Source of the DNA: Clostridiales bacterium
GTDB lineage: Bacteria; Bacillota; Clostridia; Lachnospirales; Lachnospiraceae
Length of the DNA: 64,000 nucleotides
NCBI GenBank assembly: GCA_023663185.1
Contig: JAMPHY010000011.1
Coordinates: 52,139-116,138 of the forward strand
Reading direction: 5' to 3'
In this document: positions 1-64,000 of the stretch, one piece after another
Numbering within the stretch: the first letter of the stretch is position 1
Layout: each line of letters starts with the position of its first letter
Notes under the pieces: generated by a model
Databases searched by the model: none
The model's input: only the letters and a program-made list of their open reading frames with translations
Told to the model about the DNA's origin: nothing
Position numbers and translations under genes: made by a program

Positions 1-1
1 G

Positions 2-3000
2 GGTACAGATAGTTCTACGCCGGATTCTATGTATAGAAAGGATAAAAATAATTATTTGGTTTTATCCGAAAGCGATTATTCAATGGGTGCTATTGGGGCA
101 AAGGCATTTGCCGGAGTGCAGAATGTAATTAATATGACAATTCCTACCATGATTAATTATATTGGAGATGAAGCGTTTCTTGAAGCAGGTCTGATTGAAA
201 GTATTGATATTGCAAATGTTAAACAGATAGGAAACAGGGCATTTAAGAATTGCTATCATTTGTCTAAAGTTGTTATGGGAGAGGGCGTTAATGATATTGG
301 ACAGGAATGTTTTGCCAATACCGCGATTTCCACGATAGCGTTACCGAGCTCAATCAGTGAGATAGGAAGCGGCGCGTTTGCGAACTGCAGCGATATGACG
401 GCTGTGGATTTCAGTAAGTTAAGCGGTTGTATTATTGATGATTATGCCTTCTTTAACTGTACTGCACTCAGGGAAGTTGATATGTCTAATGCCGGAATTA
501 CTCAAATACGTAATGCCGCATTTGCAGCGGATTCAGGAGTATTAGAGAAATTTACCTTCCCACAGAGAGATAATCTCATGAATGCAAAGGACAGTATCGG
601 CGACTATTTGTTTGCGGGACGTTCCAGCTTAAAAACCGTAATATTCCCGAAGAGCTACGGAAGTAATGCGAGAATCAGCACTAAATTACCAGACAATATG
701 TTCCACGGTTGTATCAATCTGGAATATGTAGAGTTTCCGGCTAATTATGTCAGCGCTCCGAATGCCTGTGCGTTTGTCAATTATGATCCAGAAAAGTTGT
801 TTAGAGATGTAAGAGGTTCTAAACTCTATGTAAGGGGACCGGCGGAACATAATGGGGCTCCGGATTCAGACGGTGATATAACGGCATATCCGCGTAAGTG
901 CACATGGGACGCCCTTACTGCCGATAATGGTTATAAGGTACCGTATTTATATATGGATTCGAGCGGAAAGGAATATTATGAAGTCAGCGACGGTAAGTAC
1001 CTGCTTTGTATTCAGAAGAATGCGGACGGACAGACCGGAACGCTTGTTTCGTGTAAATTTAAACCAAGAAGCGCTGAAAGAAATATTAACTTGACAATAC
1101 CGGCAATGGTCGGAGATACAAAGGTAACGGCTATTGCATCAAATTGTTTTAGCGATAAGAAGCTTAATGGTGAGGTAGTATCGCTGACGATTGAGGACGA
1201 ATCCGTTTCTACGATTGCTGACAGCGTATTTAAAGGCTGGCCTAAGCTTGCCAAAGTATATATAGGCAACTCGATTACATCGATAGGAAGAGAAGCGTTT
1301 GCAGATTGCAATAATCTCGTGGACGTTACATTTAATTCGCCGCTGAATAATAATCATGCGGGCTTTACGATAGGTACGGATGCTTTTAAGACCGGAAGTT
1401 CCAGACTGACATTCCACGGCGATATAGTAGAAGGTTATGCGCCGTTTGAATGGGCGACTGACCCTAATAATATTATTAAGCAGCCTGAGGGTATTCGTGT
1501 ATGTTATAAGAGTCTTACGCCTACATACCTTACTGTAATGTATAATCCTAATACTGAGCTTGTTACTTTATTGGATTATCCTAAATACAATCAGGTAAGC
1601 GATGTGCTTAATGAAGTGCATGAGCGTGAGTTCTATGATTCCGACGGAAAGCGGATATATAATTCATATGAGGATATGATGGAGCAGCGTTCATATGCAG
1701 ATTATAGCGACGGATATTATGACGGTAACAGAACGGCTTTTGCGAACGCATGGAAAAACGCACTTACGCCGGCAGACAGAGAGGCTCTTTATGAGTCTGA
1801 TGATTATGGACCGTGGATAAATCCTGATTTCTGTAATCCCAAGAGTGATTTATATTGGGAGAAAAAATGGGTTACTTCATCAAGTGGCGGCGGAAACACA
1901 GAGAATACTGATCCTGATAACACCAGTAGCGGAAGTACGGGTACTGATCCTGACAATACTAGCGGTGGAAGCACGGAGAACTCCGGTGAAAATAATGGTG
2001 GAGAAGGCGATGGTAGTGATGTTTCAGCCATAAATAAGCTTGCCGACTGGTTGTTTGAGCCTATTGTCGCTTATGCGGCGGACGTAGATCCAGTACCGTA
2101 TTATTCTCGTTCCGGTAACGAGTACGACGTAGTAAAATATTCGGAAATGACGAACAGGAAGCCGTGGCAGACTACAACATCGGAAGCTGATGCATTGATC
2201 AATGCAACCAAAACGATAGTTGTTCCTGCCGGAGTAGATTCCATCGATGTATACGGATATTATAATAATCTGGATATAGACGGCAACGAACTTGAAGTAA
2301 AAGCAGCGGATAACCTTGAGAATGCTAAACAGTATTTGACAGGTGCATATGGTTGTTGGGATACAGATACCATCAAGATGTATACTCTTGAGTCCGTGAA
2401 GGACGAGGATAATATTAACAGCGTTCCGGGACTTTTCAGTGGTAATTATGACGATAAGGCGGGAGAAGGCAAAGAAGAACGCACAAGAGGAAACGACCGA
2501 ATTATAAGCGTGACCTTGAACAGCGTAAAATATCTGCCGGATTATGCCTTCGATAGCTGCGAGCAGTTGACTTCGGTTATTCTTGGACCGGATTGTGCGG
2601 ATATCGGCACGGCGCCGTTCCGTGGCTGCCATTCATTGAAGGCGGTAGGAGATAACGATTATTATAAGACTAATAACGGTATAGTTTATTCTGTAAATCC
2701 GGACGGAAGCTATACGATTGAAGAATGTCTGTGGGCGAGAGGTCTTGCAGGCGGAGTTGGCGAGGCGCAGGTAAGCCTTTCCACAGATGAAAATCTGGGT
2801 ATGGTAAGTACAATCAAAGACGGTGCGTTTGAAGACTGCGATAATATAACGCTGGTTGACTTAACTAATACGGCGGGACTGGTTGATATACCTGACAGAT
2901 GTTTCAAGAACTGTGATAATCTTAACAGAATATGGCTGCCGGGTACTGTAAACAGTATTGGTGAAGAGGCATTTGCAGGGGCTAATCAGCTTAGCGAACT

Positions 3001-4552
3001 GCAGATTCCGGGTAAAGAAGTATTTATTTCGGGCAATGCGTTTGACACTAATAAGTTAGCGACTACAAGCGTATATACATCGGAGGATTCATCAGCAAAA
3101 AGATATGTTGATACTTACGGGAGACAATATAAGCTTGAATGGCATAAGAAGGATAACTGGCGTGTTATCTTCTTGGACGCTGATTTACAGCAGATAGGCA
3201 AAGAGCAGGTTGTTGATGATGGCGCTTATGCGGAAATACCGGAGGATCCGGTAAAAGAGGACTGGGTATTTGATAAATGGCTTGGAACTAATAATGCGGA
3301 TCCCAAGAATCCTATTCATGCTGATACAACTTTCGTAGCGACAGGTTATTCCACAAGCTCTATGGTGGACGGTAAATATACGGTTGACTTTATGGATCAG
3401 GTTGACGGCACTATATTCAGTACTCAGCTTGTAGAACCGGGTGGAGATGCGATTATACCTCAGGCTCCGACGCATGCAGGATATACCTTCCTTAGATACG
3501 GAGGTGATTCGCTTACTAATATTCAGAAGAACTCGATAGCGCTTGCCATGTACAGCGGCGGTACGGGAACAGGCGTTAATGGCGGAAACGGCACGACAAG
3601 CGGTTCGTCTTCGTCTACGCAGACCAGTAGTAATTCCAGTAGTTCAGGCAGCTCGACCTCTTCATCGACGTCAGATGGTGCTAGAAGTGTCAGCAAGTAT
3701 ACCGTAACCGTTATCAACGGAAGCGGAAGCGGTACTTATGATGCAGGAAGCACTGTAATAATAGCTGCGAATACGCCTGCAACTGGAAAAGTATTTAAGA
3801 ATTGGACTACGGAATCACCGGGAGTAACGTTTGCAAGCGTAAGTCTTTCGGCAACTACGTTTATAATGCCGGATAATAACGTAACAGTTACGGCTAATTA
3901 TGTGACCGGTTCAAGCAATACATTGACAGGCGTTTCAACTAATGGAAATACCGGCAATAATAGTAACAACGGCAATACAAGAGTAGATATTACCAAGCCG
4001 GGTATCAGTAATAAGGATTTGGCTACGGCGAAGGTCAACGGCTCGACAGATAACTTTGTTGTAAAGATTTCCGAGACGCCGGAGGCGACGCAGGCGGTAA
4101 TGAATGCGTTGACTAATAAATACGGCAATCTTGACAGTGTGCTGTATTATGCGATGGATATCAGTCTGTATGACTCTACGGGTACGGTAAAGATTTCCGA
4201 TACTACAGGACTGACAGTGGATATTACCATTCCGATACCTGACGCATTGACTGTCTTTGGCGGTAATAACATGGCTGGCGCAGTAGTAGCAAACGACCAA
4301 CTGGAAGATTTGAGCGAGCGCTTCTCGACGATTAACGGCGTGCCTTGCATAAGCTTTACGGCGACTCACTTCTCACCGTATACGGTTTATGTTAATACAC
4401 AGCAGCTTTCAGACGGCGCGCTTGATATAACGCCGAAGACCGGAGATCCGATTCATCCGAAGTGGTTCTTGTCGCTTGGTCTTGCATGTATGTCCGTAAT
4501 ACTGTTTATGAAGAAGGACAAAAAGCCTGTAAAAGTTAGAGCCCAAAAATAG
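2..4552 (+). CDS. Partial surface-anchored BspA-type leucine-rich-repeat protein
   Basis: The frame is already open at base 2, and no ribosome binding site precedes the first Met at base 29, so this is the 3' part of a longer gene (1,516 residues present). BspA/LRR_5 repeats, with the recurring pattern AFxxCxxLxxV, fill roughly 60-800, 1090-1430 and 2490-3060. They are followed by two InlB B-type (Listeria-Bacteroides) repeats at about 3160-3300 and 3370-3500, a Ser/Thr/Gly linker (3590-3680), a divergent InlB B-repeat (3690-3905) and a C-terminal module ending in HFSPYTVY. The tail is PKTGDPIHPKW, a hydrophobic helix and a Lys-rich end, which resembles a sortase-type anchor with a variant motif. 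An extracellular adhesin or host-glycan contact protein is inferred, not shown. A paralogue starts 23 bases downstream. Confidence 0.88.
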   Translation, partial: GTDSSTPDSMYRKDKNNYLVLSESDYSMGAIGAKAFAGVQNVINMTIPTMINYIGDEAFLEAGLIESIDIANVKQIGNRAFKNCYHLSKVVMGEGVNDIGQECFANTAISTIALPSSISEIGSGAFANCSDMTAVDFSKLSGCIIDDYAFFNCTALREVDMSNAGITQIRNAAFAADSGVLEKFTFPQRDNLMNAKDSIGDYLFAGRSSLKTVIFPKSYGSNARISTKLPDNMFHGCINLEYVEFPANYVSAPNACAFVNYDPEKLFRDVRGSKLYVRGPAEHNGAPDSDGDITAYPRKCTWDALTADNGYKVPYLYMDSSGKEYYEVSDGKYLLCIQKNADGQTGTLVSCKFKPRSAERNINLTIPAMVGDTKVTAIASNCFSDKKLNGEVVSLTIEDESVSTIADSVFKGWPKLAKVYIGNSITSIGREAFADCNNLVDVTFNSPLNNNHAGFTIGTDAFKTGSSRLTFHGDIVEGYAPFEWATDPNNIIKQPEGIRVCYKSLTPTYLTVMYNPNTELVTLLDYPKYNQVSDVLNEVHEREFYDSDGKRIYNSYEDMMEQRSYADYSDGYYDGNRTAFANAWKNALTPADREALYESDDYGPWINPDFCNPKSDLYWEKKWVTSSSGGGNTENTDPDNTSSGSTGTDPDNTSGGSTENSGENNGGEGDGSDVSAINKLADWLFEPIVAYAADVDPVPYYSRSGNEYDVVKYSEMTNRKPWQTTTSEADALINATKTIVVPAGVDSIDVYGYYNNLDIDGNELEVKAADNLENAKQYLTGAYGCWDTDTIKMYTLESVKDEDNINSVPGLFSGNYDDKAGEGKEERTRGNDRIISVTLNSVKYLPDYAFDSCEQLTSVILGPDCADIGTAPFRGCHSLKAVGDNDYYKTNNGIVYSVNPDGSYTIEECLWARGLAGGVGEAQVSLSTDENLGMVSTIKDGAFEDCDNITLVDLTNTAGLVDIPDRCFKNCDNLNRIWLPGTVNSIGEEAFAGANQLSELQIPGKEVFISGNAFDTNKLATTSVYTSEDSSAKRYVDTYGRQYKLEWHKKDNWRVIFLDADLQQIGKEQVVDDGAYAEIPEDPVKEDWVFDKWLGTNNADPKNPIHADTTFVATGYSTSSMVDGKYTVDFMDQVDGTIFSTQLVEPGGDAIIPQAPTHAGYTFLRYGGDSLTNIQKNSIALAMYSGGTGTGVNGGNGTTSGSSSSTQTSSNSSSSGSSTSSSTSDGARSVSKYTVTVINGSGSGTYDAGSTVIIAANTPATGKVFKNWTTESPGVTFASVSLSATTFIMPDNNVTVTANYVTGSSNTLTGVSTNGNTGNNSNNGNTRVDITKPGISNKDLATAKVNGSTDNFVVKISETPEATQAVMNALTNKYGNLDSVLYYAMDISLYDSTGTVKISDTTGLTVDITIPIPDALTVFGGNNMAGAVVANDQLEDLSERFSTINGVPCISFTATHFSPYTVYVNTQQLSDGALDITPKTGDPIHPKWFLSLGLACMSVILFMKKDKKPVKVRAQK

Positions 4553-4575
4553 CATAAGATACATAGGGGGCGCCT

Positions 4576-7287
4576 ATGGGAAAAAAGATTAGTAAGGCAT
4601 TAGGAGCTGTTTTGATGGCGATAGCGATTGCCGTTACACAGATACCTGTTCCAGATGTAGAAGCGGTGGATACCGCTTCTGCATCTGAATTTCAAATGTC
4701 GGGAACAACGTTAGTTAAGTACAACGGCACGGCTGCGAACGTGTCTATTTCTGATTATGTGGAAAAAATAGAGTCGCAGGCGTTTGCAGGAAATGAGTAT
4801 GTGCAGAGTGTAGTAATCGGCAGCAATGTAGAGAGTATCGGTACGGCGGCGTTTGAGGACTGTAGCGCGCTTACTTCGGTATCTATACCGGATTCAGTTC
4901 TGTCCATAGGGAGCGCAGCGTTTGCCGACTGTCCTAATCTTAAGGAAGTAGGCATAGGCAAAGGACTTGAAACCTTAGGCAACGGCGCTTTTGCAGGAGA
5001 TATCAGGCTAAAGAGCGTCAATATAAGCAGTGAAAATCCATATTTTACATGTTATGATGGTGCAATCTATAGTAAAGTAGACGGTGGGATTTTGTATGAC
5101 GTACTTTCGGGAAGGCAGGAAAAAAGCTATACGATGCCCTCTAGTGTCAACAAAATAATGCCATATGCTTTCTGGGGAGACAGATTTCTTGAAAATGTCG
5201 CGATAAGCGGCAATGTATCGGAAATATCCGCATATGCTTTTTCTAACTGTTCTAATCTTAAAAATGTAGATATTCCCTATTCAGTAAGAACAATAGGCAT
5301 GAAGGCGTTTGAGAATTGTATCAGGCTGCGCAATATTACGATACCTATTTCTGTCGGTACGATTCACAGCACGGCGTTTGACGGCTGTACGAAGCTTACG
5401 ATTGACGCTGTACCGGGCAGCACCGCGAAGTCGTTTGCGGATAATCTGGTGCTTGAAGATATAGACGTATCTGAATATGAGGATACGGACTTAGATACTA
5501 TAAACGATATCGGCGCTGATACGTCGGATACGGATAATTCGAGCAGCGATGTGCCATTGGATTATTATCATGAGGTGACTCATATTAATTCGATGGAGGA
5601 CGAAGAGGAGGATTCCGTTAAGGGCAAGGCTAAAATTGTTGGCAGTCAGGTCTTTGTTTTTGTCGATAATACCGCGGCGACGGTTAATTCCGGCGTACCG
5701 GATTTAAGTAATGTAGAAGGCGTGGTTTTCGGCGAGACCGGAGAAACGATAAGCGATATTGACAATAGTGTTGTAAAGGGAAGCTCTTTCCCAAAATACG
5801 AGATTATAGATAATAAAGTTATTGCTAATCAGGCGTATTACAATAACAAGAGTGAAGATATTGCGATACCGGATACAATTACGGAGATAGGCGAGTTTGC
5901 TTTTGCAAGGTCGAAGATTACTTCTGCCAAGCTTCCGGAAGGTCTTACGAAAATAGGATATGCGGCTTTTTATCATTGCGACGGATTGACTGATGTAGTC
6001 ATTCCTTCTACGGTGACGGAAATAGGATCTTCGGCTTTTGATAAGACGCCGTGGCTTCAGGATTGGGAGCAGAACGGAGCAGGTGATTTTCTAATAGTCG
6101 GAGATGGTATTTTGCTTAAATACCGTGGCAGTAACGCCGATGTAACGATACCCGATGGAGTAAAAACGATAGGCGCGGGCGCGTTTTCCGGCAATTCGGG
6201 CATTAAGAAGGTTATTTTCCCAAACAGCGTAGAAATTATAGGCGAAGGGGCGTTCTCAGGCTGCAGCAATTTATCGGATATAGAAGGCGGTAATTCATTA
6301 AGGAAAATCAGCGACAGGGCGTTTGCAGGCTGTCCAATGCAAACCATAATAATTCCGGAGTCTGTGGAGGAGATAGGACTTAAGGCTTTTGCGGTAGCGG
6401 ATTCTGTAAAAAAGGCAAATATTGGGACCGTGATTTTTGAAGGTTCTTCTCTGCCTGTTCTTACGTATGAAGCTTCTTCCTGTAAATTATATAATGATTC
6501 ATATATGGGGCTTGCATTTGAAGGCGTGAATACTGCGATTATACCTGATGATGTTGAGGATTTGGAAGGCACGATTTTAGATGAGCGCGTATATGGTTTC
6601 AGAGGCGTAATCAGCAGCGAGAGTGGCAGCTTTTCGCGGGATACTTCTATGGTATCGGTTGATTTGGAAAGAGAGTTAGAAGCAATAGGACCGTCTGTTA
6701 CAGTCAGCGTAAGCGGTAATTCATTAGACGCTGCAGAAGACGCAAGCGCGTCATTGGACGGAGCTGAATCCACATATTTACTTAATATAATGGAAAGCGA
6801 AGAGGCAAAGGATACCATTCTTGAAGCATACGGTAAGCTGTATGGGGATAATATGCCCTCTAATTTATCAGCATATGACATAACTCTGTATGATATGAAA
6901 ACAGCGGTTCCTATTATAAGTCTTGGCAGACAGAAGATTGAGATTACTATTCCTTTACCTGAGGGAATGGTCGAAGAAAATCTGCATGTTATCTGTACGG
7001 ACGCAAACGGACAGCTAGAAGAGGTGGGAAGCAGCGTATTTTCCACAAACGGTGTGGAATATTTGACATTTTCATCGAATCATTTTTCACCGTATGCGAT
7101 ATATAATTATGCGTCGGGCGAAGCGGTTTCCATAGTTGACGGTAAGGCGGTATTTTCTACGGGAAATAAAGATGCGTCTCCTAATACCGGCGACAATAGT
7201 ATCCACCCGAAATGGATTCTCTGCATAGGTTTTCTCTTCACAGGTCTTGCCCTGTTCTTTTATGGCGGTAAGCAAAGAAAGGCTTAA
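4576..7287 (+). CDS. Surface-anchored BspA-type leucine-rich-repeat protein
   Basis: This 903-residue protein begins with a signal peptide (Lys-rich start, hydrophobic residues 8-22, likely cleavage near residues 30-37). BspA/LRR_5 repeats follow in two blocks, about residues 50-280 and 410-640, separated by an acidic Asp/Glu/Ser stretch. Residues 740-850 match the C-terminal module of the upstream gene, ending HFSPYAIY, and the end is SPNTGDNSIHPKW, a transmembrane helix and a basic tail. The start is fixed by a G-rich ribosome binding site just before ATG 4576. With only 23 bases separating it from the upstream paralogue, co-transcription is likely. A secreted, wall- or membrane-anchored binding protein is inferred; no sortase is encoded in the window. 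Confidence 0.88.
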   Translation: MGKKISKALGAVLMAIAIAVTQIPVPDVEAVDTASASEFQMSGTTLVKYNGTAANVSISDYVEKIESQAFAGNEYVQSVVIGSNVESIGTAAFEDCSALTSVSIPDSVLSIGSAAFADCPNLKEVGIGKGLETLGNGAFAGDIRLKSVNISSENPYFTCYDGAIYSKVDGGILYDVLSGRQEKSYTMPSSVNKIMPYAFWGDRFLENVAISGNVSEISAYAFSNCSNLKNVDIPYSVRTIGMKAFENCIRLRNITIPISVGTIHSTAFDGCTKLTIDAVPGSTAKSFADNLVLEDIDVSEYEDTDLDTINDIGADTSDTDNSSSDVPLDYYHEVTHINSMEDEEEDSVKGKAKIVGSQVFVFVDNTAATVNSGVPDLSNVEGVVFGETGETISDIDNSVVKGSSFPKYEIIDNKVIANQAYYNNKSEDIAIPDTITEIGEFAFARSKITSAKLPEGLTKIGYAAFYHCDGLTDVVIPSTVTEIGSSAFDKTPWLQDWEQNGAGDFLIVGDGILLKYRGSNADVTIPDGVKTIGAGAFSGNSGIKKVIFPNSVEIIGEGAFSGCSNLSDIEGGNSLRKISDRAFAGCPMQTIIIPESVEEIGLKAFAVADSVKKANIGTVIFEGSSLPVLTYEASSCKLYNDSYMGLAFEGVNTAIIPDDVEDLEGTILDERVYGFRGVISSESGSFSRDTSMVSVDLERELEAIGPSVTVSVSGNSLDAAEDASASLDGAESTYLLNIMESEEAKDTILEAYGKLYGDNMPSNLSAYDITLYDMKTAVPIISLGRQKIEITIPLPEGMVEENLHVICTDANGQLEEVGSSVFSTNGVEYLTFSSNHFSPYAIYNYASGEAVSIVDGKAVFSTGNKDASPNTGDNSIHPKWILCIGFLFTGLALFFYGGKQRKA

Positions 7288-7347
7288 AATATAAATTAAT
7301 ATAACTAAACGTTGATATAGACAAGAATTAAGATAGCGAACATAAAC

Positions 7348-7388
7348 AAAACTTCCGGCATAAAATATGAAAAAAGTCGGGAGTTTTT
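7348..7388 (+). terminator. Hairpin with T-run that contains the next gene's ribosome binding site
   Basis: A 12-bp stem (7348-7359 with 7376-7387, two G-U pairs) has a 16-base loop and ends in TTTTT. It looks like the intrinsic terminator of the LRR gene pair. Its right arm contains GGGAG (7379-7383), the only ribosome binding site for the protease start at 7390, so a transcript crossing it would fold that site away. Confidence 0.65.
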
Positions 7389-7389
7389 A

Positions 7390-8280
7390 ATGTATCGCGT
7401 TAGAAAACAATTAGGCTGCAGTGACAGGCTGCAGCAATCGTGCAGTGGTAATCCGGTGACGGTAGCGATTTTGGACACAGGCATCTATATGCATCCCGAT
7501 TTATCGGGAAGGATAGTGGAGTTTAAAGATTTTGTCAACTATAAAAGCAGAATTTATGATGATAGCGGACATGGAACCCATATTGCAGGTTGCGTCGGGG
7601 GGAGCGGCGTTATATCAGCCGAAAGATATAAGGGCATAGCTCCGCAATGCTTTTTCTGTATAGGGAAGGTTTTAGACAGCAATGGTGATGGAACAATCGA
7701 AAGTATGTATCACGGAATGATGTGGGTATTGCAGAATCGTGTCAATTATAATATCAGAGTCTTAAATATATCGGTCGGTATAGGTGAACTCCGTGAAGAG
7801 AGAAAAATTGAAGAATTATTGGATATTATTGAAGCAGTCTGGCGTTCGGGCATTGTCGTAGTATGCGCGGCAGGTAACGCAGGACCAAAAGAAGGTACGA
7901 TATCTCCGTTAGGAAACAGTCGTTATGTAATCACGGTAGGCTGTCATGAAGGGGGATATTTCGGGAACAAGAAAGGTTTATGTGAAAATTATTCGGGGCG
8001 GGGAGACAATGATATATTATATAGAAAACCTGATGTGGTAGCGCCGGGGACGGATATTATGTCCTGTAGTAACAGAGGCAGCTATTATGTAAAAAAGAGC
8101 GGAACTTCGATGGCGACTCCGATTGTCTCAGGTGCGGCGGCGCTGCTTCTGCAAAAATATCCTGACCTTAATAATAACCAAGTCAAGCGGAAAATCATCT
8201 ATAGTGCTAAGGATTTGGGAGAACCATGGAATAAACAGGGCTGGGGTATGTTGGATATTGGTAGACTTATACGAGGATAA
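7390..8280 (+). CDS. Subtilisin-like (S8 family) serine protease, cytoplasmic type
   Basis: The catalytic triad of the S8 family is visible: Asp29 in ILDTG, His61 in HGTHIAG and Ser240 in GTSMATP, with the oxyanion Asn163 in AAGNAGP. At 296 residues the protein is only the peptidase domain. There is no signal peptide and no recognisable inhibitory propeptide, which resembles intracellular subtilisins or short Clostridia subtilases. ATG 7390 is preferred because GGGAG lies six bases upstream and the next in-frame Met is too close to the catalytic Asp. It follows two surface LRR genes in the same direction, but the hairpin between them suggests separate expression. The substrate cannot be read from the sequence. 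Confidence 0.92.
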   Translation: MYRVRKQLGCSDRLQQSCSGNPVTVAILDTGIYMHPDLSGRIVEFKDFVNYKSRIYDDSGHGTHIAGCVGGSGVISAERYKGIAPQCFFCIGKVLDSNGDGTIESMYHGMMWVLQNRVNYNIRVLNISVGIGELREERKIEELLDIIEAVWRSGIVVVCAAGNAGPKEGTISPLGNSRYVITVGCHEGGYFGNKKGLCENYSGRGDNDILYRKPDVVAPGTDIMSCSNRGSYYVKKSGTSMATPIVSGAAALLLQKYPDLNNNQVKRKIIYSAKDLGEPWNKQGWGMLDIGRLIRG

Positions 8281-8304
8281 TTTCTGTTACGGAAACGCAA
8301 TATA

Positions 8305-8333
8305 TTGACATATTTAATTAAAAATCGTATAAT
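8305..8333 (+). promoter_or_regulatory. Strong sigma-A promoter of the structured RNA / nuclease locus
   Basis: TTGACA (8305-8310), a 17-base spacer and TATAAT (8328-8333) match the consensus exactly. Transcription would start near 8340, immediately before the structured RNA. Confidence 0.88.
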
Positions 8334-8339
8334 AATAGT

Positions 8340-8516
8340 GTAAAGACAGGCAACGGTGAGTGTCTGTCAGGTGTTGAGATAAGATGTTGCGTCAGCGAGC
8401 CGCGTCTTATTGAGCCTTTGAAGGGTTGTATGTAGACCTCAAGCTGACTTTATGCGTGCAGGACGCGCAGACAGAAAACATTCAGAAGAGCTCTGTTTTA
8501 TACAGGGCTTTTCTTT
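8340..8516 (+). ncRNA. Structured RNA of unknown class ahead of a nuclease-domain gene
   Basis: Between the promoter and the next gene lies about 175 bases that fold into a branched structure. The visible helices are: outer TGTCTG (8361-8366) with CAGACA (8468-8473); GTCAG/TTGAG (8367-8379) with CTCAA/CTGAC (about 8438-8448); a long hairpin closed by ATAAGA and TCTTAT (8379-8411); a short hairpin CCTT/AAGG (about 8415-8424); and GCGTG/CGCGC (about 8453-8468). The RNA ends in a clear intrinsic terminator, 18 bases before the start codon of the nuclease-domain gene. I do not recognise a known riboswitch, SRP, 6S or T-box signature. Either a leader that controls read-through or a free small RNA is possible. 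Confidence 0.7.
8486..8516 (+). terminator. Intrinsic terminator closing the structured RNA
   Basis: AAGAGCTCTG (8486-8495) pairs with CAGGGCTTTT (8503-8512) around a 7-base loop, with a T-rich tail. It sits between the RNA and the ribosome binding site of the downstream gene, so expression of that gene needs read-through. Confidence 0.8.
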
Positions 8517-8533
8517 ATAATACGGAGGATTTT

Positions 8534-9115
8534 ATGGATAAATTACAGGAACGTGCATTGACATTTAACGAACTAATGAAATATCAGTATGACATCAAGC
8601 TTGGCAAAAAAGGTAAATTATATGAGTTTACTATCGACTTTCAACCGAGTGATTTTTTTCATTTGATTGGGCTGCAAAAACTCATAGACTTGCGGTTTCT
8701 CAAACGCTCTGCTGAACATATCTTTAATGAGTGCTTAAAAGGAAATATTACATATTCAATGATTGCGGCAAGCCAGTATTTTGATGAACTTGGTTATAGA
8801 TTTGAATATTTCAATCAGCTTGAAAACATATTAGACAGCAATAATCTTATTTTCAAATTCAATAAAAACTCAATGCAAATCTATTCAAAGATTATAGCTG
8901 ATTATATGTTAAAACATACAAGAGATGATTTAATTTTCTATTTATTCATCGAGCAAAGAAATAAATCAAATACTCAGTTTTGTAAATCATTTTTTGAAAA
9001 CAGCGTTATCGATTATTCGCGAGGTCAGACAAATTTGACCTTGCTGTATAAAGGAAAAATAAATATCAGAACAGGCGAAAGAGAAATAAAATTTGATAGG
9101 CTTACACAGGGGTGA
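8534..9115 (+). CDS. PBECR4-like (BECR-fold) putative nuclease-domain protein
   Basis: This 193-residue soluble protein resembles the PBECR4 family (phage-Barnase-EndoU-ColicinE5/D-RelE-like nuclease 4). The main resemblance is the early segment FTIDFQPSDFFHLIGLQKL followed by a helical middle and a C-terminal beta-rich part. Such proteins are predicted RNA-cleaving toxins or effectors; activity here is inference. ATG 8534 is chosen because GGAGG lies six bases upstream; the frame extends to a TTG at 8426, but that would run through the structured RNA and its terminator. It has no partner gene of its own: upstream is a promoter, a structured RNA and a terminator, and downstream another promoter starts a GntR gene. 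No antitoxin protein is visible. The family call is from motif memory and needs a profile search. Confidence 0.6.
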   Translation: MDKLQERALTFNELMKYQYDIKLGKKGKLYEFTIDFQPSDFFHLIGLQKLIDLRFLKRSAEHIFNECLKGNITYSMIAASQYFDELGYRFEYFNQLENILDSNNLIFKFNKNSMQIYSKIIADYMLKHTRDDLIFYLFIEQRNKSNTQFCKSFFENSVIDYSRGQTNLTLLYKGKINIRTGEREIKFDRLTQG

Positions 9116-9123
9116 ACTGTTAC

Positions 9124-9152
9124 TTGACATAAGAGACAAGATTGTATACAAT
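9124..9152 (+). promoter_or_regulatory. Promoter with overlapping GntR/FadR-type operator
   Basis: TTGACA (9124-9129), a 17-base spacer and TACAAT (9147-9152) form a promoter for the GntR gene. The perfect palindrome ATTGTATACAAT (9141-9152) covers the -10 box and fits the TNGTNNNACNA core bound by FCD-type GntR regulators, so autoregulation is likely. Confidence 0.8.
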
Positions 9153-9215
9153 TATACGAGGCAGGGTTGCCCGTTAGGGTGGCTGTAAAGCTGTGAAAGG
9201 AGTATATTTATTGTC

Positions 9216-9911
9216 ATGAATAATTATGATATCAGAAATACGATGAATGATAATTATTCCCTGAGCGGCAGAGTATTCCGAAAGATACGAGAGGACATTC
9301 TGAGCGGTAAATATAAGGAGCATGAGGAATTAAAAGAGGTAGCGATAGGTGAAGAGCTGGGCGTAAGCCGGACGCCTGTGCGCGAGGCGTTCAGACAGTT
9401 GGAATTAGAGGGCTTAATTCAGATTATTCCGAATAAAGGAGCGTATGTAACAGGGATTACGGCAAAAGACGTCAAAGATATATATATGATACGTTCTTTG
9501 TTAGAAGGCTTATGCGCCAGACTTGCTACCGAAAAAATTACTAAAGAGCAGATGGAGGAGATGGAAGAGAATATCTATCTGGCGGAATTTCATGCAGATA
9601 AAGGTCATATGGATCAGATGGCGGAGCTTGATAATCGTTTCCATGATATTCTCTATGAGGCATGTGATTCCAAGCTGCTTGAACAGCTTCTTAAGGATTT
9701 CCACCAGTATGTGCTGCGCGTGAGGCAGAAAACGCTCTCGGCAAATATCAGGGGACGGGAATCGAATAACGAACATAGGCATATTATGGAGGCGATTAAA
9801 GCAAAAGACGCAGCGAAAGCTGAAGAACTCGCCAACAAACATATAATAAACGCATATGATAATATGGTAAAAAATGGGCTATATGACGTATATAAAGACG
9901 AGACAGCTTAA
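9216..9911 (+). CDS. GntR-family transcriptional regulator, FCD (FadR) subfamily
   Basis: The N-terminal third is a winged helix with the GntR signature (IGEELGVSRTPVREAFRQLE, then LIQIIPNKGAYV). The C-terminal part is an all-helical FCD ligand-binding domain with the expected metal-binding Asp/His positions (for example LDNRFHDILYEA and a late EHRHIMEAI). The length of 231 residues is normal for the subfamily. AAAGGAG lies 13 bases before ATG 9216, a rather long spacing. It precedes the isocitrate dehydrogenase gene by 21 bases in the same direction, so it probably controls that gene in response to an organic acid such as citrate, and itself through the operator at 9141-9152. The ligand is inference. 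Confidence 0.9.
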   Translation: MNNYDIRNTMNDNYSLSGRVFRKIREDILSGKYKEHEELKEVAIGEELGVSRTPVREAFRQLELEGLIQIIPNKGAYVTGITAKDVKDIYMIRSLLEGLCARLATEKITKEQMEEMEENIYLAEFHADKGHMDQMAELDNRFHDILYEACDSKLLEQLLKDFHQYVLRVRQKTLSANIRGRESNNEHRHIMEAIKAKDAAKAEELANKHIINAYDNMVKNGLYDVYKDETA

Positions 9912-9932
9912 GTCTAAGGAGGGCATATTTTG

Positions 9933-11144
9933 ATGGAAAAAATAAAAATGACTACTCCGTTAGTTGAGATGGACGGAGATGAAATGACAAGAATACTTTG
10001 GAAAATGATTAAGGACGAGCTTCTTCTGCCTTATATCGATTTAAAGACGGAGTATTATGACCTCGGTTTAGAGCACCGTAACGAGACTGATGATAAGGTA
10101 ACGGTTGAGTCTGCTGAGGCGACCAAGAAATACGGCGTGGCGGTTAAATGTGCGACTATCACTCCCAATGCGGCAAGAATGACGGAATACAATCTGAAAG
10201 AGATGTGTAAGAGTCCGAATGGCACGATTCGTTCTATTCTGGACGGAACCGTTTTTCGTGCGCCGATTTTAGTAAAGGGCATAGTGCCTTATGTTAAGAA
10301 CTGGACGAAGCCTATTACGATTGCGCGTCATGCCTACGGCGATGTATATAAGAATACGGAAATCAAAGTAGCGGGCAAGGGAAAAGCGGAACTGGTATTT
10401 ACGGCGCAAGACGGCACGCAGGTAAGAGAACTTATACATAACTTTGACGGCGCGGGAATAATACAGGGCATTCATAATACGGAAAAGTCCATCTCCAGCT
10501 TTGCAAGAGCCTGCTTTAGTTATGCGGTGGATACGAAACAGGATTTATGGTTTTCTACTAAGGATACCATTTCCAAGAAATATGACCATACTTTTAAGGA
10601 TATTTTTCAGGAAATTTATAACGCCGAATATAAGGATAAGTTCGAGGCGCTCGGAATAGAGTATTTCTATACCTTGATTGACGATGCGGTAGCGAGGGTA
10701 ATTCGTTCTGAGGGCGGTTTTATCTGGGCGTGTAAAAACTATGACGGAGATGTTATGTCAGATATGGTGGCGACCGCTTACGGCGACCTTTCGATGATGA
10801 CCTCCGTACTGGTGTCTCCTTCGGGAGTCTATGAGTATGAGGCGGCGCACGGCACGGTTCAGCGTCATTATTATAAGCACTTAAAAGGAGAAGAGACGTC
10901 TACGAACTCGATAGCGACTATTTTTGCATGGACAGGAGCTTTGCGCAAGCGCGGGGAGTTAGACGGCAATAAGGAGCTTATAGATTTTGCCAATAAGCTT
11001 GAGCAGGCATGTATTAAGACTGTGGAAGATGGAAAGATGACGAAGAGTTTGTCGCTGATTTCGGAGTGTAAAAATCCTGTGATACTTAATAGTCTTGATT
11101 TTATTAAGGCGATTAGGGAGACGTTGGATAGTATGCTTCATTGA
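9933..11144 (+). CDS. icd: NADP-dependent isocitrate dehydrogenase
   Basis: It converts isocitrate to 2-oxoglutarate and CO2 with reduction of NADP. The 403-residue sequence is of the dimeric, eukaryote-like type, starting [19 protein letters not shown] and containing the substrate region [16 protein letters not shown] and the metal/cofactor segment AHGTVQRHY near residue 310. ATG 9933 is preferred over an in-frame TTG three bases earlier; AGGAGG lies about ten bases upstream. It follows the GntR regulator by 21 bases, which suggests an operon that tunes 2-oxoglutarate supply for glutamate synthesis. A long inverted repeat follows the stop codon. Confidence 0.95.
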
Positions 11145-11165
11145 ATGGATATAGGGTTATTGGAT

Positions 11166-11304
11166 GCGACATGGACTCATATGCTTCATTTTGAGGCACG
11201 CTTCCGCTCCGTGTAAAATCGCAGCGGTACTAAGCTCGAAAGAACCTCGCTAAGTACCGGCGTTTTACAAGGACCTCAAAATGAAGCATATGAGTTCATG
11301 TCGC
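11166..11304. repeat. 139-bp long inverted repeat with nested hairpin (palindrome family member A)
   Basis: The 31-base arms 11166-11196 and 11274-11304 are complementary with a single G-U pair. A second inverted repeat is nested inside (around 11211-11268, containing GGTACTAAGC and GCTAAGTACC). The element fills the gap between the convergent icd and ABC-F genes and could terminate transcription from both sides, although no strong T-run follows. The outer arm contains GACATGGACTCATATG, which recurs at 42730-42759. Confidence 0.85.
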
Positions 11305-11317
11305 TTAATAATTAAGT

Positions 11318-13270
11318 TTATTCTGATAGTGTTTCCCACTTTTCGTATAGTTGCGTGAGTTCTGTCTCGTTGTCTTCTCGTTCTTTGGATAATTCCTGAA
11401 GCTTTACTACGTCCGTACATATGTCGGGGGCGGACATTAATTCATCAATTTCAGTATTTCTATTCTCAAGCTGTTCAATCTGTTCCTCACATTTTTTTAA
11501 GTCGTTTTCTTTTTTGCGTTTGGCAGCGTTTTCTTCCTTCATTTTCTTCCAGTCCTGCTTGTTTTCGGAAGCGTTTTGCGAAGATACTTTACCGATAGAA
11601 GATATTTTACCGATATTATTAGAAGAGGGGTTATCGGTATTATCGGCAGCTTCTGCGTTTAGCCGCTGCATTTTTTTCTCCGAATAATAGTCATAGTTAC
11701 CAAGATATTCGGTCAGGGTTTTGCCGCTTAGTTCAAGTATGCGGCTGGCGGTTTTATTGATAAAATAACGGTCGTGCGAGACATAGAGTACCGTTCCCGT
11801 ATAAGCGTTTATCGCGTCCTCAAGGATTTCTTTGGACATGATATCAAGGTGGTTGGTAGGTTCGTCGAGAATTAGAAAATTCGATTCCGACAACATGAGC
11901 TTTGCCAATGAAACCCTGCCGCGTTCTCCGCCGCTTAGAGACTCAATTTTCTTAAATACATCTTCGCCGGTAAAGAGGAAGGCTGCAAGCGTATTGCGGA
12001 TTTCCGTATTATTTAAGTTAGGATAGGCGTCCGAAATTTCCTCGAACAGAGTTTTATCGGGGTGTAGAACATGGTGCTCTTGGTCGTAGTAACCGATTTC
12101 TGCATTAGCGCCGAGGCGTATAAGTCCCGTATCGGCAGCAAGCAGTTCATTTATAATTTTTAAAATAGTCGTCTTGCCTGTGCCATTATCGCCTATTATC
12201 GCGACATGTTCACCGCGTTTGATATCCATATGAAGATTATTAAAAAGCGTAAGTTCTCCAAACGACTTAGATAAATTCTCCACATGAAGAACATCGTTAC
12301 CGCTCAGGCTTCGCGGCTCTAAGCGAAGGTGCATATCGGCTTTTACCTCCACGGGCTTTTCAAGCACCTCTATTTTACTTAAAGCTTTTTCGCGGCTTTC
12401 GGCGCGCTTAATGGATTTCTCACGGTTAAACGACTTTAACTTCTCAATAACTTCTTCCTGATGTTTTATTTCACGCTGTTGATTCATATATGCGTTATAC
12501 TGAGCAGTACGCAGCATTTCTTTTTTAGCGGCATAGGCGGAGTAATTTCCTGAAAAAATCGTGGCGTTGGAATTATCCAGCTCAATTATTTTCCCTGCAA
12601 TACGGTCAAGAAAATAACGGTCGTGGGAGACGATGATTACTGCGCCCTTGTAGTTTAAAAGATAGGTCTCAAGCCACGTAATCGACGACATATCAAGATG
12701 GTTAGTAGGCTCGTCGAGGATAATTAATTCAGGACTTTGCAGCAAAAGCTTGCCAAGTGCAACGCGGGTTTTCTGACCGCCTGAGAGGGTACTTATAGAT
12801 TTAGAAAATTCGCTTTCCTCAAATCCAAGTCCCTTTAACACGCCGGTAAGCTCGCTTTTATATGAATAGCCGCCACCGGACTCAAAATCGTGAGTAAGCC
12901 TTGAATAGACTTCCATTAGGCTGTCCAGTTCTGCGCCGCTTAAGTTTTTCATCTGTAATTCACAGTCGCGTATTTGATTTTCTAATTCAATTAAATTTTG
13001 CTTGACGCACAATAACTCCTCATAAATCGTATTCGCGCCGGAAACTGCCTGATGCTGTGAAAGATAACCTACGGACAATCCTTTAGCAAAAGTCACGCTG
13101 CCTGAGTCGGCGTTTATTTCGCCCATGATAATACGCAAAAGGGTAGTCTTGCCCGCGCCGTTTATTCCTACAATGGCAGCTTTTTCATGCGCCTCTATAT
13201 GAAAAGATACGTCATGCAGAACCGGTACTTCATTAAATGATTTATGTAAACCGCTAACTGAAAGAATCAT
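11318..13270 (-). CDS. ABC-F family ATPase (ribosome-associated type)
   Basis: This 650-residue protein has two ABC nucleotide-binding domains and no membrane segments. Domain 1 has Walker A GINGAGKTT and signature LSGGQKTR; domain 2 has Walker A GDNGTGKTT and signature LSGGERGRVSLA; both have ILDEPTNHLD. The linker between them is long and charged, as in ABC-F proteins that enter the ribosomal E site, and the C-terminus is a Lys/Glu-rich coiled coil. Closest in layout to YdiF/Uup-type proteins, with a general translation-factor role; an antibiotic-protection role cannot be excluded but nothing points to it. It is a single gene with its own promoter (13308-13335) and is convergent with icd. 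Confidence 0.92.
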   Translation of the reverse strand: MILSVSGLHKSFNEVPVLHDVSFHIEAHEKAAIVGINGAGKTTLLRIIMGEINADSGSVTFAKGLSVGYLSQHQAVSGANTIYEELLCVKQNLIELENQIRDCELQMKNLSGAELDSLMEVYSRLTHDFESGGGYSYKSELTGVLKGLGFEESEFSKSISTLSGGQKTRVALGKLLLQSPELIILDEPTNHLDMSSITWLETYLLNYKGAVIIVSHDRYFLDRIAGKIIELDNSNATIFSGNYSAYAAKKEMLRTAQYNAYMNQQREIKHQEEVIEKLKSFNREKSIKRAESREKALSKIEVLEKPVEVKADMHLRLEPRSLSGNDVLHVENLSKSFGELTLFNNLHMDIKRGEHVAIIGDNGTGKTTILKIINELLAADTGLIRLGANAEIGYYDQEHHVLHPDKTLFEEISDAYPNLNNTEIRNTLAAFLFTGEDVFKKIESLSGGERGRVSLAKLMLSESNFLILDEPTNHLDIMSKEILEDAINAYTGTVLYVSHDRYFINKTASRILELSGKTLTEYLGNYDYYSEKKMQRLNAEAADNTDNPSSNNIGKISSIGKVSSQNASENKQDWKKMKEENAAKRKKENDLKKCEEQIEQLENRNTEIDELMSAPDICTDVVKLQELSKEREDNETELTQLYEKWETLSE

Positions 13271-13307
13271 AACACCTGTTTTTCCTTTTCTTTGATATTC
13301 ATTTTAT

Positions 13308-13335
13308 TTTATATCACAGGCAGTTTTATAGTCAA
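13308..13335 (-). promoter_or_regulatory. Promoter of the ABC-F gene
   Basis: Read on the - strand: TTGACT (13335-13330), a 16-base spacer and TATAAA (13313-13308), about 38 bases before the start codon. Confidence 0.6.
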
Positions 13336-13457
13336 GGGGCAGGCAGCTTTTTGCCGCGAAACGAAAATACTTGTTTGCAGAGCGGATAAGTGATATTCTA
13401 TTTATGATAAAGCATGATAAGCAGCGCTTTGCCTGACTAACGGAAAGGTGTGATTGT

Positions 13458-14072
13458 ATGGCGAATAAAGATGAAGTATTTAAGAACGCATTGGAAGGAA
13501 AAAATATTCCGGTATTGACGCTGGATAATAAGTGGCATAAACTTTTGGCGCATGTTGCTGCCACGCCTAAAATCAAAGGGCTTGAAGATAAGCTGAATGA
13601 ATTGATAAAGCGTCAAGGCAAAGTCAATACCGAAAGCAAGGATATTAAAAAGATTAAAAAAACCTTGATGAATGAAGTTATGATTATTGCGGACGGACTT
13701 ATGCAGTCGCCGGACAATAAGAAGCTCAATAAGGATATGGACGAGCATAAACGTCTTATTGAGGAATGCAATGCGAAGCTTAATGCTTATGAAGAAGAGA
13801 TGTTGGAGCTTCCACGGGAAATTGACAAAATCAATAAAAACCTTATGCTGCTGACGATGGACGTATGTTATAGCACTCTTAAAGAAAATGAGAAAGAGCT
13901 TGATGTAATAAATGAATGGATAAATAATACGCGCCGCGAATTAAAGAAAAAGATGGTGCGTAAGCAGGAAAAGGAAGATTTTAACAATGCGTTATATACA
14001 TACATGCACGATATTTTCGGAGCAGATGTAATTGAAATTTTTGATATGAAATATAATGAGGCGAAAAAGTGA
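13458..14072 (+). CDS. Uncharacterised helical, coiled-coil protein
   Basis: I do not recognise a named domain. The 204-residue protein is soluble and very rich in Lys, Glu and Asn. Residues 35-105 and 120-175 have heptad-like spacing that suggests coiled coils, and two Cys residues occur near 98 and 124. It ends exactly in the start of nnr (the GTG of nnr overlaps its stop by four bases), so the two are translationally coupled and probably co-regulated. Its start has GGAAAGG about ten bases upstream. It may be a lineage-specific partner of the metabolite-repair gene, but nothing in the sequence shows a function. Confidence 0.8.
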   Translation: MANKDEVFKNALEGKNIPVLTLDNKWHKLLAHVAATPKIKGLEDKLNELIKRQGKVNTESKDIKKIKKTLMNEVMIIADGLMQSPDNKKLNKDMDEHKRLIEECNAKLNAYEEEMLELPREIDKINKNLMLLTMDVCYSTLKENEKELDVINEWINNTRRELKKKMVRKQEKEDFNNALYTYMHDIFGADVIEIFDMKYNEAKK

Positions 14073-15571
14073 AATATCTGGTAACGCAGTCGGAAATGAA
14101 GCAATATGATAAGAATACAATAGAACGCCTTAACTATCCGTCAATTCTATTGATGGAGCGTGCTGCGCTTGTGACTGTAGAGTGTATAAGGAAGGAAAAA
14201 AGCGTTGCACCTTATAGCGTATTAGTTGTGGCGGGCTGCGGCAATAATGGCGGAGACGGCATTGCGGTAGGCAGGCTTCTTATGCTGCAAGGCTGTAAGG
14301 TGGACTTTGTACTGCTTGGGGAGATAGACAAATGCAGCGCTGAAACCACAATGCAGCTTGATATTCTTAAAGGATATGGGTATAAGCCGTATGACAGAAT
14401 TACGAGAAGTGAATATGATATAGTAATCGATGCGATTTTTGGTATCGGTTTATCCAGAGATATAGAAGGAAGATACAAAGACGCGGTATTAAAGATTAAT
14501 GAAATGGACAGTTATGTATGTTCAATAGACATTCCTTCAGGTATTCATGCCGATTCGGGAAGAATCTTAGGTTGTGCGGTCCGCGCTGATTTAACAGTTT
14601 CCTATGGATTTTCTAAGCTTGGAGAAATTCTCTATCCCGGAGCAGAATATTGTGGTAAAATCGTATGCGGACAGATGGGGATTGATGACAATAGCTTTTT
14701 TGGGGAAAAACCCTACTGGTACACCTATGATTCCCTTGACGATATAAGCCTTCCGCATAGAAAGCCTGACGGAAATAAAGGCACTTTTGGTAAAGCGTTA
14801 GTGATTGCAGGCAGCGATTCTATGTGTGGCGCGGCGGTTATGGCAGGAAAGAGCGTTTTTAGAATGGGCGCGGGCATGGTAAGGATAGTGACTTCCAAGA
14901 AAAACCGCGATGTTATATTGAAGGCTATGCCGGAGGCAATGCTGACTCTTTATGATGAAAATCTCGAAGAAGAATTTAGCAAGGCGTTAGAATGGGCGGA
15001 CTGTATACTGATAGGACCGGGAAACAGTAAAGGAAGATACGCGGCATGGCTGCTTGATAAATGCCTGAATGAAAGCAGGCTTCCGCTGGTAATAGACGCT
15101 GATGGTTTGAATTTGTTAGCCGAAATGCAAGATATATCGAGTGGAATTTTTGCAGATAGGGACGTTATTCTAACTCCACATCTTAGAGAATTTGCGAGAC
15201 TATACGGCTGCAGCGTTAAGGAAGCCTCGGATAATCTGACTGTTTATCCACAGAAGCTTGCGGATAGGCTTAACTGTATAGTGGTATGTAAAGACGCCCG
15301 CACGGTAGTGGCGCGTCCACATGCCGAGAGTAGTTTCATCAATACATCGGGTAATTCAGGAATGGCGACGGCAGGTTCGGGAGATGTGCTTGCTGGAATT
15401 ATAACAGGACTGCTTGTGCAGGGAATGGAAGCGGCGCAGGCAGCAACGGCGGGAGTTTTCCTGCATGGCGTGGCAGGAGATATGGCGGCAGAAAAATGCG
15501 GAGTTAGAAGTATGATGGCGACGGATATTATAGAACAAGTACAGGAACTGCTAAAGAAGCTGTTATCATGA
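14069..15571 (+). CDS. nnr: Bifunctional NAD(P)H-hydrate repair enzyme (epimerase + ADP-dependent dehydratase)
   Basis: This enzyme repairs damaged NAD(P)HX: the N-terminal YjeF_N domain epimerises the hydrate and the C-terminal ribokinase-like domain dehydrates it using ADP. Residues 1-210 carry the epimerase with the motif VVAGCGNNGGDG (about 52-63). Residues 225-500 carry the dehydratase, with the catalytic-region signature NSGMATAGSGDVLAGIITGL near residue 428. At 500 residues both domains are complete. It starts with GTG overlapping the stop of the preceding coiled-coil gene. The alanine racemase gene follows after an inverted-repeat element. Confidence 0.95.
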   Translation: MKYLVTQSEMKQYDKNTIERLNYPSILLMERAALVTVECIRKEKSVAPYSVLVVAGCGNNGGDGIAVGRLLMLQGCKVDFVLLGEIDKCSAETTMQLDILKGYGYKPYDRITRSEYDIVIDAIFGIGLSRDIEGRYKDAVLKINEMDSYVCSIDIPSGIHADSGRILGCAVRADLTVSYGFSKLGEILYPGAEYCGKIVCGQMGIDDNSFFGEKPYWYTYDSLDDISLPHRKPDGNKGTFGKALVIAGSDSMCGAAVMAGKSVFRMGAGMVRIVTSKKNRDVILKAMPEAMLTLYDENLEEEFSKALEWADCILIGPGNSKGRYAAWLLDKCLNESRLPLVIDADGLNLLAEMQDISSGIFADRDVILTPHLREFARLYGCSVKEASDNLTVYPQKLADRLNCIVVCKDARTVVARPHAESSFINTSGNSGMATAGSGDVLAGIITGLLVQGMEAAQAATAGVFLHGVAGDMAAEKCGVRSMMATDIIEQVQELLKKLLS

Positions 15572-15583
15572 AACTGCTGCTAC

Positions 15584-15668
15584 GAGTTTAGTCTAAATGA
15601 ACAAAAACGGAGCTCCATGCCTGAGAAGCGGTAAGTCGCTCCTTATTTTGTTCATTTAGGCTAAACTC
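15584..15668. repeat. 85-bp long inverted repeat (palindrome family member B)
   Basis: The 23-base arms 15584-15606 and 15646-15668 pair with one G-U. An inner pair, GGAGC with GCTCC, is nested inside and the core contains AGCGGTA, also present in the core of the element at 11166-11304. It separates nnr from alr and may act as a terminator or mRNA-stabilising hairpin. Confidence 0.8.
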
Positions 15669-15698
15669 TCAGGCTGAGTAAGAATGAGGGATTTTAAG

Positions 15699-16853
15699 AT
15701 GATGGAGAATTACGACAGAGTATACGCTGCAATTAATTTAGACGCCATACTTTACAACCTTGAGCAGCTTAAAGATAATATTGCGCCTGAGACTAAGATA
15801 ATGGGAATAATTAAGGCGGACGCTTACGGGCATGGCGCGGTTAGAATCGGCATGGAAATGGAGAAGCTTGACTATGTATTCGGGTATGGCGTAGCGACGG
15901 CGGAAGAGGCATTTGCTTTGCGGGACGCAGGGCTTAAGAAACCGATACTGGTTTTGGGATATTGTTTTCCGTACAGTTATGAGAGGTTGATTAAGGAAGA
16001 AATACGGTCCGCAGTGTTCAGATATGATACGTTAGAAGAATTGGACGCATGCGCGGCGACGCTTGGAAAGAAAGCCAAAATCCATATTAAAGTGGATACA
16101 GGAATGGGTAGAATCGGCGTTATGCCCGATTACGAGGGCTTAAATTTCGTGCGTAAGGCGCTTTTATACGAACATTTGGAAGTTGAAGGAGTTTTTACGC
16201 ATTTTGCAAGGGCTGATGAAAAGGATAAAGAGTCGGCTAAGAAGCAGCTTGGCAGGATAAGTTCTTTTATGCGGCGCATAGAGAATGAGCTTGGCTATAA
16301 TATTCCCCTCAAGCATTGTTCTAATAGCGCGGGGATTATAGGCTTGAAGGAAGCGAATATGGATATGGTGCGCGCAGGGATAGTATTATATGGCTTATCG
16401 CCTTCCGCAGAAGTGAGTAAGGACGCCATAAATCTTAAGCCGGCGTTGTCGCTTAAGAGCCATATTGTATATATTAAACAGGTGGAAAAAGGCGTACAGA
16501 TAAGTTATGGGGGCACGTATACGACGGATAAAAGAATGTGCATAGCGACTGTTCCGGTCGGATACGGAGACGGCTATCCGAGAAGCTTATCGAATAAAGG
16601 TTATGTGCTGATAAGGGGACGGCTCGCACCTATTATAGGTAGAGTCTGTATGGATCAGTTCATGGTCTGCGTGGATAATATTCCGGACGCAGCCATAGGA
16701 GACGAAGTAACCTTGATTGGAGAGGATAAAGGCGCAAGTATCACGATGGAAGAAGTCAGCGCAATTTCGGGCAGGTTTAATTATGAATTTGCCTGCTGCT
16801 TAAGTGAGCGGATACCGAAAGTTTATATAAAAGACGGTAAGATTATTAAATGA
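15699..16853 (+). CDS. alr: Alanine racemase
   Basis: It interconverts L- and D-alanine with pyridoxal phosphate, supplying D-alanine for peptidoglycan and possibly modulating spore germination. The PLP-binding Lys lies in GIIKADAYGHG (about residue 38), and the C-terminal beta domain carries the catalytic Tyr region in ISYGGTYTT and the substrate Met/Asp region VCMDQFMV. The length (about 384 residues) is normal. An ATG exists at 15684, but GAGGGA at 15686-15691 places the start at 15699 (or 15702). A MazF gene follows 100 bases later, the same neighbourhood as in Bacillus, where an antitoxin gene sits between the two. Confidence 0.95.
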   Translation: MMENYDRVYAAINLDAILYNLEQLKDNIAPETKIMGIIKADAYGHGAVRIGMEMEKLDYVFGYGVATAEEAFALRDAGLKKPILVLGYCFPYSYERLIKEEIRSAVFRYDTLEELDACAATLGKKAKIHIKVDTGMGRIGVMPDYEGLNFVRKALLYEHLEVEGVFTHFARADEKDKESAKKQLGRISSFMRRIENELGYNIPLKHCSNSAGIIGLKEANMDMVRAGIVLYGLSPSAEVSKDAINLKPALSLKSHIVYIKQVEKGVQISYGGTYTTDKRMCIATVPVGYGDGYPRSLSNKGYVLIRGRLAPIIGRVCMDQFMVCVDNIPDAAIGDEVTLIGEDKGASITMEEVSAISGRFNYEFACCLSERIPKVYIKDGKIIK

Positions 16854-16954
16854 TAAAGCGGATTAGTAGTTGATTTGTGCGTATACCTTCAGAGAAATTG
16901 GCAATACTATTGCTGTTACTTAGAATTGCTGGATTGATTGAAGGAAGTGTGTAT

Positions 16955-17296
16955 ATGAGACGAGGAGATATTTATTATGCTGATTTAAGACCGGTAATAG
17001 GCTCGGAACAGGGCGGTATCAGACCGGTGCTTATTATACAGAACGACGTTGGGAATAAGCATAGCCCGACGGTAATATGTGCGGCGATTACCTCTAAGAT
17101 GAATAAGGCTAAACTGCCTACTCATATAGAGTTAAATGCAAATAAATATGATATGGTGAAGGACTCGGTTATTCTTTTAGAGCAGCTTCGTACTATTGAT
17201 AAGAAGCGCCTTAAGGACAGAGTGTGTCATCTGGATAAGGAAATTATGAAAGAGGTAAATGTGGGCTTAATGGTAAGCCTTGAATTAGATACATAA
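16955..17296 (+). CDS. mazF: MazF/PemK-family endoribonuclease toxin without an adjacent MazE
   Basis: The 113-residue protein starts [20 protein letters not shown], the conserved MazF/NdoA start, and continues with RPVLIIQND and the late DKKRLKDRV region. In Bacillus subtilis the equivalent (NdoA/EndoA) cleaves mRNA at UACAU; the specificity here is inferred only by family. AAGGAAG lies seven bases before ATG 16955; an upstream in-frame GTG at 16877 would add an unconserved hydrophobic leader and is rejected. The usual antitoxin gene between alr and mazF is missing: the 100-base gap holds no plausible MazE. The CNNM gene follows 18 bases downstream. Confidence 0.93.
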
Positions 17297-17314
17297 GAGA
17301 AAGGGGCGGTTAAA

Positions 17315-18706
17315 ATGAATATTGTCGGCATAGCGCTGATATTTATGGTTTTGTTGATTTTGGAAATGATGTTTTATGGTTTCAACGCTGCATTGCAGAA
17401 CATCTCAAATACAGATGCGGATAACAATGAAGAAAAGACGGGGATTAAGGCGGAAAGGCTGCAATACATGATAGATAATCCCGCTAAGTATTCAAATGCG
17501 GTGCAGCTTGGAATCGTAATGATTAACATGCTGCTGGGAAGTTTTTTGTTATTCAGGTTGTATGATATCGCGAGAAATATTATCGTTAATTGGGCAAAAG
17601 ATATGGGCTGGATACATATGAAGTGGCAGATGGAATGTTTAGTGGCGCTTACGGCAGTTGTTGTCACGATATGTATGCTATACATAGTATTGACGTTTGG
17701 AGTGCTTATTCCGAGGAAGGCGGCGTCAAGATATCCGGAAGCATGGGTTAAATTCTGGATTACGCCGATATATATTTTTGTGCGCTTCGCAGCACCCTTT
17801 ACCAGCTTCATATCAATGACGGCAAGAGGCATTTTGCAGATTTTTGGCATAAAAGGACTTGACGATACGGCGGACGTAACGGAGGAGGAAATTCGTTCGC
17901 TGATAAACGCAGGGCATGAACAGGGGGTTCTGCTTGAGAGCGAAGCCGAAATGCTTACCAATATCTTTGAATATGGTGAAAAAGAAGCCAAAGACATTAT
18001 GGTGAACCGCAATAATATGATAGCGATAGACTGCAATATGACCTTGCAGGAGGCGGCGGCTTTTATTATTGACGAGCACAACAGTCGTTTTCCCGTATAT
18101 GACGGGACGATAGACCATATAGTAGGCATTTTACACCTAAAAGACGTTATGCGTATGCAGATGAATGAGAAAATGTCAGGGAAGGCGATAGGCAAGATTA
18201 AAGGTCTGCTAAGGGAGCCTTTGTTTATCACGGAAACAAGAAAAATCGACGACTTGTTAAAAACCATGCAGAATGAAAAAATTCAGATGGCGATTGTAAT
18301 CGACGAATATGGACAGACGGCGGGACTTTTGGCGTTAGAGGATATACTTGAAGAGATTGTCGGAAATATTCAGGACGAATACGATGAAGAGGAAAGCTAT
18401 ATTAAGGAAAACGGTCAAAATGAATATATCATAGACGGTATGATGCCGCTTGACGAATTAGAGGAGCAGCTCGACATAACCATCGACGACAAGCTTTTCG
18501 ACACTGTAAACGGCTTTGTGATTTCTAAGCTTGAACATATTCCGGAGGATAATGAGGAATTTGAGTTTACATATAAAGGATATCTTTTTAAAATTCTTGA
18601 AGCTAAAAATCTTATGGTACAAAGTGTGAGCGCAGCTAAAATCCCCGAAACAAAAGAAGGGGAAGAAAAAAATGAGCAGACAGTTGAAGAAACGGGAAAA
18701 AAATGA
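17315..18706 (+). CDS. CNNM/CorC-family membrane protein with CBS pair
   Basis: Residues 1-170 hold a DUF21 (CNNM) transmembrane domain with about four hydrophobic segments. This is followed by two CBS domains (about 200-325, including NSRFPVYDGTIDHIVGILHLKDV) and a C-terminal CorC_HlyC domain with EYIIDGMMPLDELEE. The family is often called hemolysin, but characterised members export Mg2+ or regulate divalent cations in response to nucleotides bound by the CBS pair. The length of 463 residues fits. It lies 18 bases after mazF with its own AAAGGGG ribosome binding site, so co-transcription with the alr-mazF group is likely. Confidence 0.9.
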   Translation: MNIVGIALIFMVLLILEMMFYGFNAALQNISNTDADNNEEKTGIKAERLQYMIDNPAKYSNAVQLGIVMINMLLGSFLLFRLYDIARNIIVNWAKDMGWIHMKWQMECLVALTAVVVTICMLYIVLTFGVLIPRKAASRYPEAWVKFWITPIYIFVRFAAPFTSFISMTARGILQIFGIKGLDDTADVTEEEIRSLINAGHEQGVLLESEAEMLTNIFEYGEKEAKDIMVNRNNMIAIDCNMTLQEAAAFIIDEHNSRFPVYDGTIDHIVGILHLKDVMRMQMNEKMSGKAIGKIKGLLREPLFITETRKIDDLLKTMQNEKIQMAIVIDEYGQTAGLLALEDILEEIVGNIQDEYDEEESYIKENGQNEYIIDGMMPLDELEEQLDITIDDKLFDTVNGFVISKLEHIPEDNEEFEFTYKGYLFKILEAKNLMVQSVSAAKIPETKEGEEKNEQTVEETGKK

Positions 18707-18761
18707 TAAGATAACATGATGAGATTAAAACACAGGCTGAGAAAGGAGCAGGATTACTGAC

Positions 18762-19490
18762 ATGTCAGGACATTCAAAATTTGCAAATATTAAACATAAG
18801 AAAGAAAAAAACGACGCGGCTAAAGGAAAGATTTTCACTATTCTTGGAAGGGAAATAGCAGTTGCGGTTAAGGACGGCGGTCCCGATCCGAATAATAATT
18901 TTAAGCTTGCGCAGATTATCGCAAAGGCAAAAGCTAACAATATGCCGAATGATACGATAGAGAGAGGTATTAAGAAGGCGGCGGGAGATAACGGAAGCGT
19001 CAATTACAAATATGTTACTTACGAGGGCTATGGACCGAACGGTATCGCCATAATCGTTGACGCATTGACGGACAATACCAACAGGACGGCGGCAAACGTA
19101 AGGAGTGCTTTTACAAAAGGACAGGGCAATGTCGGTACTCCGGGCTGTGTTTCTTTTATGTTCGACAAAAAGGGGCTTATCATAATCGATAAGGAAGAGT
19201 GCGACATGGAGGCGGACGATATTATGATGACGGCGTTAGATGCCGGTGCGGAGGACTTCTCGGAGGAAGAGGACAGCTATGAAATCTATACTGTGCCGGA
19301 AGACCTTGAGAACGTGGTGAAGGCTTTAGAAGCGGCGGATATCGCGATGGCGTCTTCGGAGGTTACTATGATTCCGCAGAACTGGGTTGAGCTTACGGAC
19401 GAGACCGCAATCAAGAACCTGCAAAGAACTTTAGACCTTCTTGAAGAGGACGACGATGTGCAGGCGGTGTATCATAATTGGGACGAGTAA
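18762..19490 (+). CDS. yebC: YebC/PmpR-family protein (TACO1-like)
   Basis: The sequence begins MSGHSKFANIKHKKEKNDAA, the family hallmark, and contains YEGYGPNGIAIIVDALTDN and NVGTPGCVSFMFDKKG. The length of 242 residues is typical. The family has been described as DNA-binding regulators, and more recently as factors that help ribosomes through proline-rich stretches; the sequence does not decide between these. GGAG precedes the ATG at a usual distance. It stands 55 bases after the CNNM gene and may share its transcript. Confidence 0.95.
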   Translation: MSGHSKFANIKHKKEKNDAAKGKIFTILGREIAVAVKDGGPDPNNNFKLAQIIAKAKANNMPNDTIERGIKKAAGDNGSVNYKYVTYEGYGPNGIAIIVDALTDNTNRTAANVRSAFTKGQGNVGTPGCVSFMFDKKGLIIIDKEECDMEADDIMMTALDAGAEDFSEEEDSYEIYTVPEDLENVVKALEAADIAMASSEVTMIPQNWVELTDETAIKNLQRTLDLLEEDDDVQAVYHNWDE

Positions 19491-19543
19491 TATTGCTATT
19501 GTGAGTTTGGACGAAAATATTGATAAAAGTGGAGGGCGTATAA

Positions 19544-20815
19544 GTGGAGAAGGAAACAATATGTATACAGTCGGGTTGGAAGCCTAAGAATGGGGAACCG
19601 AGAGTTCTGCCGATTTACCAGAGTACGACTTTTAAATATGATTCATCAGAGCAGATGGGAAGATTGTTTGACTTAGAAGAGAGCGGTTTCTTTTATACGA
19701 GGCTGCAAAATCCCACTAACGAATATGTAGCCGCTAAAATCTGCGAGCTTGAAGGCGGAGTGGCGGCAATGCTGACGTCTTCCGGACAGGCGGCGACCTA
19801 TTATGCGGTATTTAATATCTGCGAGGCGGGCGACCATGTGGTTATCTCTTCGACGGTGTATGGCGGTACATTTAATCTGCTGACCTGTACGATGAAGAAG
19901 ATGGGAATCGAATGTACTGTGGTGGATCCCGATGCGGATATAGAAGAGCTTAATAAGGCTTTTAAGGAGAACACCAAATGCGTATTTGCAGAGACTATCG
20001 CCAATCCTGCACTTGTGGTATTAGATATTGAAAAATTCGCAAAGATTGCACATAGCCATCAAGTGCCGCTTATTATAGACAACACCTTTGCTACGCCGAT
20101 TAACTGCAACCCGTTTGAATGGGGCGCAGATATAGTGACGCATTCCACAACCAAGTATATGGACGGACATGCTATGTCGGTAGGCGGCTGTATCGTGGAT
20201 TCCGGCAATTTTGACTGGACGAAGTATCCGGAGAAATTTTCGGGCTTATGTACTCCCGACGAATCCTATCACGGAATTACATATACGGAGAAATTCGGCA
20301 AAGCGGCTTATATCACTAAGGCTACCAGCCAGTTAATGAGGGATTTAGGCTCTATCCAGTCGCCGCAGAACGCTTTTCTTTTGAATGTGGGCTTAGAAAC
20401 CTTGCCGTTACGTATGGAGAGGCATTGTTATAATGCGCAAAGGATCGCAGAATATCTGGAAGCTCATGAAAAAGTGGCATGGGTGAATTATCCGGGACTT
20501 AAGAGCAATAAATACTATGAACTTGCTAGAAAATATATGCCTAAGGGCACTTGCGGCGTTATTTCCTTCGGACTTAAGGGCGGAAGAAAAGCCGCTTCCG
20601 ATATGATGGATAAGCTTAAACTTGCTGCAATCGTGACGCATGTTGCCGACGCAAGAACCTGCGTTCTGCACCCGGCGAGCCACACGCACAGACAGATGAA
20701 TGATGAGCAGTTAGCCGAGGCAGGCGTTGCGCCCGACTTGATACGTCTTTCCGTTGGTATTGAGCATGTGAATGATATAATAGCCGATTTGGAGCAGGCG
20801 CTAAAGCAAATATAA
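19544..20815 (+). CDS. metY: O-acetylhomoserine sulfhydrylase-type PLP enzyme (MetY family)
   Basis: A Cys/Met metabolism PLP enzyme of 423 residues that would make homocysteine or methionine from O-acetylhomoserine and a sulfide or thiol. The start, CIQSGWKPKNGEPRVLPIYQ, and the Tyr/Arg motif FYTRLQNPTN are typical. The PLP Lys lies in THSTTKYMDGH (about residue 205), and the C-terminus has RLSVGIEHVNDIIADL. It starts with GTG, with GGAGGG seven bases upstream. Methionine gamma-lyase is a related alternative; the length and the C-terminus favour the sulfhydrylase. No S-box or T-box leader is visible in the short 53-base gap upstream. Confidence 0.88.
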   Translation: MEKETICIQSGWKPKNGEPRVLPIYQSTTFKYDSSEQMGRLFDLEESGFFYTRLQNPTNEYVAAKICELEGGVAAMLTSSGQAATYYAVFNICEAGDHVVISSTVYGGTFNLLTCTMKKMGIECTVVDPDADIEELNKAFKENTKCVFAETIANPALVVLDIEKFAKIAHSHQVPLIIDNTFATPINCNPFEWGADIVTHSTTKYMDGHAMSVGGCIVDSGNFDWTKYPEKFSGLCTPDESYHGITYTEKFGKAAYITKATSQLMRDLGSIQSPQNAFLLNVGLETLPLRMERHCYNAQRIAEYLEAHEKVAWVNYPGLKSNKYYELARKYMPKGTCGVISFGLKGGRKAASDMMDKLKLAAIVTHVADARTCVLHPASHTHRQMNDEQLAEAGVAPDLIRLSVGIEHVNDIIADLEQALKQI

Positions 20816-20828
20816 TGGAGCAAAGTTG

Positions 20829-22391
20829 ATGACATATAAAAGGACATGGTTTAGCTGTATCCTCTGGGCGCTGTTTTGCTGCGTTACGGGAGTTATGCTT
20901 GCCGTATATACAATATTATTCTGGAAAAATGAGGTAAATACGCAGGTCGGATACAATACGATTGTCTTTGGCGTGTTAGTATTTTTACTTCTGATATGCA
21001 GCTATCTTTTTCTTAATAAAGCGGTTGCCGTCTGGCTTAGAAAAATTGAAATGAGCAGAAAAGCCGCGTTAATATCGGAGCTTGCGTTAGTTTTGTGTAT
21101 ATGTATCGCCGCGCTTATCTACCGCATATATCTGTATACGCAGTATGCGGGGACTTCTGTCGAAATGACAAAATACTTTATTATGGCGTCTACAGGCGGT
21201 TTATCTGTAGGAAATCAGATATTGCATGGGGCTTCAAGCCTTTATACAACGCTTCTGCATATCGTATTGTTATTTGGCGGAAAGAATCTGGAGACGGCGG
21301 TGGGCTTACAGATTGCCATACAGATATTGACGCTTATTCTTGCATATTTTACAGTTAGAAAATTAGCAGGGAAAATTGCCGCCTGCATTGCGTTGCTTAT
21401 TCCGGCGTTTTCTTCCATATATGTAAACCGTATTTTTGACATCACGCCGGAATGTACGGTTTTGGCGTTATACCTTATAGGTATGCTGATAGTGGGAAGC
21501 TTCGTGAAGGCATACGGCAATGGGAGGCTTGGTACAGCTTTATCGGTGTGCTTTGCTGTTCTTGCGGGAATAGTTGTAGGAGTGCTTACATACTTCGACG
21601 CGGTTGCGCTGACGCTGCTTATTTTCCTGCCCGCTTTGTTTATGGCGATTCCGGCGGCACATGGTAGGAATGACGGCGTGGAAATTGAAGTAGATGAACC
21701 GGAGCAAAGCGCAGGATTTTCAGCACTAATAATCGTAATCGTGCTTGCGGCGGCGTTGGTTACTGTGGCAGGAATATTTGCCGTTGACGCCTATGTAAGC
21801 AAGAAAGCATATATAAACGTGGCAAATGCGTGGTATAATCTCTATATGAGCCATTTGCCGATTGATTATGTTTTCCAGCAGGCAGGATATTATATTATAG
21901 AATGTTATATTCAGGTATTTTTGGCGGCGTTTTTGATTTTATCATTTTGGAACAGCCACAAGAGCCAGAATGCGTCGCCGTGGATAATACTTATGCTTTT
22001 GATGGCGCCAAGCCCGTTATCTAAGGTAGGCGCGCTGTCATATCAGGTATTTTCAATATTTATTTGGAGCGTACTCGCAGGCTTAGGAGTACAGCAGAGC
22101 TGCATAGTAGTTACAAAAGCAGAGCCAGTGAAGAGTAATGAAACGGACGAGCGAGAAGATACAAAGGAAATAACAGGTGTTGTGGCAACCGAAACTAAGA
22201 GCGCAGAACCCGTCGCAGCAAGCGAGACTAAGACAGCAGAACCCATGGTTTCCAAGCCGCGCTATATCGAGAATCCGCTGCCTCTGCCTAAAAAGCATGA
22301 GAAACGGGAAATGGATTTTCAGTATGAAGTGCCGCCTGATAAAATGAAGTTTGATATTGATATCAAGCCCGGAGATGATTTTGATATTTGA
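20829..22391 (+). CDS. Polytopic membrane protein, possibly GT-C-like
   Basis: About twelve hydrophobic segments run from residue 10 to about 425, followed by a charged cytoplasmic tail of about 95 residues with repeated Ala/Glu/Thr/Lys stretches (TKSAEPVAASETKTAEP). The arrangement of helices recalls GT-C glycosyltransferases of the ArnT/PMT type, but I cannot place the acidic catalytic motif in the first loop, so this is only a suggestion. ATG 20829 is preferred over a TTG three bases earlier; GGAG lies eight bases upstream. It follows metY by 13 bases and is closed by a strong terminator. Confidence 0.82.
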   Translation: MTYKRTWFSCILWALFCCVTGVMLAVYTILFWKNEVNTQVGYNTIVFGVLVFLLLICSYLFLNKAVAVWLRKIEMSRKAALISELALVLCICIAALIYRIYLYTQYAGTSVEMTKYFIMASTGGLSVGNQILHGASSLYTTLLHIVLLFGGKNLETAVGLQIAIQILTLILAYFTVRKLAGKIAACIALLIPAFSSIYVNRIFDITPECTVLALYLIGMLIVGSFVKAYGNGRLGTALSVCFAVLAGIVVGVLTYFDAVALTLLIFLPALFMAIPAAHGRNDGVEIEVDEPEQSAGFSALIIVIVLAAALVTVAGIFAVDAYVSKKAYINVANAWYNLYMSHLPIDYVFQQAGYYIIECYIQVFLAAFLILSFWNSHKSQNASPWIILMLLMAPSPLSKVGALSYQVFSIFIWSVLAGLGVQQSCIVVTKAEPVKSNETDEREDTKEITGVVATETKSAEPVAASETKTAEPMVSKPRYIENPLPLPKKHEKREMDFQYEVPPDKMKFDIDIKPGDDFDI

Positions 22392-22419
22392 TGTGAGGGC
22401 AACATTATTCAGTAAAATC

Positions 22420-22454
22420 AAGGCTTTCGGGGATTTTTCCGAAAGTCTTTTTCT
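22420..22454 (+). terminator. Intrinsic terminator after the polytopic membrane protein
   Basis: GGCTTTCGG pairs with CCGAAAGTC (one G-U) around an 8-base loop and is followed by TTTTT. It marks the left border of the restriction-modification island. Confidence 0.88.
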
Positions 22455-22491
22455 CGATTGTTTTTTATATGGCGCTAGTGCCATGCAAGGA

Positions 22492-22692
22492 ATGGATATT
22501 AGAAAAAATAATAAGTCAAAGTATTGCTTGACTTGGTGGGGGCAAGATGATATCTTTAATATAAGAACATAAGTTCTTTTATTAGTAAGAAGATTGATAT
22601 CAAGTAAACAACTTTTGGCTTCTAAGATAGGTAAGTCATGGCGAATTAAAAAGAGTGATATAGATGATTATTTATATAGGAACAAGAAATAA
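22492..22692 (+). pseudogene. Excisionase/MerR-like HTH gene interrupted by an in-frame stop
   Basis: In one frame, ATG 22492 gives 26 codons, a TAA at 22570-22572, then 39 more sense codons to a TAA at 22690. The second part, LLASKIGKSWRIKKSDIDDYL, is the wing and C-terminus of the excisionase-type helix-turn-helix domain found in many small DNA-binding proteins. The first part looks like a worn N-terminal helix. The gene ends 15 bases before the methyltransferase gene and was probably its companion or regulator. A downstream re-start (TTG 22594) would lack half the domain, so I call it a pseudogene. Confidence 0.65.
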
Positions 22693-22707
22693 GCGGAGGA
22701 AAATATA

Positions 22708-24573
22708 ATGGCAGTTGAACAGTATACTGAAAGTTTAACTTTAAAAGAAATGAAATGTACAATTGGTGAAAATCATTTCGGCTATGTTTTTCCTCAAGGA
22801 GATGTTTCAAGTATAGATAAAATTGAGAAACTTCTTAAAAAAGCTGGCGGAAAGCCTAAAGAATGTGAATTAGATGATTACACTCAGGGAGGAAATGGAA
22901 AAGCGAAACCAGAGTATGTGATTACGTTTAACGATGACATACACACTATAATTGTGGTTGAGTGTAAAAATACAGCGAAGAAACATTGTAGTGCGGATTT
23001 GAATAAACCCAGTGGATTTGTTGTGGATGGAGTTTTGTATTATGCAAAATTTTTGAAACAGGAGTATAATGTTATTGCAATTGCAGTAAGCGGCACAAAT
23101 GTGGATAATATGAAAGTGGATACATATTATTGGCAGCAAGGACAGGAGCAGTATTCATATTTAAAAAAAGCAAAAGATATTATTTTGGAACCCAAGAATT
23201 ACATTGAATTGATAAAGGGTAACAAACTTAAAAAAGCGTACTCATTAGATGAAATCAGAAATACGGCTATCGATATGCATAATTCGCTAAGGGAAATAAA
23301 GGTCACAGAAGCACATAAACCTATTTTTATTGCAGGAATACTAATTGCATTGAATGATGAGGACTTTTCAAAAAGTTATTCAATGTTAAGTTCTTATAAG
23401 CTGGTGATGCAGAACATTCAAAATGCGATTGAAAATGTGCTTAAAGAGAATGACATAAAAAACAATAGAGTAAATTATATTAAGCAGGTGTTCAATACAC
23501 TTCAAGACAATACAAAGTTTGCGGAAATACCATTAGGTCATTCTAAATCTATTACATGGTATATAGAGCAATTAGAAATGAAAATTAAACCTATGATGGA
23601 TTATGCAGATAGTACAGTAGATGCACTAGGAGTATTTTACCATGAGTTTATTAAATATTCTGGTGGTGATGGAAGTGGATTAGGAATTGTTTTGACTCCG
23701 CAGCATTTAACAGAATTTATGTGTGATTTAGCCGGAGTTAATAAAAACAGTCGTGTCGTTGATATATGTTGCGGTTCGGGCTCTTTTTTAGTAACAGCAA
23801 TGAGTAAAATGTTTAAAGAGGCTAATCCTGAAGAGGTGGAAAATATTCGTAAAAATGGATTATACGGAGTGGAATTTGATGATGGACTTTATACATTAGC
23901 TGTTGCGAATATGATTATTCGGAAAGATGGAAAATCCAATATTTATAAAGGGGACTGTTTTAATGCTGATATAACAAAAGAGTTGAAAGAAAAAAACATA
24001 AATATTGGTTTGATAAACCCACCATACTCGCAAAAGGACGTAACTGAATTAGAATTTGTGGAACACTTATTGGAAGTACTTACTGTTGGTGGCACGGGTG
24101 TGGTTGTAGTTCCTATGAGTTGTGCAATCGGTACGAAGTTTAAAGATGTTAGAGAACGTTTGATGAAAAAAAATACACTGAAAGCTGTATTTTCTATGCC
24201 GGATGATATTTTTTATCCAACGGGTACGAATGTATGCGTTATGGTATGGGAAGCGCATACTCCGCATGACTCGCAGCAGGAAACTTTCTTTGGGTATTGT
24301 AAAGACGATGGGTTTGTAAAGCGTAAAAAGTTAGGAAGGATTGATGCTTTAGGAAAGTGGGAAGAAATTGAAAAAGAATGGCTGAAATTATATAGAAATA
24401 GAGATATTATTGATGGATTATCAGCTAGGCATAGCGTAGGGTATGAAGATGAGTGGTTATGTGAAGCATATATGCAGACAGATTATACAAAATTGACACA
24501 AGATGATTTTCAAGCGACTATAAATGACTATCTTGCATATTTGGTAAAGAATGGTGATGTTTATGAGAACTAA
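22708..24573 (+). CDS. BcgI-like restriction-modification subunit: nuclease domain fused to N6-adenine methyltransferase
   Basis: The 621-residue protein has two parts. Residues 55-130 form a PD-(D/E)xK-like nuclease domain: a Pro-Glu pair (PEYVITF, about 68) followed by VVECKN (about 84), as in the N-terminus of type I R subunits and of BcgIA. Residues 300-560 are an HsdM-type N6-adenine methyltransferase with the SAM motif VVDICCGSGSFLV (about 350) and the catalytic NPPY (about 436). Together with the specificity subunit encoded next, the layout matches the BcgI type IIB family, where a heteromer cuts on both sides of a bipartite site. No separate HsdR helicase gene is present. The ribosome binding site is GGAGG and the region is visibly more A+T-rich than its flanks. 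Cutting activity is inferred. Confidence 0.88.
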   Translation: MAVEQYTESLTLKEMKCTIGENHFGYVFPQGDVSSIDKIEKLLKKAGGKPKECELDDYTQGGNGKAKPEYVITFNDDIHTIIVVECKNTAKKHCSADLNKPSGFVVDGVLYYAKFLKQEYNVIAIAVSGTNVDNMKVDTYYWQQGQEQYSYLKKAKDIILEPKNYIELIKGNKLKKAYSLDEIRNTAIDMHNSLREIKVTEAHKPIFIAGILIALNDEDFSKSYSMLSSYKLVMQNIQNAIENVLKENDIKNNRVNYIKQVFNTLQDNTKFAEIPLGHSKSITWYIEQLEMKIKPMMDYADSTVDALGVFYHEFIKYSGGDGSGLGIVLTPQHLTEFMCDLAGVNKNSRVVDICCGSGSFLVTAMSKMFKEANPEEVENIRKNGLYGVEFDDGLYTLAVANMIIRKDGKSNIYKGDCFNADITKELKEKNINIGLINPPYSQKDVTELEFVEHLLEVLTVGGTGVVVVPMSCAIGTKFKDVRERLMKKNTLKAVFSMPDDIFYPTGTNVCVMVWEAHTPHDSQQETFFGYCKDDGFVKRKKLGRIDALGKWEEIEKEWLKLYRNRDIIDGLSARHSVGYEDEWLCEAYMQTDYTKLTQDDFQATINDYLAYLVKNGDVYEN

Positions 24574-25546
24574 ATTATTTTTGTTAAATGATATTGTAGA
24601 TATAACTTATGGAAATAAGTTTGATTTGCAAAATATGACTTTTAATGCTCCCTCAATAAACTTTATTTCAAGAACCGCTTTAAATAATGGTGTATCTGCT
24701 AAAGTTGACAGAGTATGCGAAACAGAACCATATCCTGAAGGTTGTCTAACAATTGCGCTGGGTGGTAGCATAGGGGCAACGTTTTATCAGAACGCACCAT
24801 TTTATACGGCTCAAAACATTGCGGTTATTCAGTTTAAAGAGGATATTCCGTTTTTATCAAAATTGTATTTATGTCAAATAATAAAATTTGAAGTGAAAAA
24901 TAAATTCAGAGCATTTGGTAGAGAGTTAAATTGTCATATAAAAGCAGATTTTAGTGTTCAGTTGCCAATAGACGAGAATAGCTGCCCAGATTGGCAGTTT
25001 ATGGAAACTTATATAAAATCTTTAAAATATAAACCTATTACAACAAAAATAAAAAATTCTAATCACATAGTCAATACAAAAACTTGGAAAAGTTATTCAT
25101 TAGATTATTTGTTTGATTTTGTCAAGGGAAAGAGATTAACAAAAGCCGATATGCTTCCGGGAAATGTCAATTTTTTGGGTGCAATCAGTGAAAATAATGG
25201 TGTTAGGGAAAAAATTGAGACAGACTATTTCTGGAGACCAAATTGTATAACTGTTAATTACAACGGAAGCGTAGGCGAAGCTTTTTATCAAAAGGAGCCA
25301 TTTTGGGCATCAGATGACGTTAATGTGTTGTATGCAAAAGGTTTTTGGAGCTTAAATCAATATATAGCGATGTTTATCATAACAGTAATAAAAGCAAATA
25401 AATATCGTTTTGGCTATGGCAGAAAGTGGACTTTGGAAAAGATGAAGGATACCATAATAAAATTACCAAGTAAGAAAGATGGAATGCCAGATTTTGAATA
25501 TATGGAAAGGTATATAAAGGCATTACCTTATAGTGAAAGAATATAA
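24563..25546 (+). CDS. Specificity subunit (HsdS/BcgIB-like) with two target recognition domains
   Basis: Two similar halves are visible: residues 1-150, starting KLFLLNDIVDITYG, and residues 170-325, starting SYSLDYLFDFVKG. Each half has the same landmarks: a start motif, an 'NNGV' turn, a GSIGATFYQ or GSVGEAFYQ strand, and an aromatic PF.A segment. Each half would read one part of a split DNA target. The length of 327 residues is short for type I HsdS but normal for BcgIB. It overlaps the end of the methyltransferase gene (candidate ATGs at 24551, 24557 and 24563), so the two subunits are translationally coupled. No repeats typical of phase-variable specificity genes and no second S gene are seen. 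Confidence 0.85.
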   Translation: MRTKLFLLNDIVDITYGNKFDLQNMTFNAPSINFISRTALNNGVSAKVDRVCETEPYPEGCLTIALGGSIGATFYQNAPFYTAQNIAVIQFKEDIPFLSKLYLCQIIKFEVKNKFRAFGRELNCHIKADFSVQLPIDENSCPDWQFMETYIKSLKYKPITTKIKNSNHIVNTKTWKSYSLDYLFDFVKGKRLTKADMLPGNVNFLGAISENNGVREKIETDYFWRPNCITVNYNGSVGEAFYQKEPFWASDDVNVLYAKGFWSLNQYIAMFIITVIKANKYRFGYGRKWTLEKMKDTIIKLPSKKDGMPDFEYMERYIKALPYSERI

Positions 25547-25617
25547 TTTTGGTGATAAAAAGCGGATAATTATAGAGATAGAAACTATCATAGATTTTGC
25601 AAACGGAGGAAATTTAT

Positions 25618-26685
25618 ATGAAGCAGGATAAGTATGTAGCATATGTTTCAAGTTATACCATAGGGGACAAAGACCAATACGGCATTAGGATATATGACGT
25701 TGATATGAAAAACGGGCGTATGACGGAAAAAAGCCATATAAAAATTACTAATTCTTCCTATATTACGATTTCCCATAACCAGAAATATCTGTATTCTATT
25801 ACCGATTTTGGCGTGGAAGCCTATAAAATCTCACCGACAGGGGAACTTGAGGTTATCAATAACGGAAGTATCAATGGAATGCGTGGTTGTTATCTTTCTA
25901 CGGATTATGACGATAAGTTCTTATTTGTAGGCGGATATCATGACGGCAAGATTACCGTTTTGAGATTAGAGGATAACGGCGCAGTCGGGGAAATCACCGA
26001 CGAAATATATCATAAAGGCTTAGGCAGTATTGCCGAGCGCAATTTCAGACCGCATATTAACTGTGTGAAAATGACGAGGGATAATAAATTCTTATGCGCG
26101 GCGGATTTGGGTATGGATCATGTAAACGTATACCGTTTCAACCATACCACAGGAAAGCTTAGCCAGATAGATATGATTAGAAGCGAGCAGGAGTCGGCTC
26201 CGAGGCATATGAAGTTTTCGCAGGACGGAAAGTTCTTATATATCGTGCATGAGCTTAAGAATTATATTACCGTGTATACTTACAGAGAGTCGAAGGACAC
26301 TCCCGAATTTGAAAAGATACAGACTATTTCCACGCTGAACGACTATCATGCGGGCGGTTCGGCGGCAAGCGCCTTAAATATTTCCAATGATTTTAATTAT
26401 ATGGTAAGCTCGAATGCAGGAGATAACAGCGCAGTAGTATATAAGATAGATAAGGAATCCGGTTTGCTTGATAAGCTTTTGTGTTTGCCAATAAGCGGCG
26501 ACTACCCTAAGGACGCGGTGCTTTTCCCTGACAACAGACATCTGGTATCGCTCAATCATGAGAGTAACAGTATGACGTTCTTTAACGTAGATTTGGAGAA
26601 AGGTCTGCTTGTCATGAACGGCAAGGAATTGAAGGTGCCGCAGCCTAACTGCATTATTTTCCATAAGTGTCAGGGCGGAAAATAA
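25618..26685 (+). CDS. Lactonase-family beta-propeller protein (6-phosphogluconolactonase-like)
   Basis: The 355-residue sequence carries the repeated propeller-blade pattern and the motifs RPHINCVKMTRDNKFLCAADLGMDHV and PRHMKFSQDGKFLYIVHE that define the YbhE/Pgl lactonase family. In Escherichia coli this family hydrolyses 6-phosphogluconolactone in the pentose phosphate pathway; other members act on other lactones, so the substrate is open. ATG 25618 has GGAGG eight bases upstream; a TTG at 25597 is rejected. It is followed by a terminator-like hairpin and then spoIVA. Confidence 0.87.
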   Translation: MKQDKYVAYVSSYTIGDKDQYGIRIYDVDMKNGRMTEKSHIKITNSSYITISHNQKYLYSITDFGVEAYKISPTGELEVINNGSINGMRGCYLSTDYDDKFLFVGGYHDGKITVLRLEDNGAVGEITDEIYHKGLGSIAERNFRPHINCVKMTRDNKFLCAADLGMDHVNVYRFNHTTGKLSQIDMIRSEQESAPRHMKFSQDGKFLYIVHELKNYITVYTYRESKDTPEFEKIQTISTLNDYHAGGSAASALNISNDFNYMVSSNAGDNSAVVYKIDKESGLLDKLLCLPISGDYPKDAVLFPDNRHLVSLNHESNSMTFFNVDLEKGLLVMNGKELKVPQPNCIIFHKCQGGK

Positions 26686-26714
26686 ACAGCTTAGAAATAT
26701 AAAGTCATAAAAAC

Positions 26715-26757
26715 AACCCCTTCAACATACATTTTACTAAGTATGGAAGGGGTTTTT
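26715..26757 (+). terminator. Terminator hairpin carrying the spoIVA ribosome binding site
   Basis: AACCCCTTC (26715-26723) and CATAC (26726-26730) pair with GTATG (26741-26745) and GAAGGGGTT (26746-26754), leaving a 2-base bulge and a T-run. GAAGGGG is also the only ribosome binding site for ATG 26760. Confidence 0.75.
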
Positions 26758-26759
26758 GT

Positions 26760-28247
26760 ATGGATATTAATAACAGAAATGAATATGCAGTTTACAAGGA
26801 TATACAGGACAGGACGGGGGGAGAAATTTACATAGGCGTTGTAGGTCCTGTAAGAACCGGAAAGTCCACTTTTATTAAAAGGTTTATGGACTTACTCGTG
26901 CTGCCTTTTATGGAGGACGAGAACGAGAAGGAGAGGGCAAAAGACGAACTTCCGCAAAGCGCGGGCGGCAGGACGATTACGACGACGGAGCCGAAATTCA
27001 TTCCTAAGGAAGCGGCGCAGATTAGCTTAGACGCGGATATTAATGTCAAAGTCAGGCTGATTGACTGCGTGGGCTATATGGTGGACGGAGCGGCGGGGCA
27101 TATGGAAGAGGACGTCGAAAGAATGGTAAAAACTCCGTGGTCGGCGGAAGAGATACCGTTCACGCAGGCGGCGGAAATAGGAACACGCAAGGTTATAAAA
27201 GACCACTCCACAATAGGTATCGTAGTTACATGCGACGGAAGCTTCGGCGAACTGCCAAGAAGCAGTTTCCTTGAGGCAGAAGAGCGGACTATCAGGGAGC
27301 TTCAAGAGATACATAAGCCTTTTATCGTGCTGCTTAACTGCGCCAAGCCGTATGCGGAAGAAACAAGACAGCTTGCCGACGAGATAAGCGAGAAATATCA
27401 GGTTACGGTTATGTGCGTCAACTGCGAGCAGCTAAAACAGGAAGATATAAATCATATCATGGAGAATATTTTATATGAGTTCCCGTTGACAATGATTGAG
27501 TTTTATATGCCTAAATGGGTGGAGATGCTTGCATACGACCATAAAATGAAGCAGGACATTATCGCTCAGGTGAAAAAGCTCATGGGCGAGCTTACAAATG
27601 TCAGGGATATTACCAGAGCGAATTTTGAGCTGGAAAGCGAGTATATAAGAAAGTGCAAGTTAGACGGCGTAAATATGTCGGACGGCAGCGTGAGGATAGT
27701 GCTGGATTTGGACGATACTTATTATTATGAAATGATAAGCGAGTTGGTGGGCGAGTCTATAACCAGTGAATATCAGATGTTATCTGTCCTAAAAGAGATG
27801 GCGAAAATGAAGCGGGAATATACGAAGGTACTTCACGCGATGGAGTCCGTAAGGTATAAGGGATACGGCGTGGTTATGCCGGATAAAGATGAGATTGTCT
27901 TAGAGAAGCCGGAAGTCATCAAGCAGGGCAATAAGTTCGGTGTGAAGATTAAGGCGGAGAGTCCGAGTATCCATATGATTAAGGCGAGTATCGAAACCGA
28001 GATATCACCGATTGTCGGAACGGAGATGCAGGCGAAGGATTTGATACAATATATTTCCGATACCGGAACAAGCGACGAGGGTATCTGGGAGACCAATATT
28101 TTCGGGAAAACCATAGAACAACTGGTAAATGACGGAATATCCAGCAAAATTGCGATGATAAATGAAGAGAGTCAGGTGAAATTGCAAGAAACCATGCAAA
28201 AAATTGTGAATGACAGCAACGGTGGAATGGTGTGTATTATTATCTAA
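26760..28247 (+). CDS. spoIVA: Stage IV sporulation protein A (spore coat basement-layer ATPase)
   Basis: SpoIVA is made in the mother cell, binds and hydrolyses ATP and polymerises around the forespore to form the base of the coat and cortex. The 495-residue protein starts with DIQDRTGGEIYIGVVGPVR, has the Walker A GPVRTGKST (about residue 30) and ends in the acidic/hydrophobic C-terminal region typical of the family. Its presence is good evidence for a spore-forming lineage. A sigma-E type promoter would be expected but cannot be located with confidence, because the ribosome binding site sits inside the hairpin at 26715-26757. Confidence 0.96.
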   Translation: MDINNRNEYAVYKDIQDRTGGEIYIGVVGPVRTGKSTFIKRFMDLLVLPFMEDENEKERAKDELPQSAGGRTITTTEPKFIPKEAAQISLDADINVKVRLIDCVGYMVDGAAGHMEEDVERMVKTPWSAEEIPFTQAAEIGTRKVIKDHSTIGIVVTCDGSFGELPRSSFLEAEERTIRELQEIHKPFIVLLNCAKPYAEETRQLADEISEKYQVTVMCVNCEQLKQEDINHIMENILYEFPLTMIEFYMPKWVEMLAYDHKMKQDIIAQVKKLMGELTNVRDITRANFELESEYIRKCKLDGVNMSDGSVRIVLDLDDTYYYEMISELVGESITSEYQMLSVLKEMAKMKREYTKVLHAMESVRYKGYGVVMPDKDEIVLEKPEVIKQGNKFGVKIKAESPSIHMIKASIETEISPIVGTEMQAKDLIQYISDTGTSDEGIWETNIFGKTIEQLVNDGISSKIAMINEESQVKLQETMQKIVNDSNGGMVCIII

Positions 28248-28290
28248 AGATGTTGGATTTGGCAAATAACTTATGTAATTAAATGGTGGG

Positions 28291-28328
28291 AAAGAGATAT
28301 ATTGCAAGATATCTCTTTCTTATTTTTT
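28291..28328 (+). terminator. Intrinsic terminator after spoIVA
   Basis: AAAGAGATAT (28291-28300) and ATATCTCTTT (28309-28318) pair perfectly around an 8-base loop, followed by a T-rich run (CTTATTTTTT). Confidence 0.9.
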
Positions 28329-28379
28329 GGGAAAATGGTATACTATATAAAAATATATCGGATTGCGGAGGTACTATTT

Positions 28380-29213
28380 ATGAATGCAGTGTATGAGAAA
28401 CTTTTAAAATGCTATGAATGTTATAAGGCGAAAATCGACTTTGAGCCTAAGGTTGCCGTGGTTCTCGGTTCGGGGCTTGGGAACTTTGCCAATACTATAG
28501 ATGTAAGGGCGGAACTTCCTTACAGTGAGATTGAGGGCTTTCCGGTTTCTACGGTTCCGGGGCATGCAGGCAAATTTATCTTCGGATATATAGATAAGGT
28601 GCCGGTTGTGCTTATGCAGGGCAGGGTGCATTACTATGAAGGTTATCCGATTACCGACGTAGTGCTGCCTACCCGTCTTATGAAAATGATGGGCGCAAAA
28701 ATACTGTTTTTAACTAACGCTTCGGGCGGTCTTAATCCTAAACTGCATGCGGGAAGTTTGATGATGCTTACCGACCATATTTCATGTTTTGCACCCAATC
28801 CGCTTATTGGGGCGAATATTGACGAACTAGGCACAAGATTTCCTGATATGACGCATGTTTATGATGAAGACCTTCAGGAAATCATTAAAAGCACAGCAAA
28901 AGAAAATAATATCGAATTATTTGAAGGCGTGTATGCGCAATTAACGGGACCGTCTTTTGAGTCTCCGGCGGAGATTAAGATGTTAAATATGCTCGGCGTA
29001 AGCGCAGTAGGCATGAGTACGGTAGTGGAAGCGATTGCAGCAAACCATATGGGTATGAAAATCTGCGGCGTATCCTGCGTATGTAATCTGGCGGCAGGCA
29101 TGAACAGCACGCCGCTTACACACGAGGAAGTACAGGCGGCGGCAAACGCCGTTGCACCGAAATTTGAGAAGCTTCTGACGGAAACGGTTAAAAAGTTCGC
29201 TAATGTATTATAG
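28380..29213 (+). CDS. Purine-nucleoside phosphorylase (trimeric, class II-type)
   Basis: It cleaves purine nucleosides with phosphate to a free base and ribose-1-phosphate. The motifs VVLGSGLG, GRVHYYEGY, NASGGLNP and GPSFESPAEIKML are those of the trimeric Pnp/PunA family, and the 277-residue length fits. GGAGG lies eight bases before ATG 28380; an upstream in-frame start at 28302 lies inside the spoIVA terminator and is rejected. It is the first gene of a salvage operon with cytidine deaminase and an adenosine-type deaminase. Confidence 0.95.
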   Translation: MNAVYEKLLKCYECYKAKIDFEPKVAVVLGSGLGNFANTIDVRAELPYSEIEGFPVSTVPGHAGKFIFGYIDKVPVVLMQGRVHYYEGYPITDVVLPTRLMKMMGAKILFLTNASGGLNPKLHAGSLMMLTDHISCFAPNPLIGANIDELGTRFPDMTHVYDEDLQEIIKSTAKENNIELFEGVYAQLTGPSFESPAEIKMLNMLGVSAVGMSTVVEAIAANHMGMKICGVSCVCNLAAGMNSTPLTHEEVQAAANAVAPKFEKLLTETVKKFANVL

Positions 29214-29294
29214 GAATGGATTTTTGCTTGTAACTGTGAAAGTGATGAAGAGTTACATGTATGCAATACTTAGAAAGACTGGGGTTGCTAATTT

Positions 29295-29723
29295 ATGGTA
29301 GATAAAGTTATGGCAGAAACCTTAATAAATAAGGCGCTAGAGGTAAGACAGCTTTCATATTCCCCCTATTCTAACTATCAGGTGGGTGCGGCGCTGCTTG
29401 CGCAGGATGGCAGCATATACACGGGCTGTAATATCGAAAATGCGGCGTATTCACCGACGAACTGCGCAGAGCGGACGGCTTTTTTCAAGGCGGTAAGCGA
29501 AGGGGTGCGGCATTTTAACGCTATCGCCATTGTCGGCGGTGCAAAAGGAGAAGAGATAACGTCTTACGCCTATCCATGCGGGGTATGCAGACAGGTGATG
29601 ATGGAGTTCTGCAACCCGAAAGACTTTGATATTATTGTGGCTAAGTCGTTGGACGACTATAAGGTTCATACTCTGGAAGAACTGCTTCCGAACGGCTTCG
29701 GAGCTTCAAATCTTGGCGTATAG
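29295..29723 (+). CDS. cdd: Cytidine deaminase
   Basis: It deaminates cytidine and deoxycytidine to uridine forms. The 142-residue sequence is the short tetrameric type with the zinc site TNCAERTA (Cys plus catalytic Glu) and PCGVCRQV (two Cys), so zinc is bound by three Cys as in Bacillus subtilis Cdd. It sits between purine-nucleoside phosphorylase and the amidohydrolase, all in the same direction, which supports a shared nucleoside salvage role. Confidence 0.96.
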   Translation: MVDKVMAETLINKALEVRQLSYSPYSNYQVGAALLAQDGSIYTGCNIENAAYSPTNCAERTAFFKAVSEGVRHFNAIAIVGGAKGEEITSYAYPCGVCRQVMMEFCNPKDFDIIVAKSLDDYKVHTLEELLPNGFGASNLGV

Positions 29724-29741
29724 CAGAAAGGAACATGATAT

Positions 29742-31046
29742 ATGAATATCAGATTTTACAACGCGCGAATACTTACAATGAAAAACGATAAAATATTAGA
29801 AGGCGAGGTCTGGGTTCAGAACGAACGCATTATTTATGTGGGCGACGGAACGGATACGGAAGAAGTCTACCGTAAGTTAAAGCTCCAGAGCATAATATGG
29901 GATAAAGAAATCGACTGCGAAAGAAACCTTCTTATGCCGGGCTTTAAAGACGCGCACACCCATTCGGGCATGACTCTGCTTCGCTCTTACGCGGACGATA
30001 TGCCGCTGCAGGACTGGTTGACGAAGCAGATATTTCCGGTTGAGGCAAGAATGGACGGGGAGATGATTTACCATCTTACCAAGCTGGCAATTCTGGAATA
30101 TCTGACAAGTGGAATTACGGCGATTTTTGATATGTACCTGACTCCCGATACGATTGCAAAAGCCTGTGTGGATATGGGTATGCGCTGTGTTCAGGTAAGC
30201 GGCATGAGCGGGCAGGGGGATTTTAGTAAGTCGCTTGCCAAGACAGAGGAGTGCTACTTAAAATATAATAACGACAATTCGCTGCTTAGCTATTTCATCG
30301 GCTTCCATGCAGAATATACATGTTCCAAAGAGCTTTTAATGAGCGTAGCTAAACTTGCGCATAAATATAAAGCGCCGGTATTTACGCATCTGGCGGAAAC
30401 TAAGTCGGAAACAGATGGTTGTATAGAGCGTTACGGAATGTCACCGACCAAGCTTTTTGATTCTTTAGGCATATATGATTATGGCGGCGGCGGATACCAC
30501 TGTGTCTATCTTGATGAAGAGGATATGGAAATCTTCAAAAAGAGAAATTTAAGCGTGGTGACGAATCCGGGCTCAAATACCAAGCTTGCCAGTGGCATAG
30601 CGCCGATAGCCGAATACCTTGAGAAAGGAATCAACGTAGCGATTGGAACGGACGGTCCTGCAAGCAATAACTGTCTGGATATGTTTCGCGAGATGTTCTT
30701 AGTGACAGGGCTTGCCAAATTAAAGGCAATGGACGCATCTGCCGTGGACGCATGGGAAGTATTAAAAATGGCGACGGTAAACGGCTCTAAAGCAATGAAC
30801 TTGCCGGATACCGATGTGCTGGAAGAAGGCAAGCTGGCGGATATGATAATGATAGACTTACGCCAGCCTAATATGCAGCCTATTAATAATATTTCCAAGA
30901 ATATTGTCTATAGCGGGAGCAAGCAAAATATAAAAATGACAATGATAAACGGTCAGATTTTATACATGGACGGTAAATTTGCAGATTTCATTGATGTGGA
31001 CGCTATCTATGATAAGGCGGAGAAAATAAAAGAACAGATTGGATAA
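29742..31046 (+). CDS. Amidohydrolase of the TrzA/ATZ type, probable MTA/SAH or adenosine deaminase
   Basis: This 434-residue metal-dependent hydrolase carries the metal ligands in DAHTHSG (about residue 70), the substrate-contact stretch LLRSYADDMPLQDWL, a His in FTHLAET, a further His in GGYHCVYLDEED and an Asp in IGTDGPASNN. The closest known activities are deamination of 5'-methylthioadenosine, S-adenosylhomocysteine or adenosine. It follows cdd by 18 bases, so a nucleoside-type substrate is likely; the exact one cannot be told. Confidence 0.9.
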   Translation: MNIRFYNARILTMKNDKILEGEVWVQNERIIYVGDGTDTEEVYRKLKLQSIIWDKEIDCERNLLMPGFKDAHTHSGMTLLRSYADDMPLQDWLTKQIFPVEARMDGEMIYHLTKLAILEYLTSGITAIFDMYLTPDTIAKACVDMGMRCVQVSGMSGQGDFSKSLAKTEECYLKYNNDNSLLSYFIGFHAEYTCSKELLMSVAKLAHKYKAPVFTHLAETKSETDGCIERYGMSPTKLFDSLGIYDYGGGGYHCVYLDEEDMEIFKKRNLSVVTNPGSNTKLASGIAPIAEYLEKGINVAIGTDGPASNNCLDMFREMFLVTGLAKLKAMDASAVDAWEVLKMATVNGSKAMNLPDTDVLEEGKLADMIMIDLRQPNMQPINNISKNIVYSGSKQNIKMTMINGQILYMDGKFADFIDVDAIYDKAEKIKEQIG

Positions 31047-31089
31047 TTTAGCGGGTAATGAATAGTTACCAGATTGGATAACATAGGTT

Positions 31090-32829
31090 ATGGAATATTT
31101 TATTTTTGCGGGAGCATTGCTTTTTATTATTGTGTTAATTATGGTAATGGGCTATGTAAACAGCCTGAATGAGAGAAAGCTTTTTATAAAGAAGCTTTAT
31201 GAAAAGTACGGCGCTGCTATAGACAGGGAGTATAATACAGACGAGCTTGAGCAGCATATCCCCATGTATTATAAAGAACATGAAGAAGCAAACCAGATTG
31301 ATGATATCACATGGAATGATTTAAATATGGACGAGATATACCGTAAAATGAATTATTCCCACAGCTCTGCGGGCGACGAGTATCTCTACTATAGGCTGCG
31401 CACGCCCGTTCAAAGCCAAGAAGAACTTGAGCGGTTTGAAAGCCATGTTAAATATTTCATGGATAATGAAGATTTAAGGGTTAAGCTGCAGGTGAAGTTT
31501 GCGCAGCTTGGAAGAATGAGCAAATATTCGCTGTATGAGTATCTTAACTTCCTTGATACGCTGGGCGAACGCAATAGCTTTAAATACTATATGGCGCTTC
31601 TTCTGGTTGTTGTAAGTATCGGACTGATGTTTGTCTCCGTGCCAATGGGGTGCTGCGCGCTGCTAGTGGTTATAAGCTATAATATGATTAATTATTTTAA
31701 GGAGCAGAAAGAAATAGGTCCTTATATCACGAGCTTTGCTTATATATCACGGTTATTGGACGCCGCGAATGATATCGGTAAATATTCCATAAGCGAAATA
31801 GATAAAGAGCAGGAGCGTCTCTTGAAATGCTATAAGGCAATGGGGAATTTCAGGCGCAATTCTTTTATTGTACTCTCAAGCTCAGGCGCTCGTGGGGGAA
31901 TATCGGCAAACGGTAATGTATTAGAAGCAATATTTGATTATCTGAGAATGATTTTTTATCTGGATTTGATAAAATTCAACCAGATGCTTCGGGTGGTCAG
32001 AAATCATATAGGCGACATAGACGAGATGGTTACTGTAATGGGAATGATAGAGACTTCAATCGTCATAGGCGAATACCGCACAAGTTTAAAGGGCGATTAC
32101 TGCATTCCGGAGTTCATTTTGGGAGAGAGTGCAAACGGGTATATTAAAATAGAGCGGTTATATCACCCGTTATTGAATAATCCGGTAAAGAATGATATAG
32201 AAGTGGACAAAGGAGTGTTGCTGACAGGCTCCAATGCTTCCGGAAAGTCCACCTTCCTGCGTGCAGTCGGGATAAACGCTATTCTGGCGCAGACCATACA
32301 TACCTGTATGGCAGCGTCGTATAAAGGCGTAATGTTCCGCATATATTCTTCTATGTCCTTAAAGGACGATATAGAGAGCGGCGACAGTTATTATATGGTG
32401 GAAGTCAAATCTATTCGTAGAATTTTAGATAATGTTGCCGAAGCTGAAAAAGACAAAAAACATGTGTTATGTTTTGTAGACGAAGTACTGCGCGGCACAA
32501 ATACGGTAGAGCGTATAGCGGCGTCCACGCAGATTCTTAAAGCGCTTGCCGTATCGAATACGATATGCTTTGCCGCGACGCATGATTTGGAGCTGACTAA
32601 GCTTTTATCAGATGTGTATAATAACTATCATTTTGAAGAAGAAATAGAGAAAGACGATATACTTTTTAATTATAAATTACAGCAAGGTCCTGCTGTATCC
32701 AGAAACGCCATAGCGCTTCTTAAGGTTCTTGGATATGATAAAGAACTTGTAAACGACGCCGAAACAATGGCGCAGACCTTTTTAAAGACAGGGCAATGGC
32801 ATAAGGGAGGAAAACTCAATGATTTTTAA
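31090..32829 (+). CDS. Membrane-anchored MutS-like ATPase
   Basis: The C-terminal third is a MutS ATPase core: Walker A GSNASGKST (about residue 379), then YYMVEVKSI and the Walker B region CFVDEVLRGTNTVER, then ATHDLELTKL. The protein lacks the mismatch-recognition and connector domains. Instead it has a hydrophobic segment at residues 3-20 and two more at about 175-215, so it is probably anchored in the membrane. With 579 residues it belongs to the little-studied short MutS-like group of Firmicutes; mismatch repair is unlikely. It overlaps the following zinc-ribbon gene by 11 bases. Confidence 0.85.
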   Translation: MEYFIFAGALLFIIVLIMVMGYVNSLNERKLFIKKLYEKYGAAIDREYNTDELEQHIPMYYKEHEEANQIDDITWNDLNMDEIYRKMNYSHSSAGDEYLYYRLRTPVQSQEELERFESHVKYFMDNEDLRVKLQVKFAQLGRMSKYSLYEYLNFLDTLGERNSFKYYMALLLVVVSIGLMFVSVPMGCCALLVVISYNMINYFKEQKEIGPYITSFAYISRLLDAANDIGKYSISEIDKEQERLLKCYKAMGNFRRNSFIVLSSSGARGGISANGNVLEAIFDYLRMIFYLDLIKFNQMLRVVRNHIGDIDEMVTVMGMIETSIVIGEYRTSLKGDYCIPEFILGESANGYIKIERLYHPLLNNPVKNDIEVDKGVLLTGSNASGKSTFLRAVGINAILAQTIHTCMAASYKGVMFRIYSSMSLKDDIESGDSYYMVEVKSIRRILDNVAEAEKDKKHVLCFVDEVLRGTNTVERIAASTQILKALAVSNTICFAATHDLELTKLLSDVYNNYHFEEEIEKDDILFNYKLQQGPAVSRNAIALLKVLGYDKELVNDAETMAQTFLKTGQWHKGGKLNDF

Positions 32830-33796
32830 ATGTCGTAACTGCGGCGGCAATGTGGTCTACAGTCCGGAAAAGAAAGCGATGTACTGCCCGCACTGTGAAG
32901 GGATTGACAGCGAGCAGAAATTAGAAGGAAGCTCGGAGGAAACATGTTCTAACTGCGGCGCGCCGCTTAATCCGAGCGAGTATACGTCGGCTCTAAGGTG
33001 CGAACACTGTGGACACTATATTGTGTTTGACGATAAAGTTCAAGGCAGCTATAATCCTAATCTTATTATGCCCTTTAAGGTAGGAAAAGAGAGCGTAAAG
33101 GAAATCTTGAAAAAAGAGTTTAAGAAACGCGCTTTTACCCCGTCGAGTTTTCTTTCGGAAGCTTCTTTAGATAAAATGGAAGGCTCTTATGTACCGTTTT
33201 GGTTATACGATTATATGGCTAACTGTGTATTTGACGGAGAAGGGACTAAGGTACGCTCATGGCGCAGCGGTAATAAGGAATATACCGAAACCAGCCATTA
33301 TAAAGTGGTGCGCGACATGGATATTGATTATGATAAAATCCCTGTGGACGCATCAATTTTAATGGACGATAGCACAATGGATTTGATGGAGCCTTATGAT
33401 TATAAGGCGCTTGAGAATTTTCAGGAAAAATATATGTCGGGCTTTTATGCCGAGTTTTTTAATCAGGACGCAATCACATTAGAGCCTAGAGCGCTTGCAA
33501 AAGTGCGGGGTTCAGCGGAAGCAATTCTCAATGAATCGCTGTCGGGGTACTCGACGCTTAAGCCTTTTCATAGAGATGTGCGCACTAAGAGGCTGGGATA
33601 TTTTTATGCGCTTTTCCCAGTATGGATATATACATACCGCTACAGAGAGCAGACATATGTATTCTATGTGAACGGACAGACAGGGAAGGCGATAGGGAAG
33701 ACGCCGCTTTCTGTCAGGAAAATGATAGGTTATGCGGCGACGGTTTTTGTGGCGGTGGCGGCGATGTTTGAGATGGTGCTGCGGTTTTATGTATAA
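32819..33796 (+). CDS. Zinc-ribbon membrane protein of unknown function
   Basis: Two zinc ribbons lie at the N-terminus (CRNCGG..CPHC at residues 4-24 and CSNCGAP..CEHCGH at about 42-65). A soluble domain rich in aromatic residues follows (residues 75-290), and a single hydrophobic helix closes the C-terminus (about 298-322). Relatives are sometimes labelled as helicase-like because of the ribbons, but no helicase motif is present. AGGGAGG precedes the ATG, inside the end of the MutS-like gene, so the two are translationally coupled and may act together at the membrane. Confidence 0.8.
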   Translation: MIFKCRNCGGNVVYSPEKKAMYCPHCEGIDSEQKLEGSSEETCSNCGAPLNPSEYTSALRCEHCGHYIVFDDKVQGSYNPNLIMPFKVGKESVKEILKKEFKKRAFTPSSFLSEASLDKMEGSYVPFWLYDYMANCVFDGEGTKVRSWRSGNKEYTETSHYKVVRDMDIDYDKIPVDASILMDDSTMDLMEPYDYKALENFQEKYMSGFYAEFFNQDAITLEPRALAKVRGSAEAILNESLSGYSTLKPFHRDVRTKRLGYFYALFPVWIYTYRYREQTYVFYVNGQTGKAIGKTPLSVRKMIGYAATVFVAVAAMFEMVLRFYV

Positions 33797-33841
33797 CTTA
33801 GTCACGATTTTAGCCTGTAATTCGTAGACTTGGAAAGGTGT

Positions 33842-34753
33842 ATGGTTATTATAATGAGAGAGTATTTTAGACACTTTAGGTTTCTGTTTATAGCATTGGG
33901 AATAGTGGTGGCGCTTGGCGTGGCTTCGCAGCTTATTAACGGCACTAAGAATAGTGGTTCGACGGAAAGGACTAATACGGAATGCACTACTACAGAAAGA
34001 GTCTTTGATTATGCCGACGTGCTGACCGACGAAGAAGAGGATAAGTTGAGGGAGCAGATTGCCGAGCGGGAGAAGCAGATTCAGGCGGATATTGTGCTAG
34101 TAACGCTAAATGAGTCTTTGAAGGAGTACGCCCGCTCATATGATTCGGGGGCTGATTATGACGAGTTCACGATGATTTATGCGGATAATTTCTATGAGGA
34201 GCATAAGTTTGGATATAATGAGCCGTTTGGCGACGGAGTTCTATTGTTGGATAATATCTACCGTGAAGATGACGGACATGTGTATACATGGCTGTGTACT
34301 ACGGGAAAAGTTGAAAACAAATATAGTATTAGCATGATTGATAAGATTTTGGACGCATTTTATGAAGATGTTGACAGCAATCCGTATCGTGCATATAAAA
34401 CATTTGTAGATAACGTCTATTATGATATGACGGATTCCGGATATATAGTTACAGAGTATCCGCCGTATATATCATTCATGGCTGCAGCGATTGCGGCGTT
34501 AATCTACATAGCTGTTAATATGACTTCAAGGAAGGGTGCAAAGACTGTAAATACCAGAACGTATGTAAACGGCGGACAGCCAGACTACAGAAGGCGGGAC
34601 GATATATTCTTACGCAAAAATGTCGTAAGCAGGACGATTGAAACCAGTAGCGGAAGCAGCGGCGGCGGTGGCGGAAGTTCGCACAGCGGAGGCGGTGGGC
34701 ACCATACGTCGAGCGGCGGACATTCGCATGGTGGCGGCGGGCATAGTAGGTAG
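33842..34753 (+). CDS. TPM-domain membrane protein with Gly/Ser/His-rich tail
   Basis: A hydrophobic signal-anchor (about residues 12-30) is followed by a TPM_phosphatase domain (about 50-190) beginning RVFDYADVLTDEEEDKLREQ. A second membrane helix lies near residues 205-222, and the cytoplasmic tail ends in a low-complexity run of Gly, Ser and His (from about 275). TPM proteins include photosystem repair factors and bacterial proteins of unclear role, some with phosphatase activity. The start is uncertain: ATG 33842 is very close to AAAGG, and ATG 33854 rather far from it. Confidence 0.82.
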   Translation: MVIIMREYFRHFRFLFIALGIVVALGVASQLINGTKNSGSTERTNTECTTTERVFDYADVLTDEEEDKLREQIAEREKQIQADIVLVTLNESLKEYARSYDSGADYDEFTMIYADNFYEEHKFGYNEPFGDGVLLLDNIYREDDGHVYTWLCTTGKVENKYSISMIDKILDAFYEDVDSNPYRAYKTFVDNVYYDMTDSGYIVTEYPPYISFMAAAIAALIYIAVNMTSRKGAKTVNTRTYVNGGQPDYRRRDDIFLRKNVVSRTIETSSGSSGGGGGSSHSGGGGHHTSSGGHSHGGGGHSR

Positions 34754-34850
34754 GTTGAAAATTTGAAAATAAGAAAAGATTTTGTTGCAATAACCAACAT
34801 AAAATAATAGAATATAAATAAGAAAGTATGAAACGCTGCAAAAAAGCTAT

Positions 34851-34876
34851 ACTATAATTCATAAGCAGATTATAGT
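34851..34876 (+). promoter_or_regulatory. Inverted repeat over a -10 box ahead of the antitoxin gene
   Basis: ACTATAAT (34851-34858) and ATTATAGT (34869-34876) are perfect inverted repeats ten bases apart, and TATAAT at 34853-34858 could be a -10 box. The position fits an antitoxin autoregulation site; no good -35 is seen. Confidence 0.45.
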
Positions 34877-34903
34877 CATATATTAATAAAGGGGGTGTGT
34901 GTT

Positions 34904-35098
34904 GTGGCAACTTCAAGTATCACAAAAAATTTTGTTATATCTGGTCAAAGGCAGGTTGAGATGTTTGTCAATGCGATTGAAGAATCTGCCAAAAACCGTC
35001 CTGAGCGTATTCCTGTGGCTGCAAGTGAAATTACAGACGAAGCAGAGCTGCTTGAATTTATGGAAAAATGGGAGAAGGCGAATGGCAGAAACAAATAA
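34904..35098 (+). CDS. Small antitoxin-like protein of a GNAT toxin pair
   Basis: This 64-residue acidic protein begins MATSSITKNFVISGQRQVEM and ends with a Glu-rich helix. It resembles small Clostridia proteins that precede GNAT-type acetyltransferase toxins. GTG 34904 is chosen because AAAGGGGG lies eight bases upstream; upstream in-frame GTG codons fall in the ribosome binding site. It overlaps the toxin gene by 17 bases. A DNA-binding fold is not obvious. The antitoxin role is inferred from size, overlap and partner. Confidence 0.68.
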   Translation: MATSSITKNFVISGQRQVEMFVNAIEESAKNRPERIPVAASEITDEAELLEFMEKWEKANGRNK

Positions 35099-35692
35099 AT
35101 ATTCAGTTATCAATATTCGGCGATATCTCGATAGTAATAATCCAAAACTTGGAGAGAACAGACTGCTTCAGGTTCTCTTCGGTTTTTCTTGTCCAAGAAA
35201 TCCAGATGTGGAGCGTTTTTTGAAAAAAGTTCAGTAGAATTTACGCGAAAGAATCAGTCTGTTACATACCTTGTATTTGATATAAGTAGTATGAAGCTGG
35301 CAGGATATTTTACTCTTGCATTAAAACCATTAACAGTAAGAGGAGAAACGGTAAGCAATACTGTAAAGAAAAAATTATTACGAATTAGTGAACTGGATAT
35401 AAAATCGGATACATATACTATGTCAGCTTATTTGATTGCGCAATTAGGTAAAAACTATTCTGAAAATGATGGAAAAATGATTACCGGCTCAGAACTTCTT
35501 GAGTTGGCATGGGATAAAATCAAAGAGGCACAATATATGTTTGGTGGTATGGTAGCATTTTTGGAAGCGGAAAACGAGGAAAAGCTTCTATCTTTTTATC
35601 GTAATAACCGTTTCTCACAATTTGACACCAGACAGACAACGTCAAGTGCAGATGAGCCGCATGAACTTGTGCAACTTTTGCGTTTGCTATAG
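35082..35692 (+). pseudogene. GNAT-type acetyltransferase toxin, frameshifted in an A-tract
   Basis: ATG 35082 starts MAETNKYSVINIRRYLD and runs to DVERFLKK, then meets a stop at 35235-35237. The rest of the protein (SSVEFTRKNQSVTYLVFDIS and onward to 35692) is in the -1 frame. The switch point is a run of six A after six T (35214-35228): one more A would restore one reading frame of about 203 residues. The C-terminal part has GNAT features (YLIAQLGKNYSE, then a GGMVAFLEAEN strand and LLSFYRNNRF). GNAT toxins acetylate charged tRNAs. The lesion could be real decay, a phase-variable tract, ribosomal slippage or a sequencing error. Confidence 0.7.
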
Positions 35693-35734
35693 GAAAAATG
35701 GTATCGTTTCTGCAAAAATATCTTGATTTTAAGC

Positions 35735-36643
<909 letters not shown>

Positions 36644-36655
36644 GCATTCTGTGAG

Positions 36656-36711
36656 GTTAAATCATTATTCTTGATAGTTAAATCATTATTCTTGATAGTT
36701 AAATCATTATT
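36656..36711. repeat. 21-bp in-frame tandem repeat (2.7 copies)
   Basis: The unit GTTAAATCATTATTCTTGAT(A) occurs at 36656-36676 and 36677-36697 and partly at 36698-36711. On the - strand it encodes one coiled-coil heptad per unit, so copy-number change would lengthen or shorten the coil without breaking the frame. Confidence 0.9.
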
Positions 36712-37524
36712 TTGAAAAGATAACTGTTCGATTTTCGGTAGATAGTATTCAGCATCCTCCTTTTTGGTGTGTTCAATGATTTCCGTAGAGCTTGTACCGC
36801 ATAAATTAAAAATCCATTCATAAGGCAGAGGTGCTTGTGCTTTCATAGATGATTCTCCTTTCTTTTTATTGGCAGTAGTTAATTGATATAGGTAGTTGTT
36901 ATAAATATCCTGTTCTTTATGTAAAATATAATCGTCTGCAAGGCGGCTTGCTAAAGCAGCGTCATGCAGATTGTCAGTAAGACAGTGCAGATACAGATTG
37001 TCCTCAGGAGATAGTTCCTTTGTGACGATAATCTGTGCATTAAATGTCTCTTTACTGATATAATACACCCCATTCTGTACTTTTGCAACAGTTAATTTTC
37101 TCTCGTCCCGAAGATGCTTTATCAGTTTCCGCGGATAGCGGAAGCATAAAAAAGTAATGCTGACGTCGAGACTGGAATATTGTTTCCTGTGTTTTGGCTG
37201 CGTTTCGTGTTCTTTATGCTTTGTCTGTCCCATTTGGGCGATGAGCAGTCCAGCGTAGCCGATAGTTTTATAATAGGAGTCAATATTGACTGAGGAACCT
37301 ACGCCTTTAATTTCAATCAGGTTTAGAGTCTTGAAAATTTGGGCTATGTTCTTATTTATTATTTTATTCGTTGGATTTTTGACAACGAGCATATCAATAC
37401 GGTAGCTGTTGTTACCAAGAATGTATTCAGTTGTATATTCCAGAAATTCAGAGTAGTCCTTGAGTTCAATCTGAAAAGCACAGGAAGCGGCTTCATGCCA
37501 GTCAACACGCGGTTTAGAAGACAT

Positions 37525-37876
37525 AGATTAGATACCTTTCGTAATAGACAGCCGTATATTTACGGCTTGCATAGATTATAGAATTGTTAAATCACTAATA
37601 ACCGAATAGTCAGGTAGTATTAATGATATATAGTCTGTATGCTTATATATCAGACAAAATATTTATATCATGAAACCGAAGAGATTACAAATGTTTTTTT
37701 GATTTAGTATGTAGAAAAAAATGAAGATAAATAAGGAGATATATTTTGTAAAATCCAATATATAGAGTAATAGTAAGTTTATTTACTGAAATGGATACTA
37801 CATATAGTATTGTGCAATTTTCCTATTTGTAGTTTTTCATAAAACTAAAGATTAAGAAATATAACACGGAAAGGAA
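37525..37876. other. A+T-rich intergenic region between divergent genes
   Basis: No gene is seen in these 352 bases. A 7-bp hairpin (AGCCGTA 37550-37556 with TACGGCT 37561-37567) lies in the leader of the - strand gene. On the + strand TTTACT (37782-37787), 17 bases and TAGTAT (37805-37810) could be a weak promoter for the zinc-ribbon gene; the -10 box lies in the near-palindrome ATACTACATATAGTAT. The rest shows no structure. Confidence 0.5.
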
Positions 37877-38932
37877 ATGAAAGAAAAGATGTATTGTAAG
37901 AAATGCGGACAAAAGTTAAACGAAGGCGCAGTATTCTGTGGCAACTGTGGGGCGTCGGTAGGAAAACAGGGTTCTTTTGATGTGGATGCTTCTATACAGA
38001 AACAGTCCGCAGGCAGAAAAGAGAATGGAAATAAAAAGGCGGTAAGGTTTATTGTGCCGATTGTCGCAGTAATTGTTCTGGCTGGAATTGGCGTCGGCGC
38101 TGTATTGATATACAATAATGAACAAGGTGAAGGAAATATTGAAGAAGGGTTTAATTTGAATGTGACGTTAGTGCAAGGAACGACAGAAGAGACGGATAAA
38201 GAAACGGGGGAAGAGTTATCGGAAAAGCCGCTGGAAGAAGCGACACTCGAAGACGGCTCGCAAGGGGACGAACAGACTACTGCAGTAATACAAGAAACAG
38301 AGAATACAGAGGCAGATACCGGCGGACAAGATGAGACGGACGCCTATGCGATGTTTAATATTGCCGCAGGAACAGAAGAAAACTACGCTTCGGCAACCAA
38401 TCCTAATAATTATCAATATTATAATTCAGGCATTGCAAATTTCCACTTTTTTTATCCTGCAGAATTATATAGCGGAGTAAATTATAGTGAACAGGAAACA
38501 GAATCGGCTTATGGTATAAATTTAAGGTCGCTTGCTTTTTCAGGTTCAGCAGGCTCTGAATTAATATTCACCCTGTCCCGTTATGAAGGGGAGTCTATTG
38601 AAAGCAAAACCGAGGAAATCTATAATTTAGAAATGAGCGGAATCTTGGATGCCGGCGATATTGTCCATGGCACATATGAAGACCACGGGCGGTTTATAGT
38701 AACAGGTTATACGCAGGACCGCTCGAAATTAATATATGATTTATTTAACGTGGATTCTGAATATGTCATGCAGATGAAAGTTATTTTTCCAGCTTATCAG
38801 GACGTGGAAGACAAGTTGCAAAAGGACTATGTGACGGAATGTTTATACCGGCTCTGCGGCTTTTCAGGGAGTAAGACTAATTGCAGGAGTTATGAAACAT
38901 ATAAGAGTGAAACCTATGGAATAGACTCTTAA
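37877..38932 (+). CDS. Zinc-ribbon membrane protein with extracytoplasmic domain
   Basis: A zinc ribbon opens the protein (MYCKKCGQK..FCGNCGAS, Cys pairs at about residues 7-10 and 21-24). It is followed by a basic linker, one transmembrane helix (about 56-78), an acidic Thr/Glu-rich stalk (85-150) and a beta-rich outer domain (about 170-330) starting NFHFFYPAELYSG. The architecture is that of cytoplasm-to-surface sensor or anchor proteins common in this lineage; function is unknown. ATG 37877 and ATG 37889 are both possible. The partial duplicate at 38946 preserves both, which favours 37877. Two Cys near the C-terminus could form an extracellular disulfide. Confidence 0.8.
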   Translation: MKEKMYCKKCGQKLNEGAVFCGNCGASVGKQGSFDVDASIQKQSAGRKENGNKKAVRFIVPIVAVIVLAGIGVGAVLIYNNEQGEGNIEEGFNLNVTLVQGTTEETDKETGEELSEKPLEEATLEDGSQGDEQTTAVIQETENTEADTGGQDETDAYAMFNIAAGTEENYASATNPNNYQYYNSGIANFHFFYPAELYSGVNYSEQETESAYGINLRSLAFSGSAGSELIFTLSRYEGESIESKTEEIYNLEMSGILDAGDIVHGTYEDHGRFIVTGYTQDRSKLIYDLFNVDSEYVMQMKVIFPAYQDVEDKLQKDYVTECLYRLCGFSGSKTNCRSYETYKSETYGIDS

Positions 38933-38949
38933 TACGATATGACATGGAA

Positions 38950-39048
38950 ATGAAACATAAAAAGATGTACTGTAAGAAATGCGGACAAAAGATAGCGGCA
39001 ATAAGCAGAGATAACCCGCTTGACGATATTATCTGTTTGGTGTTATAA
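38950..39048 (+). pseudogene. Duplicated start of the zinc-ribbon gene, truncated
   Basis: From 38946 the sequence repeats the start of the previous gene (GGAAATGAAA, then codons for KMYCKKCGQK) and then diverges and stops after 32 codons. Only half of the zinc ribbon remains. It is best read as the scar of a tandem duplication whose middle was deleted. Confidence 0.65.
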
Positions 39049-39049
39049 T
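39020..39049 (+). promoter_or_regulatory. Promoter of the small membrane protein gene
   Basis: TTGACG (39020-39025), an 18-base spacer and TATAAT (39044-39049), 63 bases before ATG 39112. Confidence 0.6.
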
Positions 39050-39111
39050 ACAGGAAGAATTTGTAAGCGGCTGTAAGTTACATATATGGCGCTGCGGAAA
39101 GGGTGAAACCG

Positions 39112-39291
39112 ATGGGTAATTTAATACTTTTTATTAACGCATTTCTTTCATATTTACTGTTGTTTTTATTAATTGTAGTGCTTGTTATCATAGCATGTGT
39201 TATTGGCGCAAAGTGGCGTATAAGCAAAGATAAGAAGCTTGCGGCTGCGGGCGGCGATAATGTGGAACAATCGGTTTCTAGTGGTGAATAA
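39112..39291 (+). CDS. Small single-pass membrane protein
   Basis: This 59-residue protein has one long hydrophobic helix (about residues 3-35), then a basic stretch (KWRISKDKK) and a short acidic tail. ATG 39112 has GGAAAGGG eight bases upstream; a GTG at 39103 overlaps that site. It has its own promoter and terminator, so it is a real single-gene unit. Function is unknown. Confidence 0.7.
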   Translation: MGNLILFINAFLSYLLLFLLIVVLVIIACVIGAKWRISKDKKLAAAGGDNVEQSVSSGE

Positions 39292-39301
39292 GTGGAATAA
39301 A

Positions 39302-39331
39302 AGGGCTGGCTGCTTAGCCGGCTCTTTTTTT
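39302..39331 (+). terminator. Intrinsic terminator after the small membrane protein gene
   Basis: AGGGCTGGCT (39302-39311) pairs with AGCCGGCTCT (39316-39325), two G-U pairs, 4-base loop, followed by TTTTTT. Confidence 0.88.
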
Positions 39332-39356
39332 AACATATTTAAGAAAGGGGATTGAC

Positions 39357-40349
39357 ATGCCTAAATCATCAAATCAGAAGTTAAAGTTATTATATATTGT
39401 AAAAATCCTCTCTGAACTGACGGACGAGGAGCATTGCATAAGTACGAAGGAATTGATTGAAGAGTTGGAAAAGTATGATATAAAGGCGGAGCGTAAAAGT
39501 ATTTATAATGATATCAACCAGCTCATAGATTTTGGCTACGATATTATTTTGTCCAAATCCAAGACAAACGGCGGATATTATATGGCGGGCAGGGATTTTG
39601 AACTGGCGGAATTAAAGTTATTGGTGGAAGTCGTACAGTCTTCTAAGTTCATTACCTTAAAGAAGTCTAAAGAGCTCATAGCAAAAATTGAGAAGTTAGC
39701 GTCCAAGTCCGACGCTAAACAGTTACAAAGGCAGGTGTATGTCGCAAACCGTATCAAGACGGCAAATGAGAGTATCTATTATATTGTGGACGATATCCAT
39801 AGGGCGATTCAGAATAACGAGCAGATTTCCTTTCAATATCTGGAATGGAATCTTGAAAAGAAGCTTGTGCCGCGGCGAGATGGGAAAATATATACGGTGA
39901 GTCCGTGGGCGCTGACCTGTAAAGACGAGAATTACTATCTGATTGCTCACGACGGTGAAGAAGATAAGATTAAACATTTCCGCGTGGATAAGATGGGTAG
40001 TATAAAGGAGCTGCCTAATGTGAAACGTGAAGGAAGCGCCTTATTTGAGCGTTTTGACATAGCCGACTATGCGAATAAGACGTTCAGCATGTACGGCGGC
40101 AAGGAAGAAGCGGTCACTATACAGCTTGAAAATCATTTAATAGGCGTGGTGATGGACAGGTTCGGGCAGGACGTGTCTATAAGGATAAAGGACAAAGAAC
40201 ACTTTTCGGTGCGCGTGACTGTAGCGATAAGCGGACAATTTTTCGGCTGGCTTACGGGGCTGGGGGCAGGAGCGCAGCTTATTGCGCCGGAGACTGTGGT
40301 GACGCAATATAAGCAGTTTGTTGATGAAATTGTGAAAAATTATACATGA
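39357..40349 (+). CDS. WYL-domain transcriptional regulator
   Basis: The first 90 residues are a winged helix of the DeoR/HTH_11 type (LKLLYIVKILSELTDE, then AERKSIYNDINQLIDFGYDI). The middle holds a WYL domain, with YTVSPWALTCKDENYYLIAH as its core, and the C-terminus the WCX extension. The length of 330 residues is standard. WYL domains sense nucleic-acid or nucleotide ligands, and the family is common near defence loci, but here the neighbours are a small membrane protein and nrdD, which has its own promoter. Its targets are not evident. Confidence 0.92.
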   Translation: MPKSSNQKLKLLYIVKILSELTDEEHCISTKELIEELEKYDIKAERKSIYNDINQLIDFGYDIILSKSKTNGGYYMAGRDFELAELKLLVEVVQSSKFITLKKSKELIAKIEKLASKSDAKQLQRQVYVANRIKTANESIYYIVDDIHRAIQNNEQISFQYLEWNLEKKLVPRRDGKIYTVSPWALTCKDENYYLIAHDGEEDKIKHFRVDKMGSIKELPNVKREGSALFERFDIADYANKTFSMYGGKEEAVTIQLENHLIGVVMDRFGQDVSIRIKDKEHFSVRVTVAISGQFFGWLTGLGAGAQLIAPETVVTQYKQFVDEIVKNYT

Positions 40350-40393
40350 TGCAATTTTTTGCAAATATTTCTGAAATTCTTTTCAACTGTAGA

Positions 40394-40422
40394 TTGACAT
40401 AGGAATTGTATTATCTTATACT
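40394..40422 (+). promoter_or_regulatory. nrdD promoter
   Basis: TTGACA (40394-40399), 17 bases and TATACT (40417-40422). Transcription would start near 40429, just before the first NrdR box. Confidence 0.85.
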
Positions 40423-40432
40423 AATATTACGA

Positions 40433-40479
40433 CCACTAAATATGGTAATGTTATGTAAACGAAAAACTATATTTTGTGC
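40433..40479 (+). promoter_or_regulatory. Tandem NrdR boxes of the nrdDG operon
   Basis: Two sites related to the NrdR consensus ACACTATATATAGTGT lie at 40433-40448 (CCACTAAATATGGTAA, 11 of 16) and 40464-40479 (AAACTATATTTTGTGC, 12 of 16). They are 31 bases apart, start to start, the spacing known for NrdR. Binding just downstream of the start site would block transcription when dATP is high. The nrdR gene is not in this window. Confidence 0.78.
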
Positions 40480-40517
40480 AAAAGCTGAGGTAAGAAACAG
40501 GAGTGGGGGTTTTTAGT

Positions 40518-42707
40518 ATGAGTAATCTGTTAGAGCCGCAGAGTACGGCGGGAGAGGATTTCGGGGCAGAATTTAAACCGGATAGAGATGTTAAAGTAAT
40601 CAAAAAGGACGGCAGTCTAGAGGGGTTCAATGTCCAGAAAGTCGTAGACGCTGTAGGCAAAAGCGCTTACCGCGCACTGACTAAGTTCACGGACGAAGAG
40701 AAGAGGCATATCTGCCAGACTGTAATCAATAAGGTAAATGAGCTTGGGGAAGATGAAATCCCGATTCAGCTTATGCACAATATAGTGGAGAGCGCCCTAG
40801 AGGACGTAAAGCCGATTGTGGCGAAGAGTTACCGCGACTACCGTAATTATAAGCAGGATTTTGTACGCATGATGGACGAGGTTTATAAGAAAAGCCAGTC
40901 TATTATGTACATAGGCGATAAGGAGAACGCTAATACGGATAGCGCCCTTGTTTCCACTAAGAGAAGCCTTATCTTTAATCAATTCAATAAAGAACTTTAT
41001 CAAAAGTTTTTCATGACTACGGAGGAGATTCAGGCGTGCCGTGACGGATATCTTTATGTGCATGATATGTCGGCAAGAAGGGATACTATGAACTGCTGTC
41101 TTTTTAATGTTGCCGAGGTATTAAAAGGCGGCTTTGAAATGGGGAATATCTGGTATAACGAGCCGAAGACTCTGGACGTGGCGTTCGACGTCATAGGCGA
41201 TATCGTATTGAGCGCGGCAAGCCAGCAATACGGCGGTTTTACCGTGCCGGAGGTAGACAAGATACTTGAGCCTTATGCGGAGAAGACATATCAAAAGAGC
41301 CTTAAAAAGTATAAAGAACTTGGAATCAGCGAAGAAAAAGCCGATGTAGAGGCTTTAGCGGACGTAAAAAGGGAATTTGAGCAAGGTTTTCAGGGGTGGG
41401 AATATAAATTTAATACCGTGGCAAGCAGCCGCGGGGATTATCCGTTTATCACCGTTACCGCAGGAATAGGGACGGGCAGGTTTGCCAAGCTTGCCACGAT
41501 AATAATGTTAAATGTGCGTAAGGCAGGACAGGGAAAGAAAGAATGCAAGAAACCTGTATTGTTCCCGAAGATTGTTTTTCTCTATGATGAAAATCTACAT
41601 GGACCGGGGAAAGAACTGGAAGACGTATTTGAAGCAGGAGTACAGTGTTCGGCTAAGACGATGTATCCCGACTGGCTGAGTCTGACCGGAAAAGGCTATG
41701 TCCCCAGTATGTACAAGCAGTACGGTAAGGTTATCTCGCCTATGGGCTGCCGCGCTTTTCTTTCACCGTGGTATGAGCGTGGCGGAATGCACCCTGCCGA
41801 TGATAACGATACGCCTGTTTTCGTAGGAAGGTTCAATATAGGAGTGGTATCGCTGCATTTGCCGATGATTCTTGCCAAGTCGCGTCAGGAAAGCAAAGAT
41901 TTCTACGACGTGCTGGATTATTACTTAAATCTAATCAGGCAGTTGCATAAGAGGACTTATGCTTATCTGGGCGAAATGCGTGCGTCAACCAATCCGCTTG
42001 CCTATTGCGAGGGCGGATTCTATAACGGACATTTACAGCTCCATGATAAGATTAAGCCTATTTTAAAGACTGCTACGGCAAGCTTCGGAATCACGGCGTT
42101 CAATGAGCTGCAGGAGCTTTATAACGGAAAATCTTTAGTTGAAGACGGGCAGTTTGCGCTGGAAGTATTAGAGTATATTAATAATAAGATTAATGAATAT
42201 AAAGAAGAAGACGGACATTTGTACGCCATTTACGGAACGCCTGCTGAGAATTTGTGCGGACTTCAAGTGAAGCAGTTCCGTGCAAAGTACGGCATAGTGG
42301 AAGGCGTATCCGACAGGGAATATGTTTCAAACAGCTTCCATTGTCATGTGACGGAAGATATCACCCCGATTGAAAAGCAGGATTTGGAATATCGTTTCTG
42401 GGAGCTTTCCAACGGCGGTAAGATACAGTATGTCAAATATCCGATTGACTATAATATTGAGGCAATCAAGACGCTAATCAGACGCGCAATGGAAATGGGC
42501 TTCTATGAAGGCGTAAACCTTTCCCTTGCATATTGCGACGACTGCGGGCATCAGGAGCTTGAGATGGACGTATGCCCCGTATGCGGCAGCCGCAATCTGA
42601 CTAAGATAGACAGAATGAACGGATATCTTGCTTATTCCCGCGTCCACGGCGATACGAGGCTGAGCGACGCTAAGATGGCGGAAATAGCGGAGAGAAAGAG
42701 TATGTAG
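40518..42707 (+). CDS. nrdD: Anaerobic ribonucleoside-triphosphate reductase
   Basis: It reduces ribonucleoside triphosphates to deoxy forms with a glycyl radical, under anaerobic conditions. The N-terminal ATP-cone (about residues 20-115, VIKKDGSLEGFNVQKVVDAV) senses ATP/dATP. The catalytic barrel follows, and the C-terminus has a four-Cys zinc site (CDDCGHQELEMDVCPVCGS) and the radical Gly in RMNGYLAYS, 28 residues from the end. ATG 40518 follows a G-rich ribosome binding site. A palindrome lies between it and its activase gene. Regulation by NrdR is indicated by the two boxes upstream. Confidence 0.97.
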   Translation: MSNLLEPQSTAGEDFGAEFKPDRDVKVIKKDGSLEGFNVQKVVDAVGKSAYRALTKFTDEEKRHICQTVINKVNELGEDEIPIQLMHNIVESALEDVKPIVAKSYRDYRNYKQDFVRMMDEVYKKSQSIMYIGDKENANTDSALVSTKRSLIFNQFNKELYQKFFMTTEEIQACRDGYLYVHDMSARRDTMNCCLFNVAEVLKGGFEMGNIWYNEPKTLDVAFDVIGDIVLSAASQQYGGFTVPEVDKILEPYAEKTYQKSLKKYKELGISEEKADVEALADVKREFEQGFQGWEYKFNTVASSRGDYPFITVTAGIGTGRFAKLATIIMLNVRKAGQGKKECKKPVLFPKIVFLYDENLHGPGKELEDVFEAGVQCSAKTMYPDWLSLTGKGYVPSMYKQYGKVISPMGCRAFLSPWYERGGMHPADDNDTPVFVGRFNIGVVSLHLPMILAKSRQESKDFYDVLDYYLNLIRQLHKRTYAYLGEMRASTNPLAYCEGGFYNGHLQLHDKIKPILKTATASFGITAFNELQELYNGKSLVEDGQFALEVLEYINNKINEYKEEDGHLYAIYGTPAENLCGLQVKQFRAKYGIVEGVSDREYVSNSFHCHVTEDITPIEKQDLEYRFWELSNGGKIQYVKYPIDYNIEAIKTLIRRAMEMGFYEGVNLSLAYCDDCGHQELEMDVCPVCGSRNLTKIDRMNGYLAYSRVHGDTRLSDAKMAEIAERKSM

Positions 42708-42729
42708 GGGTGATGTTTATAATCTGTAT

Positions 42730-42759
42730 GTGACATGAACTCATATGAGTCCATGTCAC
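42730..42759. repeat. 30-bp near-perfect palindrome between nrdD and nrdG (family member C)
   Basis: The palindrome is centred on CATATG at 42742-42747 and has only one mismatched pair. Its half-site GACATGAACTCATATG is the same as the outer arm of the long inverted repeat at 11166-11304, with one base changed. It may act as an mRNA processing or attenuation hairpin between the two nrd genes. Confidence 0.85.
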
Positions 42760-42782
42760 TATAATAGATGTGGGGAGATTAT

Positions 42783-43286
42783 ATGAGATATCATAATATC
42801 ACTAAGGACGATATGTTGAATGGAGACGGGCTGCGGGTGGTTTTGTGGGTTGCAGGCTGCGACCACTGCTGCAAAGAGTGCCATAATCCGATAACGTGGG
42901 ACGCTGATGGTGGAATGCCGTTTGACGAAGGGGCGAAGCAGGAGATTTTTGAACAGCTTGATAAAGATTATATAAAAGGAATTACTTTTTCAGGCGGAGA
43001 TCCACTTCATGCCGCCAACAGAGCGGACGTCAGGGCGCTTATGGCGGAAATTAAGCAGAAATATCCTAATAAGACAATCTGGCTCTATACAGGCGACGTA
43101 TGGGAGAATATTGTAAATGACAATCTTGTAAAATACGTTGACGTACTGGTAGACGGTGAGTTTGTTGTAGAATTAAAAGACACCAAGCTGTTTTGGCGCG
43201 GAAGCAGTAACCAGCGGGTGATTGATGTGCAAAAGACGCTTGAAGCAGAGGACATTACTGTGCCGGTGATGTACTGCAATGCGTAG
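42783..43286 (+). CDS. nrdG: Anaerobic ribonucleotide reductase activating protein (radical SAM)
   Basis: It generates the glycyl radical on NrdD using a 4Fe-4S cluster and S-adenosylmethionine. The cluster motif is CX3CX2C in CDHCCKECHN (about residues 26-33), followed by the SAM-binding TFSGGDPL. The 167-residue length is typical for the small class. GGGGAG before ATG 42783 fixes the start; an ATG 15 bases earlier overlaps that site. It pairs with nrdD just upstream. Confidence 0.96.
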   Translation: MRYHNITKDDMLNGDGLRVVLWVAGCDHCCKECHNPITWDADGGMPFDEGAKQEIFEQLDKDYIKGITFSGGDPLHAANRADVRALMAEIKQKYPNKTIWLYTGDVWENIVNDNLVKYVDVLVDGEFVVELKDTKLFWRGSSNQRVIDVQKTLEAEDITVPVMYCNA

Positions 43287-43312
43287 GGTATGAAAGGAGC
43301 ATAGTTTCATAA

Positions 43313-43747
43313 ATGAAAACAATCAAAATCAAATACTTCACGGATAAAATAGATAAATTAACCTACATAGACGGCAAATCCGATTGGATTGATTTGCGCT
43401 GCGCGGAAGAGGTAACGATGAAGAAGGGCGAGTTCAGACTGATTTCGCTCGGCATGGCGATGGAGCTTCCCGAAGGCTATGAAGCGCATGTGGTTCCGAG
43501 AAGCTCTACCTTTAAGAACTTCGGCATTATACAGGTCAACCACATGGGCGTCATTGACTGCTCCTATTGCGGAGATAACGACCAGTGGTTTATGCCTGCA
43601 TACGCCGTGCGTGACACGCAGATTCATATTAATGACAGAATTTGTCAGTTTCGTATCATGGAAAACCAGCCTAAAATTGTTTTCGATGAAGTGGAAAGCC
43701 TCGGTAATAAGGACAGAGGCGGTCACGGCAGCACAGGAAAACAGTAA
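43313..43747 (+). CDS. dut: dUTP diphosphatase
   Basis: It hydrolyses dUTP to dUMP, protecting DNA from uracil and feeding thymidylate synthesis. The 144-residue trimeric-type sequence has the conserved motifs [28 protein letters not shown] (with the catalytic Asp) and the C-terminal P-loop-like GGHGSTG. AAAGGAG lies 13 bases upstream of the ATG. Its position directly after nrdG makes a deoxynucleotide supply operon. Confidence 0.94.
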
Positions 43748-43804
43748 CATATGGTAAGTTTCCATTTTTACTCAACCAGCGGATAAGACATCGCGATATC
43801 AGCG

Positions 43805-45226
43805 TCATTCGCGTGATTCAGGCAGCCGCAAGCGGAAAAATCTTTTCGCCAACTGTCTGGGGTTCAAGGGCAGCACAGGGTAGATATAGCTTTTGCCTGA
43901 TAAAGTCTTATTAAATACAATAGCGAGAATCAGTATGGCAATCGCCGCTATATATCCGTATAAGCCGAATATCGCAGTCAGTATCAGATTGAGGATTCGC
44001 ATGAATTTTAATGCGTAGCCGAGTTCATAGCTGGACTGCGTATAGTTGGCAATCGCTACAAACGCCATATATAACATTACTTCTGAATTAAACCAGCCGC
44101 TGTTGACCGAAAATTCCCCAAGTACAAGCGCAGCCATGACGCTAAGAGGCGTACTGAGCATATTCGGGGTATTAATGGCGGCAAGCTTAAGCCCGTCTAT
44201 TGCCAGCTCAAGTATCAAAAATTGCGCGATAAGCGGTATATTCGAGGTTTCCTTAACCATGATAAAGCGGAATGATTCGGGTATCCAGCCGGGATTCTGC
44301 ATAAGGAGCAGGAACGTAGGCGTAATCAGGTAAGTCAAAATGCTTATTATGAAACGCGAGAGCCTTAAATATGTCCCTGTAATCGGCGGAAAATAATAGT
44401 CGTCCGCTTCTTCCACAATATCAAAAATCGAGGTCGGAACAATCATTGCAGACGGAGAGTTGTCCACAAGGATTATTATATCGCCCTCTAAGACCTGTGC
44501 CGCCGCGGTATCCGGACGCTCCGTGAATTTGAATTTCGGGAATGGATTGAACCAGCATCTCTTATATAGGCACTCGGCGAGGCTTTCCTGATTCATCGTG
44601 AGTGCGTCCACCTTTATTTCCGATATGCGTTTCTTAATTTTATTTAAAAATTCATGGTCTACCCTGTTATCCATATAGCAGAGCACAATGTCAGTTTTAG
44701 AACTTTTACCGGCGTTCATCATTTCCATTCTAAGCTCCGTGCTGCGGATTCTTCTCCTGATAAGCGCCGTGTTGAATACGACCGTTTCTACAAAGCCGTC
44801 TTTAGAACCCCTAAGCGTCTTGTCCTTTTCAGGTTCTTCCACGCTCCTTGCGGGATAGGTCCTTGAATCTATTAAAACGCATCTGTCATAGCCGTCGATA
44901 AAAAGGGCGAATACGCCGGATAAAATATTGAAAAAGATATCGTCCCATTTATCCTTTAAATCGACTTCCACATACGGGGTAGCCTTTTTTGCCATCTCGT
45001 AGGCGCTTTGCGGCATATCTTCAGGCTTTAAGCCTATGAAGTATTGCAGGATTTTCATCATCAAATCGTCTTTACAGAAGCCGTCCACAAAATATATGCA
45101 CGCCTGCTTGCCGCCTACTTCAATTACCCTGTATACGATATCGAAATTAGTGCCGGGCGCAAGCCTGTCAGCCAGATAGCGCATATTTTCATCTAATGAC
45201 GTAGTCATTGTTTCTTTTTTCTCCAC
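43805..45226 (-). CDS. GerA-family spore germination protein, SpoVAF-like, encoded alone
   Basis: A 473-residue GerA-family A-subunit: a soluble N-terminal half, the family core FTERPDTAAAQVLEGDIIIL and PPITGTYLRLSRF (about residues 230-300), then five or so membrane helices (about 300-445). The phrase ERPDTAA and the absence of GerB/GerC partner genes make a SpoVAF-type protein, or an orphan germinant receptor subunit, both possible. GTG 45226 is chosen because GGAAGGAG lies nine bases upstream; a more upstream ATG at 45280 has no such site. It is convergent with dut. Confidence 0.88.
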   Translation of the reverse strand: MEKKETMTTSLDENMRYLADRLAPGTNFDIVYRVIEVGGKQACIYFVDGFCKDDLMMKILQYFIGLKPEDMPQSAYEMAKKATPYVEVDLKDKWDDIFFNILSGVFALFIDGYDRCVLIDSRTYPARSVEEPEKDKTLRGSKDGFVETVVFNTALIRRRIRSTELRMEMMNAGKSSKTDIVLCYMDNRVDHEFLNKIKKRISEIKVDALTMNQESLAECLYKRCWFNPFPKFKFTERPDTAAAQVLEGDIIILVDNSPSAMIVPTSIFDIVEEADDYYFPPITGTYLRLSRFIISILTYLITPTFLLLMQNPGWIPESFRFIMVKETSNIPLIAQFLILELAIDGLKLAAINTPNMLSTPLSVMAALVLGEFSVNSGWFNSEVMLYMAFVAIANYTQSSYELGYALKFMRILNLILTAIFGLYGYIAAIAILILAIVFNKTLSGKSYIYPVLPLNPRQLAKRFFRLRLPESRE

Positions 45227-45312
45227 CAGACCAAACTCCTTCCAAAAATAAAATTTTATTGATTTTATAGTATTTCCCAAGTGAAAGATTTTATTCTGCT
45301 AGGAATTATTTC

Positions 45313-45341
45313 TTGTACAGTCAGATAACTTGTGTTATAGT
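45313..45341 (+). promoter_or_regulatory. Promoter of the two-helix membrane protein gene
   Basis: TTGTAC (45313-45318), 17 bases, TATAGT (45336-45341), 26 bases before the start codon. Confidence 0.65.
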
Positions 45342-45366
45342 CTGAAAGTGGAAGGGCGGCGTCAGA

Positions 45367-45960
45367 ATGAAAAAAATATATATTTCCCGAATGACAATTA
45401 TCTCCCTGTTGATTTTCCTATTAAGTATAGGTGGAATTGTCATATCTATACTAAGAATTAATTTATATAATCAGGCGCAGCCGCTTGCATATTTTTCTAA
45501 AGATAGTCTTAAAGCAGGCAGATATGTAACCGGAACGATTATATCTTATGTAGTAAATAAGCGCAGACCTACCGGTTCTGATGTTGATTATTCAATTTAT
45601 ACTTTTGGAAACTGGGACAATTTGATTGATACATACGCCGGATATATTATTCCATTTGACGATGGGCAATATATTCGTATATGGATCAATGATGAAGAGT
45701 CGCTTGCGCTTTTGAATAGTTCGCAGGACGGGCTTCATGTAAATGTGTCATTTGTAGGTAAAATAAAAGTTGAAGATACACCTGCTGATTATGCTGATGA
45801 TGTATTAGGATTTGACCACAATAAAGTAATTACAGACTATGCTATCGTGCAACAGGACTTAAAGGCAGAAAAGTATTGGATAATAGTATGTTTGTTTGGT
45901 ATTGTCACTGCTCTGATTTTATATTTCTTTGAAGGAAAAGTGGAAGTGTCCGAAGAATAG
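45367..45960 (+). CDS. Membrane protein with two helices and an extracytoplasmic domain
   Basis: One hydrophobic helix lies at residues 8-30 and another at about 168-188; the roughly 135 residues between them form an outer domain rich in Tyr, Asp and beta-type segments (YVTGTIISYVVNKRRPTG, YAGYIIPFDDGQYIRIW). No enzyme motif is recognised. It has its own promoter and sits alone between divergent and co-directional genes. Function unknown. Confidence 0.78.
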   Translation: MKKIYISRMTIISLLIFLLSIGGIVISILRINLYNQAQPLAYFSKDSLKAGRYVTGTIISYVVNKRRPTGSDVDYSIYTFGNWDNLIDTYAGYIIPFDDGQYIRIWINDEESLALLNSSQDGLHVNVSFVGKIKVEDTPADYADDVLGFDHNKVITDYAIVQQDLKAEKYWIIVCLFGIVTALILYFFEGKVEVSEE

Positions 45961-46026
45961 TCTTGTCTTTTCAGTAAGTAAATAGTACAATATTTATATC
46001 AAAGCATAAGGCAGGAGGTAATTATA

Positions 46027-47139
46027 ATGGCATATAACGTTCATGCAGAACAAGGCTGGGTAAACAGAGGTAATCTTTACAGATTAAAGGAGCTTATGAA
46101 ACGCGCCGAGGCAGGGGATAAGATGACTCTGGCTTTCTTGGGCGGTTCCATTACGCAGGGTTCGCTTTCTTCACAGCATACCAACTGCTATGCTTATCTC
46201 GTCTATGACTGGTTTGTCAAGAAATTTCCCAAAACGGCTTTTACATATATCAATGCCGGTATAGGCGGTACGACTTCACAGTTCGGAGTTTCGAGAGTAA
46301 ATGACGACGTGCTTATGTACAAGCCGGACTTGGTTCTGATTGAGTTCTCCGTAAATGATGAGAATACTGATTTTTATAAAGAGACATACGAAGGTCTGGT
46401 GCGGAAGGTATATGGCAATCCGTTTGAACCAGCCGTCTTCTTGGTACATAACATCTGTTACGATACAGGAGTGAGCGCGGAAGAGAAACATCGCGAGATT
46501 GGGGCGCATTATATGCTTCCGAGCGTCAGCATGAAATCCACCATATATAAGGAAGTGGTTTCGGGGGCTATTCCCAATCGTGAAATTACGCCCGACGATC
46601 TGCATCCGAATACTGCGGGACACGCTTTGCTTGCCGAGGTAATTTGTGATTTCTTAGAAAAAGTGTACGGACAAAAAGACGAGTCGGAAGAAAAATTCGC
46701 TATGCCGGCTGCCGTAACCGCTAATGCGTATGAGAATGCAAAGCGTTATCAGAATTATAACTGCGAGCCTGTATGCAAAGGCTTTGTTAAAGATGATGCA
46801 CTTAAGAAATATGTGACGGATATATTCCGCTGTGGATGGACGGCGTCTGATAAGGATGCAAGCATAGCATTTGAGATTCAGGGTACGGAGCTTGCCGTGC
46901 AGTATCGTAAGTCGGTTAATAAGCCTGCGCCGATTGCAGTCGCAATAGTGGACGGCGATGAAGAAAACGCAGTCGTGCTTGACGCTAACTTTGAGGAGAC
47001 ATGGGGAGACAGCCTTGCGCTCGATACGGTAGCACATCATATTGAGAATAAGACGCATAAAATAGAAGTAAGGATAAAAGAAGCCCATGCGGACGACGTG
47101 GTGCCGTTTTACCTTACATCGATAATCGCTTCTTGTTAA
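46027..47139 (+). CDS. SGNH/GDSL-family hydrolase with C-terminal accessory domain
   Basis: The catalytic Ser is in LAFLGGSITQGS (about residues 37-47), the oxyanion Gly in NAGIGGTTSQFG, the Asn in IEFSVNDENT and the Asp/His pair in DDLHPNTAGH (about 190). These are all four SGNH blocks. Residues 245-370 form a beta-rich extra domain. No signal peptide is present, so it is cytoplasmic. Family members deacetylate sugars or hydrolyse esters; the neighbouring manA supports a carbohydrate substrate, but this is inference. The ribosome binding site is GGAGG. Confidence 0.9.
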   Translation: MAYNVHAEQGWVNRGNLYRLKELMKRAEAGDKMTLAFLGGSITQGSLSSQHTNCYAYLVYDWFVKKFPKTAFTYINAGIGGTTSQFGVSRVNDDVLMYKPDLVLIEFSVNDENTDFYKETYEGLVRKVYGNPFEPAVFLVHNICYDTGVSAEEKHREIGAHYMLPSVSMKSTIYKEVVSGAIPNREITPDDLHPNTAGHALLAEVICDFLEKVYGQKDESEEKFAMPAAVTANAYENAKRYQNYNCEPVCKGFVKDDALKKYVTDIFRCGWTASDKDASIAFEIQGTELAVQYRKSVNKPAPIAVAIVDGDEENAVVLDANFEETWGDSLALDTVAHHIENKTHKIEVRIKEAHADDVVPFYLTSIIASC

Positions 47140-47171
47140 AAACATATTATATATAAGGGAGAGATTGTACT

Positions 47172-48113
47172 ATGTCAGGAGAAGTTCTTTTTTTGAATCC
47201 TGTGTTTAAACAAATGATATGGGGCGGCGACAGGCTGGGGAAGGACTGGCCTTATGACATACCCGGTGATAATACAGGGGAGTGCTGGGCGGTCAGCGCG
47301 CACCCTAACGGCGACTGCACCATAAAGAGGGGCGTGTATGAAGGCAGGACTTTATCGCAGCTATGGCAAGAAAATCCCGAACTGTTCGGCAACACGGATA
47401 AGGACAGATTTCCGCTGCTGGTGAAAATAATCGATGCCAAAGACGATTTAAGCATTCAGGTACACCCTGATGATGCATATGCGATGGCGAATGAGAATGG
47501 TTCGCTTGGTAAGACGGAGTGTTGGTATGTGCTGGACAGCAAAGAAGGCGCGTCCCTTGTCGTAGGTCACAATGCCGCCGATAAGGCTGAACTTACCGCG
47601 ATGGTGAAAGAGGGAAGATGGAATGAACTGCTCCGCGAGATTCCCGTAAAGAAGGGCGATTTCATTCAGATAGAGCCAGGAACCGTGCATGCCATCAAAG
47701 GCGGGCTGATGATTCTTGAGACACAGCAGAACAGCGATATTACATACAGGGTATATGATTATAACAGGCTTACCAACGGAAAACCTAGGGAACTGCATCT
47801 TGAAAAGAGCCTTGACGTTATCACCGTGCCGGCTAAATCCGTAGAAGACAGCATCCTTGAAGCGGATAAGCTGCCGGAAAATAAACTGAATCTGTTAGTA
47901 GAATGCGATTATTATAAGGTCTGGAAATTGGATATAACGGATAAGTTTGAAATGCGGCAGGAAGAAGATTTCCTTATAATGAGCGTTATAGATGGAGAAG
48001 GGGAGTTGAATGGAGAGATAATCCGTAAAGGCGACCATTTCATTCTGCCTTACGGATATGGGGATATCTGCATTAGTGGCAGACTCCAGCTTATAATATC
48101 AACTCCGGCATAA
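47172..48113 (+). CDS. manA: Mannose-6-phosphate isomerase (type I)
   Basis: It interconverts mannose-6-phosphate and fructose-6-phosphate. The 313-residue cupin-type sequence shows the zinc ligands in SIQVHPDDAYA (about residues 95-105), a Glu/His in GKTECWYVLD, and the later PGTVHAIKGG. This is the short Firmicutes form. It follows the SGNH hydrolase by 32 bases and probably shares its transcript. Confidence 0.95.
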   Translation: MSGEVLFLNPVFKQMIWGGDRLGKDWPYDIPGDNTGECWAVSAHPNGDCTIKRGVYEGRTLSQLWQENPELFGNTDKDRFPLLVKIIDAKDDLSIQVHPDDAYAMANENGSLGKTECWYVLDSKEGASLVVGHNAADKAELTAMVKEGRWNELLREIPVKKGDFIQIEPGTVHAIKGGLMILETQQNSDITYRVYDYNRLTNGKPRELHLEKSLDVITVPAKSVEDSILEADKLPENKLNLLVECDYYKVWKLDITDKFEMRQEEDFLIMSVIDGEGELNGEIIRKGDHFILPYGYGDICISGRLQLIISTPA

Positions 48114-48236
48114 GGCAGTAACGGTTAAACGATAGTACATCATTACATTTAATTAAATAAACTACTGGATTTTTTAGCTGTTATGTGCGAAAATTAATAT
48201 AACGGTTATGACAGAATATGGAAGTTCAAAATTTTA

Positions 48237-48267
48237 CCTTATGCAAAGCAGGCAGCTTGGCATAAGG
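48237..48267 (+). promoter_or_regulatory. Stable hairpin in the leader of the NifU-like gene
   Basis: CCTTATGC (48237-48244) pairs with GCATAAGG (48260-48267), and AAGC (48246-48249) with GCTT (48255-48258), one A-G mismatch between, 5-base loop. No T-run follows, so it is not a terminator. It lies 64 bases before the start codon. Confidence 0.6.
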
Positions 48268-48330
48268 CGGAATGCGGGCGGAAATAGTCTGTTATCAAAT
48301 AATTATTACATAATCGAAAGGAGTTATCAC

Positions 48331-49023
48331 ATGATTTATTCAAAAGAAGTTGAAGAGATGTGTACTGTGGCACAGGGCGTACATCATGGCTGTGCTCCAA
48401 TCCCAGAAGAAGCAAAGTGGGTTCAGGCAAAAGAAGTAAAAGATATTTCCGGTTTGACACATGGCGTAGGCTGGTGTGCTCCCCAGCAGGGCGCATGTAA
48501 GCTGACGCTGAATGTAAAAGAGGGTATCATTCAGGAAGCGCTGGTTGAGACAATCGGCTGCTCAGGTATGACGCATTCGGCTGCGATGGCGTCAGAAATT
48601 TTACCGGGGCTTACCGTTATGGAAGCTTTGAATACCGACCTTGTATGTGATGCAATCAATACAGCAATGAGGGAACTGTTTTTACAGATTGTTTACGGTC
48701 GTACCCAGTCTGCTTTTTCAGAGGAAGGTCTTCCTGTAGGCGCAGGTCTTGAGGATTTAGGCAAAGGCTTAAGAAGTCAGGTCGGCACAATGTATGGAAC
48801 CTTAAAGAAAGGTCCTCGTTATCTTGAAATGGCTGAAGGCTATGTAACAGGAATCGCGCTTGATGCAAATGATGAGATTATTGGCTACAAGTTCGTAAGT
48901 CTTGGCAAAATGACAGACTTCATCAAGAAAGGCGACGATCCGAACACCGCATATGAAAAAGCATGTGGACAGTATGGCCGCGTTGATGACGCTGTTAAGA
49001 TTATCGATCCCAGATGTGAGTAA
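48331..49023 (+). CDS. NifU-like iron-sulfur cluster scaffold-related protein
   Basis: The 230-residue protein contains a NifU-like core (about residues 50-180) with Cys in VGWCAPQQGACKLT and in VETIGCSGMTHSAAM, the positions expected of cluster-binding Cys in IscU/NifU proteins. Extra Cys occur near the start (MCTVAQGVHHGC) and in KACGQYGRV. It ends 32 bases before the GGGtGRT gene. That pair is conserved as a unit in Clostridia as far as I recall, but its client is not known. ATG 48331 follows GAAAGGAG by seven bases; a longer frame from 48208 would include the leader hairpin and is rejected. Confidence 0.85.
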   Translation: MIYSKEVEEMCTVAQGVHHGCAPIPEEAKWVQAKEVKDISGLTHGVGWCAPQQGACKLTLNVKEGIIQEALVETIGCSGMTHSAAMASEILPGLTVMEALNTDLVCDAINTAMRELFLQIVYGRTQSAFSEEGLPVGAGLEDLGKGLRSQVGTMYGTLKKGPRYLEMAEGYVTGIALDANDEIIGYKFVSLGKMTDFIKKGDDPNTAYEKACGQYGRVDDAVKIIDPRCE

Positions 49024-49055
49024 TCTCTAAATAAAAACAGGAGGAATAAGATAAG

Positions 49056-50066
49056 ATGGCTTTATTTGAATCATATGAAAGACGAATTGACAAAATCAAT
49101 TCCGTATTAAAAAATTATGGCATTTCTTCTATTGAAGAAGCTGAGAAAATTACCAAAGACGCTGGCTTAGACGTATATGAGCAGGTTAAGAAAATCCAGC
49201 CTATCTGTTTTGAAAACGCATGCTGGGCTTACACGGTAGGCGCGGCAATCGCAATCAAAAAAGGCTGCAAGAAAGCCTCGGAAGCTGCCGCAGCAATCGG
49301 TGAAGGACTTCAATCATTCTGTATCCCCGGTTCTGTTGCTGATACCCGTAAGGTAGGTCTTGGACACGGCAACTTAGGCAAGATGTTATTAGAGGAAGAA
49401 ACTGACTGCTTTGCATTCCTTGCAGGTCATGAGTCATTCGCAGCAGCAGAGGGCGCTATCGGTATAGCAGAGAAGGCTAACAAGGTTCGCCAGAAACCGC
49501 TGCGCGTTATCTTGAACGGACTTGGCAAAGACGCGGCAAAGATTATCTCCAGAATCAACGGCTTCACTTTCGTTGAGACAGAGTACGATCCTTATACAAA
49601 CGAAGTAAAAGAAATCGAGAGAATTGCATACTCTGACGGACTTCGTTCTAAGGTAAACTGCTACGGAGCTAACTCTGTTCCGGAAGGTGTCGCTATTATG
49701 TGGAAAGAAAACGTAGACGTTTCCATTACCGGTAACTCTACCAATCCTACCAGATTCCAGCACCCTGTAGCAGGTACATATAAGAAAGAAAGAACAGAAG
49801 CAGGAAAGAAATACTTCTCAGTTGCTTCAGGCGGCGGTACAGGGCGTACACTCCACCCTGATAACATGGCTGCAGGTCCGGCTTCTTACGGTTTTACTGA
49901 TACATTGGGACGTATGCACTCAGACGCTCAGTTTGCTGGTTCATCTTCAGTACCCGCACACGTTGAGATGATGGGACTTATTGGTATGGGGAACAACCCG
50001 ATGGTAGGCGCTACGGTTGCAGTTGCGGTTTCTATTGAGGAAGCTGCGAAGGCAGGAAAATTCTAA
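49056..50066 (+). CDS. GGGtGRT protein (function unknown)
   Basis: The 336-residue protein carries the motif that names the family, FSVASGGGTGRTLHPDN (about residues 250-265), followed by a Gly/Met-rich end (MMGLIGMGNNPMVGATVAVA). Two Cys lie near the N-terminus (KIQPICFENACWAY) and one in LQSFCIPG. It is soluble. The codon use is more uniform than in neighbouring genes, which suggests high expression. Its constant neighbour is the NifU-like scaffold gene, so a role in an iron-sulfur-linked process is inferred. A strong terminator follows. Confidence 0.9.
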   Translation: MALFESYERRIDKINSVLKNYGISSIEEAEKITKDAGLDVYEQVKKIQPICFENACWAYTVGAAIAIKKGCKKASEAAAAIGEGLQSFCIPGSVADTRKVGLGHGNLGKMLLEEETDCFAFLAGHESFAAAEGAIGIAEKANKVRQKPLRVILNGLGKDAAKIISRINGFTFVETEYDPYTNEVKEIERIAYSDGLRSKVNCYGANSVPEGVAIMWKENVDVSITGNSTNPTRFQHPVAGTYKKERTEAGKKYFSVASGGGTGRTLHPDNMAAGPASYGFTDTLGRMHSDAQFAGSSSVPAHVEMMGLIGMGNNPMVGATVAVAVSIEEAAKAGKF

Positions 50067-50082
50067 AGAAATGGCGTAAAGT

Positions 50083-50129
50083 AGGGGCTTCTCAAGTCGT
50101 GATTCGGTTTGAAAAGCCCTTATTTTTTT
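50083..50129 (+). terminator. Intrinsic terminator after the GGGtGRT gene
   Basis: AGGGGCTTCTCAA pairs with TTGAAAAGCCCTT, 17-base loop or so, followed by ATTTTTTT. Confidence 0.85.
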
Positions 50130-50186
50130 CGAGATGTGTATATTTAATGTAAACAGTGTAGAAAATGAAAATAGAGGGTATTGAAT

Positions 50187-50840
50187 ATGAGAGATGTATC
50201 CGATTTTGCTAAATTTTTCATAAAGAATGGCGCTGATACTGCGCCAAATACTTATGACGGTAACATGAAATTACAGAAATTGCTTGTATTAGCGGATATG
50301 GCTTATTTGGCACAGTATCAACAGCCACTTTTTAATGATGATATTCTTGCATTTGAAAATGGATTGGTTGTTGAAAAAGTCCGACTTAGATATAAGAATG
50401 ATTATTTGGGGTTAAAGTCAGACAGTGATAAATTTAATCCGGATTTTGAGGAGAATGAATATGAAATATTGAATGCTGTGCTTGGTGTTTATGGACACTT
50501 GTCAGCAAAAGAACTTTCGGATTTAAATCATCAATTTAGGTCTTGGAAAGAGGCGTATCAGAATGGTACTTCTCAAAGCGGCTATCATGATAAACAAAAA
50601 TCTATTGTGAATTTTGCTCTTTTTCCGGAAGACATTGAAGCTGTAGGAAGAGCTATAAAAGCATATAAAGAAACAGGGAAAATGGCTTTAAAATATGAGG
50701 TAGTAAATGGTGTTACATTTTATTACGATGGTATGACAATGACAGATGAATTAATTGCAGAGTTAGAAAAGTTTTCTAAAGTATGTGATGACAATGCGTA
50801 TAGTATTTGTCAAGATAATGGAAGGCTGGTGATTTATTAA
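50187..50840 (+). CDS. Panacea-domain (DUF4065/SocA-like) antitoxin
   Basis: Residues 1-150 match the Panacea fold: KLQKLLVLADMAYLAQYQQP, then FENGLVVEKVRLRYKND, then LSAKELSDLNHQFRSWKEAY. Panacea proteins neutralise many unrelated toxins (PanAT systems). The remaining 65 residues are an extra C-terminal segment that could be the toxin-specific part. ATG 50187 follows GAGGG by eight bases; a TTG six bases earlier is less likely. Its stop overlaps the start of the PemK/MazF-like toxin gene by one base, as expected for a toxin-antitoxin pair. The A+T-rich composition suggests horizontal transfer. Confidence 0.85.
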   Translation: MRDVSDFAKFFIKNGADTAPNTYDGNMKLQKLLVLADMAYLAQYQQPLFNDDILAFENGLVVEKVRLRYKNDYLGLKSDSDKFNPDFEENEYEILNAVLGVYGHLSAKELSDLNHQFRSWKEAYQNGTSQSGYHDKQKSIVNFALFPEDIEAVGRAIKAYKETGKMALKYEVVNGVTFYYDGMTMTDELIAELEKFSKVCDDNAYSICQDNGRLVIY

Positions 50841-51184
50841 TGCCGCAGTCATTTGTTGTAGGTCAGGCATTTTGGGGAAAAGTTCAATTTCCAGATGGAA
50901 CGTTTCCGGCTTATGATAGGCCATATCTTGTTGTTGGTATAGATGGAGATTATATAGAAATTCTCACTGTATCTTCTGTGGCTGGAAAAGAGTGGAAATT
51001 AACGTTTCCGTTTAATAGGGAAATATCTAATTATAATCCGCCATTTCCCAAGAGGACATTTGTAAAATTAGATTCTTTGCAAAGAGTACATATAAATAAT
51101 TTGTTGAATGTAAGTATAGCGAAAAATGGTAAGACACTTGATGCAGTGGAACTTTCAGAAATTATTAAATCAATAATAAGATGA
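50840..51184 (+). CDS. PemK/MazF-like toxin partner of the Panacea antitoxin
   Basis: This 114-residue beta-rich protein has the general PemK/MazF layout: GQAFWGKVQFPDGTFPAYDRP, then YLVVGIDGDYIEILTVSSV and later KLDSLQRVHINN. The sequence is far from the canonical mazF in this window, so it belongs to a divergent group, likely an RNA-cleaving toxin. It is tightly packed between the Panacea gene (one-base overlap) and the HAD gene (four-base overlap). Toxicity is inferred from the family and the pairing. Confidence 0.75.
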   Translation: MPQSFVVGQAFWGKVQFPDGTFPAYDRPYLVVGIDGDYIEILTVSSVAGKEWKLTFPFNREISNYNPPFPKRTFVKLDSLQRVHINNLLNVSIAKNGKTLDAVELSEIIKSIIR

Positions 51185-51564
51185 TGATAAAAGTTTTATT
51201 TTTAGATATAGACGGCGTGCTTAATTCTAACTTTTGGAATGCCGCTCATCAGAGAGAAATCAGCGATGTCACGTTGATTGATGAAGAAAAAATTAAATTG
51301 CTGGCGCTTTTAGTAAAAAGAACAAATGCAAAAATAATTCTTCATTCCGGCTGGCGTACATGGTTTAATTCTGAGTTAAAACCACTTCGTATAGAAGCAC
51401 ATAAAGAAGTTAGTAAGTGGGTAGTGCTTGACGATTTGGACTTACATAATGTTCAGATAGAACAGCATCAGGTAAAGCCCGATTCAACCATAGGATTGAC
51501 CGTTGAGGACATAGAAAAAGCAGAAAAAATCTTGTCGGAAGGAAATATCAGTGTTATACTGTGA
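51181..51564 (+). CDS. HAD-fold protein of the RNA-repair (Swiss Army Knife) type
   Basis: The 127-residue protein has HAD motifs: LFLDIDGVLNS (motif I, two Asp), IILHSGWRTW (motif II) and WVVLDDLD (motif IV). The ILHSGWR pattern is that of the HAD domain found in multi-domain RNA repair proteins and in small stand-alone relatives. It overlaps the PemK-like toxin gene by four bases. A link between an RNA-cutting toxin and a phosphatase that could trim RNA ends is attractive but unproven. The promoter of the following type I toxin is inside its 3' end. Confidence 0.8.
   Translation: MMIKVLFLDIDGVLNSNFWNAAHQREISDVTLIDEEKIKLLALLVKRTNAKIILHSGWRTWFNSELKPLRIEAHKEVSKWVVLDDLDLHNVQIEQHQVKPDSTIGLTVEDIEKAEKILSEGNISVIL
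51532..51560 (+). promoter_or_regulatory. Promoter of the type I toxin mRNA, inside the HAD gene
   Basis: TTGTCG (51532-51537), 17 bases, TATACT (51555-51560). It overlaps the last codons of the HAD gene and would start a transcript near 51567. Confidence 0.7.
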
Positions 51565-51594
51565 GAAAGGAACAGTCGTGTTACAAGGTGGTAG

Positions 51595-51622
51595 CCTCCC
51601 CAAACTTGTAAAAGAAGGGAGG
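51595..51622 (+). promoter_or_regulatory. Hairpin hiding the toxin ribosome binding site
   Basis: CCTCCC (51595-51600) is exactly complementary to GGGAGG (51617-51622), the ribosome binding site of the toxin peptide. Such self-blocking is common in type I toxin mRNAs. Confidence 0.75.
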
Positions 51623-51629
51623 TGGTGCG

Positions 51630-51725
51630 ATGGGTACTTATGATATTTTAAGCCTGTTATTTTTAGGCGGTACGTTTTTAGTCGCATTGCTTACCTACAT
51701 AGATAGGAACTATAAGCGAAAATAA
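51630..51725 (+). CDS. Type I toxin peptide, holin-like (TxpA/BsrG-type)
   Basis: A 31-residue peptide starting MGTYDILSLLFLGGTFLVAL, with one hydrophobic helix and a charged end (DRNYKRK). It fits the putative holin-like toxin family of Firmicutes type I systems, whose peptides insert into the membrane. GGGAGG lies seven bases before the ATG. The surrounding elements (own promoter, blocked ribosome binding site, bidirectional terminator, antisense RNA with its own promoter) complete the locus. Confidence 0.85.
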   Translation: MGTYDILSLLFLGGTFLVALLTYIDRNYKRK

Positions 51726-51826
51726 ATAAGCCTACCTTGTCACTTGCCCGATGAAGGTAGGCTTTATTACTACCGGAGGTCAACCACTTTGTGGGCGGCT
51801 GCTTCCTTTATGTCCATAATTAATAC
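51722..51826 (-). ncRNA. Antisense RNA antitoxin of the type I locus
   Basis: A strong - strand promoter (51833-51861) would start an RNA near 51826 that runs to the terminator at 51728-51764, about 105 bases. Its 3' part is complementary to the 3' end of the toxin mRNA, including the shared terminator, as in the TxpA/RatA and BsrG/SR4 systems. The RNA contains short inverted repeats near 51784-51806 (for example CCAC and GTGG). Its ends are estimates. Confidence 0.75.
51728..51769. terminator. Bidirectional terminator shared by toxin mRNA and antisense RNA
   Basis: AAGCCTACCTT (51728-51738) and AAGGTAGGCTT (51754-51764) pair perfectly. T-rich tails lie on both strands (TTATT on +, TTATTTATTTT on -). 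Confidence 0.9.
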
Positions 51827-51832
51827 ATAAGT

Positions 51833-51861
51833 ATTATAACATTAAGCTTAAAAAATTTCAA
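51833..51861 (-). promoter_or_regulatory. Promoter of the antisense RNA
   Basis: Read on the - strand: TTGAAA (51861-51856), 17 bases, TATAAT (51838-51833). Near-consensus, stronger than the toxin promoter, as expected for an antitoxin RNA. Confidence 0.85.
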
Positions 51862-51918
51862 GTTTGTTGAATAATAATATTGCTTAGATTAAAAATCAAA
51901 AATTCATTTGGAGAAATT

Positions 51919-52593
51919 ATGGCTAAAAAGAATGTATATGCTGTACGAAAGGGAAAAACAGAAGGAATATTTGAAACATGGGAAGAGTGCAAGGCGGCGG
52001 TAGCAGGCTATCCTAATGCAGAATACAAAGGTTTTGCCACAAAGGAAGAGGCTTTGGCATATTTGGCTGGGGAAAGAAATGGAGATAGTGATATATTTAC
52101 TAATGATATTTCTGCGCTTGATTCATATGAATTAAAGGAAAATCAGGTTATAGCATATGTAGATGGCAGTTTTGACGAGCAAATTGGCAAGTACTCGTTT
52201 GGCTGCATTATGCTTCTGCCAAATGGCGAGATTATCCGCGAATCCGGAAATGGTGATAATCCTGAATCCATTGCCCTAAGAAATGTCACCGGAGAAATGC
52301 TGGGGGCTATGTTTGCAACGAAATGGAGTATAAAAAACGGCTATTCTTCCATAAAGCTTTGTTATGATTATAGTGGAATAGAAATGTGGGCTGTAGGCAA
52401 ATGGAAAGCAAAAAATGATTTAACCAAGAAATATGCGGATTTTATGAAAGACTGTGCTAAGAAGATTGAAATTACCTTTCAGAAGGTAGCAGCGCATACC
52501 GGAAATAAGTATAATGAAGAAGCCGATAAATTGGCGAAGTCTGCCTTAACAGACGCAGACGGAATACCTGAAATTAAAAAGCTGAATACTTAA
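51919..52593 (+). CDS. Ribonuclease H with N-terminal hybrid-binding domain
   Basis: Residues 1-48 are a viroplasmin-type RNA-DNA hybrid-binding domain (YAVRKGKTEGIFETWEEC). Residues 85-215 are an RNase H domain, with the acidic residues in IAYVDGSFDE, TGEMLGAMFATKW, LCYDYSGIEMW and AHTGNKYNEEADKLAKSAL. It would cut the RNA strand of RNA-DNA hybrids. ATG 51919 has GGAGAA upstream; a TTG at 51880 is rejected. Close to the addiction cluster but with no visible link to it. Confidence 0.92.
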   Translation: MAKKNVYAVRKGKTEGIFETWEECKAAVAGYPNAEYKGFATKEEALAYLAGERNGDSDIFTNDISALDSYELKENQVIAYVDGSFDEQIGKYSFGCIMLLPNGEIIRESGNGDNPESIALRNVTGEMLGAMFATKWSIKNGYSSIKLCYDYSGIEMWAVGKWKAKNDLTKKYADFMKDCAKKIEITFQKVAAHTGNKYNEEADKLAKSALTDADGIPEIKKLNT

Positions 52594-52642
52594 AACTGAA
52601 TAATTGAATACTTAAAAACTGAATTCTTGCGGAAATAAATAC

Positions 52643-52671
52643 TTTACAGTACTACAATATTGTAGTAGAAT
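52643..52671 (+). promoter_or_regulatory. BlaI-type promoter and operator
   Basis: TTTACA (52643-52648), 17 bases, TAGAAT (52666-52671). A perfect 18-base palindrome, TACTACAATATTGTAGTA (52650-52667), lies between the boxes and fits the TACA..TGTA core of BlaI/MecI operators. Confidence 0.87.
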
Positions 52672-52783
52672 AAAAACAAAAATGCACCGATGTATAGGCT
52701 ATACGTTTATTCTCGCTGAACTCATAACAGCAAATGATAATTCAGTAATGGCATATATGAACTATACGCAAATAGGAGAAATC

Positions 52784-53173
52784 ATGTCCGGAAAAACAGT
52801 ATATGGAATGTCAGAGTCAGAAAGCATTATCATGGATTATTTGTGGAAAGCGAAAGAGGCAAAAGAGTTTTCGGAGATTGTTTCGTTTCTGGAAGATGAA
52901 GAGGGCAAACAATGGGCGAAGCAGACTGTAAATACCTTCTTAAGACGCCTTGCGGATAAAGGTCTGGTTAAAGCAAAGACCAATGGAAGAAAAAAGATGT
53001 ACTATGCCGCCCTGACTGAAGCGGAATATGAAAAAGAAAAAACAAGGAGACTGTTAGAGGATTTTTACGATGGTTCAGTGCTTACATTTTTGTCTGCGCT
53101 TACAGGCGGAAAAAGTATAGATTCTAAAGTCGCAGATAAGCTAAGGGCAATAGTAGAGGAGGACGATATATGA
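52784..53173 (+). CDS. BlaI/MecI-family repressor
   Basis: A 129-residue winged-helix repressor: SESIIMDYLWKAKEAKEFSE, the recognition region KQTVNTFLRRLADKGLVKAK and the C-terminal dimerisation helices. In this family the partner BlaR1 protease triggers inactivation of the repressor on sensing a cell-wall signal. ATG 52784 has AGGAGA five bases upstream; upstream in-frame Met codons would extend into the promoter. It overlaps the BlaR1-like gene by four bases. No beta-lactamase gene is nearby, so the targets are probably its own operon and the ABC transporter genes behind it. Confidence 0.93.
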   Translation: MSGKTVYGMSESESIIMDYLWKAKEAKEFSEIVSFLEDEEGKQWAKQTVNTFLRRLADKGLVKAKTNGRKKMYYAALTEAEYEKEKTRRLLEDFYDGSVLTFLSALTGGKSIDSKVADKLRAIVEEDDI

Positions 53174-54600
53174 CTCTGCTGCATACGATGGGGTTAGCCG
53201 GAAGCATTGCGGTTATATTCTATATGTTGACATATGTTTTTACAAAACGCTATATGCCGATAGCATGGCATAAAATTTACCTGACTATAACAATATTTTT
53301 GTATCTCATACCTTTTCAGTTCTTCGGTATTAGTTATCAATCACGGGCAAAAAAGATACTGGGAATTAATATATATGACGCCAAAGAATTTGGCTTATCA
53401 AATGAAAGCAACCGCATGATTTATATCTATAAAGACAGAATTTATGTGCACAATCCGTGGCTATATATTTTCATGGCAATATGTATATTAGTAAGTGTCT
53501 GTCTGCTTTTTTACATGGTTATAAAAAATATAAGGCTGCGCAAAGAAATAGAGAAATGTTCTGTCGTAAATGAAGATGCCACATCAATAATAAAGCAGCT
53601 TGGTGGTAAAGGCAGAGTGAAGGTTTATCAGTGCAGCGCTTTAAAAACGCCGGTTGCGGCAGGCATATTACGCGGAAAGATTATTCTGCCGGATACAGAG
53701 CTTAAAGGAGACAAGCTTCAGGCAGCGCTTTGCCATGAGCTTACCCATATAAATGTTAAGGATAACTTTATAAAAATATGTTTGCTCATTGTGGTGATTT
53801 TGAACTTTTATAATCCGTTAGTATACTATCTGTTAATCCGCTGGAATATTACAGCCGAGTTATACTGTGATAAAAAGACGCTTGCAGGCATGAGTGAACG
53901 TGAAATAAACAATTATGCAAATATGATAATAGATTTTGCAGAGGAGAAGTACAATTCCCAAAACACCTTTATGGGATTGGCTAAGAATGCAGGCGAAAAA
54001 CAATTAAAAGAGAGAATAATGAATATAAAAGGGATAAGAAGAAATTATGGAAAAATCTGCAAGGCTTTGGGAATGCTGCTTATTGCTGTTGCTGTATTTT
54101 CTGCATCCTTGACGGTGGCGGCTTATGAACCAAGAAAGATTGATATTGATTTGGATAAGAATTATGGCGGGGGCGAGGTAACATCATACTTTCGTGTAGA
54201 AGAGGATATTAATACTGACATTATCGATGGCCTTGACCTTGAAGGAGATGTTTATATTGATGATGATTTATATGAGTATTTTGGCGGATGGGGTATGAAT
54301 GAATTTGATATGTGGATAATAGAGTGTGGGAGAAATTTTAATAAAGACTGTTCAATAGTTTTTACAGATGAAGACGGCGGCGTATTATATTGCGGTGCAG
54401 GCATAGAAGAGAATGATGAAAATTATGGAATATGCAGCCATACATATGTGGAGGGAAAAGTTTTGGAACATGTGGTTTCTTCTGATGGAAGCTGTGACGT
54501 CAACTACTATTCAGGACAAAAATGCAGTAATTGTGATTATATAGTTTGCGGACAGTTGATAAATACATGTAAATCCATCCCATGCAGACATATAAGATAA
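53170..54600 (+). CDS. BlaR1/M56-family sensor metalloprotease
   Basis: Membrane helices at about residues 5-25, 35-58 and 95-120 lead to the M56 peptidase region with HELTH (about residue 190) and a fourth helix near 200-220. Another helix lies near 300-318. The C-terminal 150 residues are extracytoplasmic, acidic and end in a Cys-rich stretch (about six Cys in the last 55 residues); this is not a penicillin-binding sensor domain. The input signal therefore differs from that of classical BlaR1. It is translationally coupled to the repressor gene. Confidence 0.88.
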   Translation: MTLLHTMGLAGSIAVIFYMLTYVFTKRYMPIAWHKIYLTITIFLYLIPFQFFGISYQSRAKKILGINIYDAKEFGLSNESNRMIYIYKDRIYVHNPWLYIFMAICILVSVCLLFYMVIKNIRLRKEIEKCSVVNEDATSIIKQLGGKGRVKVYQCSALKTPVAAGILRGKIILPDTELKGDKLQAALCHELTHINVKDNFIKICLLIVVILNFYNPLVYYLLIRWNITAELYCDKKTLAGMSEREINNYANMIIDFAEEKYNSQNTFMGLAKNAGEKQLKERIMNIKGIRRNYGKICKALGMLLIAVAVFSASLTVAAYEPRKIDIDLDKNYGGGEVTSYFRVEEDINTDIIDGLDLEGDVYIDDDLYEYFGGWGMNEFDMWIIECGRNFNKDCSIVFTDEDGGVLYCGAGIEENDENYGICSHTYVEGKVLEHVVSSDGSCDVNYYSGQKCSNCDYIVCGQLINTCKSIPCRHIR

Positions 54601-54629
54601 AAGTGTAAATTTATAAGGAGCAAACGCAT

Positions 54630-55559
54630 ATGACGAAATCAAAATCCATACTATACGATTTATATTTGGACTTGAAGCGGGGACTGTCAAATAAAAGGTT
54701 TTGGTCGGTACTCGGTATTTTTTCGCTTGTATTTATACTGCATATGGTATTGCGGTACATTTGGCCGCTGACCGTTTATTATTACGGCTTTAAAGGACTG
54801 GTTTATGAAGCATTGCATGGGCCGACGTTTACTCCGCAGTTGGAAATTCAGAATATAACCAGTATGCAGTTGTTCCACAATTTCTTTCCGTTTATCGGTT
54901 CGCTGGCTTATGCCTATACTATTATGGACGATAAGAGAACCGGATATTATATACAGCAGACGCAGAGAGTCGGATTTTCAAGATATTATTGGTGTAAACT
55001 CGCTGCCAGCGCTATCTTAAGCGGAGTATTAGGGGCGCTGTTATTGGCGTCTATATGTCTGCTTGCAGTTTTGCTTACTACATACAATCCTTTCTTTAAA
55101 GAAGCTACGGAATATTATTCACAATATACTGATTTCTGGGATAATCACACTATCAGCTGGGGATATCATAATGTGGTAGCTGCGGTTCATAACCCGTGGG
55201 CATGGTGGTTTGTCGGCGGCATTAAATATTTTATCGAAGGCGTGCTTTTTGGGCTTATGGCGTCTGTAATAGCATTCTTTTCAGATAACAGGGTGCTTAT
55301 GACGGCAGTTCCGATTCTTTATTTTATTATAGAAGATATGGCGCTTTATATGCTAAGATGTCTGTTCGGTATAGATTCCAATGTGTCTGAGTTTCTTAAT
55401 AAATTTACATTCCGTTCTGAAATGGGCAATTTTTCATATGGTAATCTGTACCATTATGTACTGTTAATATTCCTGATACTCTTATTTCTTGTGCTGGCAA
55501 TGATTTTACAAAGAAGGGCAAAGAGTCTGTATATGGAAGGGGGAAATGCAGATGATTAG
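54630..55559 (+). CDS. ABC-2-like transporter permease (copy 1)
   Basis: This 309-residue protein has six or so hydrophobic segments (first at about 25-45; others near 85-100, 130-155, 190-220, 225-240 and 280-302). It starts with the cytoplasmic sequence KSKSILYDLYLDLKRGLSNK and resembles the permease parts of antimicrobial-peptide-type exporters. It is nearly identical in many stretches to the gene at 57091-58014, so the two arose by duplication. It lies 29 bases after the BlaR1-like gene and overlaps the next permease gene by eight bases, in an operon under the BlaI-type promoter. Confidence 0.82.
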   Translation: MTKSKSILYDLYLDLKRGLSNKRFWSVLGIFSLVFILHMVLRYIWPLTVYYYGFKGLVYEALHGPTFTPQLEIQNITSMQLFHNFFPFIGSLAYAYTIMDDKRTGYYIQQTQRVGFSRYYWCKLAASAILSGVLGALLLASICLLAVLLTTYNPFFKEATEYYSQYTDFWDNHTISWGYHNVVAAVHNPWAWWFVGGIKYFIEGVLFGLMASVIAFFSDNRVLMTAVPILYFIIEDMALYMLRCLFGIDSNVSEFLNKFTFRSEMGNFSYGNLYHYVLLIFLILLFLVLAMILQRRAKSLYMEGGNADD

Positions 55560-56460
55560 GAGCCAGATTGCAGCTTTGCTGCGCAAACCGGCGGTGCGCA
55601 TCAAGATGTTAATGATTACATTTCTTTTTATTCCGGCGGTGTTTGAACAAATGAGCAACGTCATTGGGTATTCAAGCCAGTTCCGTGGCGGAGACCAGAC
55701 TACTGTTGCGGTTGTTCTGCTTGAGACCTTCAATTACTTGTTTTTTTATGTGGATATTCTTATTGTAGGATATATTTTATTAATACCGGACATCGTGCGG
55801 GACGAATATTTGGAAAAGCAGGCAGTTATGCACTGTATTTCAAGAAAGAAGGCGGCAGTCTCAGCGCTTATGCGGATTATTGCATTCTCTGTGCTTTATG
55901 TGGCGTGGTTTGTGTTCCTGACAGTCCTTATGTCAGGCATACGGATTCATGATTTTTCACTTGAGTGGCCGGCATATCTTAGCATAATGTTTAAGAAGCT
56001 TAAGGTTGAAGGGCAGCACATGGGCTTGATTATGCTGGCTGATGGCTTTATGGAGTATCCTGTTTTAGCGGCGGTTATTTTAGTTTTGCTGCGCAGCACG
56101 CTTGGCTTTATTTTCTTAGGATTGCTTTCGGGCCTTATAACGCTCCTGACGAAGAAGACTAAATATGGGGTGGGCGTTATTGTCTTCCTTTTGGCTGTTG
56201 CCGTCTTTCTTTATTATGATTTTGACTACTGCAAAATTGTATTCTATGACCGGGCATTGCAGCTTGTGCAGAGGGATCATATAGATGTTTATAAGCTTAC
56301 CATCATTCCTTTGTTTTCATTCAGGGATATAAGTGACGACTTTAACTACTGGATATGGTACGGTATTCTTTCAGGTCTTGCCTTGTGCATCATAACGGGG
56401 ATTGGAGTATGGATTTACTATAAGAAGGGGGATTTGGGAAATGCAGATCAAGATGAATAA
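55552..56460 (+). CDS. ABC transporter permease (second subunit)
   Basis: A 302-residue membrane protein with about six hydrophobic segments, unlike its neighbours in sequence. The ATG 55552 has AAGGGGG eight bases upstream; ATG 55546 is too close. It overlaps both the preceding permease and the following ATPase gene (20 bases), so the three form one translationally coupled transporter: two permeases and one ATPase. Substrate unknown; an exporter or a membrane-stress module fits the BlaI/BlaR1 context. Confidence 0.8.
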   Translation: MIRSQIAALLRKPAVRIKMLMITFLFIPAVFEQMSNVIGYSSQFRGGDQTTVAVVLLETFNYLFFYVDILIVGYILLIPDIVRDEYLEKQAVMHCISRKKAAVSALMRIIAFSVLYVAWFVFLTVLMSGIRIHDFSLEWPAYLSIMFKKLKVEGQHMGLIMLADGFMEYPVLAAVILVLLRSTLGFIFLGLLSGLITLLTKKTKYGVGVIVFLLAVAVFLYYDFDYCKIVFYDRALQLVQRDHIDVYKLTIIPLFSFRDISDDFNYWIWYGILSGLALCIITGIGVWIYYKKGDLGNADQDE

Positions 56461-57061
56461 TGTCACTAAGACAGTAAAGGGAGCAGAACTCATAAAAGAT
56501 ATAAATCTGACGCTTGATTCGGGAAATATCTATGGTTTTGTGGGCGATAACGGAGCGGGCAAGACAGTCTTATTTAAAGTCCTTCTGGGACTCATGAAGA
56601 AAACGTCAGGAACAATCACTATAGATGGAAATGAGTTGACAGACCTTCTTCAAGATGTGGGCTTCATTATTGAGCGACCTGAGTACATACCGTATTATAC
56701 CGCCTATAAGAATCTTGCCGTAATTGCGGAATATAACAAGAAGGCTGACGGCGCGCGTATACGCGAAACTCTGGAAATGTTCGGTTTAGATCCGAATGAG
56801 AAGAAAACGGTAGGAAAATATTCACTCGGAATGAAGCAGAAGCTTGCATTGTCGATGGCTTTTATGGAAGATCCGGCGATTCTGATTCTGGACGAGCCGC
56901 TTAGCGCTTTGGACGAAGGTTCCGTAGCCAATGCAAGAGAGCGTATTATTGAAGAGAAGAAACGCGGGAAGCTGATTCTGGTTGCGTCTCATTATAAGGA
57001 AGATATTAATTCGCTCTGCGATGTTGTGTATAAAATGAAAGACGGAAGGATTGTGGAATAA
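56441..57061 (+). CDS. ABC transporter ATP-binding protein
   Basis: The 206-residue single ABC domain has Walker A GDNGAGKT (about residues 35-42), the signature YSLGMKQKLALS and Walker B ILILDEPLSALD. It starts MQIKMNNVTKTVKG. It energises the permeases encoded immediately upstream. A remnant of a second copy of its start lies after the duplicated permease at 58032. Confidence 0.92.
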   Translation: MQIKMNNVTKTVKGAELIKDINLTLDSGNIYGFVGDNGAGKTVLFKVLLGLMKKTSGTITIDGNELTDLLQDVGFIIERPEYIPYYTAYKNLAVIAEYNKKADGARIRETLEMFGLDPNEKKTVGKYSLGMKQKLALSMAFMEDPAILILDEPLSALDEGSVANARERIIEEKKRGKLILVASHYKEDINSLCDVVYKMKDGRIVE

Positions 57062-57090
57062 ATAACGAATATTTTAAAAGGGAGTTATAT

Positions 57091-58014
57091 ATGTCAACAT
57101 CAAAATCCTTATTATACGATTTACACTTAGATTTAAAGCGGGGGCTTTCAAATCAAAGGTTTTGGTCGGTACTCGGTATTTTTTCATTTGTATTTATACT
57201 GCATATGGTATTGTGGTACATTTGGCCGTTGACCTGCTATTATTATGGGGGTAAAGGATATGTATATGAACTATTGTTAGGAGCTGCGTTTACTCCGCAG
57301 CGGGAAATTCAGAATATAACCGATATGCAGTTGTTTTTCGATTTCTTTCCGTTTATCGGCTCGCTGGCTTATGCCTATACTATTATAGACGACAGGAGAA
57401 ATAAATATTGTATCCAACAGATGCAGAGAGTCGGCTTTGCAAGATATTATTGGTGTAAACTTGCCGCCAGCAGTATCTTAAGTGGAATATTGGGAGCTTT
57501 GTTATTGGTGTGTATATGTCTGCTTGCAGTTTTGCTTACTACATACAATCCTTTTTTTAAAGAAGCTGCGGAATATTATTCGCAATATATTGATTTTGGG
57601 GATAATCATATTATCGGTTGGGGATATGGGGAGCAGAATGTGATAGCTGCAGTTCATAGTCCGTGGGTATGGTGGTTTGTCGGCGGCATTAAATATTTTA
57701 TCGAGGGGGTGCTTTTTGGGCTTATGGCGTCTGTAATAGCATTCTTTTCAGATAACAGGGTGCTTATGACGGCAGTCCCGATTCTTTACTTTATTATTGA
57801 AGATAAGGCGCTTTATATGATAAGAAGCCTGTTCGGTATAGATTCTGATGTATCTATATTTCTTAATAAATTTACCTTCCGTACTGAAATGGGAAATTTT
57901 TCATATGGCAATCTGTACCATTATGTATTATTAATATTTCTGATAGTGCTGTTTCTTGTTATGGCAGTTTTTTTGCAAAGAAGGGCGGAGCGTTTATATA
58001 TGAATCCGCTATAA
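57091..58014 (+). CDS. ABC-2-like transporter permease (copy 2, duplicate of 54630-55559)
   Basis: The 307-residue protein matches copy 1 almost throughout: the start KSLLYDLHLDLKRGLSNQ, the segment GLMASVIAFFSDNRVLMTAV and the end NFSYGNLYHYVLLIFLI. Differences cluster in the first outer loop (about residues 45-75) and around residue 180, which may be substrate-facing. It begins 29 bases after the ATPase gene and ends the operon. The duplicated block also carried the start of the ATPase gene, now a scar downstream. Confidence 0.83.
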   Translation: MSTSKSLLYDLHLDLKRGLSNQRFWSVLGIFSFVFILHMVLWYIWPLTCYYYGGKGYVYELLLGAAFTPQREIQNITDMQLFFDFFPFIGSLAYAYTIIDDRRNKYCIQQMQRVGFARYYWCKLAASSILSGILGALLLVCICLLAVLLTTYNPFFKEAAEYYSQYIDFGDNHIIGWGYGEQNVIAAVHSPWVWWFVGGIKYFIEGVLFGLMASVIAFFSDNRVLMTAVPILYFIIEDKALYMIRSLFGIDSDVSIFLNKFTFRTEMGNFSYGNLYHYVLLIFLIVLFLVMAVFLQRRAERLYMNPL

Positions 58015-58031
58015 GAAGTGGAATTTAGGAA

Positions 58032-58070
58032 ATGCAGATTAAGATGAATAAAAATCATTTACTGTATTGA
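58032..58070 (+). pseudogene. Scar of a second ATPase gene start
   Basis: After permease copy 2 the sequence GAAATGCAGATTAAGATGAA repeats, with few changes, the ATPase start region at 56438-56457, then diverges and stops after 12 codons. It shows that the duplicated block once ran into an ATPase gene that was lost. Confidence 0.65.
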
Positions 58071-58086
58071 TAATATGTAGTAGAAT
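58058..58086 (+). promoter_or_regulatory. Possible second BlaI-type promoter
   Basis: TTTACT (58058-58063), 17 bases, TAGAAT (58081-58086). The spacer and right half (ATATGTAGTAGAAT) resemble the BlaI promoter at 52643-52671, but the left half of the palindrome is degraded. Confidence 0.4.
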
Positions 58087-58095
58087 GAAATCACG

Positions 58096-58740
58096 ATGAA
58101 TGGATTATATAGTTTAAACGACATGGTAAAGGCAGGCTGTAATGACTGCATGGGCTGTTCTGACTGCTGCAGGGGAATGGGGCAGTCGATAGTGCTTGAT
58201 CCATATGACATATGGCAGTTAGAGTGCAATCTTGGCAGTAGCTTTGCCGGACTTATACAGGAAAAAGAGCTGATAGAGCTTAATATAACTGACGGATTGA
58301 TTCTGCCGAATATAAAAATGCAGGGTTCTTTGGAATGCTGCGGTTTTTTAAATGAGAAGGGAAGATGTGCCATACATGCGTTTCGTCCGGGGCTGTGCAG
58401 ACTGTTTCCGCTGGGGCGAAACTATGATGGAGACAGGCTGCAATATTTCTTATTAGAAGACGCCTGTACTAATACGAATGCTGCGAAAGTTAAGATAAAA
58501 AAATGGCTGGGAATTGCGAATAGCGGAAAATATGAAGAATTTTTGATTAAATGGCATGGTTTGTGTAAAGGATTAAAAGAGAAGTTTAGCGGCATGGAGC
58601 TTGATTCAGACGATATGGAGACGATGAAGGCGGTCAATATGAAGCTTTTGCGGGTTTTTTATGAGGTTCCGTATGCTGCGGGGGATTTCTTTGGGCAGTT
58701 TGCGGAGAGAGTGGATAGGTTTAATGAAAATTATGAGTAG
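58096..58740 (+). CDS. YkgJ-family cysteine cluster protein
   Basis: The 214-residue protein has eight or more Cys in the pattern of the YkgJ/CxxCxxCC metal-cluster family: CNDCMGCSDCCRGMG (about residues 15-29), then CCGFLNEKGRCAIHAFRPGLC (about 81-101; shown in the standard order). The family binds zinc or an iron-sulfur cluster; its function is not known. No clear ribosome binding site precedes ATG 58096, and a promoter-like sequence ends only ten bases upstream, so a nearly leaderless mRNA is possible. Confidence 0.85.
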   Translation: MNGLYSLNDMVKAGCNDCMGCSDCCRGMGQSIVLDPYDIWQLECNLGSSFAGLIQEKELIELNITDGLILPNIKMQGSLECCGFLNEKGRCAIHAFRPGLCRLFPLGRNYDGDRLQYFLLEDACTNTNAAKVKIKKWLGIANSGKYEEFLIKWHGLCKGLKEKFSGMELDSDDMETMKAVNMKLLRVFYEVPYAAGDFFGQFAERVDRFNENYE

Positions 58741-58786
58741 ATGGTACAAATAATAAAGTAGTTTTAAACATAGAAGGGAGTATATT

Positions 58787-59323
58787 ATGAAAATGAGAGC
58801 GGAAAATAAGGGATATAGAAGCAGAAAGATATCTGTGGTTTTACTAACGATGGCAATGTTGGTGTTGTGTATGTTGGTATGTACGGCGTGCGGGAGTTCG
58901 GGAGATGGTGATAGTGCGGACGTGCATATAGAAGGCGAGCTGACGGATATTTTGACGCAGTTGTATGCCGATGTGGATATTGATGCTGAAACCAAAGAAG
59001 CTATGCAAGGTTATATTACAGATGTGCTTACGGAAGAAAATGCGCAGGCGTTTTTAGGTACGGCGGAAGTCGTATATACAGAAGGACTTGTATCGGTGCC
59101 GATGATGTCGCCGATTCCTTATCAGCTTGTGCTGCTCCGTGTCGATACCGGAGATGTTGAGACGGTCAAGAAAACTTTGTTGGATAATGCCGATTTGAAT
59201 AAGTGGGTATGTACAAGCGCGGAAACCGCTATTGCAGAGAATGTAGGCGATTTAGTGATGTTCGTGATGTGTGAGCAATATGTAGCGGACGCCTTGAGCG
59301 ATTCGTTTCAGGCGTTGAAGTAA
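58787..59323 (+). CDS. Lipoprotein of unknown function
   Basis: A basic N-terminus, a hydrophobic helix (about residues 16-33) and the lipobox VCTAC (Cys at about 36) mark a lipoprotein. The mature part is about 140 residues, acidic, with an alpha/beta pattern and no recognised motif; VCTSAETAIAENVGDLVMFV near the end recalls small Clostridia lipoproteins of unknown role. AGGGAG precedes the ATG. It is convergent with the pot operon, sharing a terminator. Confidence 0.8.
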   Translation: MKMRAENKGYRSRKISVVLLTMAMLVLCMLVCTACGSSGDGDSADVHIEGELTDILTQLYADVDIDAETKEAMQGYITDVLTEENAQAFLGTAEVVYTEGLVSVPMMSPIPYQLVLLRVDTGDVETVKKTLLDNADLNKWVCTSAETAIAENVGDLVMFVMCEQYVADALSDSFQALK

Positions 59324-59332
59324 CTAAGTAAA

Positions 59333-59385
59333 AAGTCATCAGGCACATGATTGTATATGCTTCCATGCACCTGATGACTTATACA
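59333..59385. terminator. Bidirectional terminator between the lipoprotein gene and potD
   Basis: AAGTCATCAGG (59333-59343) pairs perfectly with CCTGATGACTT (59370-59380); a weaker inner pairing (CATG/CATG) extends it. It separates convergent genes. Confidence 0.8.
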
Positions 59386-59386
59386 G

Positions 59387-60469
59387 TCAATACGACTTAA
59401 CTTCTTTCCACAATTCATTATATAACGTATCGTTTTCTTCCCCCAGATATTGATAGGTCTCAAGATTCTGATATTGTGATAAATCCGGAAAAGCAATCGG
59501 GGAGTTTTTAATCTCTTCATCTTCAATAAGCTCTTTAGCGGCGTCGTTAGGGGTAGAGTAGGTGATGTACTCAAAGTTAAGCAGCGCAATATCCTCACGG
59601 CACATGAAGTCGATAAATTTCTCCGCGTTTTCTTTGTTGGGGGCGTCTTTTAAAATCACCCATGAATCAATCCATACATTAGTACCTTCTTCGGGGATAA
59701 CATATACTAAATCGGGATTTTCATATTGAGTGTAAATCGCCTCGCCGGAATAAATAACCCCGATAGCCGCTTCGCCGCCAATCATTTTATCGCGGACTTG
59801 GTCTATCACATATGCCTGAACCAGCGGTTTTTGTTGTATTAACGATTCTTTAACGGTCTGAAGCTCGTCATAGTCAACGGTATTCATGGAATATCCGTAC
59901 AGTTTTTCCGTTACCATAAAAGTATCACGCACGGAATCCTGCATCAGAATTTCATCTTTATATTTTTCGTCCCAAAGCTGCGCCCATTTCGTTATCGGCT
60001 CGTCAACCATCGTTTTATTGTAGAGTATACCTACGGTTCCCCAACAATATGGTATGGAATATTTATTGCCGGGATCGAAGCCTTCCGACATCTCCCAGTA
60101 TTGATTTCCTATATTTGCCCTTGCATTAGGGATATGTTCGTAATCAATCTCCGCAAGCAAGTCGTTGTCAATCATTTTATTTATCATATAGTCAGAAGGA
60201 CAGACTACGTCATACTTAGCTGCGCCCGCGGCAATTTTCGGAAACATGGTCTCATTGGTTTCAAACTCATCATATATAACCCTGATACCAGTTTCTTCTT
60301 CAAACATGGTAATAGTGTCGGGGTCTATATATTCCCCCCAATTATACACGATAACCATACCGTTTTCCAAAGGCTTTGGCAGACCGCAGCCGGTTGTCTG
60401 AGTAATAATCGTGGCGGTCAGCAATAGAACCAATATTTTTTTAAATATTCGCTTATGTAATTTATTCAT
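59387..60469 (-). CDS. potD: Polyamine ABC transporter substrate-binding lipoprotein
   Basis: The signal peptide ends in a lipobox (TQTTGC, Cys at about residue 28). The mature protein starts with the PotD pattern MVIVYNWGEYIDPDTITMFE and contains YDVVCPSDYMINKMI and YSIPYCWGTVGILYN, all typical of spermidine/putrescine-binding proteins. The length of 360 residues is normal. It is the last gene of the potABCD operon, 25 bases after potC. Spermidine versus putrescine preference cannot be read. Confidence 0.94.
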   Translation of the reverse strand: MNKLHKRIFKKILVLLLTATIITQTTGCGLPKPLENGMVIVYNWGEYIDPDTITMFEEETGIRVIYDEFETNETMFPKIAAGAAKYDVVCPSDYMINKMIDNDLLAEIDYEHIPNARANIGNQYWEMSEGFDPGNKYSIPYCWGTVGILYNKTMVDEPITKWAQLWDEKYKDEILMQDSVRDTFMVTEKLYGYSMNTVDYDELQTVKESLIQQKPLVQAYVIDQVRDKMIGGEAAIGVIYSGEAIYTQYENPDLVYVIPEEGTNVWIDSWVILKDAPNKENAEKFIDFMCREDIALLNFEYITYSTPNDAAKELIEDEEIKNSPIAFPDLSQYQNLETYQYLGEENDTLYNELWKEVKSY

Positions 60470-60494
60470 TATAAGTACCTCTTAATCTTTCTGC

Positions 60495-61262
60495 CTACTT
60501 CTGCTTTTTATTCGGCGTCATATTCACCAAAAGCAGCAGCACCAGCACAGTCACAAATATAATCGTGGAAAGGGCGTACATTTCAGGCTTAATCCCCTTC
60601 CTTACTTCCGTATATATCTTAGTAGACAAGGTATCCACGCCTGCACCCTTAGTAAAATGGGTTATGATAAAATCATCAAGCGACATGGTGAACGCCATCA
60701 AAAAGCCTGAAAGTATGCCGGGCATTAAATCAGGCAGCACTACTTTGAAGAATGCCGTTATAGGCGGTGCGCCCAAATCCAGCGCCGCCTCATAGGTATT
60801 AGGGTTAAGCTGCGACATTCTCGGCATTACGCTTAAAATCACATAAGGTATATTAAACGTAATATGCGATAGCAGGATAGTGCCGAAGCCAAATCTCAGC
60901 CCCAGACTGATAAATAAAAGCATCAGCGAGATACCGGTTACAATATCGGCGTTCAACATGGGGATATTGGTAATACCCATCAGAATTATGCGCGGCTTGC
61001 GTTTCATTCCACTCATGGCGACGCAGGTAATCGTACCGATTATAACCGCCACTGTAGAAGCGGCAAAGGCAATCATCAAAGTATTGCCGAGCGCATTGAG
61101 TATCGTTTCATCTTCAAGCAGCGCCGCATACCATTGCAGCGTAAAGCCGCCCCATTTTGACCGCGTTTTGCTTGCATTAAATGAGAGAACGATTAATGTT
61201 GCAATCGGCGCATAGAGAAATATAAAAATCAGCGCTACATATATTTTTCTGAGTGTTTTCAT
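60495..61262 (-). CDS. potC: Polyamine ABC transporter permease
   Basis: 255 residues with six transmembrane helices and the inner-membrane coupling motif EAALDLGAPPITAFFKVVLP. The start KIYVALIFIFLYAPIATLIV is typical of PotC. AAAGGGG lies upstream of the ATG at a rather long distance. Partner of PotB in the transport channel. Confidence 0.94.
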   Translation of the reverse strand: MKTLRKIYVALIFIFLYAPIATLIVLSFNASKTRSKWGGFTLQWYAALLEDETILNALGNTLMIAFAASTVAVIIGTITCVAMSGMKRKPRIILMGITNIPMLNADIVTGISLMLLFISLGLRFGFGTILLSHITFNIPYVILSVMPRMSQLNPNTYEAALDLGAPPITAFFKVVLPDLMPGILSGFLMAFTMSLDDFIITHFTKGAGVDTLSTKIYTEVRKGIKPEMYALSTIIFVTVLVLLLLVNMTPNKKQK

Positions 61263-61317
61263 AATAATAACAACGCCCCTTTCCCAGTAGACAAATTTAT
61301 ATCGTCAGTGTCTGTTA

Positions 61318-62136
61318 TCAGAAGAGTGAGACGGAATCTTCCTTATTAAATAGCGAAGTAACAACCATATTTATAATAATAAATATCATCAATATTATGG
61401 AAAGACCGCTCCCCAGATGCCAGTTGCTTGCCTGAGTAAATTCCTGCTCGATTACGTCTCCGATAAGAAGAACCTTGCTTCCGCCCAAAAGCGTGCTGAT
61501 TACGAAAGTAGTCAGGGCAGGGATAAATACCATCGTCACGCCGCTGATAATGCCGGGCACCGATAAAGGCAGCGTTATATGGAAAAAAGTCTGCACCTTG
61601 TTTGCGCCTAAGTCCTTTGCCGCGTTTATAACATTTTCGTCGATTTTTGAAAGCGCGTTATAAAGCGGCAGAACCATGAACGGCAGGAAGTTATATACCA
61701 TTCCAAGTATAATAGCGTATGGCGTATTGATAATATGTATATTAGGCAAGCCAAAGAAAGAGAGTATGCCGTTTATTACGCCTCTTTTTTCCAATAATGT
61801 CTGCCATGCAAGCGTGCGCAGCAGGAAGTTCATCCACATCGGCAGTATGAAAATCAGTATTATAAAGCCATATTGCCCACCCTTCATATTTGTCAGTATC
61901 ATGGCGAGCGGATAGGCAAGTATGAAGCATATCACCGTACTGATTAAGGATAATAAAATTGCGCGCCACAGCGCCCTCGCATGTCCGATTGAAGCAATCG
62001 CGGCGATGTTTTCCAGCGTAAAAGCTCCGGTTTTATCGGTAATGCCATAGTAAATAATAGTGCATAACGGTATGATGATGAACAGCGCCGACCAGAATAC
62101 ATACGGAACTGCCAATAATTTAGTCTTAGATTTCAA
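61318..62136 (-). CDS. potB: Polyamine ABC transporter permease
   Basis: About 272 residues with six helices and the coupling motif [20 protein letters not shown]. It probably starts with TTG 62136 ([14 protein letters not shown]), nine bases after AGGAGG; a TTG at 62142 is too close to that site, and no ATG is near. It overlaps the end of potA, which indicates translational coupling and equal subunit supply. Confidence 0.92.
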
Positions 62137-63199
62137 TTGCAACCGCCTCCTCGTCTTCGGATTCGGGTTTGTTCATGATCTGGATATTGAAAGGATCTAC
62201 TCTGATACCGACTTCTTTCCCGACAGGGAAAAGGGTGGTAGAGTGGACAAGCCATTCAAAACCGTTAGCCATAACCTCCATCTCGTAGTGTACGCCTTTA
62301 AAAATCAGGTGCGTTACAACGCCTTTGATTGTGCCGTCCTCAGGCTCGATAAGCTCCACGTCCTCCGGACGTATTACGACGTCCACGGGCTTATTATTGC
62401 CAAAGCCGGTATCCACACAGGCAAATTTCGCGCCGAGGATTTCCACTAATTTATCCTCAATCATGGTGGCGCCGATTATATTGCTGTCACCGATAAAGTC
62501 CGCGACAAAAGCGTTTTCAGGCTCGTTGTATATGGATTCGGGCGTGCCAATCTGCTGTATATAGCCCTGATTCATGACGACAATCGTATCCGACATAGTA
62601 AGGGCTTCCTCTTGGTCGTGGGTAACATATATAAACGTAATTCCAAGTTCGTTTTTCATACGAATTAATTCGTACTGCATTTCCTGACGAAGCTTTAAGT
62701 CGAGAGCGCCTAACGGTTCGTCTAATAGCAGCACTCGCGGCTCGTTGACGATTGCCCTTGCTATAGCGATACGCTGCTGCTGACCGCCGCTTAGTGAATC
62801 GGGCATACGATTACCATAACCTTCAAGATTAACCAGCTTCAAGGCGTAATTTATTTTATCGTCTATGTAGCTTTTTGGTTTTTTCTTGATTTTTAAACCA
62901 AACGCTATATTTTCGGCGATTGTCATATGCGTAAAAAGAGCGTACTTCTGAAATACGGTATTTAAATGCCTTTTATTCGGCGGCACATTGGTAATATCCT
63001 GACTGTCGAAAATTACTTTGCCCGTGTCGGGATTGACGAAACCGCCGAGAATACGGAGAGTGGTAGTTTTACCGCAGCCGCTAGGACCTAATAAGGTTAG
63101 AAATTCATTCTCATGAATATTAAGCTCAAGCTCGTCTAAAACCATCTGACCGTCATATGATTTAGAAATATTTTCAAGTCTGATTAACTCTCTCTGCAT
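62126..63199 (-). CDS. potA: Polyamine ABC transporter ATP-binding protein
   Basis: 357 residues: an ABC domain with Walker [10 protein letters not shown] (about residues 38-46), signature [14 protein letters not shown], Walker [12 protein letters not shown] and the His-loop [10 protein letters not shown], followed by a TOBE domain (about 280-340). The ribosome binding site GGAGG is clear. First transporter gene after the regulator gene, 45 bases downstream of it. Confidence 0.95.
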
Positions 63200-63244
63200 T
63201 AGTAATTCCTCCGTTTATCAAAAAATATGCTTGTGCATTCCAAC

Positions 63245-63802
63245 TCAAAAATTGGGCGGCGTGCTTATCCAGATAAATACCGCGCCTGATTTTAAGCCTG
63301 CCTTTATGTAGTGCTCTGAATCGGGCTTAAAATAAAAGGATTCGCCCTTTTTTGCCTTTATCGTCCTGTTGCCGAGGATTATGTATATAGTTCCTGATAA
63401 GACATAACCGAACTCTTCGCCCTCGTGCGGAAGGTCGGGGTAGGTGGAGCCGCCAGCGTCTAGCGTAACCCTGATAGGTTCCATCATGTTTTTCTGCGCA
63501 TTCGGTATAATCCATTCTACCGTGTTATGCAGCTCGTCGTCGCGTTTCTCAAAATAATCATTATTTCCAAAGACAATCTGTTCGTCTGTCATGTCGGCAA
63601 AAAAATTCTGTAAATTTGTGCCGAGACATTGCAGTATGTCGATTAAAGTAGCGATAGATGGTGAAGTCAGGTCGTTTTCCAACTGACTGATAAACCCTTT
63701 AGAAAGCTCGCAGCGGTCTGCAAGCTCTTCCTGTGTAAGTCCTTTTTTATTGCGAAGTTCCTTGATTTTGTTGCCGATTTCCATTCTGTTTGCCTGGTCC
63801 AT
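63245..63802 (-). CDS. XRE-cupin transcriptional regulator of the polyamine operon
   Basis: Residues 8-65 are an XRE helix-turn-helix (KIKELRNKKGLTQEELADRC, then LSKGFISQLENDLTSPSIAT). Residues 105-180 are a cupin (HEGEEFGYVLSGTIYIILGN, then KKGESFYFKPDSEHYIKA). The layout is that of PuuR-type regulators, which sense polyamines. It heads the operon on the - strand, with GAGGAG before the ATG, and likely represses itself and potABCD through palindromes upstream. Confidence 0.92.
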   Translation of the reverse strand: MDQANRMEIGNKIKELRNKKGLTQEELADRCELSKGFISQLENDLTSPSIATLIDILQCLGTNLQNFFADMTDEQIVFGNNDYFEKRDDELHNTVEWIIPNAQKNMMEPIRVTLDAGGSTYPDLPHEGEEFGYVLSGTIYIILGNRTIKAKKGESFYFKPDSEHYIKAGLKSGAVFIWISTPPNF

Positions 63803-63862
63803 GTGAAATATCTCCTCTTCAAAATATCAAGTTATCCGTAAATTTACCGCATTCAGTGATAA

Positions 63863-63931
63863 TAAACTAAAAGTTTACTAACACTAAACAAATGTTGATA
63901 TCCATTATACATATATATGGGGAGATGTCAA
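63863..63931 (-). promoter_or_regulatory. Promoter and operator palindromes of the regulator-pot operon
   Basis: Read on the - strand: TTGACA (63931-63926), 16 bases, TATAAT (63909-63904). Downstream lie TAAACTAAAAGTTTA (63863-63877, palindromic but for the centre) and an overlapping GTTTA..TAAAC pair (63873-63889). They are likely sites for the XRE-cupin regulator. Confidence 0.7.
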
Positions 63932-64000
63932 TATGTTAATAGAAATTTGAGTTTCCCCATTTTTCCTCTGTAATAATAAAAATGCAAAAACAGCTCCAAC

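What the first reader, a model, noticed from the sequence alone, without database searches (positions are those of the whole stretch)
8305..9115. Structured RNA with its own promoter and terminator directly ahead of a PBECR4-like nuclease gene
The order promoter, branched RNA, terminator, possible RNase gene is the order of type III toxin-antitoxin systems, where an RNA made in excess binds the toxin and the terminator sets the ratio. The RNA here is not made of tandem repeats and the nuclease is not a ToxN-like protein, so it would be a new arrangement; a riboswitch-like leader that controls read-through is the other reading. At least five helices can be drawn by hand, two of them long-range, so the structure is unlikely to be chance. 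No protein antitoxin is nearby.
Basis: partly seen in the sequence, partly recalled or inferred. Interest (0 to 1): 0.78.

Follow-up and report, generated by a model that had tools for sequence, protein, structure and literature searches.

The report
Orphan RNA paired with toxin-like gene
A folded RNA of unknown function, catalogued as "drum", sits directly ahead of a predicted toxin gene in many bacteria and on some plasmids, and some phage contigs carry the RNA without the gene, so it is probably the gene's RNA antidote.

Summary
Window 8305-9115 holds a consensus promoter, folded RNA, terminator, ribosome-binding site and a 193-aa PBECR4 gene (PF18813, E 1.8e-34). The RNA is Rfam's drum (RF02958, 77.3 bits), extended here by a conserved 5' hairpin; the papers I could read give it no function. 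The pairing is general: 77 of the 80 PBECR4 loci kept by a protein-only search have a drum upstream, as do all 5 plasmid loci opened, of 21 records. RNA type follows the PBECR4 tree. Many PBECR4 genes without drum carry other RNAs, one with three covarying pseudoknots and no Rfam match. Of 48 bacterial drum loci 23 have an intact gene, 9 a broken one, 14 none. Of 20 viral records with a drum match 17 lack PBECR4; in 12 of these 17 a tRNA gene lies within 600 nt. Best reading: a type III-like toxin-antitoxin module with an unrelated toxin and RNA; phage orphans may be antidotes. Toxicity, binding and nuclease activity are untested; structure prediction was off.

The parts
8305..8333 (+). sigma70-type promoter: TTGACA (8305-8310), 17-nt spacer, TATAAT (8328-8333)
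   Evidence: read directly. In relatives a promoter with at most 3 mismatches precedes the drum in 74 of 75 loci, 22.4 expected from shuffles
8345..8368 (+). hairpin P0 (GACAGGCA / TGTCTGTC, 8 bp), conserved but outside the Rfam model
   Evidence: 6 of 8 pairs with changes on both sides in A5, 5 of 8 in A2
8369..8486 (+). drum RNA core (Rfam RF02958); P1 8369-8372/8414-8417, P2 8379-8390/8399-8410, P3 8424-8427/8435-8438, P4 about 8451-8469
   Evidence: 77.3 bits against gathering score 43; alignment shown; pairs counted. P3 is nearly invariant, so covariation says nothing about it
8392..8447 (+). pseudoknot: P2 loop TCAG (8392-8395) with CTGA (8444-8447)
   Evidence: 4 of 4 pairs with changes on both sides, 95.8% of cells paired and 95.2%
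8428..8483 (+). long-range helix P5: P3 loop (8428-8433) with the 3' end (8478-8483), crossing P3; one of the six pairs is a mismatch in the window
   Evidence: 5 of 6 pairs with changes on both sides in each alignment, but only 70.0% of cells paired in A2 and about 80% in A5
8489..8516 (+). intrinsic terminator between RNA and gene
   Evidence: read directly. A terminator in this gap in 66 of 75 related loci, 4.5 expected from shuffles
8524..8529 (+). ribosome-binding site GGAGGA
   Evidence: read directly
8534..9115 (+). PBECR4-family gene, 193 aa, ATG start, no stop inside; the putative toxin
   Evidence: PF18813, 120.2 bits, E 1.8e-34, profile positions 1-187 of 188

Best explanation
[quoted passage not shown] Transcription starts at the promoter at 8305-8333. 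Most transcripts stop at the terminator at 8489-8516 and yield an abundant drum RNA of about 150-175 nt; a minority read through and yield PBECR4. The pseudoknotted drum RNA binds PBECR4 and holds it inactive. When transcription is disturbed, for instance by an infecting phage, the RNA is lost first and the free protein, probably an RNase of the kind its family name suggests, stops growth. Shown: the anatomy, the conserved RNA fold, the specific pairing of RNA and protein, the survival of the RNA without the gene, and orphan RNAs in viral contigs. Inferred: read-through ratio, RNA-protein binding, toxicity, nuclease activity and antiphage role.
For: Pairing: 77 of the 80 genome loci kept (of 170 relatives found) by a protein-only search carry a drum upstream on the same strand; among 48 bacterial drum loci found by RNA alone, 32 have PBECR4 homology directly downstream. 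A separate set: 5 of 5 plasmid loci opened (of 21 records; Enterococcus and Streptococcus) exceed Rfam's drum threshold just upstream, though three of the five are nearly identical. Co-diversification: RNA class changes 8 times on the PBECR4 tree, 31.1 in shuffles, as low in 0 of 200. Trans action: two extra promoter-drum-terminator cassettes without a gene in L151, a tandem cassette in L175, viral orphans. Asymmetry: 23 intact, 9 broken, 14 undetected PBECR4 after drum, whereas L070, L118, L123 and L126, drum-clade genes without a full drum, are truncated or broken. Architecture: 66 of 75 terminators, 74 of 75 promoters. Parallel: the C. difficile AbiF system has the same promoter-ncRNA-terminator-toxin layout with neutralisation in cis and in trans (PMC12373285, abstract and first part of the discussion read).
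Against: No experiment shows toxicity or RNA binding. L172 and L176 have full or nearly full PBECR4 matches with no drum found upstream; in L172 transposase-like sequence precedes the gene, L176 is unexplained. In the 14 control genomes PBECR4 is found in 1 (Lactococcus lactis) and drum in 0. Promoter-like sites are common in AT-rich DNA (22.4 of 75 shuffled). Some loci are near-copies: 78 of the 83 matches are distinct, and some of the 80 loci are ones the model was built from.
Confidence: 0.72

Rival explanations
1. Drum is an RNA cofactor or sensor: PBECR4 is active only as a ribonucleoprotein, and the RNA recognises an infection signal rather than simply neutralising a toxin.
For: The RNA class tracks the protein tree, the fold is elaborate, and AbiF, an RNA-bound protein, is reported as the origin of Cas13 (PMC12373285 discussion).
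Against: The RNA persists where the gene is broken or absent and in viral records without the gene; extra gene-less RNA cassettes fit dosage of an antidote better.
Confidence: 0.14
2. Drum is a cis-acting leader, riboswitch-like, that only sets read-through of the terminator into PBECR4.
For: A terminator lies between RNA and gene in 66 of 75 loci, and the RNA is upstream on the same strand in 77 of 80.
Against: Orphan drums near viral tRNA genes and directly after an endolysin gene have no PBECR4 to regulate; stand-alone cassettes. Rfam types drum as Gene; sRNA, not Cis-reg. Other PBECR4 branches have other RNAs.
Confidence: 0.09
3. Drum has a phage or tRNA-related role of its own, and PBECR4 is parked beside it without functional interaction.
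For: Many viral drums lie near tRNA genes, and RNA ligase genes lie about 1 kb away in L092 and L100 and about 6 kb away in L086.
Against: Chance adjacency cannot give 77 of 80 pairings, the plasmid replicate or the agreement of RNA class with the protein tree.
Confidence: 0.05

Closest known systems
drum RNA, Rfam RF02958
   Same: The window RNA is a member (77.3 bits). A k-turn of drum folds in Mg2+ and binds L7Ae (PMC8191799, passages read).
   Different: The drum passages I read in four papers give no function. Here it is tied to PBECR4 and extended by the 5' hairpin P0. The discovery paper (Weinberg 2017, recalled) is not held.
AbiF-RCd22 of Clostridioides difficile (abiF motif RF03085)
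   Same: Promoter, ncRNA, terminator, toxin gene; the RNA neutralises in cis and in trans by binding the protein (PMC12373285).
   Different: AbiF is an Abi_2/HEPN protein with a 36-37-nt RNA motif; the window protein gave no Abi_2 match up to E 1 and the RNA no abiF-motif match.
Type III toxin-antitoxin systems (ToxIN, CptIN, TenpIN; the last two names recalled; general features from abstracts in the listing)
   Same: RNA antitoxin ahead of an RNase toxin; one PBECR4 branch has two similar GUUG-CAAC pseudoknot units in its RNA. A terminator between the two parts is recalled for type III.
   Different: Drum is one complex fold rather than tandem repeats, and the protein gave no ToxN-type match in Pfam up to E 1.
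PBECR4, Pfam PF18813
   Same: The window gene is a member.
   Different: Pfam describes it as a nuclease-like family; no held paper names PBECR4 or PF18813. The RNA partner is new as far as those searches show.

Membership tests
drum RNA RF02958 | score over the curated threshold with the consensus fold | tested here: met
   77.3 bits against 43, full length 1-112
PBECR4 PF18813 | score over the gathering cut-off across the domain | tested here: met
   120.2 bits against 27, positions 1-187 of 188
PBECR4 PF18813 | BECR nuclease fold and RNase activity | not testable with these tools
   structure prediction switched off; no PDB relative by sequence
Type III toxin-antitoxin system | RNA gene upstream of the toxin gene, shared promoter, terminator between | tested here: met
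   window read; 74 of 75 promoters, 66 of 75 terminators in relatives. Transcription itself not tested
Type III toxin-antitoxin system | antitoxin RNA made of tandem repeats | tested here: not met
   one drum in the whole window; copies of the whole cassette seen in L151 and L175
Type III toxin-antitoxin system | toxin of the ToxN/CptN/TenpN kind | tested here: not met
   no such Pfam match up to E 1; a comparison of folds was not possible
Type III toxin-antitoxin system | RNA binds and neutralises the toxin | not testable with these tools
   needs expression and binding experiments
AbiF RNA-toxin system | Abi_2/HEPN toxin with abiF RNA motif | tested here: not met
   no Abi_2 match up to E 1, no abiF-motif match
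Riboswitch / cis-regulatory leader | RNA found only ahead of the gene it regulates | tested here: not met
   14 of 48 bacterial drum loci have no PBECR4 detected after them (3 of these have tiny remnants by eye); 17 of 20 viral records hold none

The most novel reading that the evidence does not exclude
PBECR4 is a broad family of toxins each held in check by its own structured RNA, with the RNA partner replaced several times in evolution (drum, a three-pseudoknot RNA, and further unnamed RNAs). Phages fight back by carrying orphan drum RNAs, matured within their tRNA arrays or expressed behind lysis genes, as RNA antidotes. An Rfam orphan RNA would thus be both an antitoxin and a viral counter-defence RNA.
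Probability: 0.5. Interest if true: 0.92.

Novelty: new variant of a known kind. Interest (0 to 1): 0.83.

Why it matters
It gives a testable function to an orphan RNA family whose passages, as far as I could read, report only structure. It links a Pfam family described as nuclease-like to RNA control, adds an unrelated protein to the promoter-ncRNA-terminator-toxin design known from AbiF, and points to phage-borne RNA antidotes as a form of counter-defence that protein-based searches would miss.

Tried and rejected
Riboswitch: Rfam finds only drum at gathering threshold in the whole window. ToxN or AbiF relative: no Pfam match up to E 1. Known defence protein: no PADLOC match for 4 PBECR4 proteins. 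Solved structure by sequence: only a nanobody at E 0.55. Structure prediction: switched off. Named phages: no PBECR4 by tblastn at E 0.001 with the window protein, and no match to two viral drums by blastn, so the phage side rests on IMG/VR contigs. A protein search of viral contigs with the drum-clade alignment gave 2 relatives, both with a drum. Class II RNA in viruses: one locus, L135, with PBECR4 after it, so orphaning was seen only for drum. My terminator detector missed long-loop terminators: 24 of 46 PBECR4 loci without a drum scored, 2.9 expected from shuffles, 17 of 102 other genes; 7 of the 53 loci given to that script were left out for want of a protein model or upstream room. L087 (24 bits) is probably a chance hit. 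The drum discovery paper is not held, so earlier notice of the PBECR4 neighbour cannot be excluded.

Full report
What is there. Window 8305-9115 reads, in order: TTGACA-N17-TATAAT (8305-8333), a folded RNA (8339-8488 by the model made here, in which the window copy is one of the 25 rows), a terminator (8489-8516), a ribosome-binding site (8524-8529), and a 193-aa gene from ATG 8534 to a stop ending at 9115. The RNA is drum, RF02958, 77.3 bits against a gathering score of 43. The protein is PBECR4, PF18813, 120.2 bits, E 1.8e-34. Upstream lies a subtilase gene (7390-8280), downstream a GntR/FCD regulator (9216-9911).

The RNA fold. I aligned 25 drum loci, extended upstream to include a hairpin (P0) that the Rfam model lacks (A2). 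On 43 pairs, 85.6% of cells are standard pairs, 30 pairs have changes on both sides, and covariation is 0.508 against 0.252 in shuffles. I chose the structure by inspection of these sequences. A second alignment of 83 matches (78 distinct), fitted to the nested part of the model but not to the pseudoknot or P3, gives 89.8%, 34 pairs and 0.503 against 0.252. The pseudoknot between the P2 loop and the strand before UAG covaries at 4 of 4 pairs in both. P3 is nearly invariant, so covariation says nothing about it.

Pairing, by RNA. In 250 genomes of the window's family Rfam drum occurs 27 times in 22 genomes. PF18813 was sought in the same 250 (65 rows in 44 genomes). By coordinates, 20 of 27 drums are followed on the same strand within 150 nt by PBECR4, 1 runs off its contig and 6 have no such hit. 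In 341 genomes of the class there are 23 drum rows in 17 genomes (one row below threshold, two rows the window's own genome again), 12 with PBECR4 directly after. Together these are 48 distinct drum loci. A six-frame profile search of the 1,000 bases after each gives 23 intact PBECR4, 9 broken, 14 none and 2 at contig ends; L021 counts as intact but its start may be shifted. Three of the 14 (L017, L025, L051) show tiny remnants of the gene by eye. In the 14 control genomes drum is found in 0 and PBECR4 in 1, Lactococcus lactis.

Pairing, by protein. A protein-only search of public genomes found 170 relatives and kept the best 80. The RNA model finds a drum upstream on the same strand in 77 of 80. 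The misses are L140 (5'-truncated match, the same upstream sequence as L070), L172 (transposase-like sequence ahead of the gene) and L176 (unexplained). In 75 of the 77 (L150 and L205, cut at the contig end, were left out) a promoter with at most 3 mismatches is present in 74 (22.4 in shuffles) and a terminator in 66 (4.5 in shuffles).

A separate set. Tblastn found PBECR4 in 21 plasmid records, 20 of Enterococcus and 1 of Streptococcus, 5 of the 21 predicted conjugative. I opened 5 of the 21. All 5 carry a drum over Rfam's threshold (46.4-51.8 bits against 43) 41-57 nt ahead of the annotated gene. Three of the five upstream stretches are identical or nearly so, so this is about three independent cases. 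One lies beside an AbiH-family gene.

Copies of the RNA alone. L151 has two further promoter-drum-terminator cassettes after its gene, and L175 has two tandem cassettes before it. In L055 a drum follows directly after an endolysin gene. A DNA pattern scan of viral contigs gave 17 loci, a second scan 59 stretches, the first set among them. In 59 loci given to it the model keeps 21 matches in 18 loci (L095 and L102, same drum as L089, were scored). Of 20 viral records searched whole as held, 20 contain a drum match at E 0.001 and 3 contain PBECR4, one of them broken, so 17 lack it. Of the 17, L087 (24 bits) is probably chance and L090 is weak (34-35 bits). Several others are close relatives by their drum sequence (L089, L095 and L102; L225 and L229; L092, L093, L096, L099 and L100), so independent lineages are fewer. 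The records may be fragments. In 12 of the 17 a tRNA gene lies within 600 nt (L086, L092, L093, L094, L096-L101, L225, L229). In L086 one drum lies 8 nt after tRNA-Phe and 3 nt before tRNA-Tyr, and in L098 the drum match ends where tRNA-Val starts. L089, L090 and L102 have no tRNA gene in the stretch held; L087 and L095 were not scanned. RNA ligase genes lie about 1 kb from the drum in L092 and L100 and about 6 kb in L086. Phage nature is supported by terminase and portal genes in L102 and an anti-repressor in L097; otherwise it rests on IMG/VR.

Other RNAs for other PBECR4 branches. Many PBECR4 genes without drum have other RNAs upstream, judged by eye; a few (such as L118 and L126) show none. 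One type (class II) has a 5' hairpin and two GUUG-CAAC hairpins whose loops pair with three tails. On 17 sequences 99.8% of 425 cells pair, 10 of 25 pairs have changes on both sides, and covariation is 0.288 against 0.128; further pair types are not above shuffles (99 of 500 as high). Of the 19 sequences, L072 and L110 were left out because of an insertion; L073, L105, L108 and L109, assigned to the class by eye, were not aligned. The structure was drawn from these same sequences. In the 20 loci scanned, Rfam has no match to it up to E 0.5. The window's own genome has six PBECR4 rows, two with drum and two (L003, L008) with class II. On a tree of 61 PBECR4 proteins the RNA classes, assigned by eye and by model, need 8 changes, 31.1 when shuffled, as low in 0 of 200; 26 drum-paired proteins and L070 form one group.

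How it most likely works. The layout is that of AbiF-RCd22, where one promoter serves both parts, most transcripts stop at the terminator, and the RNA binds and neutralises the toxin in cis and in trans (PMC12373285, abstract and first part of the discussion read). By analogy drum is the antitoxin of PBECR4. The stand-alone cassettes, the survival of the RNA beside broken genes, and the viral orphans argue for action in trans. Viral orphans near tRNA genes and RNA ligases fit a counter-defence role against a tRNA-cutting nuclease; this last step is inference.

Limits. No structure could be predicted, no solved relative was found by sequence, and no experiment was done. Papers: RF02958 occurs in four held papers, three listed, on RNA folding methods or the Rfam database; I read their drum passages and those of PMC8191799. 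PBECR4 and PF18813 occur in none. The discovery paper of drum is not held.

Noticed in passing
L003, L008, L035, L036, L037, L040, L063, L067, L069, L082, L103, L104, L106, L107, L112, L119, L135 (upstream of PBECR4): An RNA with three hairpin loops each pairing with a tail (pseudoknots), ahead of PBECR4 genes that lack drum; no Rfam match in those scanned.
   Followed up: partly
L079, L116, L120, L122, L124; L006, L068, L114, L115, L117; L130, L132; L077, L078, L085: Further upstream RNAs, grouped by eye, ahead of other PBECR4 branches; L077 and L085 score as remote drums below Rfam's threshold.
   Followed up: partly
L086:10535-11700: Three drum matches (the third weak, 25.5 bits) interleaved with tRNA-Tyr and tRNA-Phe genes in a 104-kb viral contig.
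   Followed up: partly
L092, L093, L100: A phrog_850 (RNA-binding) protein, DUF2828/DUF7788 by Pfam in the L092 copy, lies within about 5 kb of the orphan drum.
   Followed up: no
L277: PBECR4 with drum directly beside an AbiH-family gene on a mobilizable Enterococcus plasmid.
   Followed up: no
L167:1020-1179: A second RNA-like cassette just ahead of the drum cassette, only weakly drum-like (24 bits).
   Followed up: no
L078:1097-1214: A SAM riboswitch near a PBECR4 locus.
   Followed up: no
29-7287: Two large ORFs (1507 and 903 aa) that look like repeat-bearing surface proteins stand upstream of the subtilase gene.
   Followed up: no
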